Assembly: GCA_013002885.1 (NCBI GenBank)
Contig: JABDLS010000088.1
Span: 1 to 50,118, forward strand
DNA length: 50,118 bases
Direction: 5' to 3'
Source: Gemmatimonadota bacterium
GTDB taxonomy: Bacteria > Gemmatimonadota > Gemmatimonadetes > Longimicrobiales > Gaopeijiaceae
Part shown: positions 1 to 50,118 of the stretch, one piece after another
Layout: every line of letters starts with the position of its first letter
How positions within the stretch are numbered: the first letter of the stretch is position 1
The notes under the pieces: model-generated
The model's input: the letters and a program-made list of their open reading frames with translations, nothing else
Database searches by the model: none
What the model was told of the DNA's origin: nothing
Translations under genes and position numbers: made by a program

Positions 1-1412
1 CCGGCCTGAATGGCGAAGCAGCGGGACACGCCCTCCTGCTCCATGGCCAGCTCCTCGAGCTTCTCCAGACGCTTCACGTAGCCATCGAACATCTCCCGAC
101 GGGCGCCGGGCCTTGACCCACTGATGGCGTCAGCCGCGGTGACGAGGAAGGTCTCCGGGAAGAAGTGCGGCTCTTCGTCGTGGTGCGCCTTGATAGCGTT
201 GAGCACCAGCTCGGTTTCGCCGTGCTTCTTGCACAGTCGGTAGCCGAGCTCGACATGGGTACCCTCGTGCTCGTGGGTCATCCCCTTGCCCACGTCGTGG
301 AGGATGGCGGCACGCTTGGTGCCCTGGACATCGAGATCCATCTCCGCGGCCATGGAGCCGGCCAACAGCGCGACCTCGCGGGCATGCTGCAGCTGGTTCT
401 GGCCATACGACGTACGGAACCGGAGTCGGCCGAGGGTCTTGAGGATCTCCGGGTGCACGTTGTGGATGCCGAGCTCGTAGAGAACCTCTTCGGCGGCCTC
501 CACCATCGCTTTGTCCACCTCGCCCGCCGCCTTCTCGACGACCTCTTCGATGCGTCCGGGATGGATACGACCGTCCTCGACGAGCCGCTCCAAAGCGATT
601 CGTGCCGTCTCCCGACGCACGGGGTCGAAGGCCGACAGCACCACGGCCTCCGGCGTGTCGTCGATGATGACGTCCACGCCAGTCGCCTGCTCGAACGAGC
701 GGATGTTTCGGCCTTCTCGGCCGATGATCCGTCCCTTCATCTCGTCGGACGGAAGCTGGACCACGGACACCGTGGTCTCAGCGGTGAGGTCGGCCGCCAT
801 ACGCTGAATGGCGAGAGCCGTGATCTTCTTGGCCTCCTTCTCGGCCTCGCGCTGCGCCGTCTCCTTTATCTCCCGGAGGCTGTTGGCGGCCTCGGCCGAG
901 GCGGCATCCTGCATCGCCTCCACGAGCTCGCGCTTGGCCTCGTCCTGACTCATGCCGGCGAGCTGCTCGAGACGCCTTCGCGCCTGGGCGGCCTGGTCTT
1001 CGACCTCGGCCTCTCGGGCGTGGAGGTCCTGCTCGCGCTGACCAACGCCTTCGGCGCGGCGGTCCAACTCCTCTTCGCGGGTGTTGAGGCGATCGAACTG
1101 ACGATCTTGCGCATCGGACCGCTCTTCGGCGCGACGTTCCGCGCGCTCGATCTCTTCTCTGCGGCGACTCTCCTCTTTCTCCCAGGCCTCGCGGAGGCGG
1201 AACCCTTCTTCGCGCCCCGCGAGCTCTCCGGCCTTGCGGGCGTTGTCCGCCTCGCTCGTGGCTCGTTCGAGGATGCGGGAGGCCTCGTCCTGTGCCTTGC
1301 TCTTCTCTAGCTCTTGTCGTGCCCTTTCACGGTTTCGCGCGATCACGAAGCCGATCAGCGCACCCAAGACGAGTCCGACCGCCGCCGCCAACATGAGTGG
1401 CGGGGTGATCAT
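1..1412 (-). CDS. rny: Ribonuclease Y (partial, C-terminus beyond window edge)
   Basis: RNase Y is a membrane-anchored endoribonuclease that starts mRNA decay. The visible 470 residues begin with a short hydrophobic segment (MITPPLMLAAAVGLVLGAL). A long charged Arg/Glu-rich coiled coil follows to about residue 190. A KH domain with GRIIGREGRNIR lies near residue 225, and an HD domain with HDVGKGMTHEHEGTH lies near residue 370. This order is that of the family (about 520 residues in full), so roughly 50 C-terminal residues are missing. The ATG at 1412-1410 is directly followed by the anchor sequence, which supports it as the start. The gene lies downstream of zapA with a 151-bp gap that holds its own candidate promoter and two hairpins. 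The identity is firm. Confidence 0.96.
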   Translation of the reverse strand, partial: MITPPLMLAAAVGLVLGALIGFVIARNRERARQELEKSKAQDEASRILERATSEADNARKAGELAGREEGFRLREAWEKEESRRREEIERAERRAEERSDAQDRQFDRLNTREEELDRRAEGVGQREQDLHAREAEVEDQAAQARRRLEQLAGMSQDEAKRELVEAMQDAASAEAANSLREIKETAQREAEKEAKKITALAIQRMAADLTAETTVSVVQLPSDEMKGRIIGREGRNIRSFEQATGVDVIIDDTPEAVVLSAFDPVRRETARIALERLVEDGRIHPGRIEEVVEKAAGEVDKAMVEAAEEVLYELGIHNVHPEILKTLGRLRFRTSYGQNQLQHAREVALLAGSMAAEMDLDVQGTKRAAILHDVGKGMTHEHEGTHVELGYRLCKKHGETELVLNAIKAHHDEEPHFFPETFLVTAADAISGSRPGARREMFDGYVKRLEKLEELAMEQEGVSRCFAIQA

Positions 1413-1431
1413 GTATCAAAAACTCCGAAAT

Positions 1432-1485
1432 CGACCGGCGAACCGGTCGAAGGTTGGCGTCAAACCGCCCCTCGGCGAGGGGCGG
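1432..1485 (-). other. Two hairpins in the 5' leader of rny
   Basis: Read on the minus strand, a perfect 9-bp GC stem with a 3-nt loop (1485-1465) is followed by TTTG. Next comes a 7-bp stem capped by a UUCG tetraloop (1449-1432), then a T-rich stretch running to the rny start codon. The first hairpin could be a weak terminator for the zapA transcript. Both could also stabilise or regulate the rny leader. The function is inferred. Confidence 0.4.
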
Positions 1486-1515
1486 ACGGGGATTGTTGCC
1501 CCTTGTAACGGATGC

Positions 1516-1545
1516 AGGATAGAACCCAGGCGATCGCGTTCGCAA
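1516..1545 (-). promoter_or_regulatory. Candidate sigma-70 promoter for rny
   Basis: On the minus strand, TTGCGA (1545-1540) is followed after 18 bp by TATCCT (1521-1516). This would start transcription about 100 nt upstream of the rny ATG, just after the end of zapA. It is a pattern match only. Confidence 0.4.
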
Positions 1546-1563
1546 CCTGAGGGCCGAAAGGCG

Positions 1564-1854
1564 TCAGCCGAGCGCGTCCTCGATGCGGTCGGCGAGGCGC
1601 GCCGCCCGGGCCTCGCCCTCTGCCTGAGCCTGGTCGACCTCTACTTGGCTCTGGAAGAACTCGTCGGCAATGGAGAGTGCGGCGAGGATGGCCGCCTTGT
1701 GACCCTCGATGAGACCTGCGGCGATACGGATCTGGTGGATGCGGTCGTCGACGAGCTTGGCGCATTTTCGGGTGTACTCGGGCTCGGCACTGGCCCGGAT
1801 TGTGTGCTCCTCCCCGGCAATGCGCACCGTGACCGACGTCTTTTGCACCATCAT
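1564..1854 (-). CDS. zapA: Cell division protein ZapA
   Basis: This 96-residue protein has the ZapA pattern: a short N-terminal beta region (VTVRIAGEEHTIRA) followed by helices containing YTRKCAKLVDDRI and LAALSIADEFF, then a C-terminal coiled coil. ZapA binds FtsZ and bundles filaments at the division ring. Length matches the family (about 90-110). The ATG overlaps the stop codon of the upstream coiled-coil gene (ATGA), so the two are translationally coupled. A second ATG follows immediately and could also be used. The pairing of zapA with an upstream coiled-coil gene and pheT is a common arrangement in bacteria. Confidence 0.9.
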   Translation of the reverse strand: MMVQKTSVTVRIAGEEHTIRASAEPEYTRKCAKLVDDRIHQIRIAAGLIEGHKAAILAALSIADEFFQSQVEVDQAQAEGEARAARLADRIEDALG

Positions 1855-2153
1855 GACTGGCTCTCCAGAAAGCGGATCCTGGCGATCATCCGTTCGACAC
1901 CCTTCCGGCCACGCTCGAGGCGGCTCCGCAGATCTTCGTTCTCGGTTTCCAACGCCTTCAGCCGGGTCATGATCTGCTCGGCCTCATGTTCGTTGCCGGT
2001 GAAGCGCTGAACCAATTCGGCGAGCTCGGCCTGCTTCTGCTCGGCGGCGTGAGCGCGCACACGCGTCTGAGCGAGGCGATCCAGGAGCTCTCCGACGGCA
2101 TCTTCCAAGCGGGCGAAGCCGTCCGCTCCACCATTATCCCCGGGCTTTGACAC
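1851..2153 (-). CDS. Small coiled-coil protein upstream of zapA (ZapB-like role possible)
   Basis: About 100 residues, strongly charged, with heptad-like helices (LAELVQRFTGNEHEAEQ and RLKALETENEDLRSRLERG) that predict a long coiled coil. I see no catalytic motif or membrane segment. The GTG at 2153 is preferred because AGGAGG lies 6 nt upstream; a TTG one codon earlier is possible. The gene overlaps the 3' end of pheT and is coupled to zapA by ATGA. This context, and its resemblance in size and type to ZapB, suggest a division-associated role. That role is inferred, not shown by a diagnostic motif. Confidence 0.75.
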   Translation of the reverse strand: MSKPGDNGGADGFARLEDAVGELLDRLAQTRVRAHAAEQKQAELAELVQRFTGNEHEAEQIMTRLKALETENEDLRSRLERGRKGVERMIARIRFLESQS

Positions 2154-4575
2154 CAAGCTCCTCCTCGAGCCGTTGGAGTACCTTGCCGACGCTCCTGTCG
2201 ACCGCCTTGTCCTTCAGGGTCCCCTTCGCCGAACGGAAGCGCAAGCGGACAGCCACGGATCGCGTGCCTTCAGGAACGCCCTCTCCGGTGTACACATCGA
2301 AGATCTCGAGTGCCTCGAGCTCCCGACCCGCTGTTGTCCGGACGACATCGTCGACATCACCCACCGGGAGCGCATCGGGCACGACGAGTGCCAGATCCCG
2401 CTCCACCGCCGGATAGTGGGGCAACGGATCGTACGTCGCCACCGGCGCTGGACGGGGTTCGTCGGGGAGGCGCAATTCAAAAGTGAATACGTCGCCGGCC
2501 CACGGGGGCGTATCCACCGCACCGTCGGCCATCCGACCACCCCAACCGATGACCGAACCGTCGTCGGACACGGCAACCAGGGAACGATCCGGATCCAGAC
2601 GGCTCGCCAGGCCCCTGACCGGCTCGCTCGTCGAGGCTGGTACCTCCGATCCGGGCAACAGCCTCGCCCCTCCGTGATAGGCAGTCTCCAGCATCTCTGC
2701 GAAGAGGCCTTTGAGATCCCAGATGGACAGCGCCTCGTCGGCGACGGACCAGTGCGGCGGGGTGCGCCGACCGGTGACGATCGCCGCCAGATGCGTCTCC
2801 TCGTGGGGAGGGCAACCCGATGCAGTCCGGCTGAACGACGTCCCGATCTCGAACAACCGCACGTCCCGGTTTCCCCGTGCCAGGTTGTACTCGAGGCGCC
2901 TGACCAGCGACGGCAGCAGGGCAACCCGCATGACCGGCTCGGTCGTGGCCAGCGGATTCGCCACCTCCACGTCACCCTCGTTGGCAGGTGCGAACGCGGG
3001 CGTCTGCGTCTCGAAGAGCCCCTGCCCCACCAACGCCGCCCGGATGCGATCCTCGAGCTGGAAGAGGGGGTGGTCGGGGACGGTACCGGGACGGGACGGG
3101 CGCAGATCCGACGGAAACGCGTCGTAGCCATGCGTCCGGGCCACTTCCTCGATCAGGTCCACCTCGCGGGTGACGTCGTAACTCCGGTAGCCGGGAACCC
3201 GCACGTGGAGGACGCCGTCGGTCTCCCCTCCGACGGTGAAGCCGAGAGGCTCGAGGAGGCGTGTCACGTAACGGGCATCGAACGGGATGCCGAGGAGGCG
3301 GTGGACCCGCGAAAGTCGGAGATCCACGACCTGAGCCTCGAAGGGGTGAGGAGAGCAGTCGAGCACGGGGCCGTCCAGCTCACCCCCGGCCGTAGCGATG
3401 ATGAGGGCAGCACATCGCTCGAGGGCGATCTGCATGCCCTCGGGATCGACGCCCCGCTCGAACCGATACGAGGCATCGGTGGACATGCCCAGAGCCTTCC
3501 GCGTCGACCGGATGGATTTCGGATCGAAGTGGGCGCACTCCAGAAGGACGTCACGGGTGGCTTCCTCGACCTCCGAGTTCTGCCCGCCCATGACGCCGGC
3601 GATGGCCACGGGTCCCCCCGCGTCGCAGATCATGAGCATGTCGTCGGTGAGCGTCCGATCTTCGTCGTCTAGGGTCGTGAACTTGGATTCATCCTTGCCC
3701 GCGCGACGCACCACGATGGACGAGCCCGCGAGCTGGTCGAGATCGAAGGCGTGGAGCGGCTGCCCCATCTCGAGCATCACGTAGTTGGTGGCGTCCACCA
3801 CATTGTTGATGGGACGGGAGCCGGCACCCCTCAAGCGCTCCTGCAACCAGGCCGGCGACGGCCCGATCGCCACGCCACGAATCACGGCACCCAGGTAGCG
3901 GGAGCAGAGATCCGGGTCGTCGATGCGGATGGAGACCTCACCCGCCACCGCTTCCTTCGCATCGACCACGTACTCGGGCGCAAGTTCGATGGCATCGGGG
4001 AAGTCGGGAAACACGACCCGACCGTCGCCCTCCGAGGCCAGTTCGCGGGCGACGCCCGCGTGGGAGAGAAGGTCCCCACGGTTCGCCGTGATCTCCACGT
4101 CGAGCGTCGCGTCCCCGAGCCCGAGAGCGTCCACGAAGGACTGGCCGGGCGTGAAATCGCCGTGGATCTCGAGGATGCCCTCGTGGTCGGTGCCGAGACC
4201 CAACTCCTTGGAAGAGCACAACATGCCCTGTGACACCTCACCTCGAATCTTCGCCTTCTTGATCTTGAAGTCGCCAGGCAGGACCGACCCGACGGGCGCG
4301 AACGGATAGAACGACCCGGCCTTCACGTTCGGGGCACCACACACCACTTGCACCACCCCGTCCCCCCCGTCCACCTCGCACAGGGACAGACGGTCCGCGT
4401 TGGGATGCTGGCCGGCGGTGACCACCTTGCCCACCACGATGTCGCCCAGGGCCTCGCCGGGAGAGGTGATCTCCTCCACCGGCGCGCCCCGGAGAGCGAG
4501 GTGCTCGGCGAGTTCCTTCGGGCTCCCGGAAAGACCGGGCACCATGTCCTTGAGCCAACGGGTCGAGACGTTCAT
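2134..4575 (-). CDS. pheT: Phenylalanyl-tRNA synthetase beta subunit
   Basis: This 813-residue protein is the beta chain of the heterotetrameric PheRS that charges tRNA-Phe in the cytoplasm. Domains appear in the usual order. An N-terminal segment leads into the EMAP-type tRNA-binding fold (VVGKVVTAGQHPNADRLSLCEVD, about residues 45-70). The B3/B4 editing domain contains the SRPINNVVDATNYVMLEMGQP region. B5 and the catalytic-like core follow (for example LARGNRDVRLFEIG), with a C-terminal FDX-ACB anticodon-binding domain. Length is typical. Its ATG overlaps the pheS stop (ATGA), which gives equal subunit supply. Confidence 0.97.
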   Translation of the reverse strand: MNVSTRWLKDMVPGLSGSPKELAEHLALRGAPVEEITSPGEALGDIVVGKVVTAGQHPNADRLSLCEVDGGDGVVQVVCGAPNVKAGSFYPFAPVGSVLPGDFKIKKAKIRGEVSQGMLCSSKELGLGTDHEGILEIHGDFTPGQSFVDALGLGDATLDVEITANRGDLLSHAGVARELASEGDGRVVFPDFPDAIELAPEYVVDAKEAVAGEVSIRIDDPDLCSRYLGAVIRGVAIGPSPAWLQERLRGAGSRPINNVVDATNYVMLEMGQPLHAFDLDQLAGSSIVVRRAGKDESKFTTLDDEDRTLTDDMLMICDAGGPVAIAGVMGGQNSEVEEATRDVLLECAHFDPKSIRSTRKALGMSTDASYRFERGVDPEGMQIALERCAALIIATAGGELDGPVLDCSPHPFEAQVVDLRLSRVHRLLGIPFDARYVTRLLEPLGFTVGGETDGVLHVRVPGYRSYDVTREVDLIEEVARTHGYDAFPSDLRPSRPGTVPDHPLFQLEDRIRAALVGQGLFETQTPAFAPANEGDVEVANPLATTEPVMRVALLPSLVRRLEYNLARGNRDVRLFEIGTSFSRTASGCPPHEETHLAAIVTGRRTPPHWSVADEALSIWDLKGLFAEMLETAYHGGARLLPGSEVPASTSEPVRGLASRLDPDRSLVAVSDDGSVIGWGGRMADGAVDTPPWAGDVFTFELRLPDEPRPAPVATYDPLPHYPAVERDLALVVPDALPVGDVDDVVRTTAGRELEALEIFDVYTGEGVPEGTRSVAVRLRFRSAKGTLKDKAVDRSVGKVLQRLEEELGVKARG

Positions 4576-5594
4576 GACGCGAACTGGGCGAGGAAGCGGA
4601 CGTCGTTGTCGAAGAAGGTCCGAAGGTCATCGACGCCGTGCTTGAGCATGGCGATTCGCGCCGGTCCCATGCCGAAGGCCCATCCCGTGTACTTCTCGGC
4701 GTCGTAGCCGGCGTTTTCGATGACGTTGGGGTCGACCATGCCGGCACCCATGATCTCGAGCCAGTCGGTCTCCACCCGGGTTCCGTCGGGCCGCGTGATC
4801 ACACGCTTGACGTCTACCTCGGCGCTGGGCTCCGTGAAGGGGAAGAACGATGGGCGGAAACGGACCTGGGTGTCGGGGCCCCAGTAGCGCCGTGCGAACT
4901 CGCCGAGGGTTGCCTTGAAGTCGACGAAGGTCACGTCTTCGTCGATGACCAGCCCCTCGATCTGCATGAACGCAGGCGTGTGTGTCGCGTCGTACGTATC
5001 ACGCCGATAGACCCACCCCGGAGCGATGATTCGGATGGGGGGGTCGTGCTTCTCCATCGTTCGCATCTGCACCGGCGAGGTGTGACTGCGCAGCAAGACC
5101 GAGTCCACCAGGTACAGGGTGTCCTGTTCGTCGGCGGCCGGATGGTCCAGTGGCGTGTTGAGCGCCTCGAAGTTGTACCACTCGGTGTCAGCCTCGGGGC
5201 CGCGCGCACGGGTGAACCCGAGATCGCGGAAGATGTGCCAGATGTCGTTCACGGCCTGGGTGATGGGGTGCAGCCCGCCCTTCCATCGTCGCCGGGCGGG
5301 GAGCGTGAGGTCCACCGCCGGAGCCTCGGAGCCACCGGCCAGCTCTGAAGAGCGAGCCTCGAGGGCCGCCGCGACGACCCCCTTCACGCGATTCGCCTCC
5401 TGGCCAACCTTGGGTCGGTCCTCCGGAGGCAGCTGCCCCAGCCCACGCAGAACGGCGGAGATCCGCCCTTCGCTCCGACCCAGGAAGTCCACTCGCACAT
5501 GCTCCAGGGCGTCGCGGTCCTCTGCCGAGGCGATGGCCTCGAGGGCCTGTGCTTCCAGGGCGCCCAGGGCGACCACCGGGGTGTCGTCGGTCAT
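4572..5594 (-). CDS. pheS: Phenylalanyl-tRNA synthetase alpha subunit
   Basis: This 340-residue catalytic alpha chain of PheRS has an N-terminal coiled coil (residues 1-85) that grips tRNA and a class II core. The core includes the HPITQAVNDIWHIFRDLGF segment, motif 2 (PGWVYRRDTYDATHTPAF) and motif 3 (GWAFGMGPARIAMLKHGVDD). It is followed directly by pheT. The 170-bp gap to rplT was examined for a phenylalanine-rich leader peptide like pheM of E. coli and none was seen. Confidence 0.97.
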   Translation of the reverse strand: MTDDTPVVALGALEAQALEAIASAEDRDALEHVRVDFLGRSEGRISAVLRGLGQLPPEDRPKVGQEANRVKGVVAAALEARSSELAGGSEAPAVDLTLPARRRWKGGLHPITQAVNDIWHIFRDLGFTRARGPEADTEWYNFEALNTPLDHPAADEQDTLYLVDSVLLRSHTSPVQMRTMEKHDPPIRIIAPGWVYRRDTYDATHTPAFMQIEGLVIDEDVTFVDFKATLGEFARRYWGPDTQVRFRPSFFPFTEPSAEVDVKRVITRPDGTRVETDWLEIMGAGMVDPNVIENAGYDAEKYTGWAFGMGPARIAMLKHGVDDLRTFFDNDVRFLAQFAS

Positions 5595-5764
5595 GGCTTC
5601 TGATCTCGTGAATTCGATTCAGGTGGCGGAGGCTTGCGGGGCCACCACCGTCGATGTCGGGAGAACGTACGACGAAAGGCCCCGTAGCTGAATTGCCACG
5701 GAGCCCATCGGATCGTGCATTGGAGGCGTCCTGCCGGAGCGGACGAACCGCTGGGGGGCGCGAC

Positions 5765-6133
5765 TCAGCCGGACTTGGCTGCGAGTCCTTCCTTGGCACG
5801 ATCGACGACCGCGCCAAACGCCTCGGGGTTGCGGACCGCGAGATCGGCTAATGCCTTGCGGTCCAGTTCAACCCCGGCCTCCTTGAGTCCGTTCATGAAG
5901 CGAGAATACGACAGGTCGTGCTCCCTGGCCGCCGCGTTGATGCGGGCGATCCAAAGCCTCCGGAAGTTGCGCTTCTTCTTCTTCCGGTCCCGGTAGGCAT
6001 GCTCCCACCCCTTCTCCACCGCGTCCTTCGCGGTCTTGTAGAGGTTCTTGCGCCCCCCGAAGTAGCCTTTGGCTCCCTTGAGGACCTTCTTCTTCTTCTT
6101 GTTCCGCGCAGGTGCGGAGGTTGAGCGTGGCAT
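5765..6133 (-). CDS. rplT: 50S ribosomal protein L20
   Basis: A 122-residue basic protein with the L20 signature: a Lys-rich N-terminus, [20 protein letters not shown], then [21 protein letters not shown] and a conserved C-terminal helical domain. It is needed early in 50S assembly. In several bacteria it also represses the infC-rpmI-rplT operon. It lies 12 bp after rpmI in the classic infC-rpmI-rplT order. Confidence 0.97.
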
Positions 6134-6145
6134 CGTTCAGCCTCC

Positions 6146-6346
6146 TCAGGAGCCGTAGGGAAGAATCTTGTGAAGCTTCTTCTCGTCGCTCTTGGCGACG
6201 AGGTCGGCTTTGCGAAGGCGGCGCTTCCGCTTCGCGGACTTCTTGGTCAGGATGTGGCTCTTGTTGGCCCTCATCCTCTTGAGCCGGCCTTTGGCGGTCT
6301 TCTTGACCCGCTTCGCCGCGCCTCGATGTGTCTTCATCTTGGGCAT
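6146..6346 (-). CDS. rpmI: 50S ribosomal protein L35
   Basis: A 66-residue, highly basic protein beginning [20 protein letters not shown] and continuing [16 protein letters not shown], which is the L35 family pattern and length. It lies between infC and rplT as in most bacteria. Two short C4/G4 hairpins occur in the 75-bp gap after infC. They could influence translation but carry no terminator-type T run. Confidence 0.96.
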
Positions 6347-6421
6347 ACTTCCACTGCTCCCGTGCGTCCCCGAAAGGGGCTGATTGTCTGGTTCGATGAT
6401 CCCCGTCGGGGGATGTCCTGC

Positions 6422-6943
6422 CTAGTGCGGCGTCTTCAGCGGAGCGAGGACCATGGACATGACCCGTCCCTCCATGCTCGGGTGGCTCTCGACCTTCCCG
6501 AGTTCCTGCAAGTCCTCAACGACCCGGAACAGGACCTCGCGCCCGATTTCGGCATGGGTCACCTGACGGCCTCTGAACATCATCGTCAGTTTGACCTTGT
6601 TGCCCTCTTCCAGGAACCGCTTCGCGTGACCGACCTTGAATTGGTAGTCATGGTCTTCGATTCCAGGCCGGAACTTCACCTCTTTGACCTTGATCGTGTG
6701 CTGCTTCTTCCGCGCTTCACGACGCGCCCGATCCGCTTCGTACTTGTACTTCCCGTAGTCCATCATCTTGACCACGGGCGGCCGGGCCTCCGCCGCTACC
6801 TCCACCAGATCCATTCCTCGCACTTCTGCCCGCTCGCGGGCCTCGTCGATGGAGACGATACCGATCTGCTCGCCATCGTCCTGGATGAGCCGGACAGGAC
6901 TGATCCGGATCTGGTCGTTGACGCGGACTCTCTTGTCGCTGAT
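6422..6943 (-). CDS. infC: Translation initiation factor IF-3, AUC start codon
   Basis: IF-3 dissociates ribosomes and proofreads start-codon choice. The protein has the N-terminal domain (RVNDQIRISPVRLI, then GIVSIDEARE), the linker, PPVVKMMDYGKYKYE, and the C-terminal domain with VKEVKFRPGIEDHDYQFKVG; 173 residues. No ATG, GTG or TTG gives a complete N-terminus: the first such codon in frame is a GTG 40 codons inside the domain. An ATC codon at 6943-6941 lies 8 nt after a GGAGG and is followed by SDKRVRVNDQIRI, which matches the usual IF-3 beginning. Rare AUU/AUC-type starts are a known autoregulatory feature of infC, because IF-3 rejects them. The start is inferred from the Shine-Dalgarno position and homology. 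Confidence 0.94.
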   Translation of the reverse strand: MSDKRVRVNDQIRISPVRLIQDDGEQIGIVSIDEARERAEVRGMDLVEVAAEARPPVVKMMDYGKYKYEADRARREARKKQHTIKVKEVKFRPGIEDHDYQFKVGHAKRFLEEGNKVKLTMMFRGRQVTHAEIGREVLFRVVEDLQELGKVESHPSMEGRVMSMVLAPLKTPH

Positions 6944-7016
6944 TTCCCCTTTCCTCCGATGGAGTCACCGCAAACGCTGTCAGGAGGTCGTACCCTTCCA
7001 AGCGCCCGTCACAACG

Positions 7017-7041
7017 AAAAAGCCCGAGACGAATCTCGGGC
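7017..7041 (-). terminator. Intrinsic terminator / possible attenuator in the infC leader
   Basis: On the minus strand a perfect 8-bp stem GCCCGAGA with a UUCG loop is followed by TTTTT. It lies 257 bp after thrS and 74 bp before the infC start, downstream of a candidate infC promoter. It may end thrS transcripts and also act as an attenuator. A copy of the left arm (GCCCGA) occurs about 35 nt earlier in the same transcript (7076-7071) and could compete for the right arm. Confidence 0.85.
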
Positions 7042-7186
7042 CGCGACCGGGGTCATCGAGCACACCCGCGTCGGGCACTCGACCACCTGTAGCGACCCTC
7101 GTGGCTACTCCGTAGAGGCCAGAGGGTGGAGCCGCCGGTCAGAGCGGCCCGCTTCCTCGTTGTGTCCCGCCATTCGGCGGAGGCAT

Positions 7187-7215
7187 AAGATGCCCACGGC
7201 GGCGGTTCTGGTCAA
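7187..7215 (-). promoter_or_regulatory. Candidate promoter for infC-rpmI-rplT
   Basis: On the minus strand TTGACC (7215-7210) is followed by 17 bp and CATCTT (7192-7187). The same layout, TTGAC-17 bp-CA(G/T)C(T/G)T, occurs before thrS, groES and secD in this window. Transcription would begin near 7180 and leave a leader of about 240 nt before infC. The remainder of the 354-bp gap between infC and thrS shows no gene. Confidence 0.45.
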
Positions 7216-7297
7216 CGGTGTGAGACCGAGGGGCAACGCCGGGGCCATTCGGGCGGCGGACACCGCCTCCCAGCGGACGCCCGCCTGCCAACCTCCC

Positions 7298-9220
7298 CTA
7301 CGCCAGTGCCTTCCTCTCGATCTCGTCCACCACCGTCTCGATGAAGTCCGCCCGACCCATGACGTCCTGCTTCTTGCCCTGGCCGCGCTTCCGGACGGCG
7401 ACCGTACCGCCCTCCGCTTCCCGCTCGCCGACGACCCCCATGTAGGGGATCTTGAGCGTCTCGGCCTCGCGTATGCGGTAACCAAGCGTCTCCCTGGACT
7501 CGAGGGTTGCCCGCACGCCGGCCGCGACGAGATCGTCGACGAGTTCGGCGGCGCTGGCCTCCCAGTCCGCGCCGACGGGTAGGATCCTCACCTGCTCCGG
7601 CGCCAACCAAGTGGGGAACGCGCCGGCGTAGTGCTCGATGAGCCCGCCGATGAAGCGCTCCATGGAGCCGAGGAGCGTGCGGTGGATGACGACAGCTTTG
7701 TGGCGTTCGTTGTCCGAGCCCACGAATTCCAGCCCGAATCGCTCGGGCATCTGGAAGTCGAGCTGGTAGGTGCCCCCCTGCCATTTCCGGCCGATGGCGT
7801 CGACGACGTTGACGTCGATCTTCGGTCCGTAGAAGGCGCCCCCGCCCTCGTCCATGACGTACGGCATCCCGCGACGCTCCAGGACACCCCGCAGCGCCTC
7901 CGTGGCTTCGTCGTAGACGTCGGGATCGCCGATGGCCTTCTCCGGGCGCGTGGACAGGGCCAGCTCGTAGTCGTAGCCGAAGACCTCGAGGAGCATGTCG
8001 CCGTGATCCAGCAGACGATCGTACTCATCGGCGATCTGGTCGGGCCGCACGAAGATGTGGGCGTCGTCCTGCGTGAAGGCGCGCACCCTCAGCATTCCGT
8101 GGAGTGTACCGGACCGCTCGTACCGGTAGCAGGTGCCCAACTCTGCGAATCGCAGGGGAAGATCCCGATAGGACCTCGTCTGCGTCTTGTAGATCATGAA
8201 GTGGTGAGGGCAATTCATGGGCTTGAGGCGAAAACGTGTCCCCTCGTCGTCCATGGCCGGGAACATGTTCTCCTCGAAGACCTCCAGGTGTCCGCTGATG
8301 CGATAGAGCTCCTCGCTGGCCACCTGCGGCGAATACACCAGGTCGTAGTCGTGCTCGAGGAGGGACGCCTTGAGGAACTCCTCCACCGAGTGTCGGATGA
8401 TGCCGCCCCTGGGGTGCCAGAGGACGAAGCCCTGCCCGACCTCCTCCTGGATGGAGTAGAGGTCCAGCTCCTTGCCCAGCACCCGGTGGTCGCGCTTCTT
8501 CGCCTCCTCGAGACGGTCGAGATGCTCCTCCAGGTGGGGCTTCTTGTGAAACGCCGTACCGTAGATGCGCTGAAGCATCTGACGGCTTTCGTCGCCCCTC
8601 CAGTATGCCCCCGCTCCAGACAGCAGCTTGAAATGCTCGAGCCGTCCCGTGCTCGGCACGTGGGGCCCCCGGCAGAGATCGAGGAACGGTCCGTTCTCGT
8701 AGACGGTGATGACCTCGTCATCGTCGAACTCTTCGAGTCGCTCCAGCTTCAGCGGATCGTCGGCGAAGAGCTCACGGGCTTCGTCCTTCGTGACCCGCCG
8801 CCGCTCGAAGGGCTGATCGGCCGCCGCCACCTCTCCCATCTTCTTCTCGAAGGCCTCGAGGTCTTCCGGGGTGAAGGGCTCGTCGACGTCGAAGTCGTAG
8901 TAGAAACCGTCGTCGATGGCAGGACCGAAGCCGATTCCGGCGCCAGGGCGCAGCTCTCGGACGGCCGTCGCCAGGACGTGAGCGGCCGAGTGGCGCAGGA
9001 CGGCGAGAGACTCCTCGTCCTTGGCTGTGAGGATGCGGATGCCGGCATCATCGTCGATGGGATCCATGAGGCCCACCGTCTCTCCGTTCACCACGGCGGC
9101 GAGAGCGGCTTTGGCCAGCCCGGGGCCGATGGCGGCAGCGACGTCGCCCGCCGTAGATCCCTTGGGCATCTCGAGGACGTCGCCGTTGGGGAGCTCGATC
9201 TTGATCTGTTCGTCGGACAT
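7298..9220 (-). CDS. thrS: Threonyl-tRNA synthetase
   Basis: A 640-residue class II synthetase that charges tRNA-Thr. The N-terminal TGS domain (IELPNGDVLEMPKG) is followed by the editing domain with the HSAAH zinc-like motif near residue 75. The catalytic core contains MNCPHHFMIYKT, motif 2 (RYERSGTLHGMLRVRAFTQDD) and motif 3 (GSMERFIGGLIEHYAGAFP). A C-terminal anticodon-binding domain completes it. The ATG at 9220 gives the usual start MSDEQIKIEL; an upstream TTG nine codons earlier is less likely. No strong Shine-Dalgarno is visible. Expression is probably controlled by the Thr-rich leader peptide and terminator at 9282-9417. Confidence 0.97.
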   Translation of the reverse strand: MSDEQIKIELPNGDVLEMPKGSTAGDVAAAIGPGLAKAALAAVVNGETVGLMDPIDDDAGIRILTAKDEESLAVLRHSAAHVLATAVRELRPGAGIGFGPAIDDGFYYDFDVDEPFTPEDLEAFEKKMGEVAAADQPFERRRVTKDEARELFADDPLKLERLEEFDDDEVITVYENGPFLDLCRGPHVPSTGRLEHFKLLSGAGAYWRGDESRQMLQRIYGTAFHKKPHLEEHLDRLEEAKKRDHRVLGKELDLYSIQEEVGQGFVLWHPRGGIIRHSVEEFLKASLLEHDYDLVYSPQVASEELYRISGHLEVFEENMFPAMDDEGTRFRLKPMNCPHHFMIYKTQTRSYRDLPLRFAELGTCYRYERSGTLHGMLRVRAFTQDDAHIFVRPDQIADEYDRLLDHGDMLLEVFGYDYELALSTRPEKAIGDPDVYDEATEALRGVLERRGMPYVMDEGGGAFYGPKIDVNVVDAIGRKWQGGTYQLDFQMPERFGLEFVGSDNERHKAVVIHRTLLGSMERFIGGLIEHYAGAFPTWLAPEQVRILPVGADWEASAAELVDDLVAAGVRATLESRETLGYRIREAETLKIPYMGVVGEREAEGGTVAVRKRGQGKKQDVMGRADFIETVVDEIERKALA

Positions 9221-9281
9221 GTCTGAAATCGCGTGCTGTGGGTCCAAAGGTCAGGCGGCGGGCGGGCACCACAGGGGCATG

Positions 9282-9316
9282 AAAAAAGCGCGGCGCCCGT
9301 GGATCGGGGGCCGCGC
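9282..9316 (-). terminator. Intrinsic terminator of the thrS attenuator
   Basis: On the minus strand GCGCGGC pairs with GCCGCGC (7 bp), with additional inner C/G pairs, and is followed by six T residues. It lies 24 nt after the leader-peptide stop codon and 61 nt before thrS, so it would stop transcription before the gene unless the upstream strand is prevented from forming it. Confidence 0.9.
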
Positions 9317-9320
9317 CGGA

Positions 9321-9380
9321 GTGTCTGGCCGTTCCTGGGCTACCAGACGCGCGCGCCCCCCCGACCGGTAGTCCGGTCGG
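9321..9380 (-). promoter_or_regulatory. Competing hairpins of the thrS attenuator
   Basis: In the transcript an 8-bp hairpin (CCGACCGG, loop ACUA, CCGGUCGG; 9380-9361) overlaps the last two Thr codons. A second, 6-bp hairpin GUCUGG/CCAGAC (9348-9323) spans the stop codon. The G-rich strand after hairpin 1 (about 9364-9349, UCGGGGG then CGCGC) is complementary to the terminator left arm (GCGCG then CCCCCGA), giving 7 + 5 bp around a small internal loop. This is the layout of a ribosome-stalling antiterminator. Pairings were read by eye and not computed. Confidence 0.7.
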
Positions 9381-9417
9381 TGGTGGTGGTCGTCACGGTA
9401 GTGCTCCAGGCACCCAT
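9340..9417 (-). CDS. Threonine-rich leader peptide of thrS (attenuator)
   Basis: A 25-codon frame with ATG at 9417-9415, a GAGG 6 nt upstream, and stop TAG at 9342-9340. Nine of 25 codons are threonine, in the pattern WSTTVTTTTTDRTTG. Several different Thr codons are used (ACC, ACT, ACG). It ends 24 nt before a strong terminator that precedes thrS. In Enterobacteria thrL, a similar Thr/Ile-rich peptide, controls the threonine operon by ribosome stalling. Here the likely role is to let thrS be transcribed when charged tRNA-Thr is scarce. The peptide itself probably has no other function. Confidence 0.88.
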   Translation of the reverse strand: MGAWSTTVTTTTTDRTTGRGGARVW

Positions 9418-9450
9418 ACAGAGCCTCGGTGGTTCGATGGAAGCTGGCCA

Positions 9451-9479
9451 ACGATGGCGGGAAGGCCTGGCAGGGTCAA
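9451..9479 (-). promoter_or_regulatory. Candidate promoter for the thrS leader
   Basis: On the minus strand TTGACC (9479-9474) overlaps the last codons of the upstream gene and is followed by 17 bp and CATCGT (9456-9451). Transcription would start about 25-30 nt before the leader-peptide ATG, the short distance expected for an attenuator. Confidence 0.45.
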
Positions 9480-10084
9480 GCGTGCCTCTCACCAGGCTCA
9501 GGTGACGAAGGTGGACTGATCTCCTGTTCGGGGCCGTCGCTCCCGGCCAGGGCGAAGAAGCGGTCGCTGAAGGCTCGCAGCTCGCTCGAGGCACGGAACG
9601 CCGAGTGGGGGACGGGCAGAAACGCGTCGGAGCCGAAGTAGATCATGAACGAGCCGGGACCGTCCACCACTTTCTCGACGGCGTGCCAACGCGTGAGGCG
9701 TTGGTAGGCGTGGGTTTCGTCCATGATTCCTTCGTCGAGGAGGCTCACCCGATGGGTGCCGAACATCCCGTTGGTGATGCCGCCACGGGCGATGTCCGCG
9801 TACTGCTTCCGTTGTGCCCGTTCGAACAGCCGGGGCAGGAGCACCACCCCGATCGATCCTCCGAGGAGCCAAGCCAGCGTGAACATCGGGTATCCCGCCA
9901 GAAGGGCGAGGAGGCCCAAGATGACCGTGATGCCGCCGAGGGCGAGTTGGCCGTGGATCGTGGCCCTCTTCACCACCGGCGACTGTCGGTTGTGCTCAAC
10001 GGCGAGGTCGACCCACTCCTCGGGTGTCAGATCGAACTCGACGGGGACCGAATCGGCCTCGGTCACGCGGGACGCAGCGGACAC
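9476..10084 (-). CDS. YcxB-like membrane protein
   Basis: A 202-residue protein. It has a soluble N-terminal segment (VEFDLTPEEWVDLAVEHNRQS), a hydrophobic pair of helices around residues 48-82 (GGITVILGLLALLAGYPMFTLAWLLGG), and a C-terminal soluble domain with RLTRWHAVEKVVDGPGSFMIYFG and FLPVPHSAF. This arrangement resembles the YcxB-like family, whose function is unknown. The frame opens with GTG at 10084 but no strong Shine-Dalgarno was found, so the start is uncertain. It is followed closely by the thrS promoter. Family assignment rests on pattern recognition only. Confidence 0.75.
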   Translation of the reverse strand: MSAASRVTEADSVPVEFDLTPEEWVDLAVEHNRQSPVVKRATIHGQLALGGITVILGLLALLAGYPMFTLAWLLGGSIGVVLLPRLFERAQRKQYADIARGGITNGMFGTHRVSLLDEGIMDETHAYQRLTRWHAVEKVVDGPGSFMIYFGSDAFLPVPHSAFRASSELRAFSDRFFALAGSDGPEQEISPPSSPEPGERHA

Positions 10085-10111
10085 GGCTGCGGCGAGCCTA
10101 CCGGACGCACG

Positions 10112-11575
10112 TCAGCCTCCTTCGCTCACCGCGTCGAGGATATCCCCCACCACCTTGTTCAAGTAGGGCGCAAAGCTACCTGGGCTCGGCCCAAGACGGA
10201 CGATCACCATGTCGCGTGACGGAATGATGACCGTGTTCTGACCCATGAATCCAGCCGGCCAGTACGCGTCCGGCGGCATGCGGTCGTACGCCCCACCGGC
10301 GTTGAGCCAGAACAGCCCTCCGTAGCCGTCGGTGGGATGCGCAGGAGCGGGTGAGCTCACCAGATCGACCCACCCCTCGGGCAGGACGCGCTCCCCTTCC
10401 CACATCCCGTCGTCGAGGTGCAGGAGTCCGAAACGCGCCCAGTCTCGCGCCGACATGTAGTCGTAGCCGGTGAGGATGAAGTTGCCCCAGGCGTCCGTCT
10501 CCAACACCGCGTTCTTGATGCCGATGCGGTCGAAGAGCCCCGTCCAGGGGAAGGCGTGGTAGTCGTCGCCCCGGGCCTCCACGGTCTCCCGAACGATCTT
10601 GCCCAGCGTGAGGGGGTCGGAATTCAGGTACTCCCACCGAGCCCCCGGCTCGGCTTCGAGGGGGAAGCTGGTGGCGTGGCGGAAGACGTCGATGCCATCG
10701 AAGTAGATCCGGAAGTGGTGGTTCTCGGTGGTCAATGACTGCGGGTTGCCGAGGCCGTGGTTGTTGAAATCCAGCCCGCTGCTCATCCGCAGGAGGTCCA
10801 GGATGGTGATGGCGCTCCGGGGGTCGTCGGGGTCGCTCCACTCGGCCACCGGGGCCGGATCCTCCACGACCAGCTCCCCCTGCTCCGCCAACACGCCGAC
10901 GAGCGCCGCGGTGATGCTCTTGCCCTGAGACCACGACAAATGAGGCATGTCCCTGGGGATACCCGGCGCGTAGCGCTCGCCGATGATCCGCCCCTTGTAC
11001 ACGACCACCACCGCCCGGGTGTTCTGACCGTGCTCATGGTTGCCGATGGCGAAGTCCAGCGCAGCATCCAGCGCCTCCGCGTCTACTTCCGGCGGAAGCG
11101 CACCATCCGAGAGACGGTCCCCGGTCGGCCATCGCTCCCAATTGGCCAACGGCCAATCCCTGCCCACGTCGGAGGGAGTGAAGTAGACCTCGTCGGCCCC
11201 TCGCGGCAGAATCGCGCAGCCCTGGTCGCCGTTGTACTGCGCAATGCGGTCGGGCTGGCCTGGCGAAGAGAAGATCACGCGCTGGCGCTCCTCATCGACC
11301 TCGTACGTGAAGTCTTCGCCCCACGAGAAGTGGTCGAAGCGCCTCAGATCCGCTGCGGCGTGAAGCTCCGGGTCGCGCCCCTGCACCCAGATCCCCGAGC
11401 AGAGGATCTTGGCGTTCATCGCCATGGCGAACTCCGCGGGCTCCGCGTCGTCGGAGGGCCATTGGGCAACCGCGTCCAGCGGTGTCCACAGGGCGGTCAT
11501 GGTGGCCCCAGCGGCGAGCACGAGTGCCCGGGAGCCGCGGCTGAGGTCCGGTCGCCTTCTGATTCCCTCACTCAC
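10112..11575 (-). CDS. Secreted serine hydrolase (beta-lactamase/esterase family)
   Basis: A 487-residue protein of the serine beta-lactamase-like fold (class C/esterase/6-aminohexanoate-hydrolase group). The nucleophile motif SxxK is seen as SQGK in HLSWSQGKSITAALVG near residue 215. The second conserved Tyr motif is likely YMSARDWARFGLLHL. A basic, hydrophobic N-terminus ending DAVAQ looks like a signal peptide, so it acts outside the cytoplasm. The GTG at 11575 is chosen because GGAGGG lies 7 nt upstream; a longer frame to 11674 would overlap the neighbouring small gene. The substrate is unknown. It lies 20 bp after a small membrane protein gene in the same direction. Confidence 0.88.
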   Translation of the reverse strand: MSEGIRRRPDLSRGSRALVLAAGATMTALWTPLDAVAQWPSDDAEPAEFAMAMNAKILCSGIWVQGRDPELHAAADLRRFDHFSWGEDFTYEVDEERQRVIFSSPGQPDRIAQYNGDQGCAILPRGADEVYFTPSDVGRDWPLANWERWPTGDRLSDGALPPEVDAEALDAALDFAIGNHEHGQNTRAVVVVYKGRIIGERYAPGIPRDMPHLSWSQGKSITAALVGVLAEQGELVVEDPAPVAEWSDPDDPRSAITILDLLRMSSGLDFNNHGLGNPQSLTTENHHFRIYFDGIDVFRHATSFPLEAEPGARWEYLNSDPLTLGKIVRETVEARGDDYHAFPWTGLFDRIGIKNAVLETDAWGNFILTGYDYMSARDWARFGLLHLDDGMWEGERVLPEGWVDLVSSPAPAHPTDGYGGLFWLNAGGAYDRMPPDAYWPAGFMGQNTVIIPSRDMVIVRLGPSPGSFAPYLNKVVGDILDAVSEGG

Positions 11576-11594
11576 ATCACTACCCTCCACATGA

Positions 11595-11780
11595 CTACCC
11601 TCGCTTGAAAACCACCCACGCGCCCACGGGAAAGAGGACCAACCACCCGACGACCAGTCCCCGCCTGAGACCACCGGCGGGTACCACCCCGCCCAGGATC
11701 ACGACGACCAGGAACGCGACGGCACAGTATGCGATGAGCGGCTTCAGCTTCGCCGCGCTTACGAATTGGCTCTCGGGCAC
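11595..11780 (-). CDS. Small two-helix membrane protein
   Basis: A 61-residue protein with two hydrophobic stretches (LIAYCAVAFLVVVILGGVV and GLVVGWLVLFPVGAWVVF) joined by a short loop. It opens with GTG, with AGAAGGG about 8 nt upstream, and begins only 6 bp after the large BNR-repeat gene, so it is probably cotranscribed and translationally coupled. I do not recognise a family. Size, start signal and spacing support it as real. Confidence 0.6.
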   Translation of the reverse strand: MPESQFVSAAKLKPLIAYCAVAFLVVVILGGVVPAGGLRRGLVVGWLVLFPVGAWVVFKRG

Positions 11781-11786
11781 TCGCTA

Positions 11787-14700
11787 TCACCCTTCTCGAG
11801 ATGGCATGGTGACGGGATCCACCGATGGAATCACCGCATCGACGTAGACTCGAGCGAGCAGCGACGGAACCTCCGTGCGGATGACGCTGTTGATGTCGTC
11901 CACGACACCCGGAACCTGCTCCCATGAACGATCGATCCACCAGAGAGCGTCGGCGGTGGCCGGACCGCTGAAGCCTTCGATCTGACGCCAGGCCCCTGCC
12001 CCGTCGGAAACGTCGTCGAGCTCCTCGGCGAGGGCCTCGAGACGCTCGCGCATGGCCTCGATGTCGCTGAGGAGGGCCTCCACGCTCTCGCGGCCCGCCA
12101 GTACGGACTCCACTTCATCGAGTTGCTCGCCCATCTCGTCCAGTGCCTCCTCCGCCGCGTCCACCGCGCCCGACAGGCGATAGGACTGCATCATGGCGTC
12201 GTGCCGTACCATGAGCTCCCGGCGGTTCATGGAGACCCTCGGGTCCATCCGCACCTGCATCTCCTGCTGGACGATGTCGTCTCCCGTGGTCAACTCGACG
12301 ATGTAGACGCCTGGGAGCACCCGGGGACCAGGGTCCATGGGCTCGCCGTCGGGCCCGTCCTCGGTGAGGCGAAGGTCCCAGGTGACCTCGTTCAGGCCGA
12401 CGTCCGAGGAGGCCTCATCACTGACGCTCATCTCGTTGCCCGTGGCGTCGGTGATCCGCAGTGTCAGATCATCCGCGTCGGACGCGAGCCAGTAGCGGAT
12501 GATCGCGCCATACGACGGGTTCTCCGCCTCCCAGATGCCCGGCGTCCACCCCTGAGGCCGGTACGGATTGTAGGAGGTGGCCGTTCGGATCGGGAACAGA
12601 TACGCGTTGGACTGGACCACCGTCTCGTCCAGCTCTTCCAACGGGGTCACATCGTCGAGGATCCAGATCCCCCGCCCGTGCGTCCCCAGCACCAGGTCGT
12701 TTTCCCGGGGATGGATCTTGATGTCGTCCACCGGCACCGTGGGAAGGTTGCTCGCCATGCGCACCCAGCTCTGTCCCAGGTCCTTCAGGACGTAGACGCC
12801 GAGCTCGTTGCCGAGGAAGAGGAGGTTCGCCTCGTCGGGGTGCTGGGCCAGGGCGCTGACCGAGCTCATGGGGAGCCCGTTGGTGATCCGCGTCCAGTCC
12901 TCCCCGTGGTCGCGACTCACGAAGACGTGGGGAGCGAAGTCGTCGGTACGGTGGCCGTCGAACGCCACGAACACCGTACCCTCGTCGCCGTGGGACGCCA
13001 CGATCCGTGTGACGTACGTCCGGGCCGGCACGTCGTCGTCGAAGTTTCCGGTGACGTCCGTCCACGTCGCACCTCCGTCACGGGTCACATGGACGCGGCC
13101 ATCGTCGGACCCCGTGTAGAGGACGTCGGCGTTCAACGGCGATTCGGCGATCGCGGTGATGTTGCCGTAGGTGGACTGACCGTCGTTGCGCGACATCTGA
13201 GGGGCCGATCCCGGGACGCCCATGATCTGCAGCGTGTCACGGTCGATGCCGTACGTCAGGTCCCCGCTCACGGCTTCCCAGCTCTGCCCGAGGTCCGTGG
13301 ACTTGAAGAGCATGTTGGAACCGAAGTAGACCGTGCTCTCGTCGTGGCCCGAGATCATGGCCGGTGAGTCCCAGTTGAAGCGCAGGTCCGGCAACGTATC
13401 ACCGCTCTCGGGGCGGCCGATGGGACGGATCCGCGCCCGCTCCATCGTCTCGAGGTTCAGCCGCGTGAGGTTCCCGCCCTGGGACTCGGCGAGCATGATG
13501 TTCGGGTCCGTGGGGTGCATGACGGTGAAGAAGCCGTCACCACCATTCACGTTGTACCAGTCGCGGGTCCGGATACCCTGGTTCGACCAGGTGTCCGACG
13601 GGGCGCACCACGAGCCATTGTCCTGAAGCCCACCGCACACATGGTAGGGGTCGCGCATGTCCACGCCGATCTCGTAGAACTGGGAGATGGGCAGGTTGCG
13701 GAACTGGTACCAGTTGTCCGACCTGTCCCAGCTGATGGAGACGCCCCCGTCGCTGCCCAGGATCAGATGGTCGGAGTTGTCGGGATTGATCCAGAGGGCG
13801 TGGTGGTCCAGATGGACACCGTCCGCAGCGTCGTTCGTGAAGTTCCGGCCGCCGTCGGAAGTGCGGAAGAGGTCTGAACCCCCGAGGTACATCCGCTCGG
13901 GATCGTTCGGGTCGATTCGGATTTGCGAGTAGTACATCGGCCGGTTGTTCGTCGTCGAGCGGTGCTCCCACGTCTCCCCACGATCGGTGGAGCAGTAGAC
14001 GCCGTCCTCCTCGGATTCGTCGTCGGCCCCACTCGCGTCTGCTTGAACCAGGGCGCAAACGAGGTTGGAATCCCTCCGATAGATGTCGAGCCCGATTCGG
14101 CCCTTGTCACCTTCGGGGAGACCCTGGGTGAGCTCCGTCCAGTTCTCGCCTCCGTCCATCGTCCGGTAGATCCCGCTCCCCGGCCCGCCCCCATTGAACC
14201 CCCACGGCTTGCGCTGCCGCTGATACATGGCGACGAAGAGCGTCTGGGGATCAGCAGGGTCCATGGCGAGGTCGATGGCCCCGGTCACGTCGTCGACAAA
14301 GAGCATCTGCGTCCAGCTGCGCCCGCCGTCGGTGGTCTTGTAGACACCCCGCTCCGGGTTCGCCCCCCAAAGGTGTCCGACTGCCGCGACGTAGGCGACA
14401 TCCGGATCGCGAGGGTGGACCTGAATTCGCGAAATGTGGTGCGTGTTCTCCAGTCCCAGGTGGGTCCACGTCCGTCCGGCATCGGTGGACCGGTAGACAC
14501 CGTTGCCCCACGGAGAACTCTGCCGGTTCTGCGGTTCCCCCGTGCCCACCCAGACCACGTTGGGATTGGACGGAGCAACCGTCACGTCCCCTATGGAAGC
14601 CGTCTCTTCGTTCCGGAAGACCTCCTCGAAGGTGATCCCGGCGTTCGTGGTCTTCCATACGCCGGCGGTGGCCGTACCGACATAGAAGACCGCCGGGTCG

Positions 14701-14909
14701 GAATCGACGACGGCCAGGTCCGAGACACGGCCGCTCATGATGGTGGGCCCGATCTCCCTGAACTCGAGGGCGTTGGCTACGGCGGCGATCTGCTCCACCG
14801 ATTGGCCAGCCGCCTTATCGGCATAGATGGTGGTGGCGAGGATGAGCCCCGTGGTGAGCGCGGTGGCGGTCAGGAGGGAGGATCTTGCCGCGGGAAAGCC
14901 GGGTCGCAT
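11787..14909 (-). CDS. Large secreted BNR/sortilin-like beta-propeller protein
   Basis: A 1040-residue exported protein. The N-terminus (MRPGFPAARSSLLTATALTT and on to about residue 35) is a signal peptide. The body is a series of BNR/Asp-box repeats with SxDxGxTW-type motifs, such as RSTDAGRTWTHLG, KTTDGGRSWTQM, RTMDGGENWTELT, STDRGETWEHR and VSRDHGEDWTRI. This is typical of VPS10/sortilin-like double propellers annotated as glycosyl hydrolase or WD40/BNR proteins. The last 250 residues form a beta domain and a helical, possibly coiled-coil tail. Catalytic activity is not evident. Several relatives are usually present in Gemmatimonadota genomes. The ATG at 14909 has GAGG 5 nt upstream and directly opens the signal peptide. 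Confidence 0.9.
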   Translation of the reverse strand: MRPGFPAARSSLLTATALTTGLILATTIYADKAAGQSVEQIAAVANALEFREIGPTIMSGRVSDLAVVDSDPAVFYVGTATAGVWKTTNAGITFEEVFRNEETASIGDVTVAPSNPNVVWVGTGEPQNRQSSPWGNGVYRSTDAGRTWTHLGLENTHHISRIQVHPRDPDVAYVAAVGHLWGANPERGVYKTTDGGRSWTQMLFVDDVTGAIDLAMDPADPQTLFVAMYQRQRKPWGFNGGGPGSGIYRTMDGGENWTELTQGLPEGDKGRIGLDIYRRDSNLVCALVQADASGADDESEEDGVYCSTDRGETWEHRSTTNNRPMYYSQIRIDPNDPERMYLGGSDLFRTSDGGRNFTNDAADGVHLDHHALWINPDNSDHLILGSDGGVSISWDRSDNWYQFRNLPISQFYEIGVDMRDPYHVCGGLQDNGSWCAPSDTWSNQGIRTRDWYNVNGGDGFFTVMHPTDPNIMLAESQGGNLTRLNLETMERARIRPIGRPESGDTLPDLRFNWDSPAMISGHDESTVYFGSNMLFKSTDLGQSWEAVSGDLTYGIDRDTLQIMGVPGSAPQMSRNDGQSTYGNITAIAESPLNADVLYTGSDDGRVHVTRDGGATWTDVTGNFDDDVPARTYVTRIVASHGDEGTVFVAFDGHRTDDFAPHVFVSRDHGEDWTRITNGLPMSSVSALAQHPDEANLLFLGNELGVYVLKDLGQSWVRMASNLPTVPVDDIKIHPRENDLVLGTHGRGIWILDDVTPLEELDETVVQSNAYLFPIRTATSYNPYRPQGWTPGIWEAENPSYGAIIRYWLASDADDLTLRITDATGNEMSVSDEASSDVGLNEVTWDLRLTEDGPDGEPMDPGPRVLPGVYIVELTTGDDIVQQEMQVRMDPRVSMNRRELMVRHDAMMQSYRLSGAVDAAEEALDEMGEQLDEVESVLAGRESVEALLSDIEAMRERLEALAEELDDVSDGAGAWRQIEGFSGPATADALWWIDRSWEQVPGVVDDINSVIRTEVPSLLARVYVDAVIPSVDPVTMPSREG

Positions 14910-15023
14910 ACGAGCCTCGGTGCGTCGGTTGTTGTTCGGTTGCGTCGAAGGGCCGGTGGATCGGAGTGGTGTTCGCGTCTGCACCGACGGGTCATCCTAT
15001 TGGCAATATCGCCGCTGCGCACG

Positions 15024-15084
15024 GGGTCAGTGGGGTGACCCGTCCGAGCTCCCCGGTCTTGCCAGCCTCCGGTTCACCCGGAGG
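15024..15084. promoter_or_regulatory. Two dyad symmetries between divergent genes
   Basis: GGGTCA-6 nt-TGACCC (15024-15041) and CCTCCGG-5 nt-CCGGAGG (15066-15084) lie in the 246-bp gap between the BNR-protein gene and the ferredoxin gene. A further GGGTCA occurs near 14989. They could be operator sites for a regulator of the divergent pair or merely hairpins. No convincing promoter hexamers were found beside them. Confidence 0.3.
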
Positions 15085-15155
15085 TCTCCCCTTCGTTGGC
15101 GACGCGACCTCCCATTATCGTGAATAGGGCGACGAGAACTCTGAAAGGAACGGTC

Positions 15156-15581
15156 ATGTCCAAAGTGCGTGAATACGAATCCGAGAAGATCACCGTCCGC
15201 TTCGATGCCAAGCGATGCATCCATGCGGAACGGTGCGTCCACGGGCTTCCCCAGGTCTTCGATGCCAAAAGTCGACCGTGGATCCAGCCCGGCGGCGCCG
15301 CCGCGGAGCAGATCGCCGAGGTGATCCACCGGTGCCCCACGGGAGCACTCACATACGAACGAAAGGACGGCGGGCCGGCCGAGCCCGTGCCCGACGGGCC
15401 TCCCGAGATCCGCGTCGTCTCCGACGGACCGCTCTACGTCCGCGGCTCCATCGAGGTCGTCGACCACGAAGGCCGCGCCGTCGACACCGGACCCCGCGCC
15501 GCTCTGTGCCGGTGTGGCGCCTCGAAGAACAAACCGTTTTGTGACAACACCCATCTGGAGACCGGTTTCAGCGATGCCTGA
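15156..15581 (+). CDS. Ferredoxin-like (4Fe-4S) and CDGSH iron-sulfur fusion protein
   Basis: A 141-residue cytoplasmic iron-sulfur protein. Residues 1-70 resemble the divergent single-cluster ferredoxin domain, with Cys in KRCIHAERCVHG and in HRCPTGAL. Residues 75-141 hold a CDGSH-type domain with the ligand pattern CRCGASKNKPFCDNTH (three Cys and one His), which binds a labile 2Fe-2S cluster. The role is likely electron transfer or iron-sulfur handling; the partner is unknown. The ATG at 15156 has AAGGA 7 nt upstream, which excludes a longer frame starting at 15096. It overlaps the next gene by 8 bp. Confidence 0.92.
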   Translation: MSKVREYESEKITVRFDAKRCIHAERCVHGLPQVFDAKSRPWIQPGGAAAEQIAEVIHRCPTGALTYERKDGGPAEPVPDGPPEIRVVSDGPLYVRGSIEVVDHEGRAVDTGPRAALCRCGASKNKPFCDNTHLETGFSDA

Positions 15582-16749
15582 GGACATGCTCCGATGCGGT
15601 GTCGGTCCCCGGGCCATCGTCGCGGCCGTGGGACTCACCGTCGTCCTCGGCGCCTGCAGGGACGCGACCAGCCCGACCAGCGAAGGCACTTTGGCGTTGG
15701 AGGTCGTCACCGACGAGGTGGCTTCACCCGTAGGTCTCGCCAGCCCACCGGGAGATGCAAGCCGGATCTTCGTCCTGGAGCAGCCCGGCCGTGTGCGGGT
15801 CATCCGTGACGGGACGCTCCTGACCGATGCCTTCCTGGACATCACGTCCGAGACGTCGGCCGACGGCGAACGTGGCCTGCTGGGCCTCGCCTTCCATCCC
15901 GACTACGACGTGAACGGATACGTCTTCGTCTACTACACCGACAACGCCGGTGACACCCGGGTGGAGCGCTTCACCGCAGCCGGCCCCGACATGGCCGACC
16001 CAGGCTCGGGACAGATCGTGCTGGCGGTGGATCAGCCGTATTCCAACCACAATGGCGGGCACATGGCCTTCGGTCCGGATGGCTACCTGTACGTCGCCCT
16101 GGGAGACGGCGGTGACGGCGGTGACCCCCAAGGGAACGGGCAGGACCTTGCCACCCTACTGGGGTCGATTCTCCGCCTCGATGTCGACGGCGGGTCTCCC
16201 TACGCGGTGCCCTCGGACAACCCCTTCGTCGGCACCGCGGGCGCGTCGCCCGAGATCTGGGTCTACGGCCTCCGCAACCCCTGGCGCTTCTCTTTCGATC
16301 GGGCCAACGGCGACCTCTATATCGGGGATGTGGGGCAAAGCCGCCTCGAGGAGATCTCCGTGCAAGATGCCGGCAGCGGGGGCGGCGAGAACTTCGGCTG
16401 GAACGTCATGGAGGGTACCGACTGCTTCGGTGCCGCCTCGTGCAACACCAGCGGCCTCACGCTACCCGTCTACGAGTACGACCATGACGAAGGGTGCTCG
16501 GTGACCGGGGGCTATGTGTACCGTGGCGCCGCCCTCACCGAGCTCGCCGGGCGCTACTTCTTCGGTGACTTCTGCTCGGGCTTCGTGCGTTCGTTTCGCT
16601 ATCAGGCGGGCGCCGCGGTAGACGTCCAGGACCATGGTGTGGACCTGGGGACTATCGGCGGACTCTCGTCCTTCGGAGAGGACTCCGCGGGCGAGCTCTA
16701 CCTCCTGGACATCGAAGGGGTGGTCTACCGGCTGGTGGCGTCCGACTGA
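15574..16749 (+). CDS. PQQ-dependent sugar (aldose) dehydrogenase-like lipoprotein
   Basis: A 391-residue exported protein. The N-terminus carries a lipoprotein signal with lipobox VLGAC near residue 27, so it is anchored in the envelope. The body is the soluble glucose/sorbosone dehydrogenase six-bladed propeller: [47 protein letters not shown] with the catalytic-type His, [13 protein letters not shown], and GDVGQ. The family oxidises sugars with PQQ as cofactor; the true substrate cannot be read here. The start is ATG 15574 or ATG 15586; both give the same mature protein. Confidence 0.9.
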
Positions 16750-16760
16750 CGGGGCTGTGC

Positions 16761-16784
16761 TGACTTCTCGTTCCTGAGGAGTCA
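16761..16784. terminator. Stem-loop between convergent genes
   Basis: TGACTTCTC pairs with GAGGAGTCA (9 bp, one G-T pair) around a 6-nt loop, between the convergent ends of the sugar dehydrogenase and DinB-family genes. No T run follows on either strand, so it may be a transcript-end stabiliser rather than a strong terminator. Confidence 0.35.
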
Positions 16785-16805
16785 CGAGCGGGGCTTCCAC
16801 TAGGG

Positions 16806-17330
16806 TCAGCCCTTTTCACGGGTCGGGTTCTGGTTGTATGCCGCCGTACCGCCGGGGGCGATGCTCAGCCACTCCCAGTCGCCGCCTGCCAGGACCTTGC
16901 CCTGATACGTCATCTGGCCGACGTGGCTCGCGGTATGGGCCACGGACCGCAGGAGGGCGTCCGAGACGCTGAGTTCGACTCCCCGGATGGTCACCACACC
17001 GGAAAGGTCGTCGTCGTTCAAGGTCGCGAGGGTGTCCATGAGGACGTCCCAGCCCCGATTCCACTTGGCGCGAAGCTCGCCGGGGGTGGCGTTGCGGACC
17101 ACGAACTCGTCGTCACGCTCCCGCCATGGCTTCTCGCCGTCTGTTGTGAGGAAGTCCGTGAATCGGGACTCCAGATTCCCCGAGATGTGCCAAACCAGCG
17201 TGGCGATGGAGTTGCTCTCCTCCGAAGGGCGCGCGACGAGCTGCTCGGCGCTCAACTGATCCATCGTCCGCTCACCCAGAGCCCGGTAGCGGCGGTACTC
17301 CCCTTCGATGCTCTCGATGATCTCCCGCAT
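16806..17330 (-). CDS. DinB-superfamily protein (DUF1572-like)
   Basis: A 174-residue four-helix-bundle protein of the DinB superfamily. Three likely metal-binding His residues are seen in LVWHISGN (about residue 46) and HTASHVGQM (about residues 136 and 140). Members are metal-dependent enzymes, including thiol-dependent S-transferases in organisms with low-molecular-weight thiols. That is of interest because bshA, for bacillithiol synthesis, lies in this window. No specific reaction can be assigned. The ATG at 17330 has GGGAG 6 nt upstream. The open frame runs on for 400 codons opposite the penicillin acylase gene, but that extension is not coding. Confidence 0.85.
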   Translation of the reverse strand: MREIIESIEGEYRRYRALGERTMDQLSAEQLVARPSEESNSIATLVWHISGNLESRFTDFLTTDGEKPWRERDDEFVVRNATPGELRAKWNRGWDVLMDTLATLNDDDLSGVVTIRGVELSVSDALLRSVAHTASHVGQMTYQGKVLAGGDWEWLSIAPGGTAAYNQNPTREKG

Positions 17331-17441
17331 GCGAGTCTCCCGTGGATGGTCCCCGAAGCCGATTCCCTCTACAATGTCGCCCTCGTTCTCGGCCCGGGTC
17401 CAGCCGGTCCAGCCCTCTGTCTCAAGCGTCGCACACCATCC

Positions 17442-19772
17442 ATGAAGAAGCTGCTTCTCGCACTGCCCCTCGTCGCCGTCGCCTGCGGGCCCACCGACCC
17501 CGAAGTAGGCCGTTGGGAGGCCATGGCTGACGAGATCACCATCACCCGAGACAACTGGGGCATCGCCCATGTCCACGGTCCCACGGACGCCCACGCCGTG
17601 TTCGGGATGGTCTATGCTCAGGCCGAGGACGATTTCAACCGCATCGAGGTCAACTTCCTGAATTCCCAGGGTCGCCTGGCCGAGGCCGAGGGTGAAGACG
17701 CCCTCTGGCGGGACCTCCGGATGAAGCTCTTCATCGACCCGGCAGAGATGCAGGCCCTCTACGGAGCCAGCCCGGAATGGCTCCGCGATCTGATGGACGC
17801 CTGGGCCGACGGCCTCAACTACTACCTGTACACGCATCCCGAAGTCGAGCCACGGGTGCTTACCCGCTTCGAGCCTTGGATGGCGCTGACGTTCAGCGAG
17901 GGCTCCATCGGCGGGGATATCGAGCGGGTGAGCCTGGGCCAGTTGGAGGCGTTCTACACCGACGGCCCCGGGGCCGTGGCCATGACCGAAGGCGTCGGCA
18001 CCCGGATGCTGGCGAGCGGGAACGGCGAGGGCACGGTTCAGCCGTCGACGTCCGCTCAGGTGGAACGAGCGCCGGCGGACCACCCTTCGACCTTCGTAGG
18101 CGCCAACGGCGCCGTCGCGCACCTCGACTCCTCTCAGCCTTCCCTGGTGACGGCAGAGGAGCCCCTGGTCGATTGGACGGAGCCGACCGGCTCCAACGGC
18201 TTCGCCATCTCGCCGTCCAACAGCGCCACTGGCAACGCCCTGCTCCTCATCAACCCCCACACGTCCTTCTACTTCCGCTCCGAGCTCCACATGATGAGCG
18301 ACGAGGGGCTGAACGCCTATGGAGCCGTCACCTGGGGGCAGTTCTTCGTCTACCAGGGCTTCAACGAGGACGCCGGGTGGATGCATACCTCCAGTGGCGT
18401 CGACAACATCGACGAGTTCCTGGAGACGGTGGTCGAGCGTGACGGACAGTACTTCTACATGGTCGACGGCGAGGAGCGACCCGTGGAAACACGCCAGGTC
18501 ACGGTCCCCTACCGGACGGCCGAGGGGATGGCCGAACGTGAGTTCACGGTCTTCCGGACGCACCGCGGCCCCGTCGTCCGCTCCATAGGCGACCGCTGGG
18601 TCTCCGTGGCGCTCATGGAGGAGCCCCTGTCCGCCCTAATGCAGTCCTTCGGTCGGACGAAGGCGCGCAACCTGGCGGACTACCGCGAGAACATGTCCAT
18701 GCACACCAACTCGTCGAACAACACCGTATACGCCGACTCCGAGGGCAACATCGCCTACTGGCACTCGAATTTCGTGCCCGAGCGCAACCCGGCCCTCGAC
18801 TGGCTCGAGCCAGTAGATGGGAGCGTCTCAGCCAACGACTGGGGTGAGCCGCACTCCATCGACGAAACCCCCAACGTCTTCAACCCTCCCTCGGGTTGGA
18901 TTCAAAACACCAACAACTGGCCCTACAGTTCCGCCGGGCCCGACAGCCCGGACCCCGACGACTACCCCGTGTACTTCCAGCGTGGTGGGGAGAACGCTCG
19001 TGGCATCCATGCCGTCATGGTCCTCGAGGACGTAGACGATTTCACCCTCGAGACACTCCGCGACGCGGCCTACGACAGCTACCAACCAGCTTTCGAGCCC
19101 CTCGTTCCAGCGCTCGTCGAGGCGTGGGATCGCGCACCAGACTCCCACCCGCTCAAGGACCGGGTGGCCGAGCAGATCGAGCTCCTCCGGAATTGGGACT
19201 ACCGCTGGGGTGTGGAATCCGTCGAGACCGCCCTCGGCATCTACTGGGCCGAGGATTTCTTTGAGCGTGTGGCCAGCGACGCCCGCGCAGCCGGTGTCTC
19301 CACCAGCGACTATGCGGCCCAGGCGAGCGTGGACCAACACCTGCAGTCCCTCGCCGATGCCTCCGACACTCTCGAGCGCGACTTCGGGACGTGGCGGACA
19401 CCCTGGGGCGAAATCAGCCGTTTCCAGCGGCTCACCGGAGACATCGTCCAACCCTTCGACGACGACCAGCCCAGCCTTCCCGTGGCGTTCACCTCCGGCC
19501 GTTGGGGATCGCTGGCCTCCATGGGCACCCGGACGCCGGAGGGTGAGGTCCGGCGCTACGGCCGAAGCGGCAACAGCTTCGTGGCGGTGGTGGAGTTCGG
19601 TGATTCGGTTCGGGCCATGGCGGTGACGGCCGGCGGGGAGAGCGGCGACCCGGATTCGCCCCACTTCGACGACCAGGCGGAGCTTTACGCCGCCGGCCAG
19701 CTTCGAGCGGTGCACTACTACCCGGAGGACATCCAGGCCAACGCCGCGAGAGTGTACAACCCGGGTCGCTGA
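17442..19772 (+). CDS. Penicillin acylase family lipoprotein (Ntn hydrolase)
   Basis: A 776-residue precursor. The N-terminus MKKLLLALPLVAVACGPTD is a lipoprotein signal (lipobox AVAC). The alpha-chain part includes ITRDNWGIAHVHGPTDAHAVFGMVYAQAEDD. The autocatalytic cleavage site is in PTGSNGFAISPSNSATGNAL near residue 248: Ser after Gly becomes the N-terminal nucleophile of the beta chain, and INPHTSFYFRSELH follows. Family members hydrolyse amide bonds, such as beta-lactams and acyl-homoserine lactones; the substrate here is unknown. It diverges from the DinB gene; TACAAT at 17370-17375 is a possible -10 without a good -35. The next gene starts 13 bp later. Confidence 0.93.
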   Translation: MKKLLLALPLVAVACGPTDPEVGRWEAMADEITITRDNWGIAHVHGPTDAHAVFGMVYAQAEDDFNRIEVNFLNSQGRLAEAEGEDALWRDLRMKLFIDPAEMQALYGASPEWLRDLMDAWADGLNYYLYTHPEVEPRVLTRFEPWMALTFSEGSIGGDIERVSLGQLEAFYTDGPGAVAMTEGVGTRMLASGNGEGTVQPSTSAQVERAPADHPSTFVGANGAVAHLDSSQPSLVTAEEPLVDWTEPTGSNGFAISPSNSATGNALLLINPHTSFYFRSELHMMSDEGLNAYGAVTWGQFFVYQGFNEDAGWMHTSSGVDNIDEFLETVVERDGQYFYMVDGEERPVETRQVTVPYRTAEGMAEREFTVFRTHRGPVVRSIGDRWVSVALMEEPLSALMQSFGRTKARNLADYRENMSMHTNSSNNTVYADSEGNIAYWHSNFVPERNPALDWLEPVDGSVSANDWGEPHSIDETPNVFNPPSGWIQNTNNWPYSSAGPDSPDPDDYPVYFQRGGENARGIHAVMVLEDVDDFTLETLRDAAYDSYQPAFEPLVPALVEAWDRAPDSHPLKDRVAEQIELLRNWDYRWGVESVETALGIYWAEDFFERVASDARAAGVSTSDYAAQASVDQHLQSLADASDTLERDFGTWRTPWGEISRFQRLTGDIVQPFDDDQPSLPVAFTSGRWGSLASMGTRTPEGEVRRYGRSGNSFVAVVEFGDSVRAMAVTAGGESGDPDSPHFDDQAELYAAGQLRAVHYYPEDIQANAARVYNPGR

Positions 19773-19785
19773 GGGCGGGATCCAG

Positions 19786-20553
19786 GTGCAAGAGGGTACC
19801 GTCAAATGGAGTGACCGAACCCTGAGGTGGTACGCGCGGGCGGCTGGCGTCGGCTACCTCGCCATCATCGCCACGGGGATCTTCGCCGAGTTCTTCGTGC
19901 GCTCGGGGCTGGTGGTCCGTGGCGACGCGTCGACTACGGCGGCCAACATCCGAGCCTCGGAGATGCTCTTCCGCTCCGGCATCGCGAGCGAATTCGTGAT
20001 GCTGGCGAGCGACGTCTTCGTGGCATTGGCGCTATACGTCGTCTTCTGCAGCGTCAATCGGGCGGCGGCCATGCTCGCTGCCTTCTTCCGCCTCGCCCAC
20101 GCGTCCATCGTCGGCGTCAACATTCTCAACATGTACGTGCCGCTCCTCCTCGTGCGCGACGCGGCGGCGCTTGGTGGTTTCGACGCCGCCGAGCGGGAGG
20201 GTCTCGCTCTTCTCCTCCTGGAGACGCACGGCTTCGGGTACGTCATCGGATTGGTCTTCTTCGGCGTCCACTGCGCTATCCTCGGATATCTGGTGGTCCG
20301 GTCCGATTTCGTGCCGCGCGTCCTGGGCTTTCTCCTCATGCTCGCCGCCGCTGGATACCTCGTGGACAGCTTTGCTCGTGCCCTCCTGCCCGACTATGCC
20401 GCCGTCGAGGCCGTCTTCACCGCGGCTGTGTTCGGACCGGCCTTCGTCGCAGAGCTGTCGTTCGCCTTGTGGCTGCTGATCAAAGGCGGATCTCTCGGTA
20501 CGGATGCCCCTCCGTCTGGTGGTGATTCTGTGGAAGCGGGAAGCGCCTCATGA
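19786..20553 (+). CDS. DUF4386-like integral membrane protein
   Basis: A 255-residue protein with about six hydrophobic segments, starting with RAAGVGYLAIIATGIFAEFFV and including MLASDVFVALALYVVF, VIGLVFFGVHCAILGYLVV and VLGFLLMLAAAGYLV. This layout and the N-terminal GVLYLxIIxTGIFAEFFVR-like stretch match the DUF4386 family of unknown function. It opens with GTG at 19786, with a GAGGG about 12 nt upstream, 13 bp after the penicillin acylase gene, so it is probably in the same transcript. Confidence 0.82.
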   Translation: MQEGTVKWSDRTLRWYARAAGVGYLAIIATGIFAEFFVRSGLVVRGDASTTAANIRASEMLFRSGIASEFVMLASDVFVALALYVVFCSVNRAAAMLAAFFRLAHASIVGVNILNMYVPLLLVRDAAALGGFDAAEREGLALLLLETHGFGYVIGLVFFGVHCAILGYLVVRSDFVPRVLGFLLMLAAAGYLVDSFARALLPDYAAVEAVFTAAVFGPAFVAELSFALWLLIKGGSLGTDAPPSGGDSVEAGSAS

Positions 20554-20613
20554 AGGCCGTCACCTGCGGGCGCTATCGTGGGCGTATCACCCTACACGCG
20601 TACCCGGAAAGTC

Positions 20614-20636
20614 CCGACGGCGCCCTTCGTCGGTTT
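20614..20636 (+). terminator. Weak terminator-like hairpin after the DUF4386 gene
   Basis: CCGACG pairs with CGTCGG around an 8-nt loop and is followed by TTTCC. It lies in the 132-bp gap before the cytochrome gene. The stem and T run are short. Confidence 0.3.
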
Positions 20637-20685
20637 CCAGGATCGTTGAGTAGCGACCGGACCTGGAACGCAGAGGTAATCGACC

Positions 20686-21405
20686 ATGAGAGGCACATCG
20701 ACGGGACGTCGACGGCTCGGGGCTCCACTCGCGACGCTCCTGGTCGTCATGGCGACGACGGCGTGCGCTAGCCGACCCGAGCCCTTCGACGGCAGTCCCA
20801 CACGGGGGCAGATGATCACCCACTTCGACCTGGCCCTCGACGCCCGTGAGTTCGCGATCGTAGGCAGCGTCGATGACTTCCAGCGAACCGTCGAGGACCT
20901 GGCCGATCTCAACCCGGCACGGGAACTGCCCGACGCGATCATCCTTCAGCTCGGGCCCATGCGTTGGGAGGCGCGAGAGGCGGCGAGGGCCGGGTCAGTT
21001 CAGGAGGCGGCGGTCGGCGCCGCACGCATCGCCGAGACGTGCGGCGATTGTCACGAGGCCAACGGCGTCGGATTGGGCGAGCGCTTCACCCTCGGCGGCC
21101 CGCCACCCGCAGGTAGCACAGGTCGACACATGGCGGGCCTCGCGTGGGCCTCGCGCCTGCTCTGGGACGGCCTCGTTGGACCGTCGGATCGGACATGGTA
21201 CGTCGGCGCTGAGGGACTCATCGAGCTAGGTGCCCTGCCCGATGGTCTCGAAGGAGCCGTACCTCGGTCAACGACCGAGGAGTTCTCCGCCCATCTGCGC
21301 TACCTCGGGCGGAGGGCCGTCGTGGCCGAGACCGCCGAGGCACGAGTCGAGATCCTGGGCGAGATCTGGGCGACGTGCGCTGACTGCCACACCAGGGATC
21401 GCTGA
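20686..21405 (+). CDS. Di-heme cytochrome c-like lipoprotein
   Basis: A 239-residue exported protein with two CxxCH heme-binding motifs, CGDCHEANG near residue 120 and CADCHTRDR at the extreme C-terminus. The N-terminal signal ends in a lipobox (ATTAC) near residue 27, so it is a membrane-anchored periplasmic cytochrome. The ATG at 20686 has GAGGT 8 nt upstream. The electron partner is not evident from the neighbours, and the domain is not one I can name beyond cytochrome c. Confidence 0.85.
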   Translation: MRGTSTGRRRLGAPLATLLVVMATTACASRPEPFDGSPTRGQMITHFDLALDAREFAIVGSVDDFQRTVEDLADLNPARELPDAIILQLGPMRWEAREAARAGSVQEAAVGAARIAETCGDCHEANGVGLGERFTLGGPPPAGSTGRHMAGLAWASRLLWDGLVGPSDRTWYVGAEGLIELGALPDGLEGAVPRSTTEEFSAHLRYLGRRAVVAETAEARVEILGEIWATCADCHTRDR

Positions 21406-21438
21406 AGCGGACCGTCCCGACGTTCATCCAACAAGACA

Positions 21439-21470
21439 ACGGCCCGGCCACCTCTCGGTGACCGGGCCGT
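21439..21470. terminator. Bidirectional terminator between cytochrome gene and groL
   Basis: ACGGCCCGG pairs with CCGGGCCGT (9 bp, with an inner CACC/GGTG stem). A T-rich tail follows on the plus strand (CTTCCTT) and on the minus strand (TTGTCTTGTT). It sits between the convergent ends of the cytochrome and groL genes and can serve both. Confidence 0.75.
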
Positions 21471-21529
21471 CTTCCTTCGCTGGAGCCTTCAGGCCGTGTG
21501 GGCCATCGTGCTCCGGGGCGAGGGCGGTC

Positions 21530-23164
<1,635 letters not shown>

Positions 23165-23192
23165 TTAACTCCTATCTAGTCGAATTGCGTAC

Positions 23193-23513
23193 TTACGAGA
23201 CGATTGCAAGGATGTCGGACTCGCGCAGGATCAGGTACTCCGATCCTTCGAGCGTGACATCCGTGCCGCTGTACTTTCCGTACAGGACCTTGTCGCCGGT
23301 CGAGACATCCATCTCGAGGCGCGTACCGTCGTCCGAGAGCTTCCCCGGTCCGACCGCTACGACCTCACCCTGGGACGGCTTTTCCTTGGCCGTGTCAGGG
23401 ATGTACAACCCGCCGCGCATCTGCTCATCCTCATCGAGGGGCTTAACCACGACGCGGTCTGCCAGCGGCTTGACCTTGAGTGCTTCGCTGACTGCGGACT
23501 TACCCTTAGCCAT
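23193..23513 (-). CDS. groES: Co-chaperonin GroES
   Basis: A 106-residue GroES with [20 protein letters not shown], the mobile-loop region [26 protein letters not shown], and the C-terminal [15 protein letters not shown]. It has a slightly longer N-terminus than the usual 95-97 residues ([12 protein letters not shown]). It caps GroEL during protein folding. The ATG at 23513 has AGGAGG upstream. groL follows after 34 bp. The promoter and HrcA operator lie 50-115 bp upstream. Confidence 0.97.
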
Positions 23514-23564
23514 CGAGCCTCCTCCTTATTGGTGCTGGGGCGTGTGACAGTTCGGAAAACCGTG

Positions 23565-23591
23565 TTAGCACTCACACCCAGCGAGTGCTAA
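23565..23591 (-). promoter_or_regulatory. CIRCE operator (HrcA binding site)
   Basis: A perfect CIRCE inverted repeat, TTAGCACTC-9 nt-GAGTGCTAA, located just downstream of the -10 element and 52 bp before groES. HrcA repressor bound here would block groESL until heat or unfolded protein titrates GroEL. No hrcA gene is in the window. Confidence 0.97.
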
Positions 23592-23599
23592 CGTGCGTA

Positions 23600-23628
23600 A
23601 AGCTGACGGAGGGTCCGCCTGGCGTCAA
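23600..23628 (-). promoter_or_regulatory. Promoter of groES-groL
   Basis: On the minus strand TTGACG (23628-23623), 17 bp, CAGCTT (23605-23600), followed by TACG. The start of transcription would fall inside or at the edge of the CIRCE element, as expected for HrcA control. The ten bases CAGCTTTACG are identical to those of the secD promoter at the same spacing. Confidence 0.6.
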
Positions 23629-23784
23629 GCCCGGTAATACGCGGAGATCCGGGGGATGGGGGCGCCTTGGGCCGGCGCCCGATTCCGCGCCTCGTCCGCG
23701 ACGTCGAAAGGTCCCCGCCCGGCGCCATCGGAGGCGTGGCCCAGCAGGTCGAGGGACCCCCGAGAGGGTCGAGGGGGCGTGAGC

Positions 23785-24501
23785 CTACTCCACCGCGTAG
23801 GTGACTTCGCGGAGAAGGCGCTCCACGGGGTCGCCCGAACCTTGCCACAAGTGCCGGTCCGAGATCCGATTCAAAGCCCCCCGTACCCGCGAGAAGTGCT
23901 CCGCGAGGGCCCGGAGCGACCCTTCGAGCCCCAGCGTCGCAGCCTCGGGTGAGTCGGCGGCCATGAGATAGCCGCTGGTGCCCACCTGTTCGTAGTAGGA
24001 GATGGGAGGACCACCCCGCCGGCGCACTCGAGACTCGAGGTAGTCGGGGAAGAGCCCGGAGAGCCAGAGGCTGAAGTTCCCCATGTGCATGCGGAGAAGG
24101 AAGGACTCTCTGCCTCCCGCCGAGCGAAGGCGGGCCATGAGATCGACGAGGTAGCCGTACTCCTCTTCCCGACCCGCCGAAATCCGATACGCTCGTCGAT
24201 TTCGGCCGAAGCCTACGAGCATGGAGGCGACATAGTCGGCGGCGACGGGGTCCTCGACGCCGCGCTCCAGCATGGACTGCCGGACAAGTACGTAGAAGAA
24301 GATCTCAGGCCGCGACTTTACCTGGTCGTCGGTAAGGAGGGCGTTGAGTACCCTCGGGTCGTCGAGTAGATCGTCGAGTCCACCGTCCTCGAGGCGCTGC
24401 CGTGCAGCCTCACGGAGTTCGGGGTCGTTGCGACCCACCAGCTCGACGAGATGAAGGGCTTCGTTACGCCCGAAGGACGCGCGAATGACAGGCATGATCA
24501 C
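23785..24501 (-). CDS. Conserved hypothetical protein beside a polyprenyl-synthetase-like gene
   Basis: A 238-residue soluble, mostly helical protein with no signal peptide. Recognisable stretches are FGRNEALHLVELVGRNDPEL, SRPEIFFYVLVRQSMLERGVED, RMHMGNFSLWLSGLFPDYLE and PISYYEQVGTSGYLMAA. I do not recognise a family. The GTG at 24501 is chosen because GGGAGG lies 7 nt upstream; an ATG two codons later is possible. A 23-bp hairpin (GGCGCGGA/TCCGCGCC) lies 28 bp upstream. The 236-bp gap to the isoprenoid gene shows no other gene. Downstream, 23592-23784 shows only GC-rich hairpins and the groES promoter. Confidence 0.75.
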   Translation of the reverse strand: MIMPVIRASFGRNEALHLVELVGRNDPELREAARQRLEDGGLDDLLDDPRVLNALLTDDQVKSRPEIFFYVLVRQSMLERGVEDPVAADYVASMLVGFGRNRRAYRISAGREEEYGYLVDLMARLRSAGGRESFLLRMHMGNFSLWLSGLFPDYLESRVRRRGGPPISYYEQVGTSGYLMAADSPEAATLGLEGSLRALAEHFSRVRGALNRISDRHLWQGSGDPVERLLREVTYAVE

Positions 24502-24737
24502 GGAACTGCCTCCCTTTTTGTCCGGAAGGCGCGGAGATGCATTCCGCGCCCTCAAACTCATCACCAACCCAGGAGCGTCCGCTACTGGCGCACCGTACTC
24601 CTCTTCTACGTTGCTACACGAATTCTGCCGAGGCGAGCCTTTTCTCCAGCAGGAATGGGCGCCGAGGCCCAAGAAAAGGGCGAGTCGCGGCTCGCGGAGG
24701 GTCGGATGATGGGGCTCGGGCTTGAAGAGGGCCCGAG

Positions 24738-25814
24738 TCAGCTCCGGGTGGTGAGCGATGCCATGCGGGCCACACCATCGAGTCCGACGATGGCGTGGAC
24801 GACGTCGTCCGCCAGCTCCTCGTCCATCCAGTGGCCCAGCTCGGCCAGAGCCCGGAATGAAGCTCGGGCCTCCTCGTAGGCGATCTCCAGGACAGCCCGA
24901 GCAGACGTCGAGAAGACCTTCTCGACGACCCCCTCCGGCACGTCTCCCGACGCCCAGATGGGCTGGAAGGCAGTCAACTCCTGGGGGCTTCCGTGGTGAT
25001 GAATCTGGGAGACGAGGAGGTTGTGGCTCCGACGCCCGACGTCGAACTCGAAGTCGGTGAGGTCGTCGACAATCTGGAAGGCCGTGCCGAGACGGGCTAT
25101 GGCATCCTCGGCGACCTCCATCTTGCCTGCCAAGGGGCCCGCCTCGAGGACCGAGGGCGCGGCGAAGGCAAGGGCGAAGAGCGACCCCCCGCGTACACGA
25201 TGGACGGCATCGACCATGGCCCCAGGCCGGGGAATTTCGTCCACCCCACCCTCCTCGGAGCCCTCGAGGACTCCGATGGACGCCATGCGGTCCATGAGCG
25301 CCCTCTGGATGGGCGAGACGTGCTCGCTCGCGACGCTCCCCTCCGTCACGGCCCGATCGAGAACGCGACGGAGGAGTCGTTCGAACGACATGAGCTGCAG
25401 GATCGACAAGAAGCGCGAACCCGCGTGATCGGCCAGAGGCAGGAGGCTCTTGGCTTGATCGTCGAAGATGTTGTCCGCGGCGGTGATGGTCCCCTTGATG
25501 CAGAAGTTCAGCTCCGTGTACATCTGGAGCCGCTCCTCCGAGACGCCCATGGATCGGAAGATCGACCGGAAGAGGATCAGGAAGAAATACTCCTGGAGGA
25601 AATGCAGTCCCTCGGGGGTCGTGACCTCGTCGGCCGTCGGAACGTGAGGCGCCTCACTGCGGAAGCCCGGGGCGATGATCTCCGCGAAGTCCCCGTAGAG
25701 TCGGCGCACGGCGTCGGCCTGCGCCTCCATGTCCGGTGCAAGACGAATCCACACGCCCTGCTCCGCGAGCAGACGCACTGCGTCTTGTGACCTGAATACG
25801 GGTGAAAGGGTCAT
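24738..25814 (-). CDS. Polyprenyl-synthetase-like protein (class I isoprenoid fold)
   Basis: A 358-residue, all-helical protein. The second Asp-rich motif is canonical (GTAFQIVDDLTDFEFDVGRRSHN near residue 245). The first is altered to DNIFDDQ near residue 114, where trans-prenyltransferases have DDxxD. A KGTITAADNIFDD context and an RVRGGSLFALAF helix fit the isoprenoid synthase fold. It could be an atypical prenyl diphosphate synthase or a terpene-like enzyme. Activity is uncertain because the second Asp of the first motif is Asn. It follows coaX by 26 bp, so it is probably the tail of the secD-coaX operon. Confidence 0.75.
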   Translation of the reverse strand: MTLSPVFRSQDAVRLLAEQGVWIRLAPDMEAQADAVRRLYGDFAEIIAPGFRSEAPHVPTADEVTTPEGLHFLQEYFFLILFRSIFRSMGVSEERLQMYTELNFCIKGTITAADNIFDDQAKSLLPLADHAGSRFLSILQLMSFERLLRRVLDRAVTEGSVASEHVSPIQRALMDRMASIGVLEGSEEGGVDEIPRPGAMVDAVHRVRGGSLFALAFAAPSVLEAGPLAGKMEVAEDAIARLGTAFQIVDDLTDFEFDVGRRSHNLLVSQIHHHGSPQELTAFQPIWASGDVPEGVVEKVFSTSARAVLEIAYEEARASFRALAELGHWMDEELADDVVHAIVGLDGVARMASLTTRS

Positions 25815-25840
25815 GGGCAGAATCTAGTCAATGCACGCCG

Positions 25841-26620
25841 CTACCGGACAGACGACAGGTACTCGCCGGCCATGGCCAGCCCGTACAGCGTGAGAAAGGG
25901 CTCGATGCTGTCCACGGTGCTGAGGTACGGACCGATGACGTTGGCGAACCCGCCGGTAGCCACCACGAGGGCATCGGGACGCCCCCATTCCTCCCTGATG
26001 CGCCGCACGATGCCATCGACGCTCTCGATGGCCTGGTAGAAGACACCGCTCTGGATGCACGTCTCGGTGCGTCGACCGATGACGACCTCGGGAGGCTGGA
26101 GTTCGACGCGAGGCAGCTTGGCCGTTCGGGCAGCCAGCCAGTCCAATCCTGACCGAAGCCCCGGAGAGATGACCCCGCCGAGGAACACGCCATCGGCAGT
26201 GATGCAGTCGAACGTTGTGGCCGTCCCCAGATCGACGGCGATGGTGTCGCGTCCGTAGATCTCCCGGGCAGCGAGCGTATTGACGATCCGGTCCGCCCCC
26301 ACCGATCGTGGCTCCTCGACGTCGAGGCGGATCGGCAATCCGGAGTCGGGCCCCACGGCGATGGCTTCCGCTCCCGTGATGGTGCGAATCGTCTTGGACC
26401 AAACGTGGTTCACCGACGGCACGACCGAGCCGACGACACCCCGCACGATACTCCCCTCGTCGATGCCGTCACCCGACAGAAACGCCCGCATGAGAGCCGT
26501 CATCTCGTCCGCCGTCCGAGGTACGCTCGAGCTCACCCGCCACTCACCGGTGAGCTCTGTGGTGGAAGACGCCAACCCGACGACGGTCTCGGTATTTCCT
26601 ACATCGACGACGAGCTGCAC
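25841..26620 (-). CDS. coaX: Type III pantothenate kinase
   Basis: A 259-residue kinase for the first step of coenzyme A synthesis. Motifs are VVDVGNTETVVGL (phosphate loop), PRSVGADRIVNTLAA and TIAVDLGTATTFDCITADG, then VISPGLRSGLDWLAARTAKLP, all typical of CoaX. The start is GTG at 26620 with GGAGG 4 nt upstream. It lies 58 bp after birA. Confidence 0.95.
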   Translation of the reverse strand: MQLVVDVGNTETVVGLASSTTELTGEWRVSSSVPRTADEMTALMRAFLSGDGIDEGSIVRGVVGSVVPSVNHVWSKTIRTITGAEAIAVGPDSGLPIRLDVEEPRSVGADRIVNTLAAREIYGRDTIAVDLGTATTFDCITADGVFLGGVISPGLRSGLDWLAARTAKLPRVELQPPEVVIGRRTETCIQSGVFYQAIESVDGIVRRIREEWGRPDALVVATGGFANVIGPYLSTVDSIEPFLTLYGLAMAGEYLSSVR

Positions 26621-26678
26621 GGCGCCTCCAGATTTTTCGAGAGTCCGGCCTGGTTCGTGGAACGAACCGTGAATCTAC

Positions 26679-27494
26679 TCAGGCTTCACCTCTGTCGGGC
26701 ACCCCGCTCGGTGCGAGTCGCACACCGCCGGAAACGACGCGGAGCTCGACGCCGTCGGCACCAACGAGGCGCAGCGCACCCGATGCGTCGATTCCCGCCG
26801 CCCGACCGGCCCCTGCCTGATCCGTTTGCACGTCGGCGCCTACCAGCACGTCGCGACGGTTGAGCTCGGCGAGTGAGGCGTGGTCCAGCCCGTGACTGGC
26901 CGCAACCCAACGGTCCGAACGCTTCCTCAGGTTGCGGGTGATGGCATGCGCCAAACGACTGCGCGACAGAGGTTTTCCTGCTGCGACTTCGAGCGACACC
27001 GGAGGCAGTCCCCCAAGGCGGGCCACGGCGGAAGCCTCGGGAGCCCCCGTGACGTTGATGCCGATCCCGACGACGACCCGTGCGCCCGACCTCTCACAAA
27101 GGACCCCCCCGACCTTGGCGCCGTCGATGAGGAGGTCGTTGGGCCACTTGATCCCGACATCGACCGCCGGGGCCATCTCTTCCATCGCCTCGGCACACGC
27201 CAGACCCACCACCACAGGCAGGGCCCCCGACTGCCCGTCGCCGTCGAGAATCAACGACATCCAAAGCCCTGCACCTGGTCTGGAAATCCATTCCGTGCCC
27301 TGTCGCCCTCGACCGGAGGTCTGCTCGTCGGCTACCACCGTCGACCAAACGGCTCCACCCATGTCGGCGATGGCTCGGGCCCGGTCGTTGGTGGAGCCGA
27401 TGCTCCTGTATGTCTCGAGCAGAGGCACGCCCCACCTCTTCCGCAGATCTTCGACGGCGTAGCCGTCCCAGCGATCCAGAAGCGCGCCGGTCAT
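26679..27494 (-). CDS. birA: Biotin--[acetyl-CoA carboxylase] ligase
   Basis: A 271-residue ligase that attaches biotin to the carboxylase carrier protein. The conserved SIGSTNDRARAIAD, DEQTSGRGRQGTEWISRPG (biotinyl-AMP loop) and IKWPNDLLIDGAKVGGVLCE are present, followed by the small C-terminal domain. There is no N-terminal helix-turn-helix, so it is a ligase-only (class I) BirA and not a repressor. The ATG overlaps the uppP stop codon by 4 bp. Confidence 0.95.
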   Translation of the reverse strand: MTGALLDRWDGYAVEDLRKRWGVPLLETYRSIGSTNDRARAIADMGGAVWSTVVADEQTSGRGRQGTEWISRPGAGLWMSLILDGDGQSGALPVVVGLACAEAMEEMAPAVDVGIKWPNDLLIDGAKVGGVLCERSGARVVVGIGINVTGAPEASAVARLGGLPPVSLEVAAGKPLSRSRLAHAITRNLRKRSDRWVAASHGLDHASLAELNRRDVLVGADVQTDQAGAGRAAGIDASGALRLVGADGVELRVVSGGVRLAPSGVPDRGEA

Positions 27495-28279
27495 CGCAAC
27501 ATCAGATAGGCCAGGTAGGCGCCCCCCACCACCCAGCAGTACGGGGCGAAGAGGTGGAACGACCTGCGCGAAAGCATGGCGTTGAAGGTTCGGATGGCCA
27601 GGACGCCGACGACCCCGGCCATGGCGCTACCCCAGATGATGACGCCGATGCCGAGTCCGCTCGTGCCCGTCGCCTGCACTTCGGGAATCTGCAGAACCGC
27701 CGCCCCTGCCATGGCGGGTACGGCCATGAGGAAAGAAAAAGCGGCGGCCTCCCGAGCCTCGATGCCAAGCCACAGAGCCGCCACCACGGTGGCTCCTGAC
27801 CGCGAGATCCCAGGCACGAGGGCGAAAGCCTGGGCGACGCCGATGAGAAAGGCCGCGCCCCATCCCGGCCGGGGTGCATCGGCTTCATCGACGGGAATCC
27901 TGCTGCTCCACAGGATGGCACCGGTGATCAGAAGCGCGATCCCCGCGACCAGGGGCGCTTCGAATAGTGCCTCGATCCGGCTTTGGACGAGGACGCCGAG
28001 AAGACCGGCTGGAATGGTGGCAACCACGACCAGCCCGATGTAGCGCCACGCCTCTGCGTCCCCAGAGGCGGCCCCTACCAGGAGCTCGGAGACGCGGGTC
28101 CGATACACCAGCAGGATCGACAGCAGCGTCGCCAAGTGCACCGCCACCTCGAAGAGGACACCCGGGACCTCGATGCCCAGGACGACCTGGGTCATGACGA
28201 GGTGCCCTGAACTGGACACAGGGAGGAATTCGGAGGCCCCCTGGACGAAGCCGAGTAGAAGGGACTCCAGGAGGCTCAT
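27491..28279 (-). CDS. uppP: Undecaprenyl-diphosphatase
   Basis: A 262-residue integral membrane phosphatase of the BacA/UppP family, recycling the lipid carrier of cell-wall synthesis. The two signature regions are present: GFVQGASEFLPVSSSGHLV near the N-terminus and FALVPGISRSGATVVAAL in the second half. There are about eight hydrophobic helices. The ATG at 28279 (MSLLESLLLGFVQ) is preferred to the longer frame because AGGAAGG lies just upstream. It begins 10 bp after bshA. Confidence 0.96.
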   Translation of the reverse strand: MSLLESLLLGFVQGASEFLPVSSSGHLVMTQVVLGIEVPGVLFEVAVHLATLLSILLVYRTRVSELLVGAASGDAEAWRYIGLVVVATIPAGLLGVLVQSRIEALFEAPLVAGIALLITGAILWSSRIPVDEADAPRPGWGAAFLIGVAQAFALVPGISRSGATVVAALWLGIEAREAAAFSFLMAVPAMAGAAVLQIPEVQATGTSGLGIGVIIWGSAMAGVVGVLAIRTFNAMLSRRSFHLFAPYCWVVGGAYLAYLMLR

Positions 28280-28289
28280 CGCGCCTTCC

Positions 28290-29417
28290 TCAGCCATCCA
28301 GGACCTGCTGGTAGTACCCTTCATAGCGCGGTACCACGGCCTCCGACGAGAACCGTTCCACCGCGGCCGCTCGGGCATTGTTGGAGATGCGCTCCCTCAG
28401 GTGGTCGTCGGTGAGTATGCGCACGCCGGCGTCTGCCATGGCCTCGACGTCGCCAACCTCCCTGAGAAAGCCCGACTCGCCGTCCTCGATGACCTCGGGA
28501 AGACCTCCAGTGCGCGACGCCACCACCGGTACCCCGCACGCCATGGCTTCCAGGGCCGCCAGCCCGAACGACTCGGTAGCCGAGGGCAGGAGAAAGAGGT
28601 CGGCACAGGCGACGAGTTCCTGGACGGATTGGTGCTTGCCGAGAAACACCACCTTGTCACTGATTCCCAGGCTCTCCGCCCGTCTCGCGGCCCGGGGTCG
28701 GTCGGGCCCGTCGCCCACCATGACCAGCCGGGCGTCGACACGCTTCACGAGGCGTGCGAAGGTCTCGACGACGTCCGGGACACGTTTTACGCCGCGGAAA
28801 TTGGACACGTGCATGACGATCTTCTCCCCGCCCGGCGCGAGGGTCGCCCGGTGGCACGGTTCGAGGCCCGGACGCCAGGCGTCGACGTCGATGAAATTCG
28901 GAATGACCTCGATCCGTTCTGCAGGGACCGAGAAATCCCGCACGGTCTCGTCCCTGAGGTAGGTTGAGACCGCCGTGAGGCCGTCGGACTGGAGAATGGA
29001 GAAGCGAGTGATCTCGTGGAACGACGGGTGGAGACCCACGAGTGTGATGTCCGTGCCGTGAAGTGTCGTGACGATCTTGAGCCCCCGCTGATCCTCCAGC
29101 ATCTGACGGGCCAGGTACGCCGACGCCGCATGGGGGATGGCATAGTGCATGTGCACCAGATCGAGGGCGTGGTTGCGCGCCGCATCGTGGAGGGCGACGG
29201 CGAGGGCCAGGGCGTATGGGGGGTGTTCGAAGAGAGGGTAATCCTCCATTTCGACTTCGTGGAAGAATACCCGCTCGCGGAATCCCCCGAGGCGGAAGGG
29301 CTGGTCGTAGGAGACGAAGTGGATCTCGTGGCCGCGCTCTGCCAGGGCGATCCCCAATTCAGTCGCCACCGCCCCCGAGCCTCCATACGTCGGGTAGCAT
29401 GTGATCCCGATCTTCAT
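28290..29417 (-). CDS. bshA: N-acetyl-alpha-D-glucosaminyl L-malate synthase (bacillithiol synthesis)
   Basis: A 375-residue GT4 glycosyltransferase. The N-terminus MKIGITCYPTYGGSGAVATE and EIHFVSYDQPFRL are characteristic of BshA. MHYAIPHAASAYLARQM, TTLHGTDITLVG and the GT4 nucleotide-binding region LLPSATESFGLAALEAMACG follow. BshA joins UDP-GlcNAc and L-malate in the first step to bacillithiol, the low-molecular-weight thiol of Firmicutes, Deinococcus and part of the FCB group. bshB and bshC are not in the window. The ATG at 29417 has GGAGG 6 nt upstream. Confidence 0.94.
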   Translation of the reverse strand: MKIGITCYPTYGGSGAVATELGIALAERGHEIHFVSYDQPFRLGGFRERVFFHEVEMEDYPLFEHPPYALALAVALHDAARNHALDLVHMHYAIPHAASAYLARQMLEDQRGLKIVTTLHGTDITLVGLHPSFHEITRFSILQSDGLTAVSTYLRDETVRDFSVPAERIEVIPNFIDVDAWRPGLEPCHRATLAPGGEKIVMHVSNFRGVKRVPDVVETFARLVKRVDARLVMVGDGPDRPRAARRAESLGISDKVVFLGKHQSVQELVACADLFLLPSATESFGLAALEAMACGVPVVASRTGGLPEVIEDGESGFLREVGDVEAMADAGVRILTDDHLRERISNNARAAAVERFSSEAVVPRYEGYYQQVLDG

Positions 29418-29427
29418 CCCGTCCTCC

Positions 29428-30387
29428 TCATCCGTTGTCCGGCCATGCGAGTCCCGTGGCTGCCAACGCGCGCAGAGCGGCATCCACCTGCTCGTCCACA
29501 GGGAGCGTGGCGTCGACCGTTGCCGCGTCGTCGGGAAGCTGATGTCGGAACCATGTGAGCTGTCGTCTGGCGTACCTTCGAGTGGTCGTGGCGATCTGCT
29601 CGACGGCGTCGCCCAGGGTGCACTCACCCTTCAAGTGCCGGGCGATTTCACGATATCCGGTGCCTGTCATTCCCGGATCTTCGTCGGTGTACCCGGCGGC
29701 GAGAAGGGCCTCGACCTCGTCTACCAGCCCGCGGTCGATCATCCGGTGTACTCGTCGGAGGATCCGGGCATCGATCTCGTCCCGGGGAAGTTCGAGGAGC
29801 AGGACCACTCCGGGAACCCCCTCCCCGTCCCGAGGTGCCTCGCGGTGCCACCGCGACAGAGGAACACCCGAGAGCAGGGCCACCTCGATGGTACGGCTCA
29901 TGCGTTGCGGCCCCCCGTCGATGGCGATCTCTGCACGCTCCGGGTCCAGGGCGCGCACGAAGCCCGCCAGAGTCTCCGTCGATTGCTCCGCGAGCCAGCC
30001 GCGCAGAGCGTCCAGGCGATTCCCGTCGAGAGGAGGCTCGGCGAAGATCGGGTCCATGACCGACTTGAGGAAGAAGCCTGTACCACCGGCGAGAAGCGGT
30101 AGGGCACGCCGGGCCTCGATGTCGGCGATCCAGCGACGTGCGTCCCTCGCGAATCGTCCGGCAGAATACCGCTGGCCCGGATCCACGAGGTCCAGGCAAT
30201 GGTGTGGCACGGAGGCGCGAGCCGCGGCCCGCACCTTATCCGTCCCGATGTCCATGCCTCGGTACACCTGGCGCGAGTCCATGGAGACGATCTCCACAGG
30301 ACCCCGACGTGCGAGAGCCAGCGACAGAGCCGTCTTTCCCGACGTCGTGGGACCGGTGACAGCGAGGAACCGGGGCCGCGGGCTCAT
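29428..30387 (-). CDS. miaA: tRNA dimethylallyltransferase
   Basis: A 319-residue enzyme that prenylates A37 of tRNAs reading U-initial codons. The P-loop is GPTTSGKTALSLALA (Thr in place of the more common Ala). Next come SMDSRQVYRGMDIGTDK and HHCLDLVDPGQRYSAGRFARDA, then RYARRQLTWFRHQ in the C-terminal region, as in the family. The ATG at 30387 gives the standard start; it lies 16 bp after mutL. Substrate DMAPP comes from the isoprenoid pathway. Confidence 0.96.
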   Translation of the reverse strand: MSPRPRFLAVTGPTTSGKTALSLALARRGPVEIVSMDSRQVYRGMDIGTDKVRAAARASVPHHCLDLVDPGQRYSAGRFARDARRWIADIEARRALPLLAGGTGFFLKSVMDPIFAEPPLDGNRLDALRGWLAEQSTETLAGFVRALDPERAEIAIDGGPQRMSRTIEVALLSGVPLSRWHREAPRDGEGVPGVVLLLELPRDEIDARILRRVHRMIDRGLVDEVEALLAAGYTDEDPGMTGTGYREIARHLKGECTLGDAVEQIATTTRRYARRQLTWFRHQLPDDAATVDATLPVDEQVDAALRALAATGLAWPDNG

Positions 30388-30403
30388 GATACAGAGCCGG
30401 CCG

Positions 30404-32272
30404 TCACGACCGACCGAACTTCCTCTCGAGCTCTCCCGCAGAGAGGCGAACGACGGTCGGACGCCCGTGGACGTCATGGTGCGGCAGCTCGGTGGCGAAG
30501 AGTTGATCGAAGAGTTCCTGCATCTCGGCCTCGGACAGCTTCTGGCCAGCCTTGATGGCACTCTTGCACGCAAAGGTCATGGCGATGCGTTCATGCTGAT
30601 TCCGGGCGGAGCGGACGAGCTCGGAGCCGTGGGTGAGCTCGTTCACCATCTCACGGAAGGCGCGCTCGGCGTCGAAGTAGCGATGGGGGTTGGGCACCGC
30701 GTGGACGATCACCGTGTCTCCCCCAAACCCCTCGACCTCGAAGCCGGCCCGCGCCAGCAGCCCCTTCAGGTCTTCGATCATCTCCACCTCCGGGGCCGTT
30801 AGCCGGAGAGTGAGGGGAAACAGCAGTCGCTGACTCTCCTGCCCTCCCGCCTCGAAGCCGTCCATGAGGTCCTGGAAGAGGATGCGCTCGTGGGCGGCGT
30901 GCTGGTCCACGATGAGGATTCCGTCGCGGGTCTCGGCGAGGACGTAGGTGTCTAGGACCTGCCAGAGCCTCGGCCGCCGGGCTCCGGCTTCCGGGAGAGG
31001 CGCCACCGACGAATCACCCCGCGAAGCCTCGTCATCCTCTGAGCCTTCAGCTGAGCTCCCATCGTCCGTCGGCTTTGCACCTGCCACGAAGAGCGCCATC
31101 TGCGCGTCCGCCGACGTCGCCTCCGGGGCCGAGCCCGTCTGCCCGGCGGTGGCGGCCGCGGCCGATCCCTCCGCGGGTCCTGCGTCCGCCCGGTGCGCCC
31201 TGCCTTCAGGTTGATCCGACGCCCGCCGCTCCCTGACCATGACGCTCGGCGCCCCGACCTCCCGGTCGAAGGTCGCAGCCGACGCCTCGCCATCCAGCGT
31301 CCTCCGCACGGCCTGCTCCACCATGGATTCCACCCGAGCGAGGTCGCGGAACCGGACCTCGGCTTTCGACGGGTGGACGTTGACATCGACGCCCTCGCCC
31401 GGGAGCCGCAGGTAGAGGAACATCCACGGACGAACCCCTTGGGGAATCGTGGTTCGATAGCCCCGTTCGGCGGCGCGAACGATCTCGGTGGAGCGGAACG
31501 GACGCCCGTTTACGAAGAGGTGGTTGCGTCGGAGGCCGGGCTTGGCTGCATCCGGGCGCTGAATGAGGCCCTTCACCTCCATGCCCTCCGACTCGCCAGC
31601 GGCTGGAATGAGCGTGCCACCATGCTCGAGTCCCCACACTTGCGTGACCCGCTCCGCCACGTCGCCGGCAGGCGGCAACTCCAGGAGAACCCGCTCGTCG
31701 GAGGTCAGGCGGAAGCCGACTCGCGGGTTGGCAAGTGCCAAGGCGGTGGCGGCTTCGTTGACCGCCCGGGCTTCGGCGCTCACCGTCTTGAGGAAGCGGG
31801 CCCGCACGGGGGCATTGAAGAAGAGGTTCTTTACGTCCACCGTGGTGCCCCGGCGGCGCGCCACATCGGTGACGTTGGAGATCTGCCCGCCGGCAACGGT
31901 CACCCGGGTGCCGCTCTCCTCTTCCCCATCCCAGGTATCGAGGGTCATCCGTGAGACGGCGGCAATGGAAGGCATCGCTTCGCCGCGGAAGCCGAACGTC
32001 GAGACTCCCGTAAGGTCCGAAGCCTCTTCGATCTTGCTCGTGGCATGCCGGTCCAGGCTCAAAAGGGCGTCCTCGCGCCCCATACCGACCCCGTCGTCGC
32101 TTACACGGATCCTTCGCTTGCCGCCCCGCTCGATGGCGACCTCGACGTGGGTAGCCTTGGCGTCGAGTGCGTTCTCCGCCAGCTCCTTCACCACGGACGC
32201 AGGGCGTTCGACCGCTTCACCCGCAGCGATCTGATTCGCTACGACATCAGGCAGAATCCTGATCCGGCGCAC
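30404..32272 (-). CDS. mutL: DNA mismatch repair protein MutL
   Basis: A 622-residue protein. The GHKL ATPase half is canonical: IAAGEAVERPASVVKELAENALDA, VSDDGVGM, RHATSKI, GFRGEAMPSIAAVS and the NHLFVNGRPF and NVHPSKAEVRFRD segments. A low-complexity linker (about residues 360-445) joins the C-terminal dimerisation domain. The latter has DQHAAHERILFQ, ACKSAIKAGQ and HHDVHGRPTVVRL. The endonuclease consensus DQHA-2-E-4-E has Gln in place of the final Glu, and the Cys of CPHGRPT is absent, so nicking activity is uncertain. The start is GTG at 32272 with GGAG 7 nt upstream. Confidence 0.96.
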   Translation of the reverse strand: MRRIRILPDVVANQIAAGEAVERPASVVKELAENALDAKATHVEVAIERGGKRRIRVSDDGVGMGREDALLSLDRHATSKIEEASDLTGVSTFGFRGEAMPSIAAVSRMTLDTWDGEEESGTRVTVAGGQISNVTDVARRRGTTVDVKNLFFNAPVRARFLKTVSAEARAVNEAATALALANPRVGFRLTSDERVLLELPPAGDVAERVTQVWGLEHGGTLIPAAGESEGMEVKGLIQRPDAAKPGLRRNHLFVNGRPFRSTEIVRAAERGYRTTIPQGVRPWMFLYLRLPGEGVDVNVHPSKAEVRFRDLARVESMVEQAVRRTLDGEASAATFDREVGAPSVMVRERRASDQPEGRAHRADAGPAEGSAAAATAGQTGSAPEATSADAQMALFVAGAKPTDDGSSAEGSEDDEASRGDSSVAPLPEAGARRPRLWQVLDTYVLAETRDGILIVDQHAAHERILFQDLMDGFEAGGQESQRLLFPLTLRLTAPEVEMIEDLKGLLARAGFEVEGFGGDTVIVHAVPNPHRYFDAERAFREMVNELTHGSELVRSARNQHERIAMTFACKSAIKAGQKLSEAEMQELFDQLFATELPHHDVHGRPTVVRLSAGELERKFGRS

Positions 32273-32276
32273 GCTG

Positions 32277-33044
32277 CTACTCCACCCCGTAGAAGGTGCA
32301 GGCGTTGGCCGATGTCCTACGGGCCACCTCTTCGGTGGGCCGGTCGAGCAGGCTGGCCACTGCCTCCGCTACATGCACCACGTGGGCCGGCTCGTTGCGC
32401 CGTCCTCGGTGAGGTACGGGAGCGAGGTAGGGCGAGTCGGTCTCCACCATCAACCGGTCCTCCGGGACCTCGCGGAGGAGGTCGACCGCACCGAACGACT
32501 TGAAACTGGCGATTCCCGAGAAGGACACCCACCAGCCGGCGGCCATGGCCTCTCCGAAGGCCCTGTCGCCGCCCGTGAAGCAATGGAGGACCCCCCGGGT
32601 GCCGGCGGGCATGTTGCGGAGCGCCGCGGCAATGTCGTCATCGGCCTCGCGGGCGTGGACCACGACGGGGAGTCCGGTTTCGGCTCCCAGGGCCAGATGG
32701 GCATCGAATAGGGCCCGCTGGACCGACGGTGCTGCGTTGTCGTAGTGGTAGTCCAGCCCTGTCTCGCCCACCGCCACCACGTCGTCGTGTGCCAGAAGCC
32801 CGCGGAGCTTGGCCACGGTGTCGGGGGATGCGTCTCCGGCGGCATGGGGGTGCACGCCTGCCGTCGACCAACATCGACTCCGCGCCGCCGCCAACTCAGC
32901 GGCTCGCAGAGCGTCGTCCAGGTCCGAGGCGATGGTGACCATCCGGGTGACGCCGGCTTCCGCGGCCCTATGAAACACCGCCTCCAGGTCGTGCCTGAAG
33001 GCGGTGTCGGTCAAATGGCAGTGACTGTCGAAGTACTCGATCAC
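32277..33044 (-). CDS. tatD: TatD-family metal-dependent hydrolase (DNase)
   Basis: A 255-residue TIM-barrel hydrolase. Metal ligands lie in FDSHCHLTD, VAVGETGLDYHYDN, VVHAREADDD, VLHCFTGG and METDSPYLAPVPHRGRRNEP. The family includes 3'-5' DNases and D-aminoacyl-tRNA-related enzymes. The GTG at 33044 overlaps the secF stop (GTGA) and gives the standard N-terminus VIEYFDSHCHL; longer frames would run far into secF. Confidence 0.93.
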   Translation of the reverse strand: MIEYFDSHCHLTDTAFRHDLEAVFHRAAEAGVTRMVTIASDLDDALRAAELAAARSRCWSTAGVHPHAAGDASPDTVAKLRGLLAHDDVVAVGETGLDYHYDNAAPSVQRALFDAHLALGAETGLPVVVHAREADDDIAAALRNMPAGTRGVLHCFTGGDRAFGEAMAAGWWVSFSGIASFKSFGAVDLLREVPEDRLMVETDSPYLAPVPHRGRRNEPAHVVHVAEAVASLLDRPTEEVARRTSANACTFYGVE

Positions 33045-34006
33045 ACCGTCGCGGGCTGAGGACGAGCCTTCTTCTTCTCCTTGCTCTGACCCATGCCCCA
33101 CCGCTTCTGGATCTCGATGAGGGCGGGAGACGCAACGAAGATGGAAGAGTACGTCCCGATGACCACACCGAGCATCAGCACGATCGTGAAGTCCCGGATC
33201 ACCGCCCCACCGAGAACGAGGAGCGCGGCGAGGACCGCGAGGGTCGTTCCCGAGGTGAGCACCGTCCGAGGAAGGGTCTCGTTGATGGATTGGTTGACCA
33301 GATCGACCGGATCGCGCTTGCGCGCACCCTTCATCCGCATGTTCTCGCGGATGCGGTCGAACACCACGATGGTGTCGTTGAGGGAGTATCCGAGAATCGT
33401 CAGAATGGCCGCTACCGTGGGCAGCGCGATCTCCACCCGGAAGACCGCGAGGAAGCCGAGCGTGATGAGGATGTCGTGGGCCGTGGCGATGACCGCCGCC
33501 AGGCCGAAGCGCAGCTCGAAACGGAAGGCCAGGTACACCAGGGTGAGCAAGAAGGAGAACAGGACCGCCAGCAGAGCCTTCTGCTGGAGTTCACCACCCA
33601 CCTTGGCGCCCACCAGCTCCGTGCGCACGACCGTGAAGGTCTTGTCCGGGAGATTGGCCCGGATCTGAGCTTCCACGTCGTCGGCCACCTGAGTGATGGA
33701 CACGTCTTCGTCGAGGGGTGCACGGATCACGAACTCACCGGTGCCCTCACCGCCGAACTGGGTGATAGGCGGCGCCGTGGCCCCACCCAGGCCCTCGCGG
33801 AGCTCGGCGTCGGTGGTGGGTTGGTCGAATCGCACCTGGACGAGCGAGCCCCCGAGGAAGTCGACGCCGTAGTTCTGCCAGCTTCCCAGGGTGGCAATGT
33901 TGTAGCCCATCCCCGCGATTCCGATGGCGATGACGATGGCCGAAACGACATATGCCGTCCGGCGTTTCTCGATGAACGTGTACGAAGCGTCCTTGAAGAG
34001 TCTCAT
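33041..34006 (-). CDS. secF: Protein translocase subunit SecF
   Basis: A 321-residue membrane protein that works with SecD to use the proton gradient for late protein export. There is an N-terminal helix after the YTFIEKRRTAYVVSAIVIA stretch, DFLGGSLVQVRFDQPT in the periplasmic domain, and five C-terminal helices including LAVFRVEIALPTVAAILTIL and the conserved GYSLNDTIVVFDRIRENMR. Its start is 9 bp after the secD stop. The C-terminus is basic. Confidence 0.97.
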   Translation of the reverse strand: MRLFKDASYTFIEKRRTAYVVSAIVIAIGIAGMGYNIATLGSWQNYGVDFLGGSLVQVRFDQPTTDAELREGLGGATAPPITQFGGEGTGEFVIRAPLDEDVSITQVADDVEAQIRANLPDKTFTVVRTELVGAKVGGELQQKALLAVLFSFLLTLVYLAFRFELRFGLAAVIATAHDILITLGFLAVFRVEIALPTVAAILTILGYSLNDTIVVFDRIRENMRMKGARKRDPVDLVNQSINETLPRTVLTSGTTLAVLAALLVLGGAVIRDFTIVLMLGVVIGTYSSIFVASPALIEIQKRWGMGQSKEKKKARPQPATV

Positions 34007-34015
34007 GACCGCGCC

Positions 34016-35662
34016 TCAGATGCTGATCGGATCCGACGCCTTCTTGCCCGACAGATACGCCAGGAAGAAAGAGCGGGTCACGAAGAGTGCAGAGAAGAAG
34101 GAGGCGACGATTCCGATGGACAGCGTCACCGCGAAGCCGCGCACCGGCCCGGTGCCGAACTGGAAGAGAATCAGCGCCGTGATGAGGGTCGTGATGTTGG
34201 CGTCGACGATAGCCGACAGGGCGTGTTCGAAGCCCTCGTCCACCGCGGTGCGGGTCGCTCGACCGTGGTCCAGTTCCTCCCGAATGCGCTCGAAGATCAG
34301 CACGTTGGCATCGACCGCCATTCCGATGGAGAGAATGAGTCCGGCAATGCCCGGCACCGTCAACGTCGCGTTGAGTCCCGCGAGGCCACCGAGAACGAGG
34401 AGGACATAGACGCCAAGGGCGCCGACGGCCAGCAGTCCGGCCATACCGTAGTAGACGATCATGATGACGACGACCATGGCGATGCCGACCATGCCGGCAA
34501 CGGTTCCTTGGTCGATGGAGTCCTGCCCCAGAGAGGGACCGACCGTCCGCTCCTCGACGATGTTGATGCGGACGGGGAGTGCACCGGCCCTCAGGACGAG
34601 AGCCAGGTCACGGGCCTCCTCGAGGGGGGTCCCCTGGCCCATTTCGATCTGCCCCCTGGCGCCGATGCGGTCCCGGATGACCGGGGCGCTCATGACCTCG
34701 TTGTCGAGCACGATGGCGAGGTAGTTCCCCACGTTCGACCCGCTGAAGCGGGCGAACTGCCGCCCGCCGGCTCGTGAAAGCTGGAACTGGACCTGTGACT
34801 GGTTGAACTGTGGGTCACGCTGGGCCGTGGCGTCTTCCAACTCCTCACCGGTGAGGAAGGCGTCCTCCTCCAGTACGTAGAGCCGGTAGTAGTTTCGGGC
34901 GCCCTGGGCCACCAGATCGGCTCCCCACCGGAGCTTCTGATCCCGGGGGTAGGCCCGCTGAACCTCGTCCATGGCCAGGAACTGCTCTGCGACTGGCCGG
35001 TCTTCCGCTGCGACGAAATACGTGCCCTCGACGTCTCCCGTGAAGAGCAGGGACGAGAACGGTCGAAGGGCGTCCTCGATGGACTCGGCCTCGTCTTCTT
35101 CCGGCGCCGCCGTCGTATCGGCAGCGGCACTGTCCGGCGTCGCAGCCGAATCGGCCCCGAAGAGAAGATTCTCCAGGTCGTCGGACTCGTCGACCACATC
35201 ACGGCCGAGCGCCCGGATGGAGTCGACCCCGAGCGTCGCCACGATGCTTCGATCGATACGCGACAGGGCCTGGTCGAACTCGGCAGTCGGGAGGACGAGG
35301 TTGAACTCCAGGAACGCGCTCTCCTGGATGATTCCCTTGGCCCGATCCTCGTCGTCGATGCCGGCGAGCTCGACGATGAGACGATCGCCCCCGACCTTCT
35401 GGATGAGGGGCTCCTCGACGCCGAACTGGTCGATGCGGGTCCGGATAATCCGGTCCACCCGATCGATCATGTCCGACTTGGCGTCCGCCGTCATCGTGCT
35501 GTCCGGATCATCCACCTCGAGAACGAGGTGCATGCCGCCCTGGAGATCGAGCCCGAGCTTGAGCCACTCCCCGGTTTCGGTCTTGTGGGAGTAGAGCTGC
35601 CAACCGGCCACACCGATGATGACGGCGATGGCAATGAGGCGACCCCGTAGAGTCTTGAACAT
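34016..35662 (-). CDS. secD: Protein translocase subunit SecD
   Basis: A 548-residue partner of SecF. It has an N-terminal helix (LIAIAVIIGVAGWQLY), LGLDLQGGMHLVLEVD, a periplasmic domain with an acidic Ala/Asp/Glu-rich insert around residues 155-190, and six C-terminal helices with LSIGMAVDANVLIFERIREEL. It is the first gene of a long run through tatD, mutL, miaA, bshA, uppP, birA and coaX. The promoter lies about 80 bp upstream. The 214-bp gap to the porin gene contains no other gene. Confidence 0.97.
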   Translation of the reverse strand: MFKTLRGRLIAIAVIIGVAGWQLYSHKTETGEWLKLGLDLQGGMHLVLEVDDPDSTMTADAKSDMIDRVDRIIRTRIDQFGVEEPLIQKVGGDRLIVELAGIDDEDRAKGIIQESAFLEFNLVLPTAEFDQALSRIDRSIVATLGVDSIRALGRDVVDESDDLENLLFGADSAATPDSAAADTTAAPEEDEAESIEDALRPFSSLLFTGDVEGTYFVAAEDRPVAEQFLAMDEVQRAYPRDQKLRWGADLVAQGARNYYRLYVLEEDAFLTGEELEDATAQRDPQFNQSQVQFQLSRAGGRQFARFSGSNVGNYLAIVLDNEVMSAPVIRDRIGARGQIEMGQGTPLEEARDLALVLRAGALPVRINIVEERTVGPSLGQDSIDQGTVAGMVGIAMVVVIMIVYYGMAGLLAVGALGVYVLLVLGGLAGLNATLTVPGIAGLILSIGMAVDANVLIFERIREELDHGRATRTAVDEGFEHALSAIVDANITTLITALILFQFGTGPVRGFAVTLSIGIVASFFSALFVTRSFFLAYLSGKKASDPISI

Positions 35663-35743
35663 GTAAAGCGCGTGGGTTCGGCGAGAGTAGGGCCTGGAAG
35701 GCCTTCGGGAGAGCCCTAGGCTTCCCGGATACGACAGCCCGTA

Positions 35744-35772
35744 AAGCTGCCGACACCCCCCAGGCGTGTCAA
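35744..35772 (-). promoter_or_regulatory. Promoter of the secD operon
   Basis: On the minus strand a perfect -35, TTGACA (35772-35767), 17 bp, CAGCTT (35749-35744), then TACG. The ten bases CAGCTTTACG repeat those of the groES promoter at identical spacing. The leader to the secD ATG would be about 75 nt. Confidence 0.6.
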
Positions 35773-35876
35773 TCTGATGCGCGGGCTGCGGCCCCCCGGC
35801 CCGTCACCTCGAGCCGGTCATACTCTCCGTCCGACTGCAGAGGTCCCTTCGACCCCTCCGGATGCGTTCTAGAAGT

Positions 35877-36929
35877 CTAGAAGTAGAGGAACGAACCCAC
35901 CCTGAAAACGAACTCGGAGTCCCCTGTCTGGGGCATGTAGTAGTCGAGATTGGCTCCGATCTTGTTCTTGCCCATGAAGTACAGCATGAGCCCCGGCGTA
36001 ATGAGTGTTCCCCCGTCATCGTCGATGTCACCGGCCGGGTCTGTCACGCTCACGCGGAGCAGAGGCTCGATGCCGACGATCCGGTCGCCGTCCAGGGGCC
36101 GATACAGCGATCCGAGAAGCTGGACCGCAAGGAAGTCCCGAGGATCATCGTTCGCGTCGAGGGCCGCCCAGTTGTCCCCACCGACGACGCCGGCCTCCAC
36201 ATGAAGGCCGTCACGCCACGTTCCCCATTCGAGATCGGCGCCCCATGCGAAGGCGTTCTGCGTCTCACCGGCCAGCAGATAGTCCTGGGTGCCGAGGTTG
36301 GCCGAAACAGTGAGGTTCTCCGACGCCGCGACGCCGGCGCGCACGGAAATCGACTTGCCGTCGTTGACGTCCGACGTTCCGACGCCGGTGCCGTTGGTGA
36401 GGCTCGCCTGGTACATGAAGGTGCCCGACGTACCGTCGATCTTGATGCCGGAGTCACGGCCCGCATACCCCAGCGCTTCGGTCAGACGACTCAAGGAGCA
36501 AACGCGTCCAACGCCTGTGCACGACGAGAAGCCGGGAATGCGACCGTCGCGCTCGAAGATGGAGAGATCCGTGGAGCTGTTGAGCTCGAAGAGGTCGAAG
36601 GAGCGCTTGAACTGACCCATGTACAGACGAAACGCCGGATCGAAGTTCATTCTTACGTAGGCGTCGAGGAGCGTCGCCCCGCCACCTGCGACGTCGGTCT
36701 GCACCCGCCCCATGAAGAAGTCATTGAAGGCGGCGTCGGCGATGATCCGGGCCCGGCGGATGAAGAAGTCGTTCACCGCGCCGTCCACAGAGGAGCCCTG
36801 ATACTGGGTATGGAGCCGCCCCCCGATGGTGAGCGAGGCAGCCCGCGCCGAGATCGTCGTCTGAGCCTCGAGAGCCGCCGGGGCGAGCACCGTAAGCACG
36901 GTGGCCGTCCACAAGAAGATGCTTCGCAT
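35877..36929 (-). CDS. Outer-membrane porin, OprO/OprP (phosphate-selective) type
   Basis: A 350-residue beta-barrel protein. A signal peptide (MRSIFLWTATVLTVLAPAALEAQ) is followed by RLHTQYQG and FFIRRARIIADAAFNDFFMGRVQTDV, the typical first strands of OprO/OprP-type porins. Alternating strands lead to a terminal Phe (VGSFLYF), the outer-membrane insertion signal. The family carries phosphate or pyrophosphate across the outer membrane. The upstream Pho-box-like repeats fit phosphate control, although specificity is not proven by the sequence. Confidence 0.87.
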   Translation of the reverse strand: MRSIFLWTATVLTVLAPAALEAQTTISARAASLTIGGRLHTQYQGSSVDGAVNDFFIRRARIIADAAFNDFFMGRVQTDVAGGGATLLDAYVRMNFDPAFRLYMGQFKRSFDLFELNSSTDLSIFERDGRIPGFSSCTGVGRVCSLSRLTEALGYAGRDSGIKIDGTSGTFMYQASLTNGTGVGTSDVNDGKSISVRAGVAASENLTVSANLGTQDYLLAGETQNAFAWGADLEWGTWRDGLHVEAGVVGGDNWAALDANDDPRDFLAVQLLGSLYRPLDGDRIVGIEPLLRVSVTDPAGDIDDDGGTLITPGLMLYFMGKNKIGANLDYYMPQTGDSEFVFRVGSFLYF

Positions 36930-36955
36930 CGCGTGCCATCCCTTGAAGTGTGTTG

Positions 36956-36996
36956 GTCACGACTTCCGTCACCATGGAGTCACGAAAACGTCACGA
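36956..36996 (-). repeat. Array A: four TCGTGAC-type direct repeats upstream of the porin gene
   Basis: On the plus strand GTCACGA occurs at 36956, 36979 and 36990, and GTCACCA at 36968. The intervals are 12, 11 and 11 bp, about one helical turn each. The array ends 27 bp before the porin start codon. Such 11-bp spacing is that of OmpR/PhoB-type response regulators, which bind tandem 7-bp sites separated by 4 bp. Confidence 0.7.
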
Positions 36997-37052
36997 CAGA
37001 CGAGGGCCGTTACAAGCCTGCGGCGGCCGTTGGCCGGCTCGCCGGCGGGATC

Positions 37053-37081
37053 GTGACAGCACCGTTACAGTCACGTGACCG
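37053..37081 (-). promoter_or_regulatory. Array B: Pho-box-like direct repeats
   Basis: On the plus strand GTGACAG (37053), GTTACAG (37064) and GTGACCG (37075) are spaced exactly 11 bp apart. On the minus strand the first two read CTGTAAC-4 nt-CTGTCAC, close to the known PhoB consensus CTGTCAY-4 nt-CTGTCAY in the direction of porin transcription. A lone TTGTAAC lies at 37015-37009. The site lies about 125-150 bp upstream of the porin ATG; no clear -10 was identified. Confidence 0.6.
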
Positions 37082-37132
37082 GTTCGTCATGGACGACCGG
37101 CAGACACGCGATGGCCGCCGGGATTCCCTACC

Positions 37133-39226
37133 TCACATCGCCCTTCGCAGGACCGCGTGGACGCGTGCCATGAAGCGGGCCGCGTCCACCGACTTCTCCA
37201 CGTAGTCGTCCGCGCCGGCCTCCAGCAACTCGGCTTCCAGCACATCGCTGCCCGTACCGGTTCGAATGAGGACAGGGAGTGCGGCGGTATCCACGGACCC
37301 GCGGATCTGGTCGAGGACCTGTCGACCGTCCAGACCGGGCATTGCGAGGTCGAGCACGATGAGCTGGAAGTCCTGACTTTCCTTGACCATGTCGAGGGCC
37401 TTGTGGCCATCCTCCGCCTCCTCGACCTCGTACCCGTCCCGCTCGAGGAGCGACCGCATGAGCAGTCTTGCTTCCTCGTCGTCGTCGACGAGGAGGATCC
37501 GGGGCGGCCCTGTGTGGATCTCTCCAGCACCGTCTTCGAGCCCCTGCCCCAGGACGCGCTCGACTTCGACGAGGGTGGTCTTGCCCTGCGTCACCCATTC
37601 CAGCCCCACCTCGTGAAGGGAACGCATGCCGCCCTGTTGAGCGACGCGAAAGAGGGTAGCCCAGCCCTTTCGCTGCTCGACGGCCTTTTGGAAACGCGGA
37701 CCTCCGACGAGGACCTCGTTGGTGGGCAGACGCCCACGATATCCCGTGAAGCCGCACTCGGTGCACCCCACGGCGCGGACGACGGGCTCGCAACCATGGC
37801 GCTCGGTGAGGCGCTGCTCGTCGGGGGTGAGTTGGCCCCGAACGGGCTCGGCACAGGTGGTGCACACCCGGCGAAGAAGCCGCTGGGCAATGGCGCCGCG
37901 CAGGACCTGGGAGATGGTGCTGTACTGGAGCCCCATGTCCGCCAGGCGGGCCACGGACGAGACGGCGTCGTTGGCGTGGACGGTGGTGAGCACCAGGTGG
38001 CCCGTCATCGCGGCCTGAGCGGCAGTCACCGCCGTTTCCTTGTCACGGATCTCACCAACGAGGATGACATCGGGATCCTGGCGAAGCATGGCCCGGAGAG
38101 CACTGGCGAAGGTCATGCCCTGCTTGGTGTGGACCTGCGTCTGCGTGATACCGGGCAACTCGTACTCGATGGGGTCCTCGACGGTCATGATGTTGACTCT
38201 GCCGTCGGCGAGTTCCCTGAGAGCCCCGTAGAGCGTGGTCGTCTTTCCCGACCCGGTGGGTCCGGTTACGACCACGATCCCGTCGCGGTTCGTCATGAGA
38301 TCCCGGAGGCGCTCGAGCTCGTTACCCGGGATCTCCAGATCGTCCAGGGACAGCGAGCTTCCCGAGTCGAGTATGCGTATGACGCACTTCTCGGCCCCAC
38401 CCGCGGGGATGGTGGAGACCCGGAGGTCGAAGCCACGGTTCTTGACCTGCACCCGTGCCTTGCCGTCCTGAGGTCGCAAGCGATCGGCGATGTCGAGTTT
38501 CGCCAGGACCTTGATCCGGGAGATGATCCGGTTGAGGGCAGCCATGGGCAGATCCATGTGCTTACGCAACACACCGTCTACCCGGTAGCGCACCGCTCCG
38601 AGCCTTCGGCCCGGCTCGATATGGATGTCGCTGGCGCCGGCATTGATGGCGTCACGGATGATGAGGTTGGTGAGCTTCACCACCGGCGTTGCCGTAACGT
38701 CGTCCTCGGTGATGGACTCGGGCCCCATCTCCTCTACGAGCTTCACGGCGTCTTCGCTGACGTCGATGCCGCCCAGAAGCGTCTCCACCGCACGCTCCGG
38801 TGAGTACCGCTCGTCTATGGCATCTTGGATGGCGCCGGGTGACGCAACCTCGAAGAGCAGCGTCCGGCCGGTGCTGAAGCCAAGAGCGCGCTCGGCCTCC
38901 ACGTTGGTCGGATCGCAGGTGGCCACCACGAAGTACCGATCGTCCTCGGCGATGGGGAATACCCGGTGCTTCCTCGCCATCGTCTCCGGAACCAGCAGGG
39001 CGGCGTTGGGATCGGCGACGGACATGTCCGCGACCTTCAGGCGAAAGTACTCGGCTACCATCGCGGCGAGTTCGGCGTCGGTGAACTCGTACGCCCGAGC
39101 CACGTGGGTCCATGCCTCGGAGGCATCGCTGCTCGCGGGAATGTCCGGACGATCGTCACGTCCGTGCCCCGCTCGCTCGGCGATCCGCACCAACCAGTGC
39201 ACCGCCCCTCCCTTGCTTCCGCTCAT
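37133..39226 (-). CDS. GspE/PilB-type secretion ATPase fused to a C-terminal receiver domain
   Basis: A 697-residue protein. The N-terminal domain (about residues 45-150) is of the T2SSE_N type. The ATPase has ASDIHIEPG, Walker A GPTGSGKTTTLYGAL near residue 325, the Asp and His boxes (MTVEDPIEYELPGITQ, TTVHANDAVSS), Walker B VILVGEIRDKETA, and the two CxxC pairs (CTTC, CTEC). Residues 580-697 are a response-regulator receiver with an intact acidic pair (LLVDDDEEA), phosphoacceptor Asp (IVLDLAMPGLDG), Thr (RTGTG) and Lys (VEKSV). Such ATPases drive type IV pili or type II secretion; the receiver suggests direct control by phosphorylation. The ATG overlaps the stop codon of the diguanylate cyclase. 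Confidence 0.92.
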   Translation of the reverse strand: MSGSKGGAVHWLVRIAERAGHGRDDRPDIPASSDASEAWTHVARAYEFTDAELAAMVAEYFRLKVADMSVADPNAALLVPETMARKHRVFPIAEDDRYFVVATCDPTNVEAERALGFSTGRTLLFEVASPGAIQDAIDERYSPERAVETLLGGIDVSEDAVKLVEEMGPESITEDDVTATPVVKLTNLIIRDAINAGASDIHIEPGRRLGAVRYRVDGVLRKHMDLPMAALNRIISRIKVLAKLDIADRLRPQDGKARVQVKNRGFDLRVSTIPAGGAEKCVIRILDSGSSLSLDDLEIPGNELERLRDLMTNRDGIVVVTGPTGSGKTTTLYGALRELADGRVNIMTVEDPIEYELPGITQTQVHTKQGMTFASALRAMLRQDPDVILVGEIRDKETAVTAAQAAMTGHLVLTTVHANDAVSSVARLADMGLQYSTISQVLRGAIAQRLLRRVCTTCAEPVRGQLTPDEQRLTERHGCEPVVRAVGCTECGFTGYRGRLPTNEVLVGGPRFQKAVEQRKGWATLFRVAQQGGMRSLHEVGLEWVTQGKTTLVEVERVLGQGLEDGAGEIHTGPPRILLVDDDEEARLLMRSLLERDGYEVEEAEDGHKALDMVKESQDFQLIVLDLAMPGLDGRQVLDQIRGSVDTAALPVLIRTGTGSDVLEAELLEAGADDYVEKSVDAARFMARVHAVLRRAM

Positions 39227-40125
39227 CGGTCCCTCAGGGTCGCGGCCCGCTTGTCGTGCTTCTCGCGGTACATCTCGGCGTCGGCCTCGGCGACGAGGTC
39301 ATCGAGACGTACCCGGGGGTCGTCGTCATGATGCGCCATGCCGACGCTGATCGAAAGCTGGTAGGGCTCGGGAGTCGATTGGTTGAAGTCATCGACCCGT
39401 TCCCGGAGGCGTTCCACGAGTAAGGCCGACGTTTCGTCGGCGGCCTCCAAGGCGAGGACACCGAACTCGTCACCCCCCAATCGCGCGATGATGTCCGATC
39501 GTCTGAACGCGGCCCGGAGGATGTCGGCTACCTTGATCAGGGCCCGATCGCCCACATGGTGGCCAAGTGAATCGTTTATGGTCTTGAACCGATCCAGGTC
39601 CAGATACACCATCGTCACGCCACGACCCGTACGCCGAGCCAGCTTCAGATGTTGCTCACCCAGATCGGCGAAACCGCGCCGATTGTAGAGTCCCGTGAGA
39701 TCGTCGATGAGCGAGAGGCTACGCAGCGCGGAGAAGAGCCGGTGCCGCTCGATTGCGTGGCGGACAGCACGCACCAGGAGGCCCGGGGTCAGCTCAGCCT
39801 TCACCAGGTAGTCCTGAGCGCCGGCCTGCACGATTGCCACGGCCTGTTCGCTATCGGAGCTCTCGGAGAGCACGACGATGGGTACGTCGGGTGCGAAGGC
39901 ATACGCGCGATCGAAAGTGACCATGCCCTGGCTGTCGTCCAGATCGAGGGAGAGAAGGAGCACGTCCAAGCCTCCCTGGGTCAGTCGGGCGAGGGCCTGG
40001 CTGAGTTCCCCCACCCACTCCACGTCCAGTAGCGCGCGTTGGTCGGGGGTAAGGCCGTCCTGCAGCTCGTCGACGTACTGCTCGTCGGAATCGACCAGGA
40101 GGACTTTGATCGGCCGGTGCTGCAA
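39223..40125 (-). CDS. Diguanylate cyclase with an N-terminal receiver-like domain
   Basis: A 300-residue protein. The first 120 residues fold as a receiver (IKVLLVDSDEQY, VVLSESSD, YLVKAEL). The usual phosphoacceptor Asp appears to be Ser, in LLLSLDLDDSQG. The GGDEF domain follows, with DDLTGLYNRRGF, YLDLDRFKTINDSLGHHVGDRAL and intact GGDEF, plus an RxxD inhibitory site (RRSD) five residues before it, so c-di-GMP synthesis is expected. The TTG at 40125 is chosen because AAGGAG lies 8 nt upstream. It is coupled (4-bp overlap) to the GspE-receiver gene. Confidence 0.9.
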   Translation of the reverse strand: MQHRPIKVLLVDSDEQYVDELQDGLTPDQRALLDVEWVGELSQALARLTQGGLDVLLLSLDLDDSQGMVTFDRAYAFAPDVPIVVLSESSDSEQAVAIVQAGAQDYLVKAELTPGLLVRAVRHAIERHRLFSALRSLSLIDDLTGLYNRRGFADLGEQHLKLARRTGRGVTMVYLDLDRFKTINDSLGHHVGDRALIKVADILRAAFRRSDIIARLGGDEFGVLALEAADETSALLVERLRERVDDFNQSTPEPYQLSISVGMAHHDDDPRVRLDDLVAEADAEMYREKHDKRAATLRDR

Positions 40126-40234
40126 GAACGATGCTCCTTGAAAGGGGCGATCGGCGGCGGGCGGACGCAACCGGGCGACAGGCCCGTCGCTCGGCCGTGG
40201 ACAAGGTAACCTTCCCCACCGGCCTGGCGGAATG

Positions 40235-40267
40235 ATAAAGAGGCGGACCCCGGACGGGGCCCGCCTC
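40235..40267 (-). terminator. Terminator after the sigma/HEAT-repeat operon
   Basis: On the minus strand GAGGCGG pairs with CCGCCTC, with an inner CCCC/GGGG stem, followed by TTTAT. It lies 35 bp after the last HEAT-repeat gene and separates it from the diguanylate cyclase gene. Confidence 0.8.
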
Positions 40268-40302
40268 TCGATTCAACGAGATGGTTCGGAGCGAACAGCC
40301 TT

Positions 40303-41088
40303 CTAGCGGTTTCTCCCCAGCAGGATGTCTTCGAAGAAGGCGACGACTCTCTCGTCTTCGGTCTGAGCCAACCAGAACATCGCCGACTTGCGAGACTCGG
40401 CCTGCTCGGCCGAGCGGGCGATCTCGATGAGGGACCCTATGGCTTGATTCGCGGGCCTCTGGGAAAGGGCGAAAATGGCTGCCTCCCTCACCTCTTGCTC
40501 CTCGTCGTCGGCCAGAGCAACGTCCGAAAGCTCCTCCGTAACTGCGTCTGCCGCCTCCTGGCCCACCCAGAAGAGAGCATTCTTGCGCACGCTGCGGTTC
40601 ACCGTGGCGTCTCGCGCGAGCTCGACCAGGCGGCGCCATGTTTCATCGGCGTCTGCCAGAGTCGCCGGGAAGACGGCATCTTCCGCCGCCTCTGTCGTCG
40701 CGCCCCGACGGGCTAGCTCCAGGAGGAAATCGACGGCCTCCTCGGCTTCCAGGTGCTCGACCTGGCCCCGCAGATCCGACGGAGCCGCCTCCGAGGGTCG
40801 GACGACCTCGATGTCGTGCACGATCCCGCGGCGCACCTCGATGTCGACCTCCACCACGTCGGTTACGCAGACACCGGGGTCGTAGCGCCCGCCGGACCGC
40901 CACGTCATCCGATCGCCGCCACTACGGATGCCTCGGTCACAGATCTCCACGCCTGGCTTGAGGTCGTATGCGATCCGGATGGTTCCATCGTTCGTGTCCA
41001 CCACCCGCTGGGCCACCTGACCGGAGAGGGTGGCGCCGGGGACCAGGACAACCGTGGCTGCCGCGAGCAGCGCCGTGCGCGCCCTCAT
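40303..41088 (-). CDS. Exported HEAT-repeat protein, last gene of the sigma operon
   Basis: A 261-residue protein with a signal peptide (MRARTALLAAATVVLVPGATLSGQ). A beta-rich middle has two Cys (VEICDRGIRSGGD, YDPGVCVTDV). At least three C-terminal HEAT-like helical repeats carry the pattern NALFWVGQ, AAIFALSQ and SAMFWLAQ. It probably acts in the periplasm as a protein-binding scaffold. The ATG overlaps the stop of the larger HEAT-repeat gene (ATGA). The function is not known. Confidence 0.82.
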   Translation of the reverse strand: MRARTALLAAATVVLVPGATLSGQVAQRVVDTNDGTIRIAYDLKPGVEICDRGIRSGGDRMTWRSGGRYDPGVCVTDVVEVDIEVRRGIVHDIEVVRPSEAAPSDLRGQVEHLEAEEAVDFLLELARRGATTEAAEDAVFPATLADADETWRRLVELARDATVNRSVRKNALFWVGQEAADAVTEELSDVALADDEEQEVREAAIFALSQRPANQAIGSLIEIARSAEQAESRKSAMFWLAQTEDERVVAFFEDILLGRNR

Positions 41089-42632
41089 CCCCGCACCAGC
41101 GAAAGGAGGAACTCGGGCACCCGAGGGTCGTCGGTTTGGCCGAGCCAGAAAATGGCGTTCTCCCTCAACTCGCCGTCCTCCTCCTCCCGGGCGACCTCCA
41201 TGAGGAAGTCAACCGAAGCCCGACCACCGTCCTGAGAAGCGACGAAGATCAGTTGCTCCTTCATTTCGCGGTCTTCCAGGGTGCCGTAGAGCCCCTGCAG
41301 TTGTTCGATGATGTCGCCACCGATCTGTCCCGCCCAGAAGAGGGCGTTCTTACGGGCCTCCACCGGCTCGCGGTCGTCGCGGACCCGCTCCAGAAGCCAG
41401 TCCTGGGCGCGGTCACCACCGGCCTGGGCGATCCCGAAGATCGCGCGCTCCCTGAGCTCGGGGTCCTCGAGCTGGGGATACAGCTCGATGAGGTAGTCCG
41501 CACCTCCCGCCGCCGGGTTCTGGCTGATCCAGAAGATGGCGTCGGCCCGCAGGTCGGAGGGGATGTCCGTCCGACGGGCATAGCCCCGGAGGGCTTCGAC
41601 GGCCCGGCGGTCACCGGAACGCTGGGAGATGGCGAAGATGGCCTGCTCCTGCAGCTCACGGTCCTCGCTCTCCATGAGGATGGACTCCAACGCGTCGAGT
41701 GCCTCCGGGGTCTGGACCTGATGCAGCCAGAAGACCGCCTGCTCGCGGACCTCCGGGTCGGGATCAGGATTCCGGTGGGCCAGATCGAGGAGGATGTCCA
41801 CGGAGGCGGCGTCCATCTTCTGAGCCACCAGGAAGACGGCACGACGCCGCAACTCCACCGAGCACTCGTCGCGGCTGCGCAGAAGCTCCTGGAGGATGGG
41901 CACGGCCTGGTCTTCGTTCATGTTCAGCAGTGCGCTGAGGGCTGCCAGCCTGACCTCCTGCCCTTCATCGCACGGACCCGCCGCCTGCTGGGCGATGGCC
42001 TGAGCCGCCCGGGGGTCACCCCGCTGGGCGAGTTGAGCCTCGATGCGCACCCGCAGCGCGTCGGCATCGCGGCGCGTCCCGGCGTCGGCATGGCGCTCGG
42101 CCTGCACGCTCAAGAGCTCGGCCGCTCGACGTAGCTCCTCCCCGCCGCCGCGGCGGAAGAGGGCGAAGGCCTGCCAATAGTAGGAATCGGCCACGTACCC
42201 CGACCGAGGGTGCTCCTGGCGAAGCGCCGCGAAATGCCGCCCCGCCTCCTCATACCTGCGCCGGTTCAACGCCTCGCGGCCGGCGGCGTAGAGCTGCCCG
42301 CCAGGGTCTTCCTGCAGCCAGCCTTCGGGCGCCTCCGAACGGAAGGAGTCATCGGCCCACGCCATCGGTGCCAGCGGCGGCATGGGCGCCATTCTCGGGG
42401 CCAGCATGCCGGCCAACGAGCGCGGCAGCTGCGGCATCGGAGCCATTGGAGCGGCTCCCTGCGCCAGAGACAGCATCGCCGACGGTGGCCGGGGAGGCGT
42501 GGGCACATCCGGGACCTGAGCCACGTACGGCACGGGAGCCGCCGGAACCGGCTGAGCCACGAGATCAGGCGCCGGGCCACCACCGACCAGGACTACCAGA
42601 AGCGGCATCGTCATCCACGTCTTCCGATCCAT
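41085..42632 (-). CDS. Large exported HEAT-repeat protein
   Basis: A 515-residue protein with a signal peptide after MDRKTWMTMPLLVVLVGGG, then a Pro/Ala/Met-rich linker (residues 25-90). A tetratricopeptide-like helical region follows (ALNRRRYEEAGRHFAALRQ). The second half has seven or more HEAT-like repeats of about 30-33 residues, each with a core such as AVFWLHQ, AIFAISQ, AIFWISQ, AIFGIAQ, ALFWAGQ and AIFWLGQ. The repeats imply a solenoid for protein binding. The ATG at 42632 has AGGAGG 7 nt upstream. It lies between the anti-sigma candidate and the shorter HEAT gene. Confidence 0.85.
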   Translation of the reverse strand: MDRKTWMTMPLLVVLVGGGPAPDLVAQPVPAAPVPYVAQVPDVPTPPRPPSAMLSLAQGAAPMAPMPQLPRSLAGMLAPRMAPMPPLAPMAWADDSFRSEAPEGWLQEDPGGQLYAAGREALNRRRYEEAGRHFAALRQEHPRSGYVADSYYWQAFALFRRGGGEELRRAAELLSVQAERHADAGTRRDADALRVRIEAQLAQRGDPRAAQAIAQQAAGPCDEGQEVRLAALSALLNMNEDQAVPILQELLRSRDECSVELRRRAVFLVAQKMDAASVDILLDLAHRNPDPDPEVREQAVFWLHQVQTPEALDALESILMESEDRELQEQAIFAISQRSGDRRAVEALRGYARRTDIPSDLRADAIFWISQNPAAGGADYLIELYPQLEDPELRERAIFGIAQAGGDRAQDWLLERVRDDREPVEARKNALFWAGQIGGDIIEQLQGLYGTLEDREMKEQLIFVASQDGGRASVDFLMEVAREEEDGELRENAIFWLGQTDDPRVPEFLLSLVRG

Positions 42633-42679
42633 CGTATCGCCTCCTGGGCGTTCTCTCATTGTTGTCGTGCTCATGGTTC

Positions 42680-43369
42680 TCATGCTCCCGCCATGGAAAG
42701 GGGGATCTGGGCCTGGATGCGGGGAAGCACCTCTCCCTCGTCCAGTGTTCGTAAGGTGAGTTCGACCTCGGTCCGGGCCTGGGCGTCATCGGAGTCGGTC
42801 TGGGCGAGACCTACCACCTGGACCAGCACCAGCTCCAGGTCGAGAAGGAGGTCCTGCAACCCGGGCTCGACCCCTTGTGGGCGGTCGATCAGAAGCCTCG
42901 TCTGCGCGAGGAGATCCTCCGCCCACACGGCGACGGCCGGATCCACCCGCCCGTCGCGCGCGTCGGCCCGTACCATGGTAAGGAGCGCCTCGGTTCGACC
43001 CAGATGGGCCCGGGCGGCCAGACCGTTGCCACTCGCCGCGGGTGCCGCCTCTGAGCCGCCCGCCGTGACGTCATTGTCGGCCACGGTTGTGGGCGACACA
43101 CTCATCCGACCGATGCCGACGCCCAACACCAGGAGGGCGGCGGCTGCCGCAGCCCAGCCCAACACCGGACGAAGGACCCGCATCCGTGGCGACGCAGCGC
43201 CAATCGACGGTCCTCTCACCGAATCCAGTGCGACGACCCCACGGTCGTCCTCCGCCGACCCGATGCGACCTTCGATGGCCTTCCACATCTCGTCGCGAGG
43301 GGTCTCCAGAGGCGGGTTGTACTCCACGCCCACACGCTCCCAGAGCTTTCGTTCGTCTCGATCGTTCAT
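42680..43369 (-). CDS. Probable anti-sigma factor (single-pass membrane protein)
   Basis: A 229-residue protein. It has a soluble N-terminus (ERKLWERVGVEYNPPLETP), one membrane helix near residues 70-90 (LGWAAAAAALLVLGVGIG) and a helical outer domain with no recognised motif. Its ATG overlaps the stop of the ECF sigma gene (ATGA), the usual place for a cognate anti-sigma factor. I see no HxxxCxxC zinc motif. The anti-sigma role is inferred from topology and position. Confidence 0.75.
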   Translation of the reverse strand: MNDRDERKLWERVGVEYNPPLETPRDEMWKAIEGRIGSAEDDRGVVALDSVRGPSIGAASPRMRVLRPVLGWAAAAAALLVLGVGIGRMSVSPTTVADNDVTAGGSEAAPAASGNGLAARAHLGRTEALLTMVRADARDGRVDPAVAVWAEDLLAQTRLLIDRPQGVEPGLQDLLLDLELVLVQVVGLAQTDSDDAQARTEVELTLRTLDEGEVLPRIQAQIPLSMAGA

Positions 43370-43908
43370 CCTGCGTACTCCTGCATGGCCGGCCCCAGGG
43401 CATCCCTGAGCTTGGCCCGCGCTCGCGAGAGACGCGCCTTGGACGTCCCTTCGGCGACGCCCAGGGACGCCGCGATCTCTCCGTGGTTGTAGCCTTCCAC
43501 ATCGTGCATCAGGAACACCGTCCGGTAGATGTCGGGCAGTGCATCCACGGCCCTGGCGATCCGCTCGCGGAGCCCGGGCTCGGATACGACCTGCTTTGTG
43601 GCAACGGGAGCGGCGTCCTCCAGCGATCGCTCCCTCTTGCGGTGGCGATCGACCTTCCGGAGCCCGTTGAGGGCCACCGAAACCGCGATGGAGTGAAGCC
43701 ATGTGGAGAACGCCGCGTCTCCGCGGAACTGCTCGAGGCGTTGATACGCACGGACGAAGGCCTCCTGCGTGAAGTCCATCGCCAGATCCTGGTCGCCCGC
43801 CATTCGGTACATGAGCCTGTAGATCCGATCCACGTTGTCGTCATAGAGGAGGCGGAAGGCGCTCTGGTCGCCCTTCCCCGCTCGCTCAATCAATTCGAGT
43901 TCGCTCAC
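43366..43908 (-). CDS. ECF-type RNA polymerase sigma factor (RpoE-like)
   Basis: A 180-residue sigma-70 family protein with region 2 (RLLYDDNVDRIYRLMYRMAG, DLAMDFTQEAFVRAYQRL, FSTWLHSIAVSVALN) and region 4 (LPDIYRTVFLMHDVEGYNHGEIAASLGV and AEGTSKARLSRARAKLRDAL). The GTG at 43908 gives the standard length, though the Shine-Dalgarno is weak. It is the first gene of an operon with the probable anti-sigma factor and two HEAT-repeat proteins. Its regulon is unknown; its own operon is a likely target. Confidence 0.94.
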   Translation of the reverse strand: MSELELIERAGKGDQSAFRLLYDDNVDRIYRLMYRMAGDQDLAMDFTQEAFVRAYQRLEQFRGDAAFSTWLHSIAVSVALNGLRKVDRHRKRERSLEDAAPVATKQVVSEPGLRERIARAVDALPDIYRTVFLMHDVEGYNHGEIAASLGVAEGTSKARLSRARAKLRDALGPAMQEYAG

Positions 43909-43999
43909 AAGAAGAGCTCGCTGATCGCCGTGACTCCCTCTTCCGTCCTTTCGGACACAGGGTCTGGACGAACGGTTGCGTCGAATTCGTCGCAGGGGA

Positions 44000-45337
44000 T
44001 CACGCCACGGGGTCGATGGGGAGCTCCATGCGCGCCCGGGCACCGCCCTCAGCCCGGTTCTCCAGCTCCAGGGAACCACCGTGGCCTTCGGCGATCTGAC
44101 GGGACAGAACCAGCCCGATTCCGGACCCACCCTGCTTCGTGGTATAGAACGGAACGAAGAGGTTGCCGGTGTCGGACACGCCGGGCCCCTGGTCCTCCAC
44201 CAGGACGTGGACCGACCGCCCACGCTTTCTCCACCGGATGGAGACTTCGGTCCCCTCGGCCTCGAGGGTGGCGTCGACGGCGTTGCGGACGAGGTTGATG
44301 AGGGCCTGCTCGAGCTGGTCGGCGTCGGCCTGGATGGTGATGTCGTCTCCACCAGCGACGCGAACCGGGAGCCGTGTCTCCAGATGGGCTACCCGCGTGA
44401 CCAGCGGGCCCACCTTCACCGGTCCGAGCTCGGGTTGGGGAAGTCGGGCGAGTGTGGCATACGACGCCATGAACCGGCCGAGGGCTTCCGCTCGGCTCGA
44501 GATGACGGCCAGGCCTCGCTCCACGTCCTCGCCCACTTCCTCGGGGAGCTGGCTTCGGCCCAGAAGGCTCTCGAGGCTGCCCGAGATGGACTTGATGGGG
44601 GCCAGCGAATTGTTGATCTCGTGGGAGAGCACGCGGATGATCCGCTTCCACGCCTGTCGCTCCTCCTCGCGGAGGGCGCGACTCAGGTTGGACAGGGCCA
44701 GGAGCTGGAGAGGATAGCCTTCCTGGCGTACGACGCTCCGTCGGAGCTCCCAGCGCCCCGTGCCGCCAGGAAAGGACACCTCCAACGTCCGAGGTGCGAC
44801 GCCGTCCAGGGCGTCGTCGAGGCGGAGTTCGCCGGCCGACTTACCGATGAGCCGCTCCGCCCGCTGGCCCATGAGGCGCTCCGCCGCCCGATTGACGATG
44901 CGAAGGGTCCGCTCGGGGTCGAAGGCGAAGACGGCGACGTCGATCTCCTCCAGGACCTTTCGCAGCGTCTCGGTGGCTTCGACGGCACCGAGGCGCTGGT
45001 TGCGGAGCACCTCCTCGAGTTGGTTGACCTCGAGATATGCGAGGGAGAGGGCGTCCGAGCCGTCGGTGACCCGAGCCCGGATGGAAAAGTCGCCCTCTCG
45101 CAGGGCGGCGAGCATGTTCGCGAGGGTGCCCAGCGGTCGAATGATCTGCTCGCGCAGAGCCATCGTGACCCCACCCCAAAGACCGAGTAGAAGCAGCGAC
45201 ACGGTCCACTGTACACGAGCGGTGTACGGACCCAACCAGAGAAACCCCAGCGACAGTGCGACGCCAGGTAGGCCAGCCATGAGCGTCAGGATCACGACCC
45301 TCTGATCGTGACTGAGGCGGCGCCACCACCCTAACAT
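44000..45337 (-). CDS. Membrane sensor histidine kinase (NtrY-like)
   Basis: A 445-residue protein. Two N-terminal helices (VVILTLMAGLPGVALSLGF and VQWTVSLLLLGLWGG) lead to a HAMP segment (RPLGTLANMLAALREGD). A PAS-like domain follows, then the HisKA H-box VLSHEINNSLAPIKS near residue 240, and the ATPase N, G1 and G2 boxes (NLVRNAVDA, DQGPGV, GSGIGLVLSRQIAEGHGG). The SHEINN-type H-box resembles NtrY kinases. Very little sequence lies outside the membrane, so it probably senses a membrane or cytoplasmic signal. It overlaps the regulator gene by 1 bp. Confidence 0.93.
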   Translation of the reverse strand: MLGWWRRLSHDQRVVILTLMAGLPGVALSLGFLWLGPYTARVQWTVSLLLLGLWGGVTMALREQIIRPLGTLANMLAALREGDFSIRARVTDGSDALSLAYLEVNQLEEVLRNQRLGAVEATETLRKVLEEIDVAVFAFDPERTLRIVNRAAERLMGQRAERLIGKSAGELRLDDALDGVAPRTLEVSFPGGTGRWELRRSVVRQEGYPLQLLALSNLSRALREEERQAWKRIIRVLSHEINNSLAPIKSISGSLESLLGRSQLPEEVGEDVERGLAVISSRAEALGRFMASYATLARLPQPELGPVKVGPLVTRVAHLETRLPVRVAGGDDITIQADADQLEQALINLVRNAVDATLEAEGTEVSIRWRKRGRSVHVLVEDQGPGVSDTGNLFVPFYTTKQGGSGIGLVLSRQIAEGHGGSLELENRAEGGARARMELPIDPVA

Positions 45338-46722
45338 CAGTCGTCCTCGGAGCCGTCGTCGCTCCCCTGGTCCATCTCATGTCGTTGGAGCCGCCGGTAC
45401 ATGGCGCTCCGGCTGAGGCCCAGAGCTTCCGCTGCCTTGCTGACGTTGCCCTGATGACGATCGAGGGCCTTTTCGATCATGAGCCGCTCGGCCTCGTCCA
45501 GCGTGAGCTCCTCGATGGCGGCCGATCCGTCATCGCGGCGTCGGAGCCCGAGGTCGGATGCCTCGATACGGGAGCCTCGGGCCATGAGAACCGAACGCTC
45601 GACCGAGTGTTGGAGCTCACGGACGTTCCCCGGCCAGGTGTGGGCTCGGAGGGCAGCCATGGCCGGCGGTGAGAAGCCGTCCAGGTCGCGATCGTAGCGA
45701 GCCGCCTGCTTCCCGAGAAAGTGCTTCGCCAGCAAGGGGATGTCCTCCGGGCGATCCCGGAGCGGCGGGATGCGAATCTCCACCGTGTTGAGCCGGTAGA
45801 GAAGATCTTCCCGGAAGTCGCCGGCGGCGACGGCCTCCATGAGGTTGGCGTTCGTCGCCGAAATGACGCGGACGTTCACCTTCCGCACCTTCGAAGACCC
45901 CACACGCTGGATCTCCTGGGTCTCGAGGACCCGCAGTAGCTTCGCCTGTTGCTGCCGGGGGACGTTGGCGATCTCATCGAGAAAGAGGGTCCCTTCGTCT
46001 GCGAGCTCGAAGCAACCAATGCGATCGGTCTTGGCGTCGGTGAACGCTCCTTTCACATGACCGAAGAGCTCGCTTTCGAAGACGCCCTCGCTGAACCCGC
46101 CGGCATTCACGGCCACCAACGCCTGGGACGCCCGAGGCGAAACGGCATGCAGCCATCGCGCCACGACCTCCTTGCCCGTGCCATGCTCCCCCACGACGAG
46201 CACGTTGGCGTCGGATGGACCCACCCGGTCGATGAGCTCGAGGACCGGCTCCATGGCCGGCGACTCGGCAATGAGGTCCGGGGCGCCCTCTCCCTTCAAG
46301 CGACGGTTCTCGCCCTCCAGCAGTTCGCTGCGCCGCAGGGCGCGCCCCAACTCGACCTGCGTGCGAATCGTGGCCAGGAGGCGATCATTGTCCCATGGCT
46401 TCTCGACGTAGTCGCGGGCACCCCGACGCATGGCTTCGACCGCCCCCTCGACACTCCCCCAAGCCGTCATCACAACGATGGGCAGAGTGTTGTCCAGCTC
46501 GCGCAAGGCGCTCAAGAGATCGAGCCCTTCGCGCCCCGACGTCGTATCCCTCGTATAGTTGAGATCGATGAGCGCCAGGTCGAAATCCTGTCGCTCCACC
46601 GACTCGGTCACCTCGCTCGGCGAGCTGGCGGTGACGGTCTCGAAGCCCTCGGCCTTCAGGAGAATCCGGATCGCTTCGAGGACATCGGGCTGGTCGTCGG
46701 CGACGAGTACGCGGGAGGCCAC
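45337..46722 (-). CDS. NtrC-family response regulator with GAFTDA variant
   Basis: A 461-residue regulator. It has a receiver (VLVADDQPDVLEAI, phosphoacceptor in FDLALIDLNYTRDT, VVMTAWGSV, YVEKPWD), and a central AAA+ domain with Walker A VVGEHGTGKEVVARW and Walker B GTLFLDEIANVP. A C-terminal Fis-type helix-turn-helix follows (NVSKAAEALGLSRSAMYRRL). The sigma-54 contact loop reads GAFTDA instead of GAFTGA, so use of sigma-54 is doubtful. The start is GTG at 46722, 19 bp after the ABC ATPase gene. With the kinase it probably controls the exporter encoded upstream. Confidence 0.93.
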   Translation of the reverse strand: MASRVLVADDQPDVLEAIRILLKAEGFETVTASSPSEVTESVERQDFDLALIDLNYTRDTTSGREGLDLLSALRELDNTLPIVVMTAWGSVEGAVEAMRRGARDYVEKPWDNDRLLATIRTQVELGRALRRSELLEGENRRLKGEGAPDLIAESPAMEPVLELIDRVGPSDANVLVVGEHGTGKEVVARWLHAVSPRASQALVAVNAGGFSEGVFESELFGHVKGAFTDAKTDRIGCFELADEGTLFLDEIANVPRQQQAKLLRVLETQEIQRVGSSKVRKVNVRVISATNANLMEAVAAGDFREDLLYRLNTVEIRIPPLRDRPEDIPLLAKHFLGKQAARYDRDLDGFSPPAMAALRAHTWPGNVRELQHSVERSVLMARGSRIEASDLGLRRRDDGSAAIEELTLDEAERLMIEKALDRHQGNVSKAAEALGLSRSAMYRRLQRHEMDQGSDDGSEDD

Positions 46723-46741
46723 GATCAGGTCGGGGCCTGCC

Positions 46742-47407
46742 TCACTCGTCGACGATCCAGCCGTCCTTCAGCTGGATGATCCGGTTGCCGTAGGCAGCGT
46801 AGTCCTCGTTGTGGGTCACCTGGACGATGGTGGTGCCCTCGCGATTCAATTGCTCGAGGAGGTCCATGATCATCCGACCCTGGCTGGAGTGGAGGCTTCC
46901 GGTAGGCTCGTCGGCGAGGATGATGGCGGGCTCGGCGATGATGGCTCGCGCCACGGCGACGAGCTGCTGCTGTCCGCCGGAGAGCTGGCTCGGATACAGG
47001 TCCTTCTTTCCCACGATCTGGAAGCGGTCCAGCGTGTCGGCGACGATGGCCTGGCGCTCCTTCCGCTTCACGTTTCGGTACGAGAGAGGAATCTCGAGGT
47101 TCTCGTAGACGTTCAGGTCGTCGAGCAGGTGGTACTGCTGGAAGACGAAGCAGATGTATCGCTTGTTCAGTTCAATTCGAGCCCGAGGCTTCATGGCGTG
47201 CACGGGCTCGCCCATGAGGTAGTATTCGCCCCGCCAGTCGGCATCGAGCATCCCCAGAATCGAGAGCAGAGTCGATTTGCCGGCGCCCGACGGGCCCATG
47301 ATGGTCACGAACTCGCCCTTCTCCACCTCGGCCGAGATGCGGCGAAGTACGAAGGTTTCTCCCGCACCGGACTTATAGGACTTTTCGATGTTCCGAAGCT
47401 TGATCAT
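46742..47407 (-). CDS. ABC exporter ATP-binding protein (LolD/MacB type)
   Basis: A 221-residue ATPase: Walker [17 protein letters not shown]-loop [19 protein letters not shown], signature [15 protein letters not shown], Walker [12 protein letters not shown] and the H-loop [11 protein letters not shown]. This is the LolD/MacB/FtsE subgroup, which partners with FtsX-type permeases such as the gene just upstream. The start [11 protein letters not shown] at 47407 is preferred; an ATG four codons earlier is possible. TAGCTTTACG at 47464-47455 resembles the -10 region of other promoters here but lacks a -35. Confidence 0.92.
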
Positions 47408-47498
47408 CCACCCATCCATTGACTGGGACGGCCCTCGCCGCCCGTTCCCCGACGCGTAAAGCTAGTGTGGTGTTCCAGAAGCCGGGAGGCGACGACCC

Positions 47499-49940
47499 TC
47501 ACTCGGCGCGTAGCGCCGACACGACGTCGACAGCTACGGACTGTCGAGCCGGCCAAGCGCTCGCGGCCAAGACGATACCGGCCAGGACCGTAAGCGCTCC
47601 AGCGTAGACCAGCGGCGTTCTCGACCCTACGCCCGAGAAGGCGGCGTCGATCCCCTTCGCGAAAAAAGCGGCACCGACGCCTCCCCCCAGGATGCCTACC
47701 AGCGCCACCGTCGCCCCACGCGCCAGGACCGAGCCACGGACCTCCCGCTCCGTGGCACCCACCGCCCGACGCAAGCCCCACTCCCGGACGCGGGTCGCAA
47801 CGGCGTGAGACAGGACACCGAAGAGGCCGACCAGCGAGATCGCCACGGCGAGACCGGCGAACGACGCGGCCAGCAGGGCGCCGAAGCGTTCGCCTCCGTA
47901 CGCGGCCTGGACGCGGTCGCGCAGGGGAACGACGTCTGAGCTCTGCCAAGCGGCGTCGATCTCACCCAGGACCTCCCGAATGCCCCCGGCGACATCGACG
48001 GGCTCACCGTCGACCCTGGCCACGAAATGAAGCCGGGGGGGCAAGGCCTGACGAACGGGGACGTAGACCACAGCCTCCGACGGCCTGAGCTCGGAATCGG
48101 CCCACTCGTCTCGGACGACGCCGACCACAGTCCTCCAGGCGCGCGCCTCCCCCCCGAGATAGACCTCTTCCCCCAACGGGACGTCGATACCCAAGGCGAT
48201 CTCCGAGCCCAACGGTGAACGCGGTGGGTCGGCGAAAAGCCTGCGAGCCGCCGTCGCCGAGACGATGGCAACCGGGGCCGACGTCTCGTCGTCCTCCGCC
48301 CGAAACCACCGACCATCCGACAGCCTCTGTCTCATCGTGTAGAAGTATGACGGTGAGACCGCGCGGATGAGGACGGTTTCCGAGAGAGTCTGGTGACTGT
48401 CGCTGTCGTTCCGGATCAGAACCTCTGCCGGGGCCGTGGTCTCTTCGAAAGGGAGCGACGCCGCCGCGCCCACCGAGAATACTCCCGGGACGCCTTCGAG
48501 GCGCTCGGTGACCACCGCCACCTTCTCGATCTGATCCCTCGCGGTGCCGAACGCGGACGGCGACCCCAGCTCCACCTGCGCAGACAGGACACCGCCGGGG
48601 TCGAATCCGAGGGCCTCACCCGTTGCCTCCTGGAGGCTCCGCACCAGGCCGCCGGCTCCGACGACGAGGACCGTAGCCAGTGCAACCTGAAGGGCGCCAA
48701 CCCCTCCCCGGACGATTCCCGCGGCCCGGGTCGCTCCCACTCGGGTCGTCGCGGGGGAGCGGCCCAAGGGGTCGTGCGTCCCCGCCCCTACGGCCGCGGG
48801 CCCCATCCCGAAGAAGAGACCCGCACCCACCGTGAGGAGCGCCACCCATGCCATCACGCCGAGGTCGAGCCCGAAAGTGATGCTGCCCAGGAGTGCCGGC
48901 GGCACCGACCGTTCGATGGCCTCCAGGACCCAAACGGCCACACCCACTCCCAGAAGCGCCCCGGTCAAAGCGAGGCCGACGCTCTCCGCCAGAAGCTGCG
49001 CGACGAGATCTCCTCGGGACGCCCCTACCGACCGACGGACGCCCATCTCTCTACTCCGATCGACGCCTCTGGCGAGAAGAAGCAGAGCTACGTTGGAGCA
49101 GGCGAGGAGGAGTACCACGGCGCCGGTGGACAGAAGCAACCGCGTGGTCCGTGCTGACATCCGGATACTCGGGTCGCGGAGCGGTCCCAGAACCGGGGCC
49201 ACACCGCGATTGGTCTCCGGATAGGACTCGGCCAGACGTTGCCCCAGAGCAAGGGCGCGATCACGAGCCACCTCCAGGCGCGTCCCCGAGGCCAGGCGTC
49301 CGACGCCCGACACGGTCGTACAGCCACTGCGACACCGCCGGGGCTCGAGGCGGGCGGGCGTCCACACTTCGGCGCCGGGTCGGAACGGTGTGCGTAGCCC
49401 CGGTGGCATGACCCCGACCACGACGTGTGGTGTGCCGTCGAGGACCACGGATCGTCCGATGGTCTTCGGATCGCCGCCGAAGTGCTCACTCCAGAACGCG
49501 TGAGACAGAAGCACTGCAGGCGTTGCCCCTGCGCGATCCTCTTCGGGGAGGAAGGTGCGCCCCAGGAAGGGCTGGACCCGGAGCACGCCTGAAAACATAC
49601 CCGCAGTGATCTCGGCGCCTTTCAGGACCTCCTGCGAAGAGAGCCCAACGTAGGAGACCGTCGTGGCCCGCCAACCGGCGAGCGCGGCGAACAGGCCCGG
49701 CTCCGCCCTGAGGTCGCCCAGGTCGGCACCCGTGAGCTCCCCACGGATCGGGTCCGCCGGCTCAACCGGTTCCAGCCATACCTCCATCAACGACGCAGCA
49801 TCGTCGAACGGGAGCGGCCGGAGCCGCGTCGCGTCGACGACGCTGAGAATCGCCGCGTTCGCACCAATCCCCAGCGCCACCGCGAGCAATGCCGCGGTAG
49901 TCAGCGCCGGGGATCGTGCGAAACGACGGAGGGCTTTGAT
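47499..49940 (-). CDS. Duplicated FtsX/MacB-type ABC permease (ADOP family), AUC start likely
   Basis: An 813-residue membrane protein with the ADOP layout. The N-terminus (KALRRFARSPALTTAALLAV then ALGIGANAAILSVVDATRLRPLP) leads to a periplasmic MacB_PCD domain. An FtsX-type set of helices follows (LLLACSNVALLLLARGVDRSREMGVRRSVG), then a second periplasmic domain, and a second FtsX set ending in the GLRRAVGATEREVRGSVLARG coupling motif. An in-frame stop lies 9 codons upstream of the family N-terminus and no ATG or GTG is available. ATC at 49940-49938 lies 7 nt after GAGG and gives MKALRRFARSP, the expected beginning. A TTG at 49889 would cut into the first helix. It probably exports peptides or lipophilic compounds. 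Confidence 0.88.
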   Translation of the reverse strand: MKALRRFARSPALTTAALLAVALGIGANAAILSVVDATRLRPLPFDDAASLMEVWLEPVEPADPIRGELTGADLGDLRAEPGLFAALAGWRATTVSYVGLSSQEVLKGAEITAGMFSGVLRVQPFLGRTFLPEEDRAGATPAVLLSHAFWSEHFGGDPKTIGRSVVLDGTPHVVVGVMPPGLRTPFRPGAEVWTPARLEPRRCRSGCTTVSGVGRLASGTRLEVARDRALALGQRLAESYPETNRGVAPVLGPLRDPSIRMSARTTRLLLSTGAVVLLLACSNVALLLLARGVDRSREMGVRRSVGASRGDLVAQLLAESVGLALTGALLGVGVAVWVLEAIERSVPPALLGSITFGLDLGVMAWVALLTVGAGLFFGMGPAAVGAGTHDPLGRSPATTRVGATRAAGIVRGGVGALQVALATVLVVGAGGLVRSLQEATGEALGFDPGGVLSAQVELGSPSAFGTARDQIEKVAVVTERLEGVPGVFSVGAAASLPFEETTAPAEVLIRNDSDSHQTLSETVLIRAVSPSYFYTMRQRLSDGRWFRAEDDETSAPVAIVSATAARRLFADPPRSPLGSEIALGIDVPLGEEVYLGGEARAWRTVVGVVRDEWADSELRPSEAVVYVPVRQALPPRLHFVARVDGEPVDVAGGIREVLGEIDAAWQSSDVVPLRDRVQAAYGGERFGALLAASFAGLAVAISLVGLFGVLSHAVATRVREWGLRRAVGATEREVRGSVLARGATVALVGILGGGVGAAFFAKGIDAAFSGVGSRTPLVYAGALTVLAGIVLAASAWPARQSVAVDVVSALRAE

Positions 49941-49981
49941 CGTTCCCCCTCGGCGCGGGCCTTACTGGGCCCGGCCTGGCC

Positions 49982-50118
49982 TCAGGTGGCTACGTCGAAG
50001 CCGGCCTCGTTGAGCTCGGCAGCCTTGCGGGCGTCGTCCTCGCTGACGACCTGGCCGTCGAAGAGGTGCACGCTCCGGTCGGCCATGTGCGCATAGCGCG
50101 GATCGTGCGTCACCATGC
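49982..50118 (-). CDS. ABC transporter ATP-binding protein (C-terminal end only)
   Basis: The last 45 residues of a LolD/MacB-type ATPase: the H-loop VTHDPRYAHMADRSVHLFDG and a short tail ending FDVAT. The rest lies beyond the window. It is 41 bp upstream of the permease gene and in the same direction, so the permease is flanked by two ATPase genes. Confidence 0.85.
   Translation of the reverse strand, partial: MVTHDPRYAHMADRSVHLFDGQVVSEDDARKAAELNEAGFDVAT

Follow-up and report, generated by a model that had tools for sequence, protein, structure and literature searches.

The window (the whole stretch of DNA that was analysed, 50,118 nucleotides) is part of a 4.0-Mb draft genome, and on its minus strand it carries thrS, with an ATG at 9220 and identified by TIGR00418 (657 bits, cut-off 384). 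The gene infC, identified by a TIGR00168 match, lies on the same strand and the minus-strand frames beside these two genes were read by eye as rpmI, rplT, pheS and pheT. The parts of a leader, all of them on the minus strand, were found upstream of thrS (Table 1). A short ORF runs from an ATG, preceded by the Shine-Dalgarno (SD)-like start signal GAGG, to a TAG stop codon (9342-9340) and nine of its 25 codons are Thr codons (ACN), which bears out the 25-codon frame with nine Thr codons and good start signals described in an earlier sequence-only reading. An intrinsic terminator (9317-9282) separates this ORF from thrS and ends in six T; the earlier reading had the hairpin and the six T residues right, and the terminator starts 22 nt past the stop codon instead of the 24 nt given there. 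The 8-bp hairpin that it proposed was also found, with 9380-9373 pairing to 9368-9361. No pheM-like Phe leader was seen by eye before pheS in the window (5800-5560).

A density of nine Thr in 12 codons was reached in none of 2000 dinucleotide shuffles of 9475-9221, the best of which had six, and across the whole window one other short ORF had at least six Thr in 12 codons. Upstream of the ORF there is a promoter-like TTGACC-N17-CATCGT (9479-9451), which was absent from the sequence-only reading. A standard sigma-70 scan found no promoter within 9000-9800, and the same scan gave one terminator-like site, at 9298-9286 inside the leader terminator, for which shuffles gave 0.3.

Table 1. Features of the thrS leader region in the window.
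Feature	Position	Strand	Remarks
-35-like TTGACC, putative leader promoter	9474-9479	minus	Pattern found in relatives
-10-like CATCGT	9451-9456	minus	Putative; transcript start probably near 9443
Thr-rich leader peptide ORF	9417-9340	minus	MGAWSTTVTTTTTDRTTGRGGARVW, then stop; similar ORFs in relatives
Five-Thr codon run (of the nine Thr in the ORF)	9379-9393	minus	
Segment 1, hairpin 5' arm (8 bp)	9373-9380	minus	Covariation
Hairpin 3' arm (8 bp)	9361-9368	minus	Covariation
Antiterminator strand (segment 2 core), GGGGGCGCGC	9351-9360	minus	Pairs with 9307-9316
Terminator left arm (segment 3)	9305-9317	minus	Conserved in relatives, covariation
Terminator right arm (segment 4) and six-T tail	9282-9299	minus	Conserved in relatives, covariation
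thrS, threonine--tRNA ligase	7301-9220, stop codon 7298-7300	minus	TIGR00418

Sequences upstream of thrS were compared across 202 genomes, 122 in the order of the window and 80 outside it. For the order, 154 genomes were searched, 143 had a ThrS match and 122 were used, 120 of them with at least 250 nt upstream; the outside set was made up of 80 class-level genomes from a phylum draw of 200, all 80 with at least 250 nt upstream. ORFs with at least six Thr in 12 codons were present in 20 of the 120 order regions on the sense strand and in none on the reverse strand, with 0.2 expected from shuffles, and in 0 of the 80 regions outside the order, where two reached five, both without a terminator. 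At a threshold of at least five Thr in 12 codons an ORF was found in 33 of the 202 genomes. A strong terminator about 12-30 nt past the stop codon, which was the selection criterion for the members kept, was found in 22 of the 202 genomes, all 22 belonging to the order and spanning three of its families (17, 2 and 3 members). The remaining 11 of the 33 were dropped because the terminator was weak or missing; several of these ORFs look by eye like frames inside other genes, and one dropped row (G038) may be a real leader. Comparison of upstream regions, the check proposed in the sequence-only reading, thus found Thr codons and terminator kept together in 22 genomes of three families. Relatives lacking the Thr codons or the terminator had been named there as an argument against an attenuator: these 22 genomes keep both, and most of the sampled order genomes are without the leader.

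In the 22 members the codons of the Thr run are ACC (84), ACG (59), ACT (26) and ACA (2), the third positions varying between C, G and T. An SD-like motif and start were recognised by a simple pattern in 14 of the 22, and the terminator hairpins range from -14.5 to -38.1 kcal/mol, each with a T-run. In 20 of the 22 members the promoter pattern TTGA[CA]-N17-19-[CT]ANNNT, chosen after it had been seen in relatives, occurred no more than 140 nt before the Thr run, compared to 0.14 expected from shuffles and 0 on the other strand.

The distribution is patchy, with no Thr-run ORF plus terminator in 98 of the 120 usable order regions. The leader is present in 8 of the 13 genomes of the window's genus that have an upstream region; it is absent from G003 and G007 of this genus and from close relatives such as G019 and four g55 genomes with 79-81% identical ThrS, and no Thr-run ORF was found in G148, an order genome with ThrS. 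In a small-genome subclade (L111 in G002, L114 in G004 and L112 in G012) the hairpin and terminator are kept and most Thr codons are lost, and the leader there appears to be decaying or re-purposed. Two more weak members, G107 and G147, came from a covariance model. Without the terminator test, runs of at least six in 12 codons were common in the 120 order regions for Gly (25), Arg (15) and Ala (8), as can be attributed to GC-rich DNA. When a terminator was required (at least five of 12), the thrS regions had Thr runs in 21 of 120, Gly in 9, Arg in 7, Ala in 1 and Ser in 1, four of the seven Arg runs being within Thr members; pooled Leu/Ile/Val and Asp/Glu runs with a terminator numbered 13 and 7 of 120.

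Covariation was examined in an alignment (A2) of 15 of the 17 leaders from the window's family, with L029 and L167 left out. The in-frame hairpin was paired in 90% of cells and its covariation was 0.445 compared to 0.165 in shuffled alignments, with 0 of 500 shuffles as high, these shuffles ignoring the relatedness of the aligned leaders. Hairpin and terminator together were paired in 93.6% of cells as against 39-51% when slid, and the terminator arms covary across the family. The antiterminator strand 9360-9351 (strand 2) forms nine of ten pairs with 9316-9307 in the conserved register, and duplex folding gives 9 + 5 pairs; the complementarity to the terminator left arm noticed in the sequence-only reading was therefore retained, with these counts replacing its 7 + 5 bp. 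This pairing held in 85.6% of cells in the window's family compared to 42-59% when slid, with L172 as low as four of ten pairs in the conserved register. No antiterminator covariation was found inside the window's family, where 360 of 500 shuffles were as good. Across all 22 members, strand 2 paired with its own terminator at a mean of -26.2 kcal/mol, compared to -23.9 for random re-pairing and -21.1 for between-family swaps, and none of 5000 permutations was as good. The covariation check suggested earlier thus came out in favour of the hairpin, the terminator and the 22-member matching, and not of the antiterminator inside the window's family.

In the sequence-only reading the antiterminator was a strand of the hairpin itself. 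The conserved antiterminator core of the window's family begins directly 3' of the 8-bp hairpin, whose arms do not overlap it, so that hairpin and antiterminator can coexist; in the family f3, by eye, hairpin and antiterminator seem to share one arm in the textbook wiring, as that reading had it. With the usual ribosome footprint, a ribosome at the stop codon would cover the antiterminator strand. Given that the antiterminator core lies outside the hairpin, the switch in the window's family is likelier to work through ribosome occlusion of strand 2 at the stop codon than through hairpin competition alone.

Alternative folds were computed with one choice of ribosome-sized mask, and when only the left terminator arm had been made a ribosome placed in the Thr run gave a mean predicted antiterminator probability of 0.79, compared to 0.13 for one at the stop codon and 0.57 for RNA free of ribosomes. 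In the finished RNA the mean terminator probability was 0.60, 0.91 and 0.79 for the same three states. For the window, the antiterminator probability before the right arm was made was 0.84 with a stalled ribosome, 0.15 with a ribosome at the stop codon and 0.84 with none, and the terminator reached 0.49 in the finished RNA with a stalled ribosome. Exceptions were G058, where a ribosome at the stop codon left the antiterminator probability at 0.68, and G125 (0.57 versus 0.42). The models thus predict that a stalled and a finished ribosome differ clearly in most members and that termination would not be strong in the no-ribosome state. The folds called for by the sequence-only reading separate the stalled from the stop state, but at equilibrium the finished terminator often wins despite a stalled ribosome, and the switch would therefore have to act by timing.

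We consider it very probable, judging from the sequence, that the leader is a ribosome-mediated transcription attenuator that tunes thrS to the supply of charged tRNA-Thr. The attenuator logic of thrL, pheM and hisL that had been proposed for this locus is supported by the conservation, by the third-position variation and by the hairpin and terminator covariation. Transcription would start near 9443, and a ribosome would follow RNA polymerase and translate the 25-codon leader; the 8-bp hairpin probably pauses the polymerase and lets the ribosome catch up. When Thr-tRNA is ample the ribosome would reach the stop codon at 9342-9340 and cover 9360-9351, the terminator 9317-9282 would form and transcription would end before thrS. 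With Thr-tRNA in short supply, the ribosome would stall in the Thr run (9393-9379) and leave 9360-9351 free to pair with the left arm at 9316-9307, and the polymerase would continue into thrS. From these signals we infer where the transcript starts, that the leader is translated, that ribosomes stall and the polymerase pauses, and that premature ends and a threonine response occur.

A covariance model of the thrS leader (R1) was used to search the 154 genomes. At E < 1e-9 it matched upstream of thrS only, once each in 18 of the 154 genomes; 15 of these 18 matches were the model's own sequences and the new ones were in G004, G011 and G125. At E up to 1e-3 there were 16 matches away from thrS and 13 of these had an amino-acid-run peptide, whereas those in G152, G043 and G052 (contig C189) had no amino-acid-run leader. 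Eight of the 13 were His-rich leaders adjoining hisG, including one in the window's own genome (L324, G000:C52:14245-14360), where the His-rich peptide MTNPIHHRHHHHHAAHSGGEGLVRA and a terminator precede hisG (TIGR00070). Two were Phe/Tyr-rich leaders before a DAHP synthase gene (G039 and, by eye, G106), one was a Phe-rich leader with the peptide MRNGTYFIDLDFFFTARTMGRGRRCGRR and a terminator before prephenate dehydratase (L416, G027:C48:11339-11455), and two were Thr-rich leaders with a terminator before aspartokinase (L307 in G048:C19 and, by eye, L415 in G111:C35). Outside the order, where three of the 12 genomes listed with model matches were examined (G208, G178 and G307), a Thr leader and terminator were found before aspartokinase in G208 (L342, contig C53) and no leader at the model match in G178 and G307.

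These runs were also counted at each gene. His leaders with at least four of 12 codons were present at 19 of 29 among the best 30 hisG loci of the 69 genomes with a match, one locus having been left out with too little upstream sequence, and aromatic leaders at the same threshold at 19 of the 30 best DAHP synthase loci. With at least five of 12 codons and a terminator, Thr runs were found at 21 of 120 thrS, 1 of 29 hisG and 0 of 30 DAHP synthase loci, His runs at 1 of 120, 19 of 29 and 0 of 30, and aromatic runs at 0 of 120, 0 of 29 and 13 of 30, respectively. On the reverse strands of these three sets of loci no Thr, His or aromatic run with a terminator was found, and pooled Leu/Ile/Val runs had no gene preference (thrS 13, hisG 5, DAHP synthase 6).

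A second model (R2, from alignment A4) served as a finder only, given that A4 includes two wrong-strand fragments of members. Its weak matches in G000:C67, G005:C89, G005:C105, G013:C51, G007:C290 and others were by eye ordinary terminators or coding DNA. At the locus L349 (G052:C189) a terminator is preceded by two short ORFs that resemble each other, MKTTTSLQAGKGLGADPNG and MNTTTAIHAGRGFGIDPNG, which have the look of a small peptide family and are perhaps precursor peptides. At E up to 1e-40, hisG was without a match in three nearly complete genomes of the window's genus, G001, G006 and G013 (97, 100 and 94%), and for this reason several members of the genus may be histidine auxotrophs while retaining the thrS leader.

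A chance Thr-rich frame, or a simple ACC-type triplet repeat, before the ordinary terminator of the upstream gene would also place such parts together. The Thr run is of low complexity, GC-rich DNA is rich in short frames, Gly and Arg runs are likewise common upstream of thrS in the order, and among the 33 genomes of the 202 with at least five Thr in 12 codons there are 11 without a fitting terminator and several ORFs that by eye lie inside coding frames. However, 22 genomes share the same peptide design and spacing, the other strand and the shuffles are near zero, the promoter pattern lies together with the ORF and the terminator, and Thr, His and aromatic runs each occur at their own gene. 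Given that the Thr codons mix ACC, ACG, ACT and ACA the run is not a pure repeat, and a chance origin, refuted by the conservation, retains next to no probability.

Control of the terminator without translation, by a T-box or a different riboswitch that binds tRNA or a metabolite, would fit with the T-boxes that control thrS in Firmicutes. Rfam gave no family at the gathering threshold in the whole window or in 20 related loci, though, and a permissive search of 9200-9500 (E up to 5) gave three unrelated weak matches with no T-box among them. RF00506, which we take to be the Rfam threonine operon leader, likewise had no match at the gathering threshold in the window, nor at E up to 5 in 9200-9500. 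The leader would also be only about 160 nt from the probable start, half of this length being ORF, and we regard a riboswitch of this kind as extremely improbable. In a further alternative, control would be mainly by translation coupling or by ThrRS binding, as for thrS of E. coli, and the Thr run would set leader translation only. The gene order thrS-infC-rpmI-rplT-pheST is as in E. coli. ThrRS of E. coli regulates its own expression, which is also named in the available text of PMC2965389. Against such control, a strong intrinsic terminator parts the ORF from thrS in every member kept (the condition on which members were chosen) and strand 2 matches that terminator, and we think such control very unlikely. 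Ribosome-mediated attenuation is thus the reading that we prefer for the thrS leader.

Taking all leaders together, one could tentatively picture a leader-peptide regulon of the order whose RNAs share one chassis, made up of a codon run, a CCGG-type hairpin, a G-rich strand and a GCGGCCC terminator. The regulatory codons alone would have been swapped, with Thr codons at thrS and aspartokinase, His codons at hisG, and Phe/Tyr codons at DAHP synthase and prephenate dehydratase. A terminating ribosome would itself mask the antiterminator in the window's family, and a leader that is not translated would allow read-through, the opposite of trpL. We hold this joint picture to be possible and rather doubtful.

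The best known controls of thrS are T-boxes and autorepression by ThrRS. The T-box that controls thrS in Firmicutes binds tRNA directly; target gene and signal (charged versus uncharged tRNA-Thr) are the same as proposed here, whereas the sensor here would be the translating ribosome. Enterobacterial thrL, hisL, the pheA leader and trpL are the classical biosynthetic attenuators and have the same order of cognate codon run, hairpin, antiterminator and terminator. In contrast to these, the target here is a synthetase, and the conserved antiterminator core of the window's family is located 3' of hairpin 1:2, with no arm in common.

Ribosome-mediated attenuation of amino-acid operons and synthetases is already known. 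In the available text of the respective papers, it is described for trpS and leuS in Streptomyces, with pheST named (PMC1262725), and an ORF, uORFC-8-2, is placed before cysS of Rhodobacterales (PMC8632094). The attenuators of pheST (gamma-proteobacteria), trpS/leuS and cysS likewise have a cognate-codon leader peptide acting on an aminoacyl-tRNA synthetase gene; according to these accessible accounts they differ from the present leader in amino acid and phylum, and the comparison, made through Rfam only, gave no match. His leaders are described in bacilli by authors to whose knowledge, as given in the text available, earlier cases were limited to Proteobacteria and Actinobacteria (PMC2965389). 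The closest likeness is thrL of Streptomyces lividans TK24, which the accessible part of PMC8079986 annotates directly before thrS with two Thr in 18 residues, that is, a Thr leader peptide directly before the threonyl-tRNA synthetase gene. As far as that text goes, S. lividans thrL has a leaderless start, one hairpin and no U-run, with termination unclear according to its authors, whereas the leader described here has nine Thr, an SD-like start, a strong terminator, a matched antiterminator and members in three families. A Thr leader before thrS had thus been annotated earlier (PMC8079986, as available). The suggestion in the sequence-only reading that a Thr-leader attenuator on thrS had not been described in this type of bacterium stands for the phylum, as no report of leader-peptide attenuators in Gemmatimonadota was found in the open-access literature, which is not proof of absence. 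No S. lividans-like thrL was found in six actinobacterial loci (L103 and L106-L110), where one short frame had adjacent Thr.

In the gap between thrS and infC (7215-6944, minus strand), TTGACC-N17-CATCTT at 7215-7187 resembles a promoter, and the gap also has a leader about 160 nt long and the terminator GGCCCGAGATTCGTCTCGGGC-TTTTT. Of the 44 distinct thrS-infC intervals listed, 34 had a hairpin resembling a terminator before infC, and the element is possibly a second attenuator, for infC-rpmI-rplT. In the window infC seems to start at an ATC (6943-6941, minus strand) after a strong SD, and by eye ATC is at this position in most relatives examined. Rare start codons are known for infC.

The thrS leader would extend ribosome-stalling attenuation, with comparative evidence, to Gemmatimonadota and to thrS. 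The His, aromatic and aspartate-family leaders would let regulation be read from the sequence in bacteria that are mostly uncultured, and the patchy occurrence of the thrS leader among near relatives would offer a natural series for the rise and decay of an attenuator.
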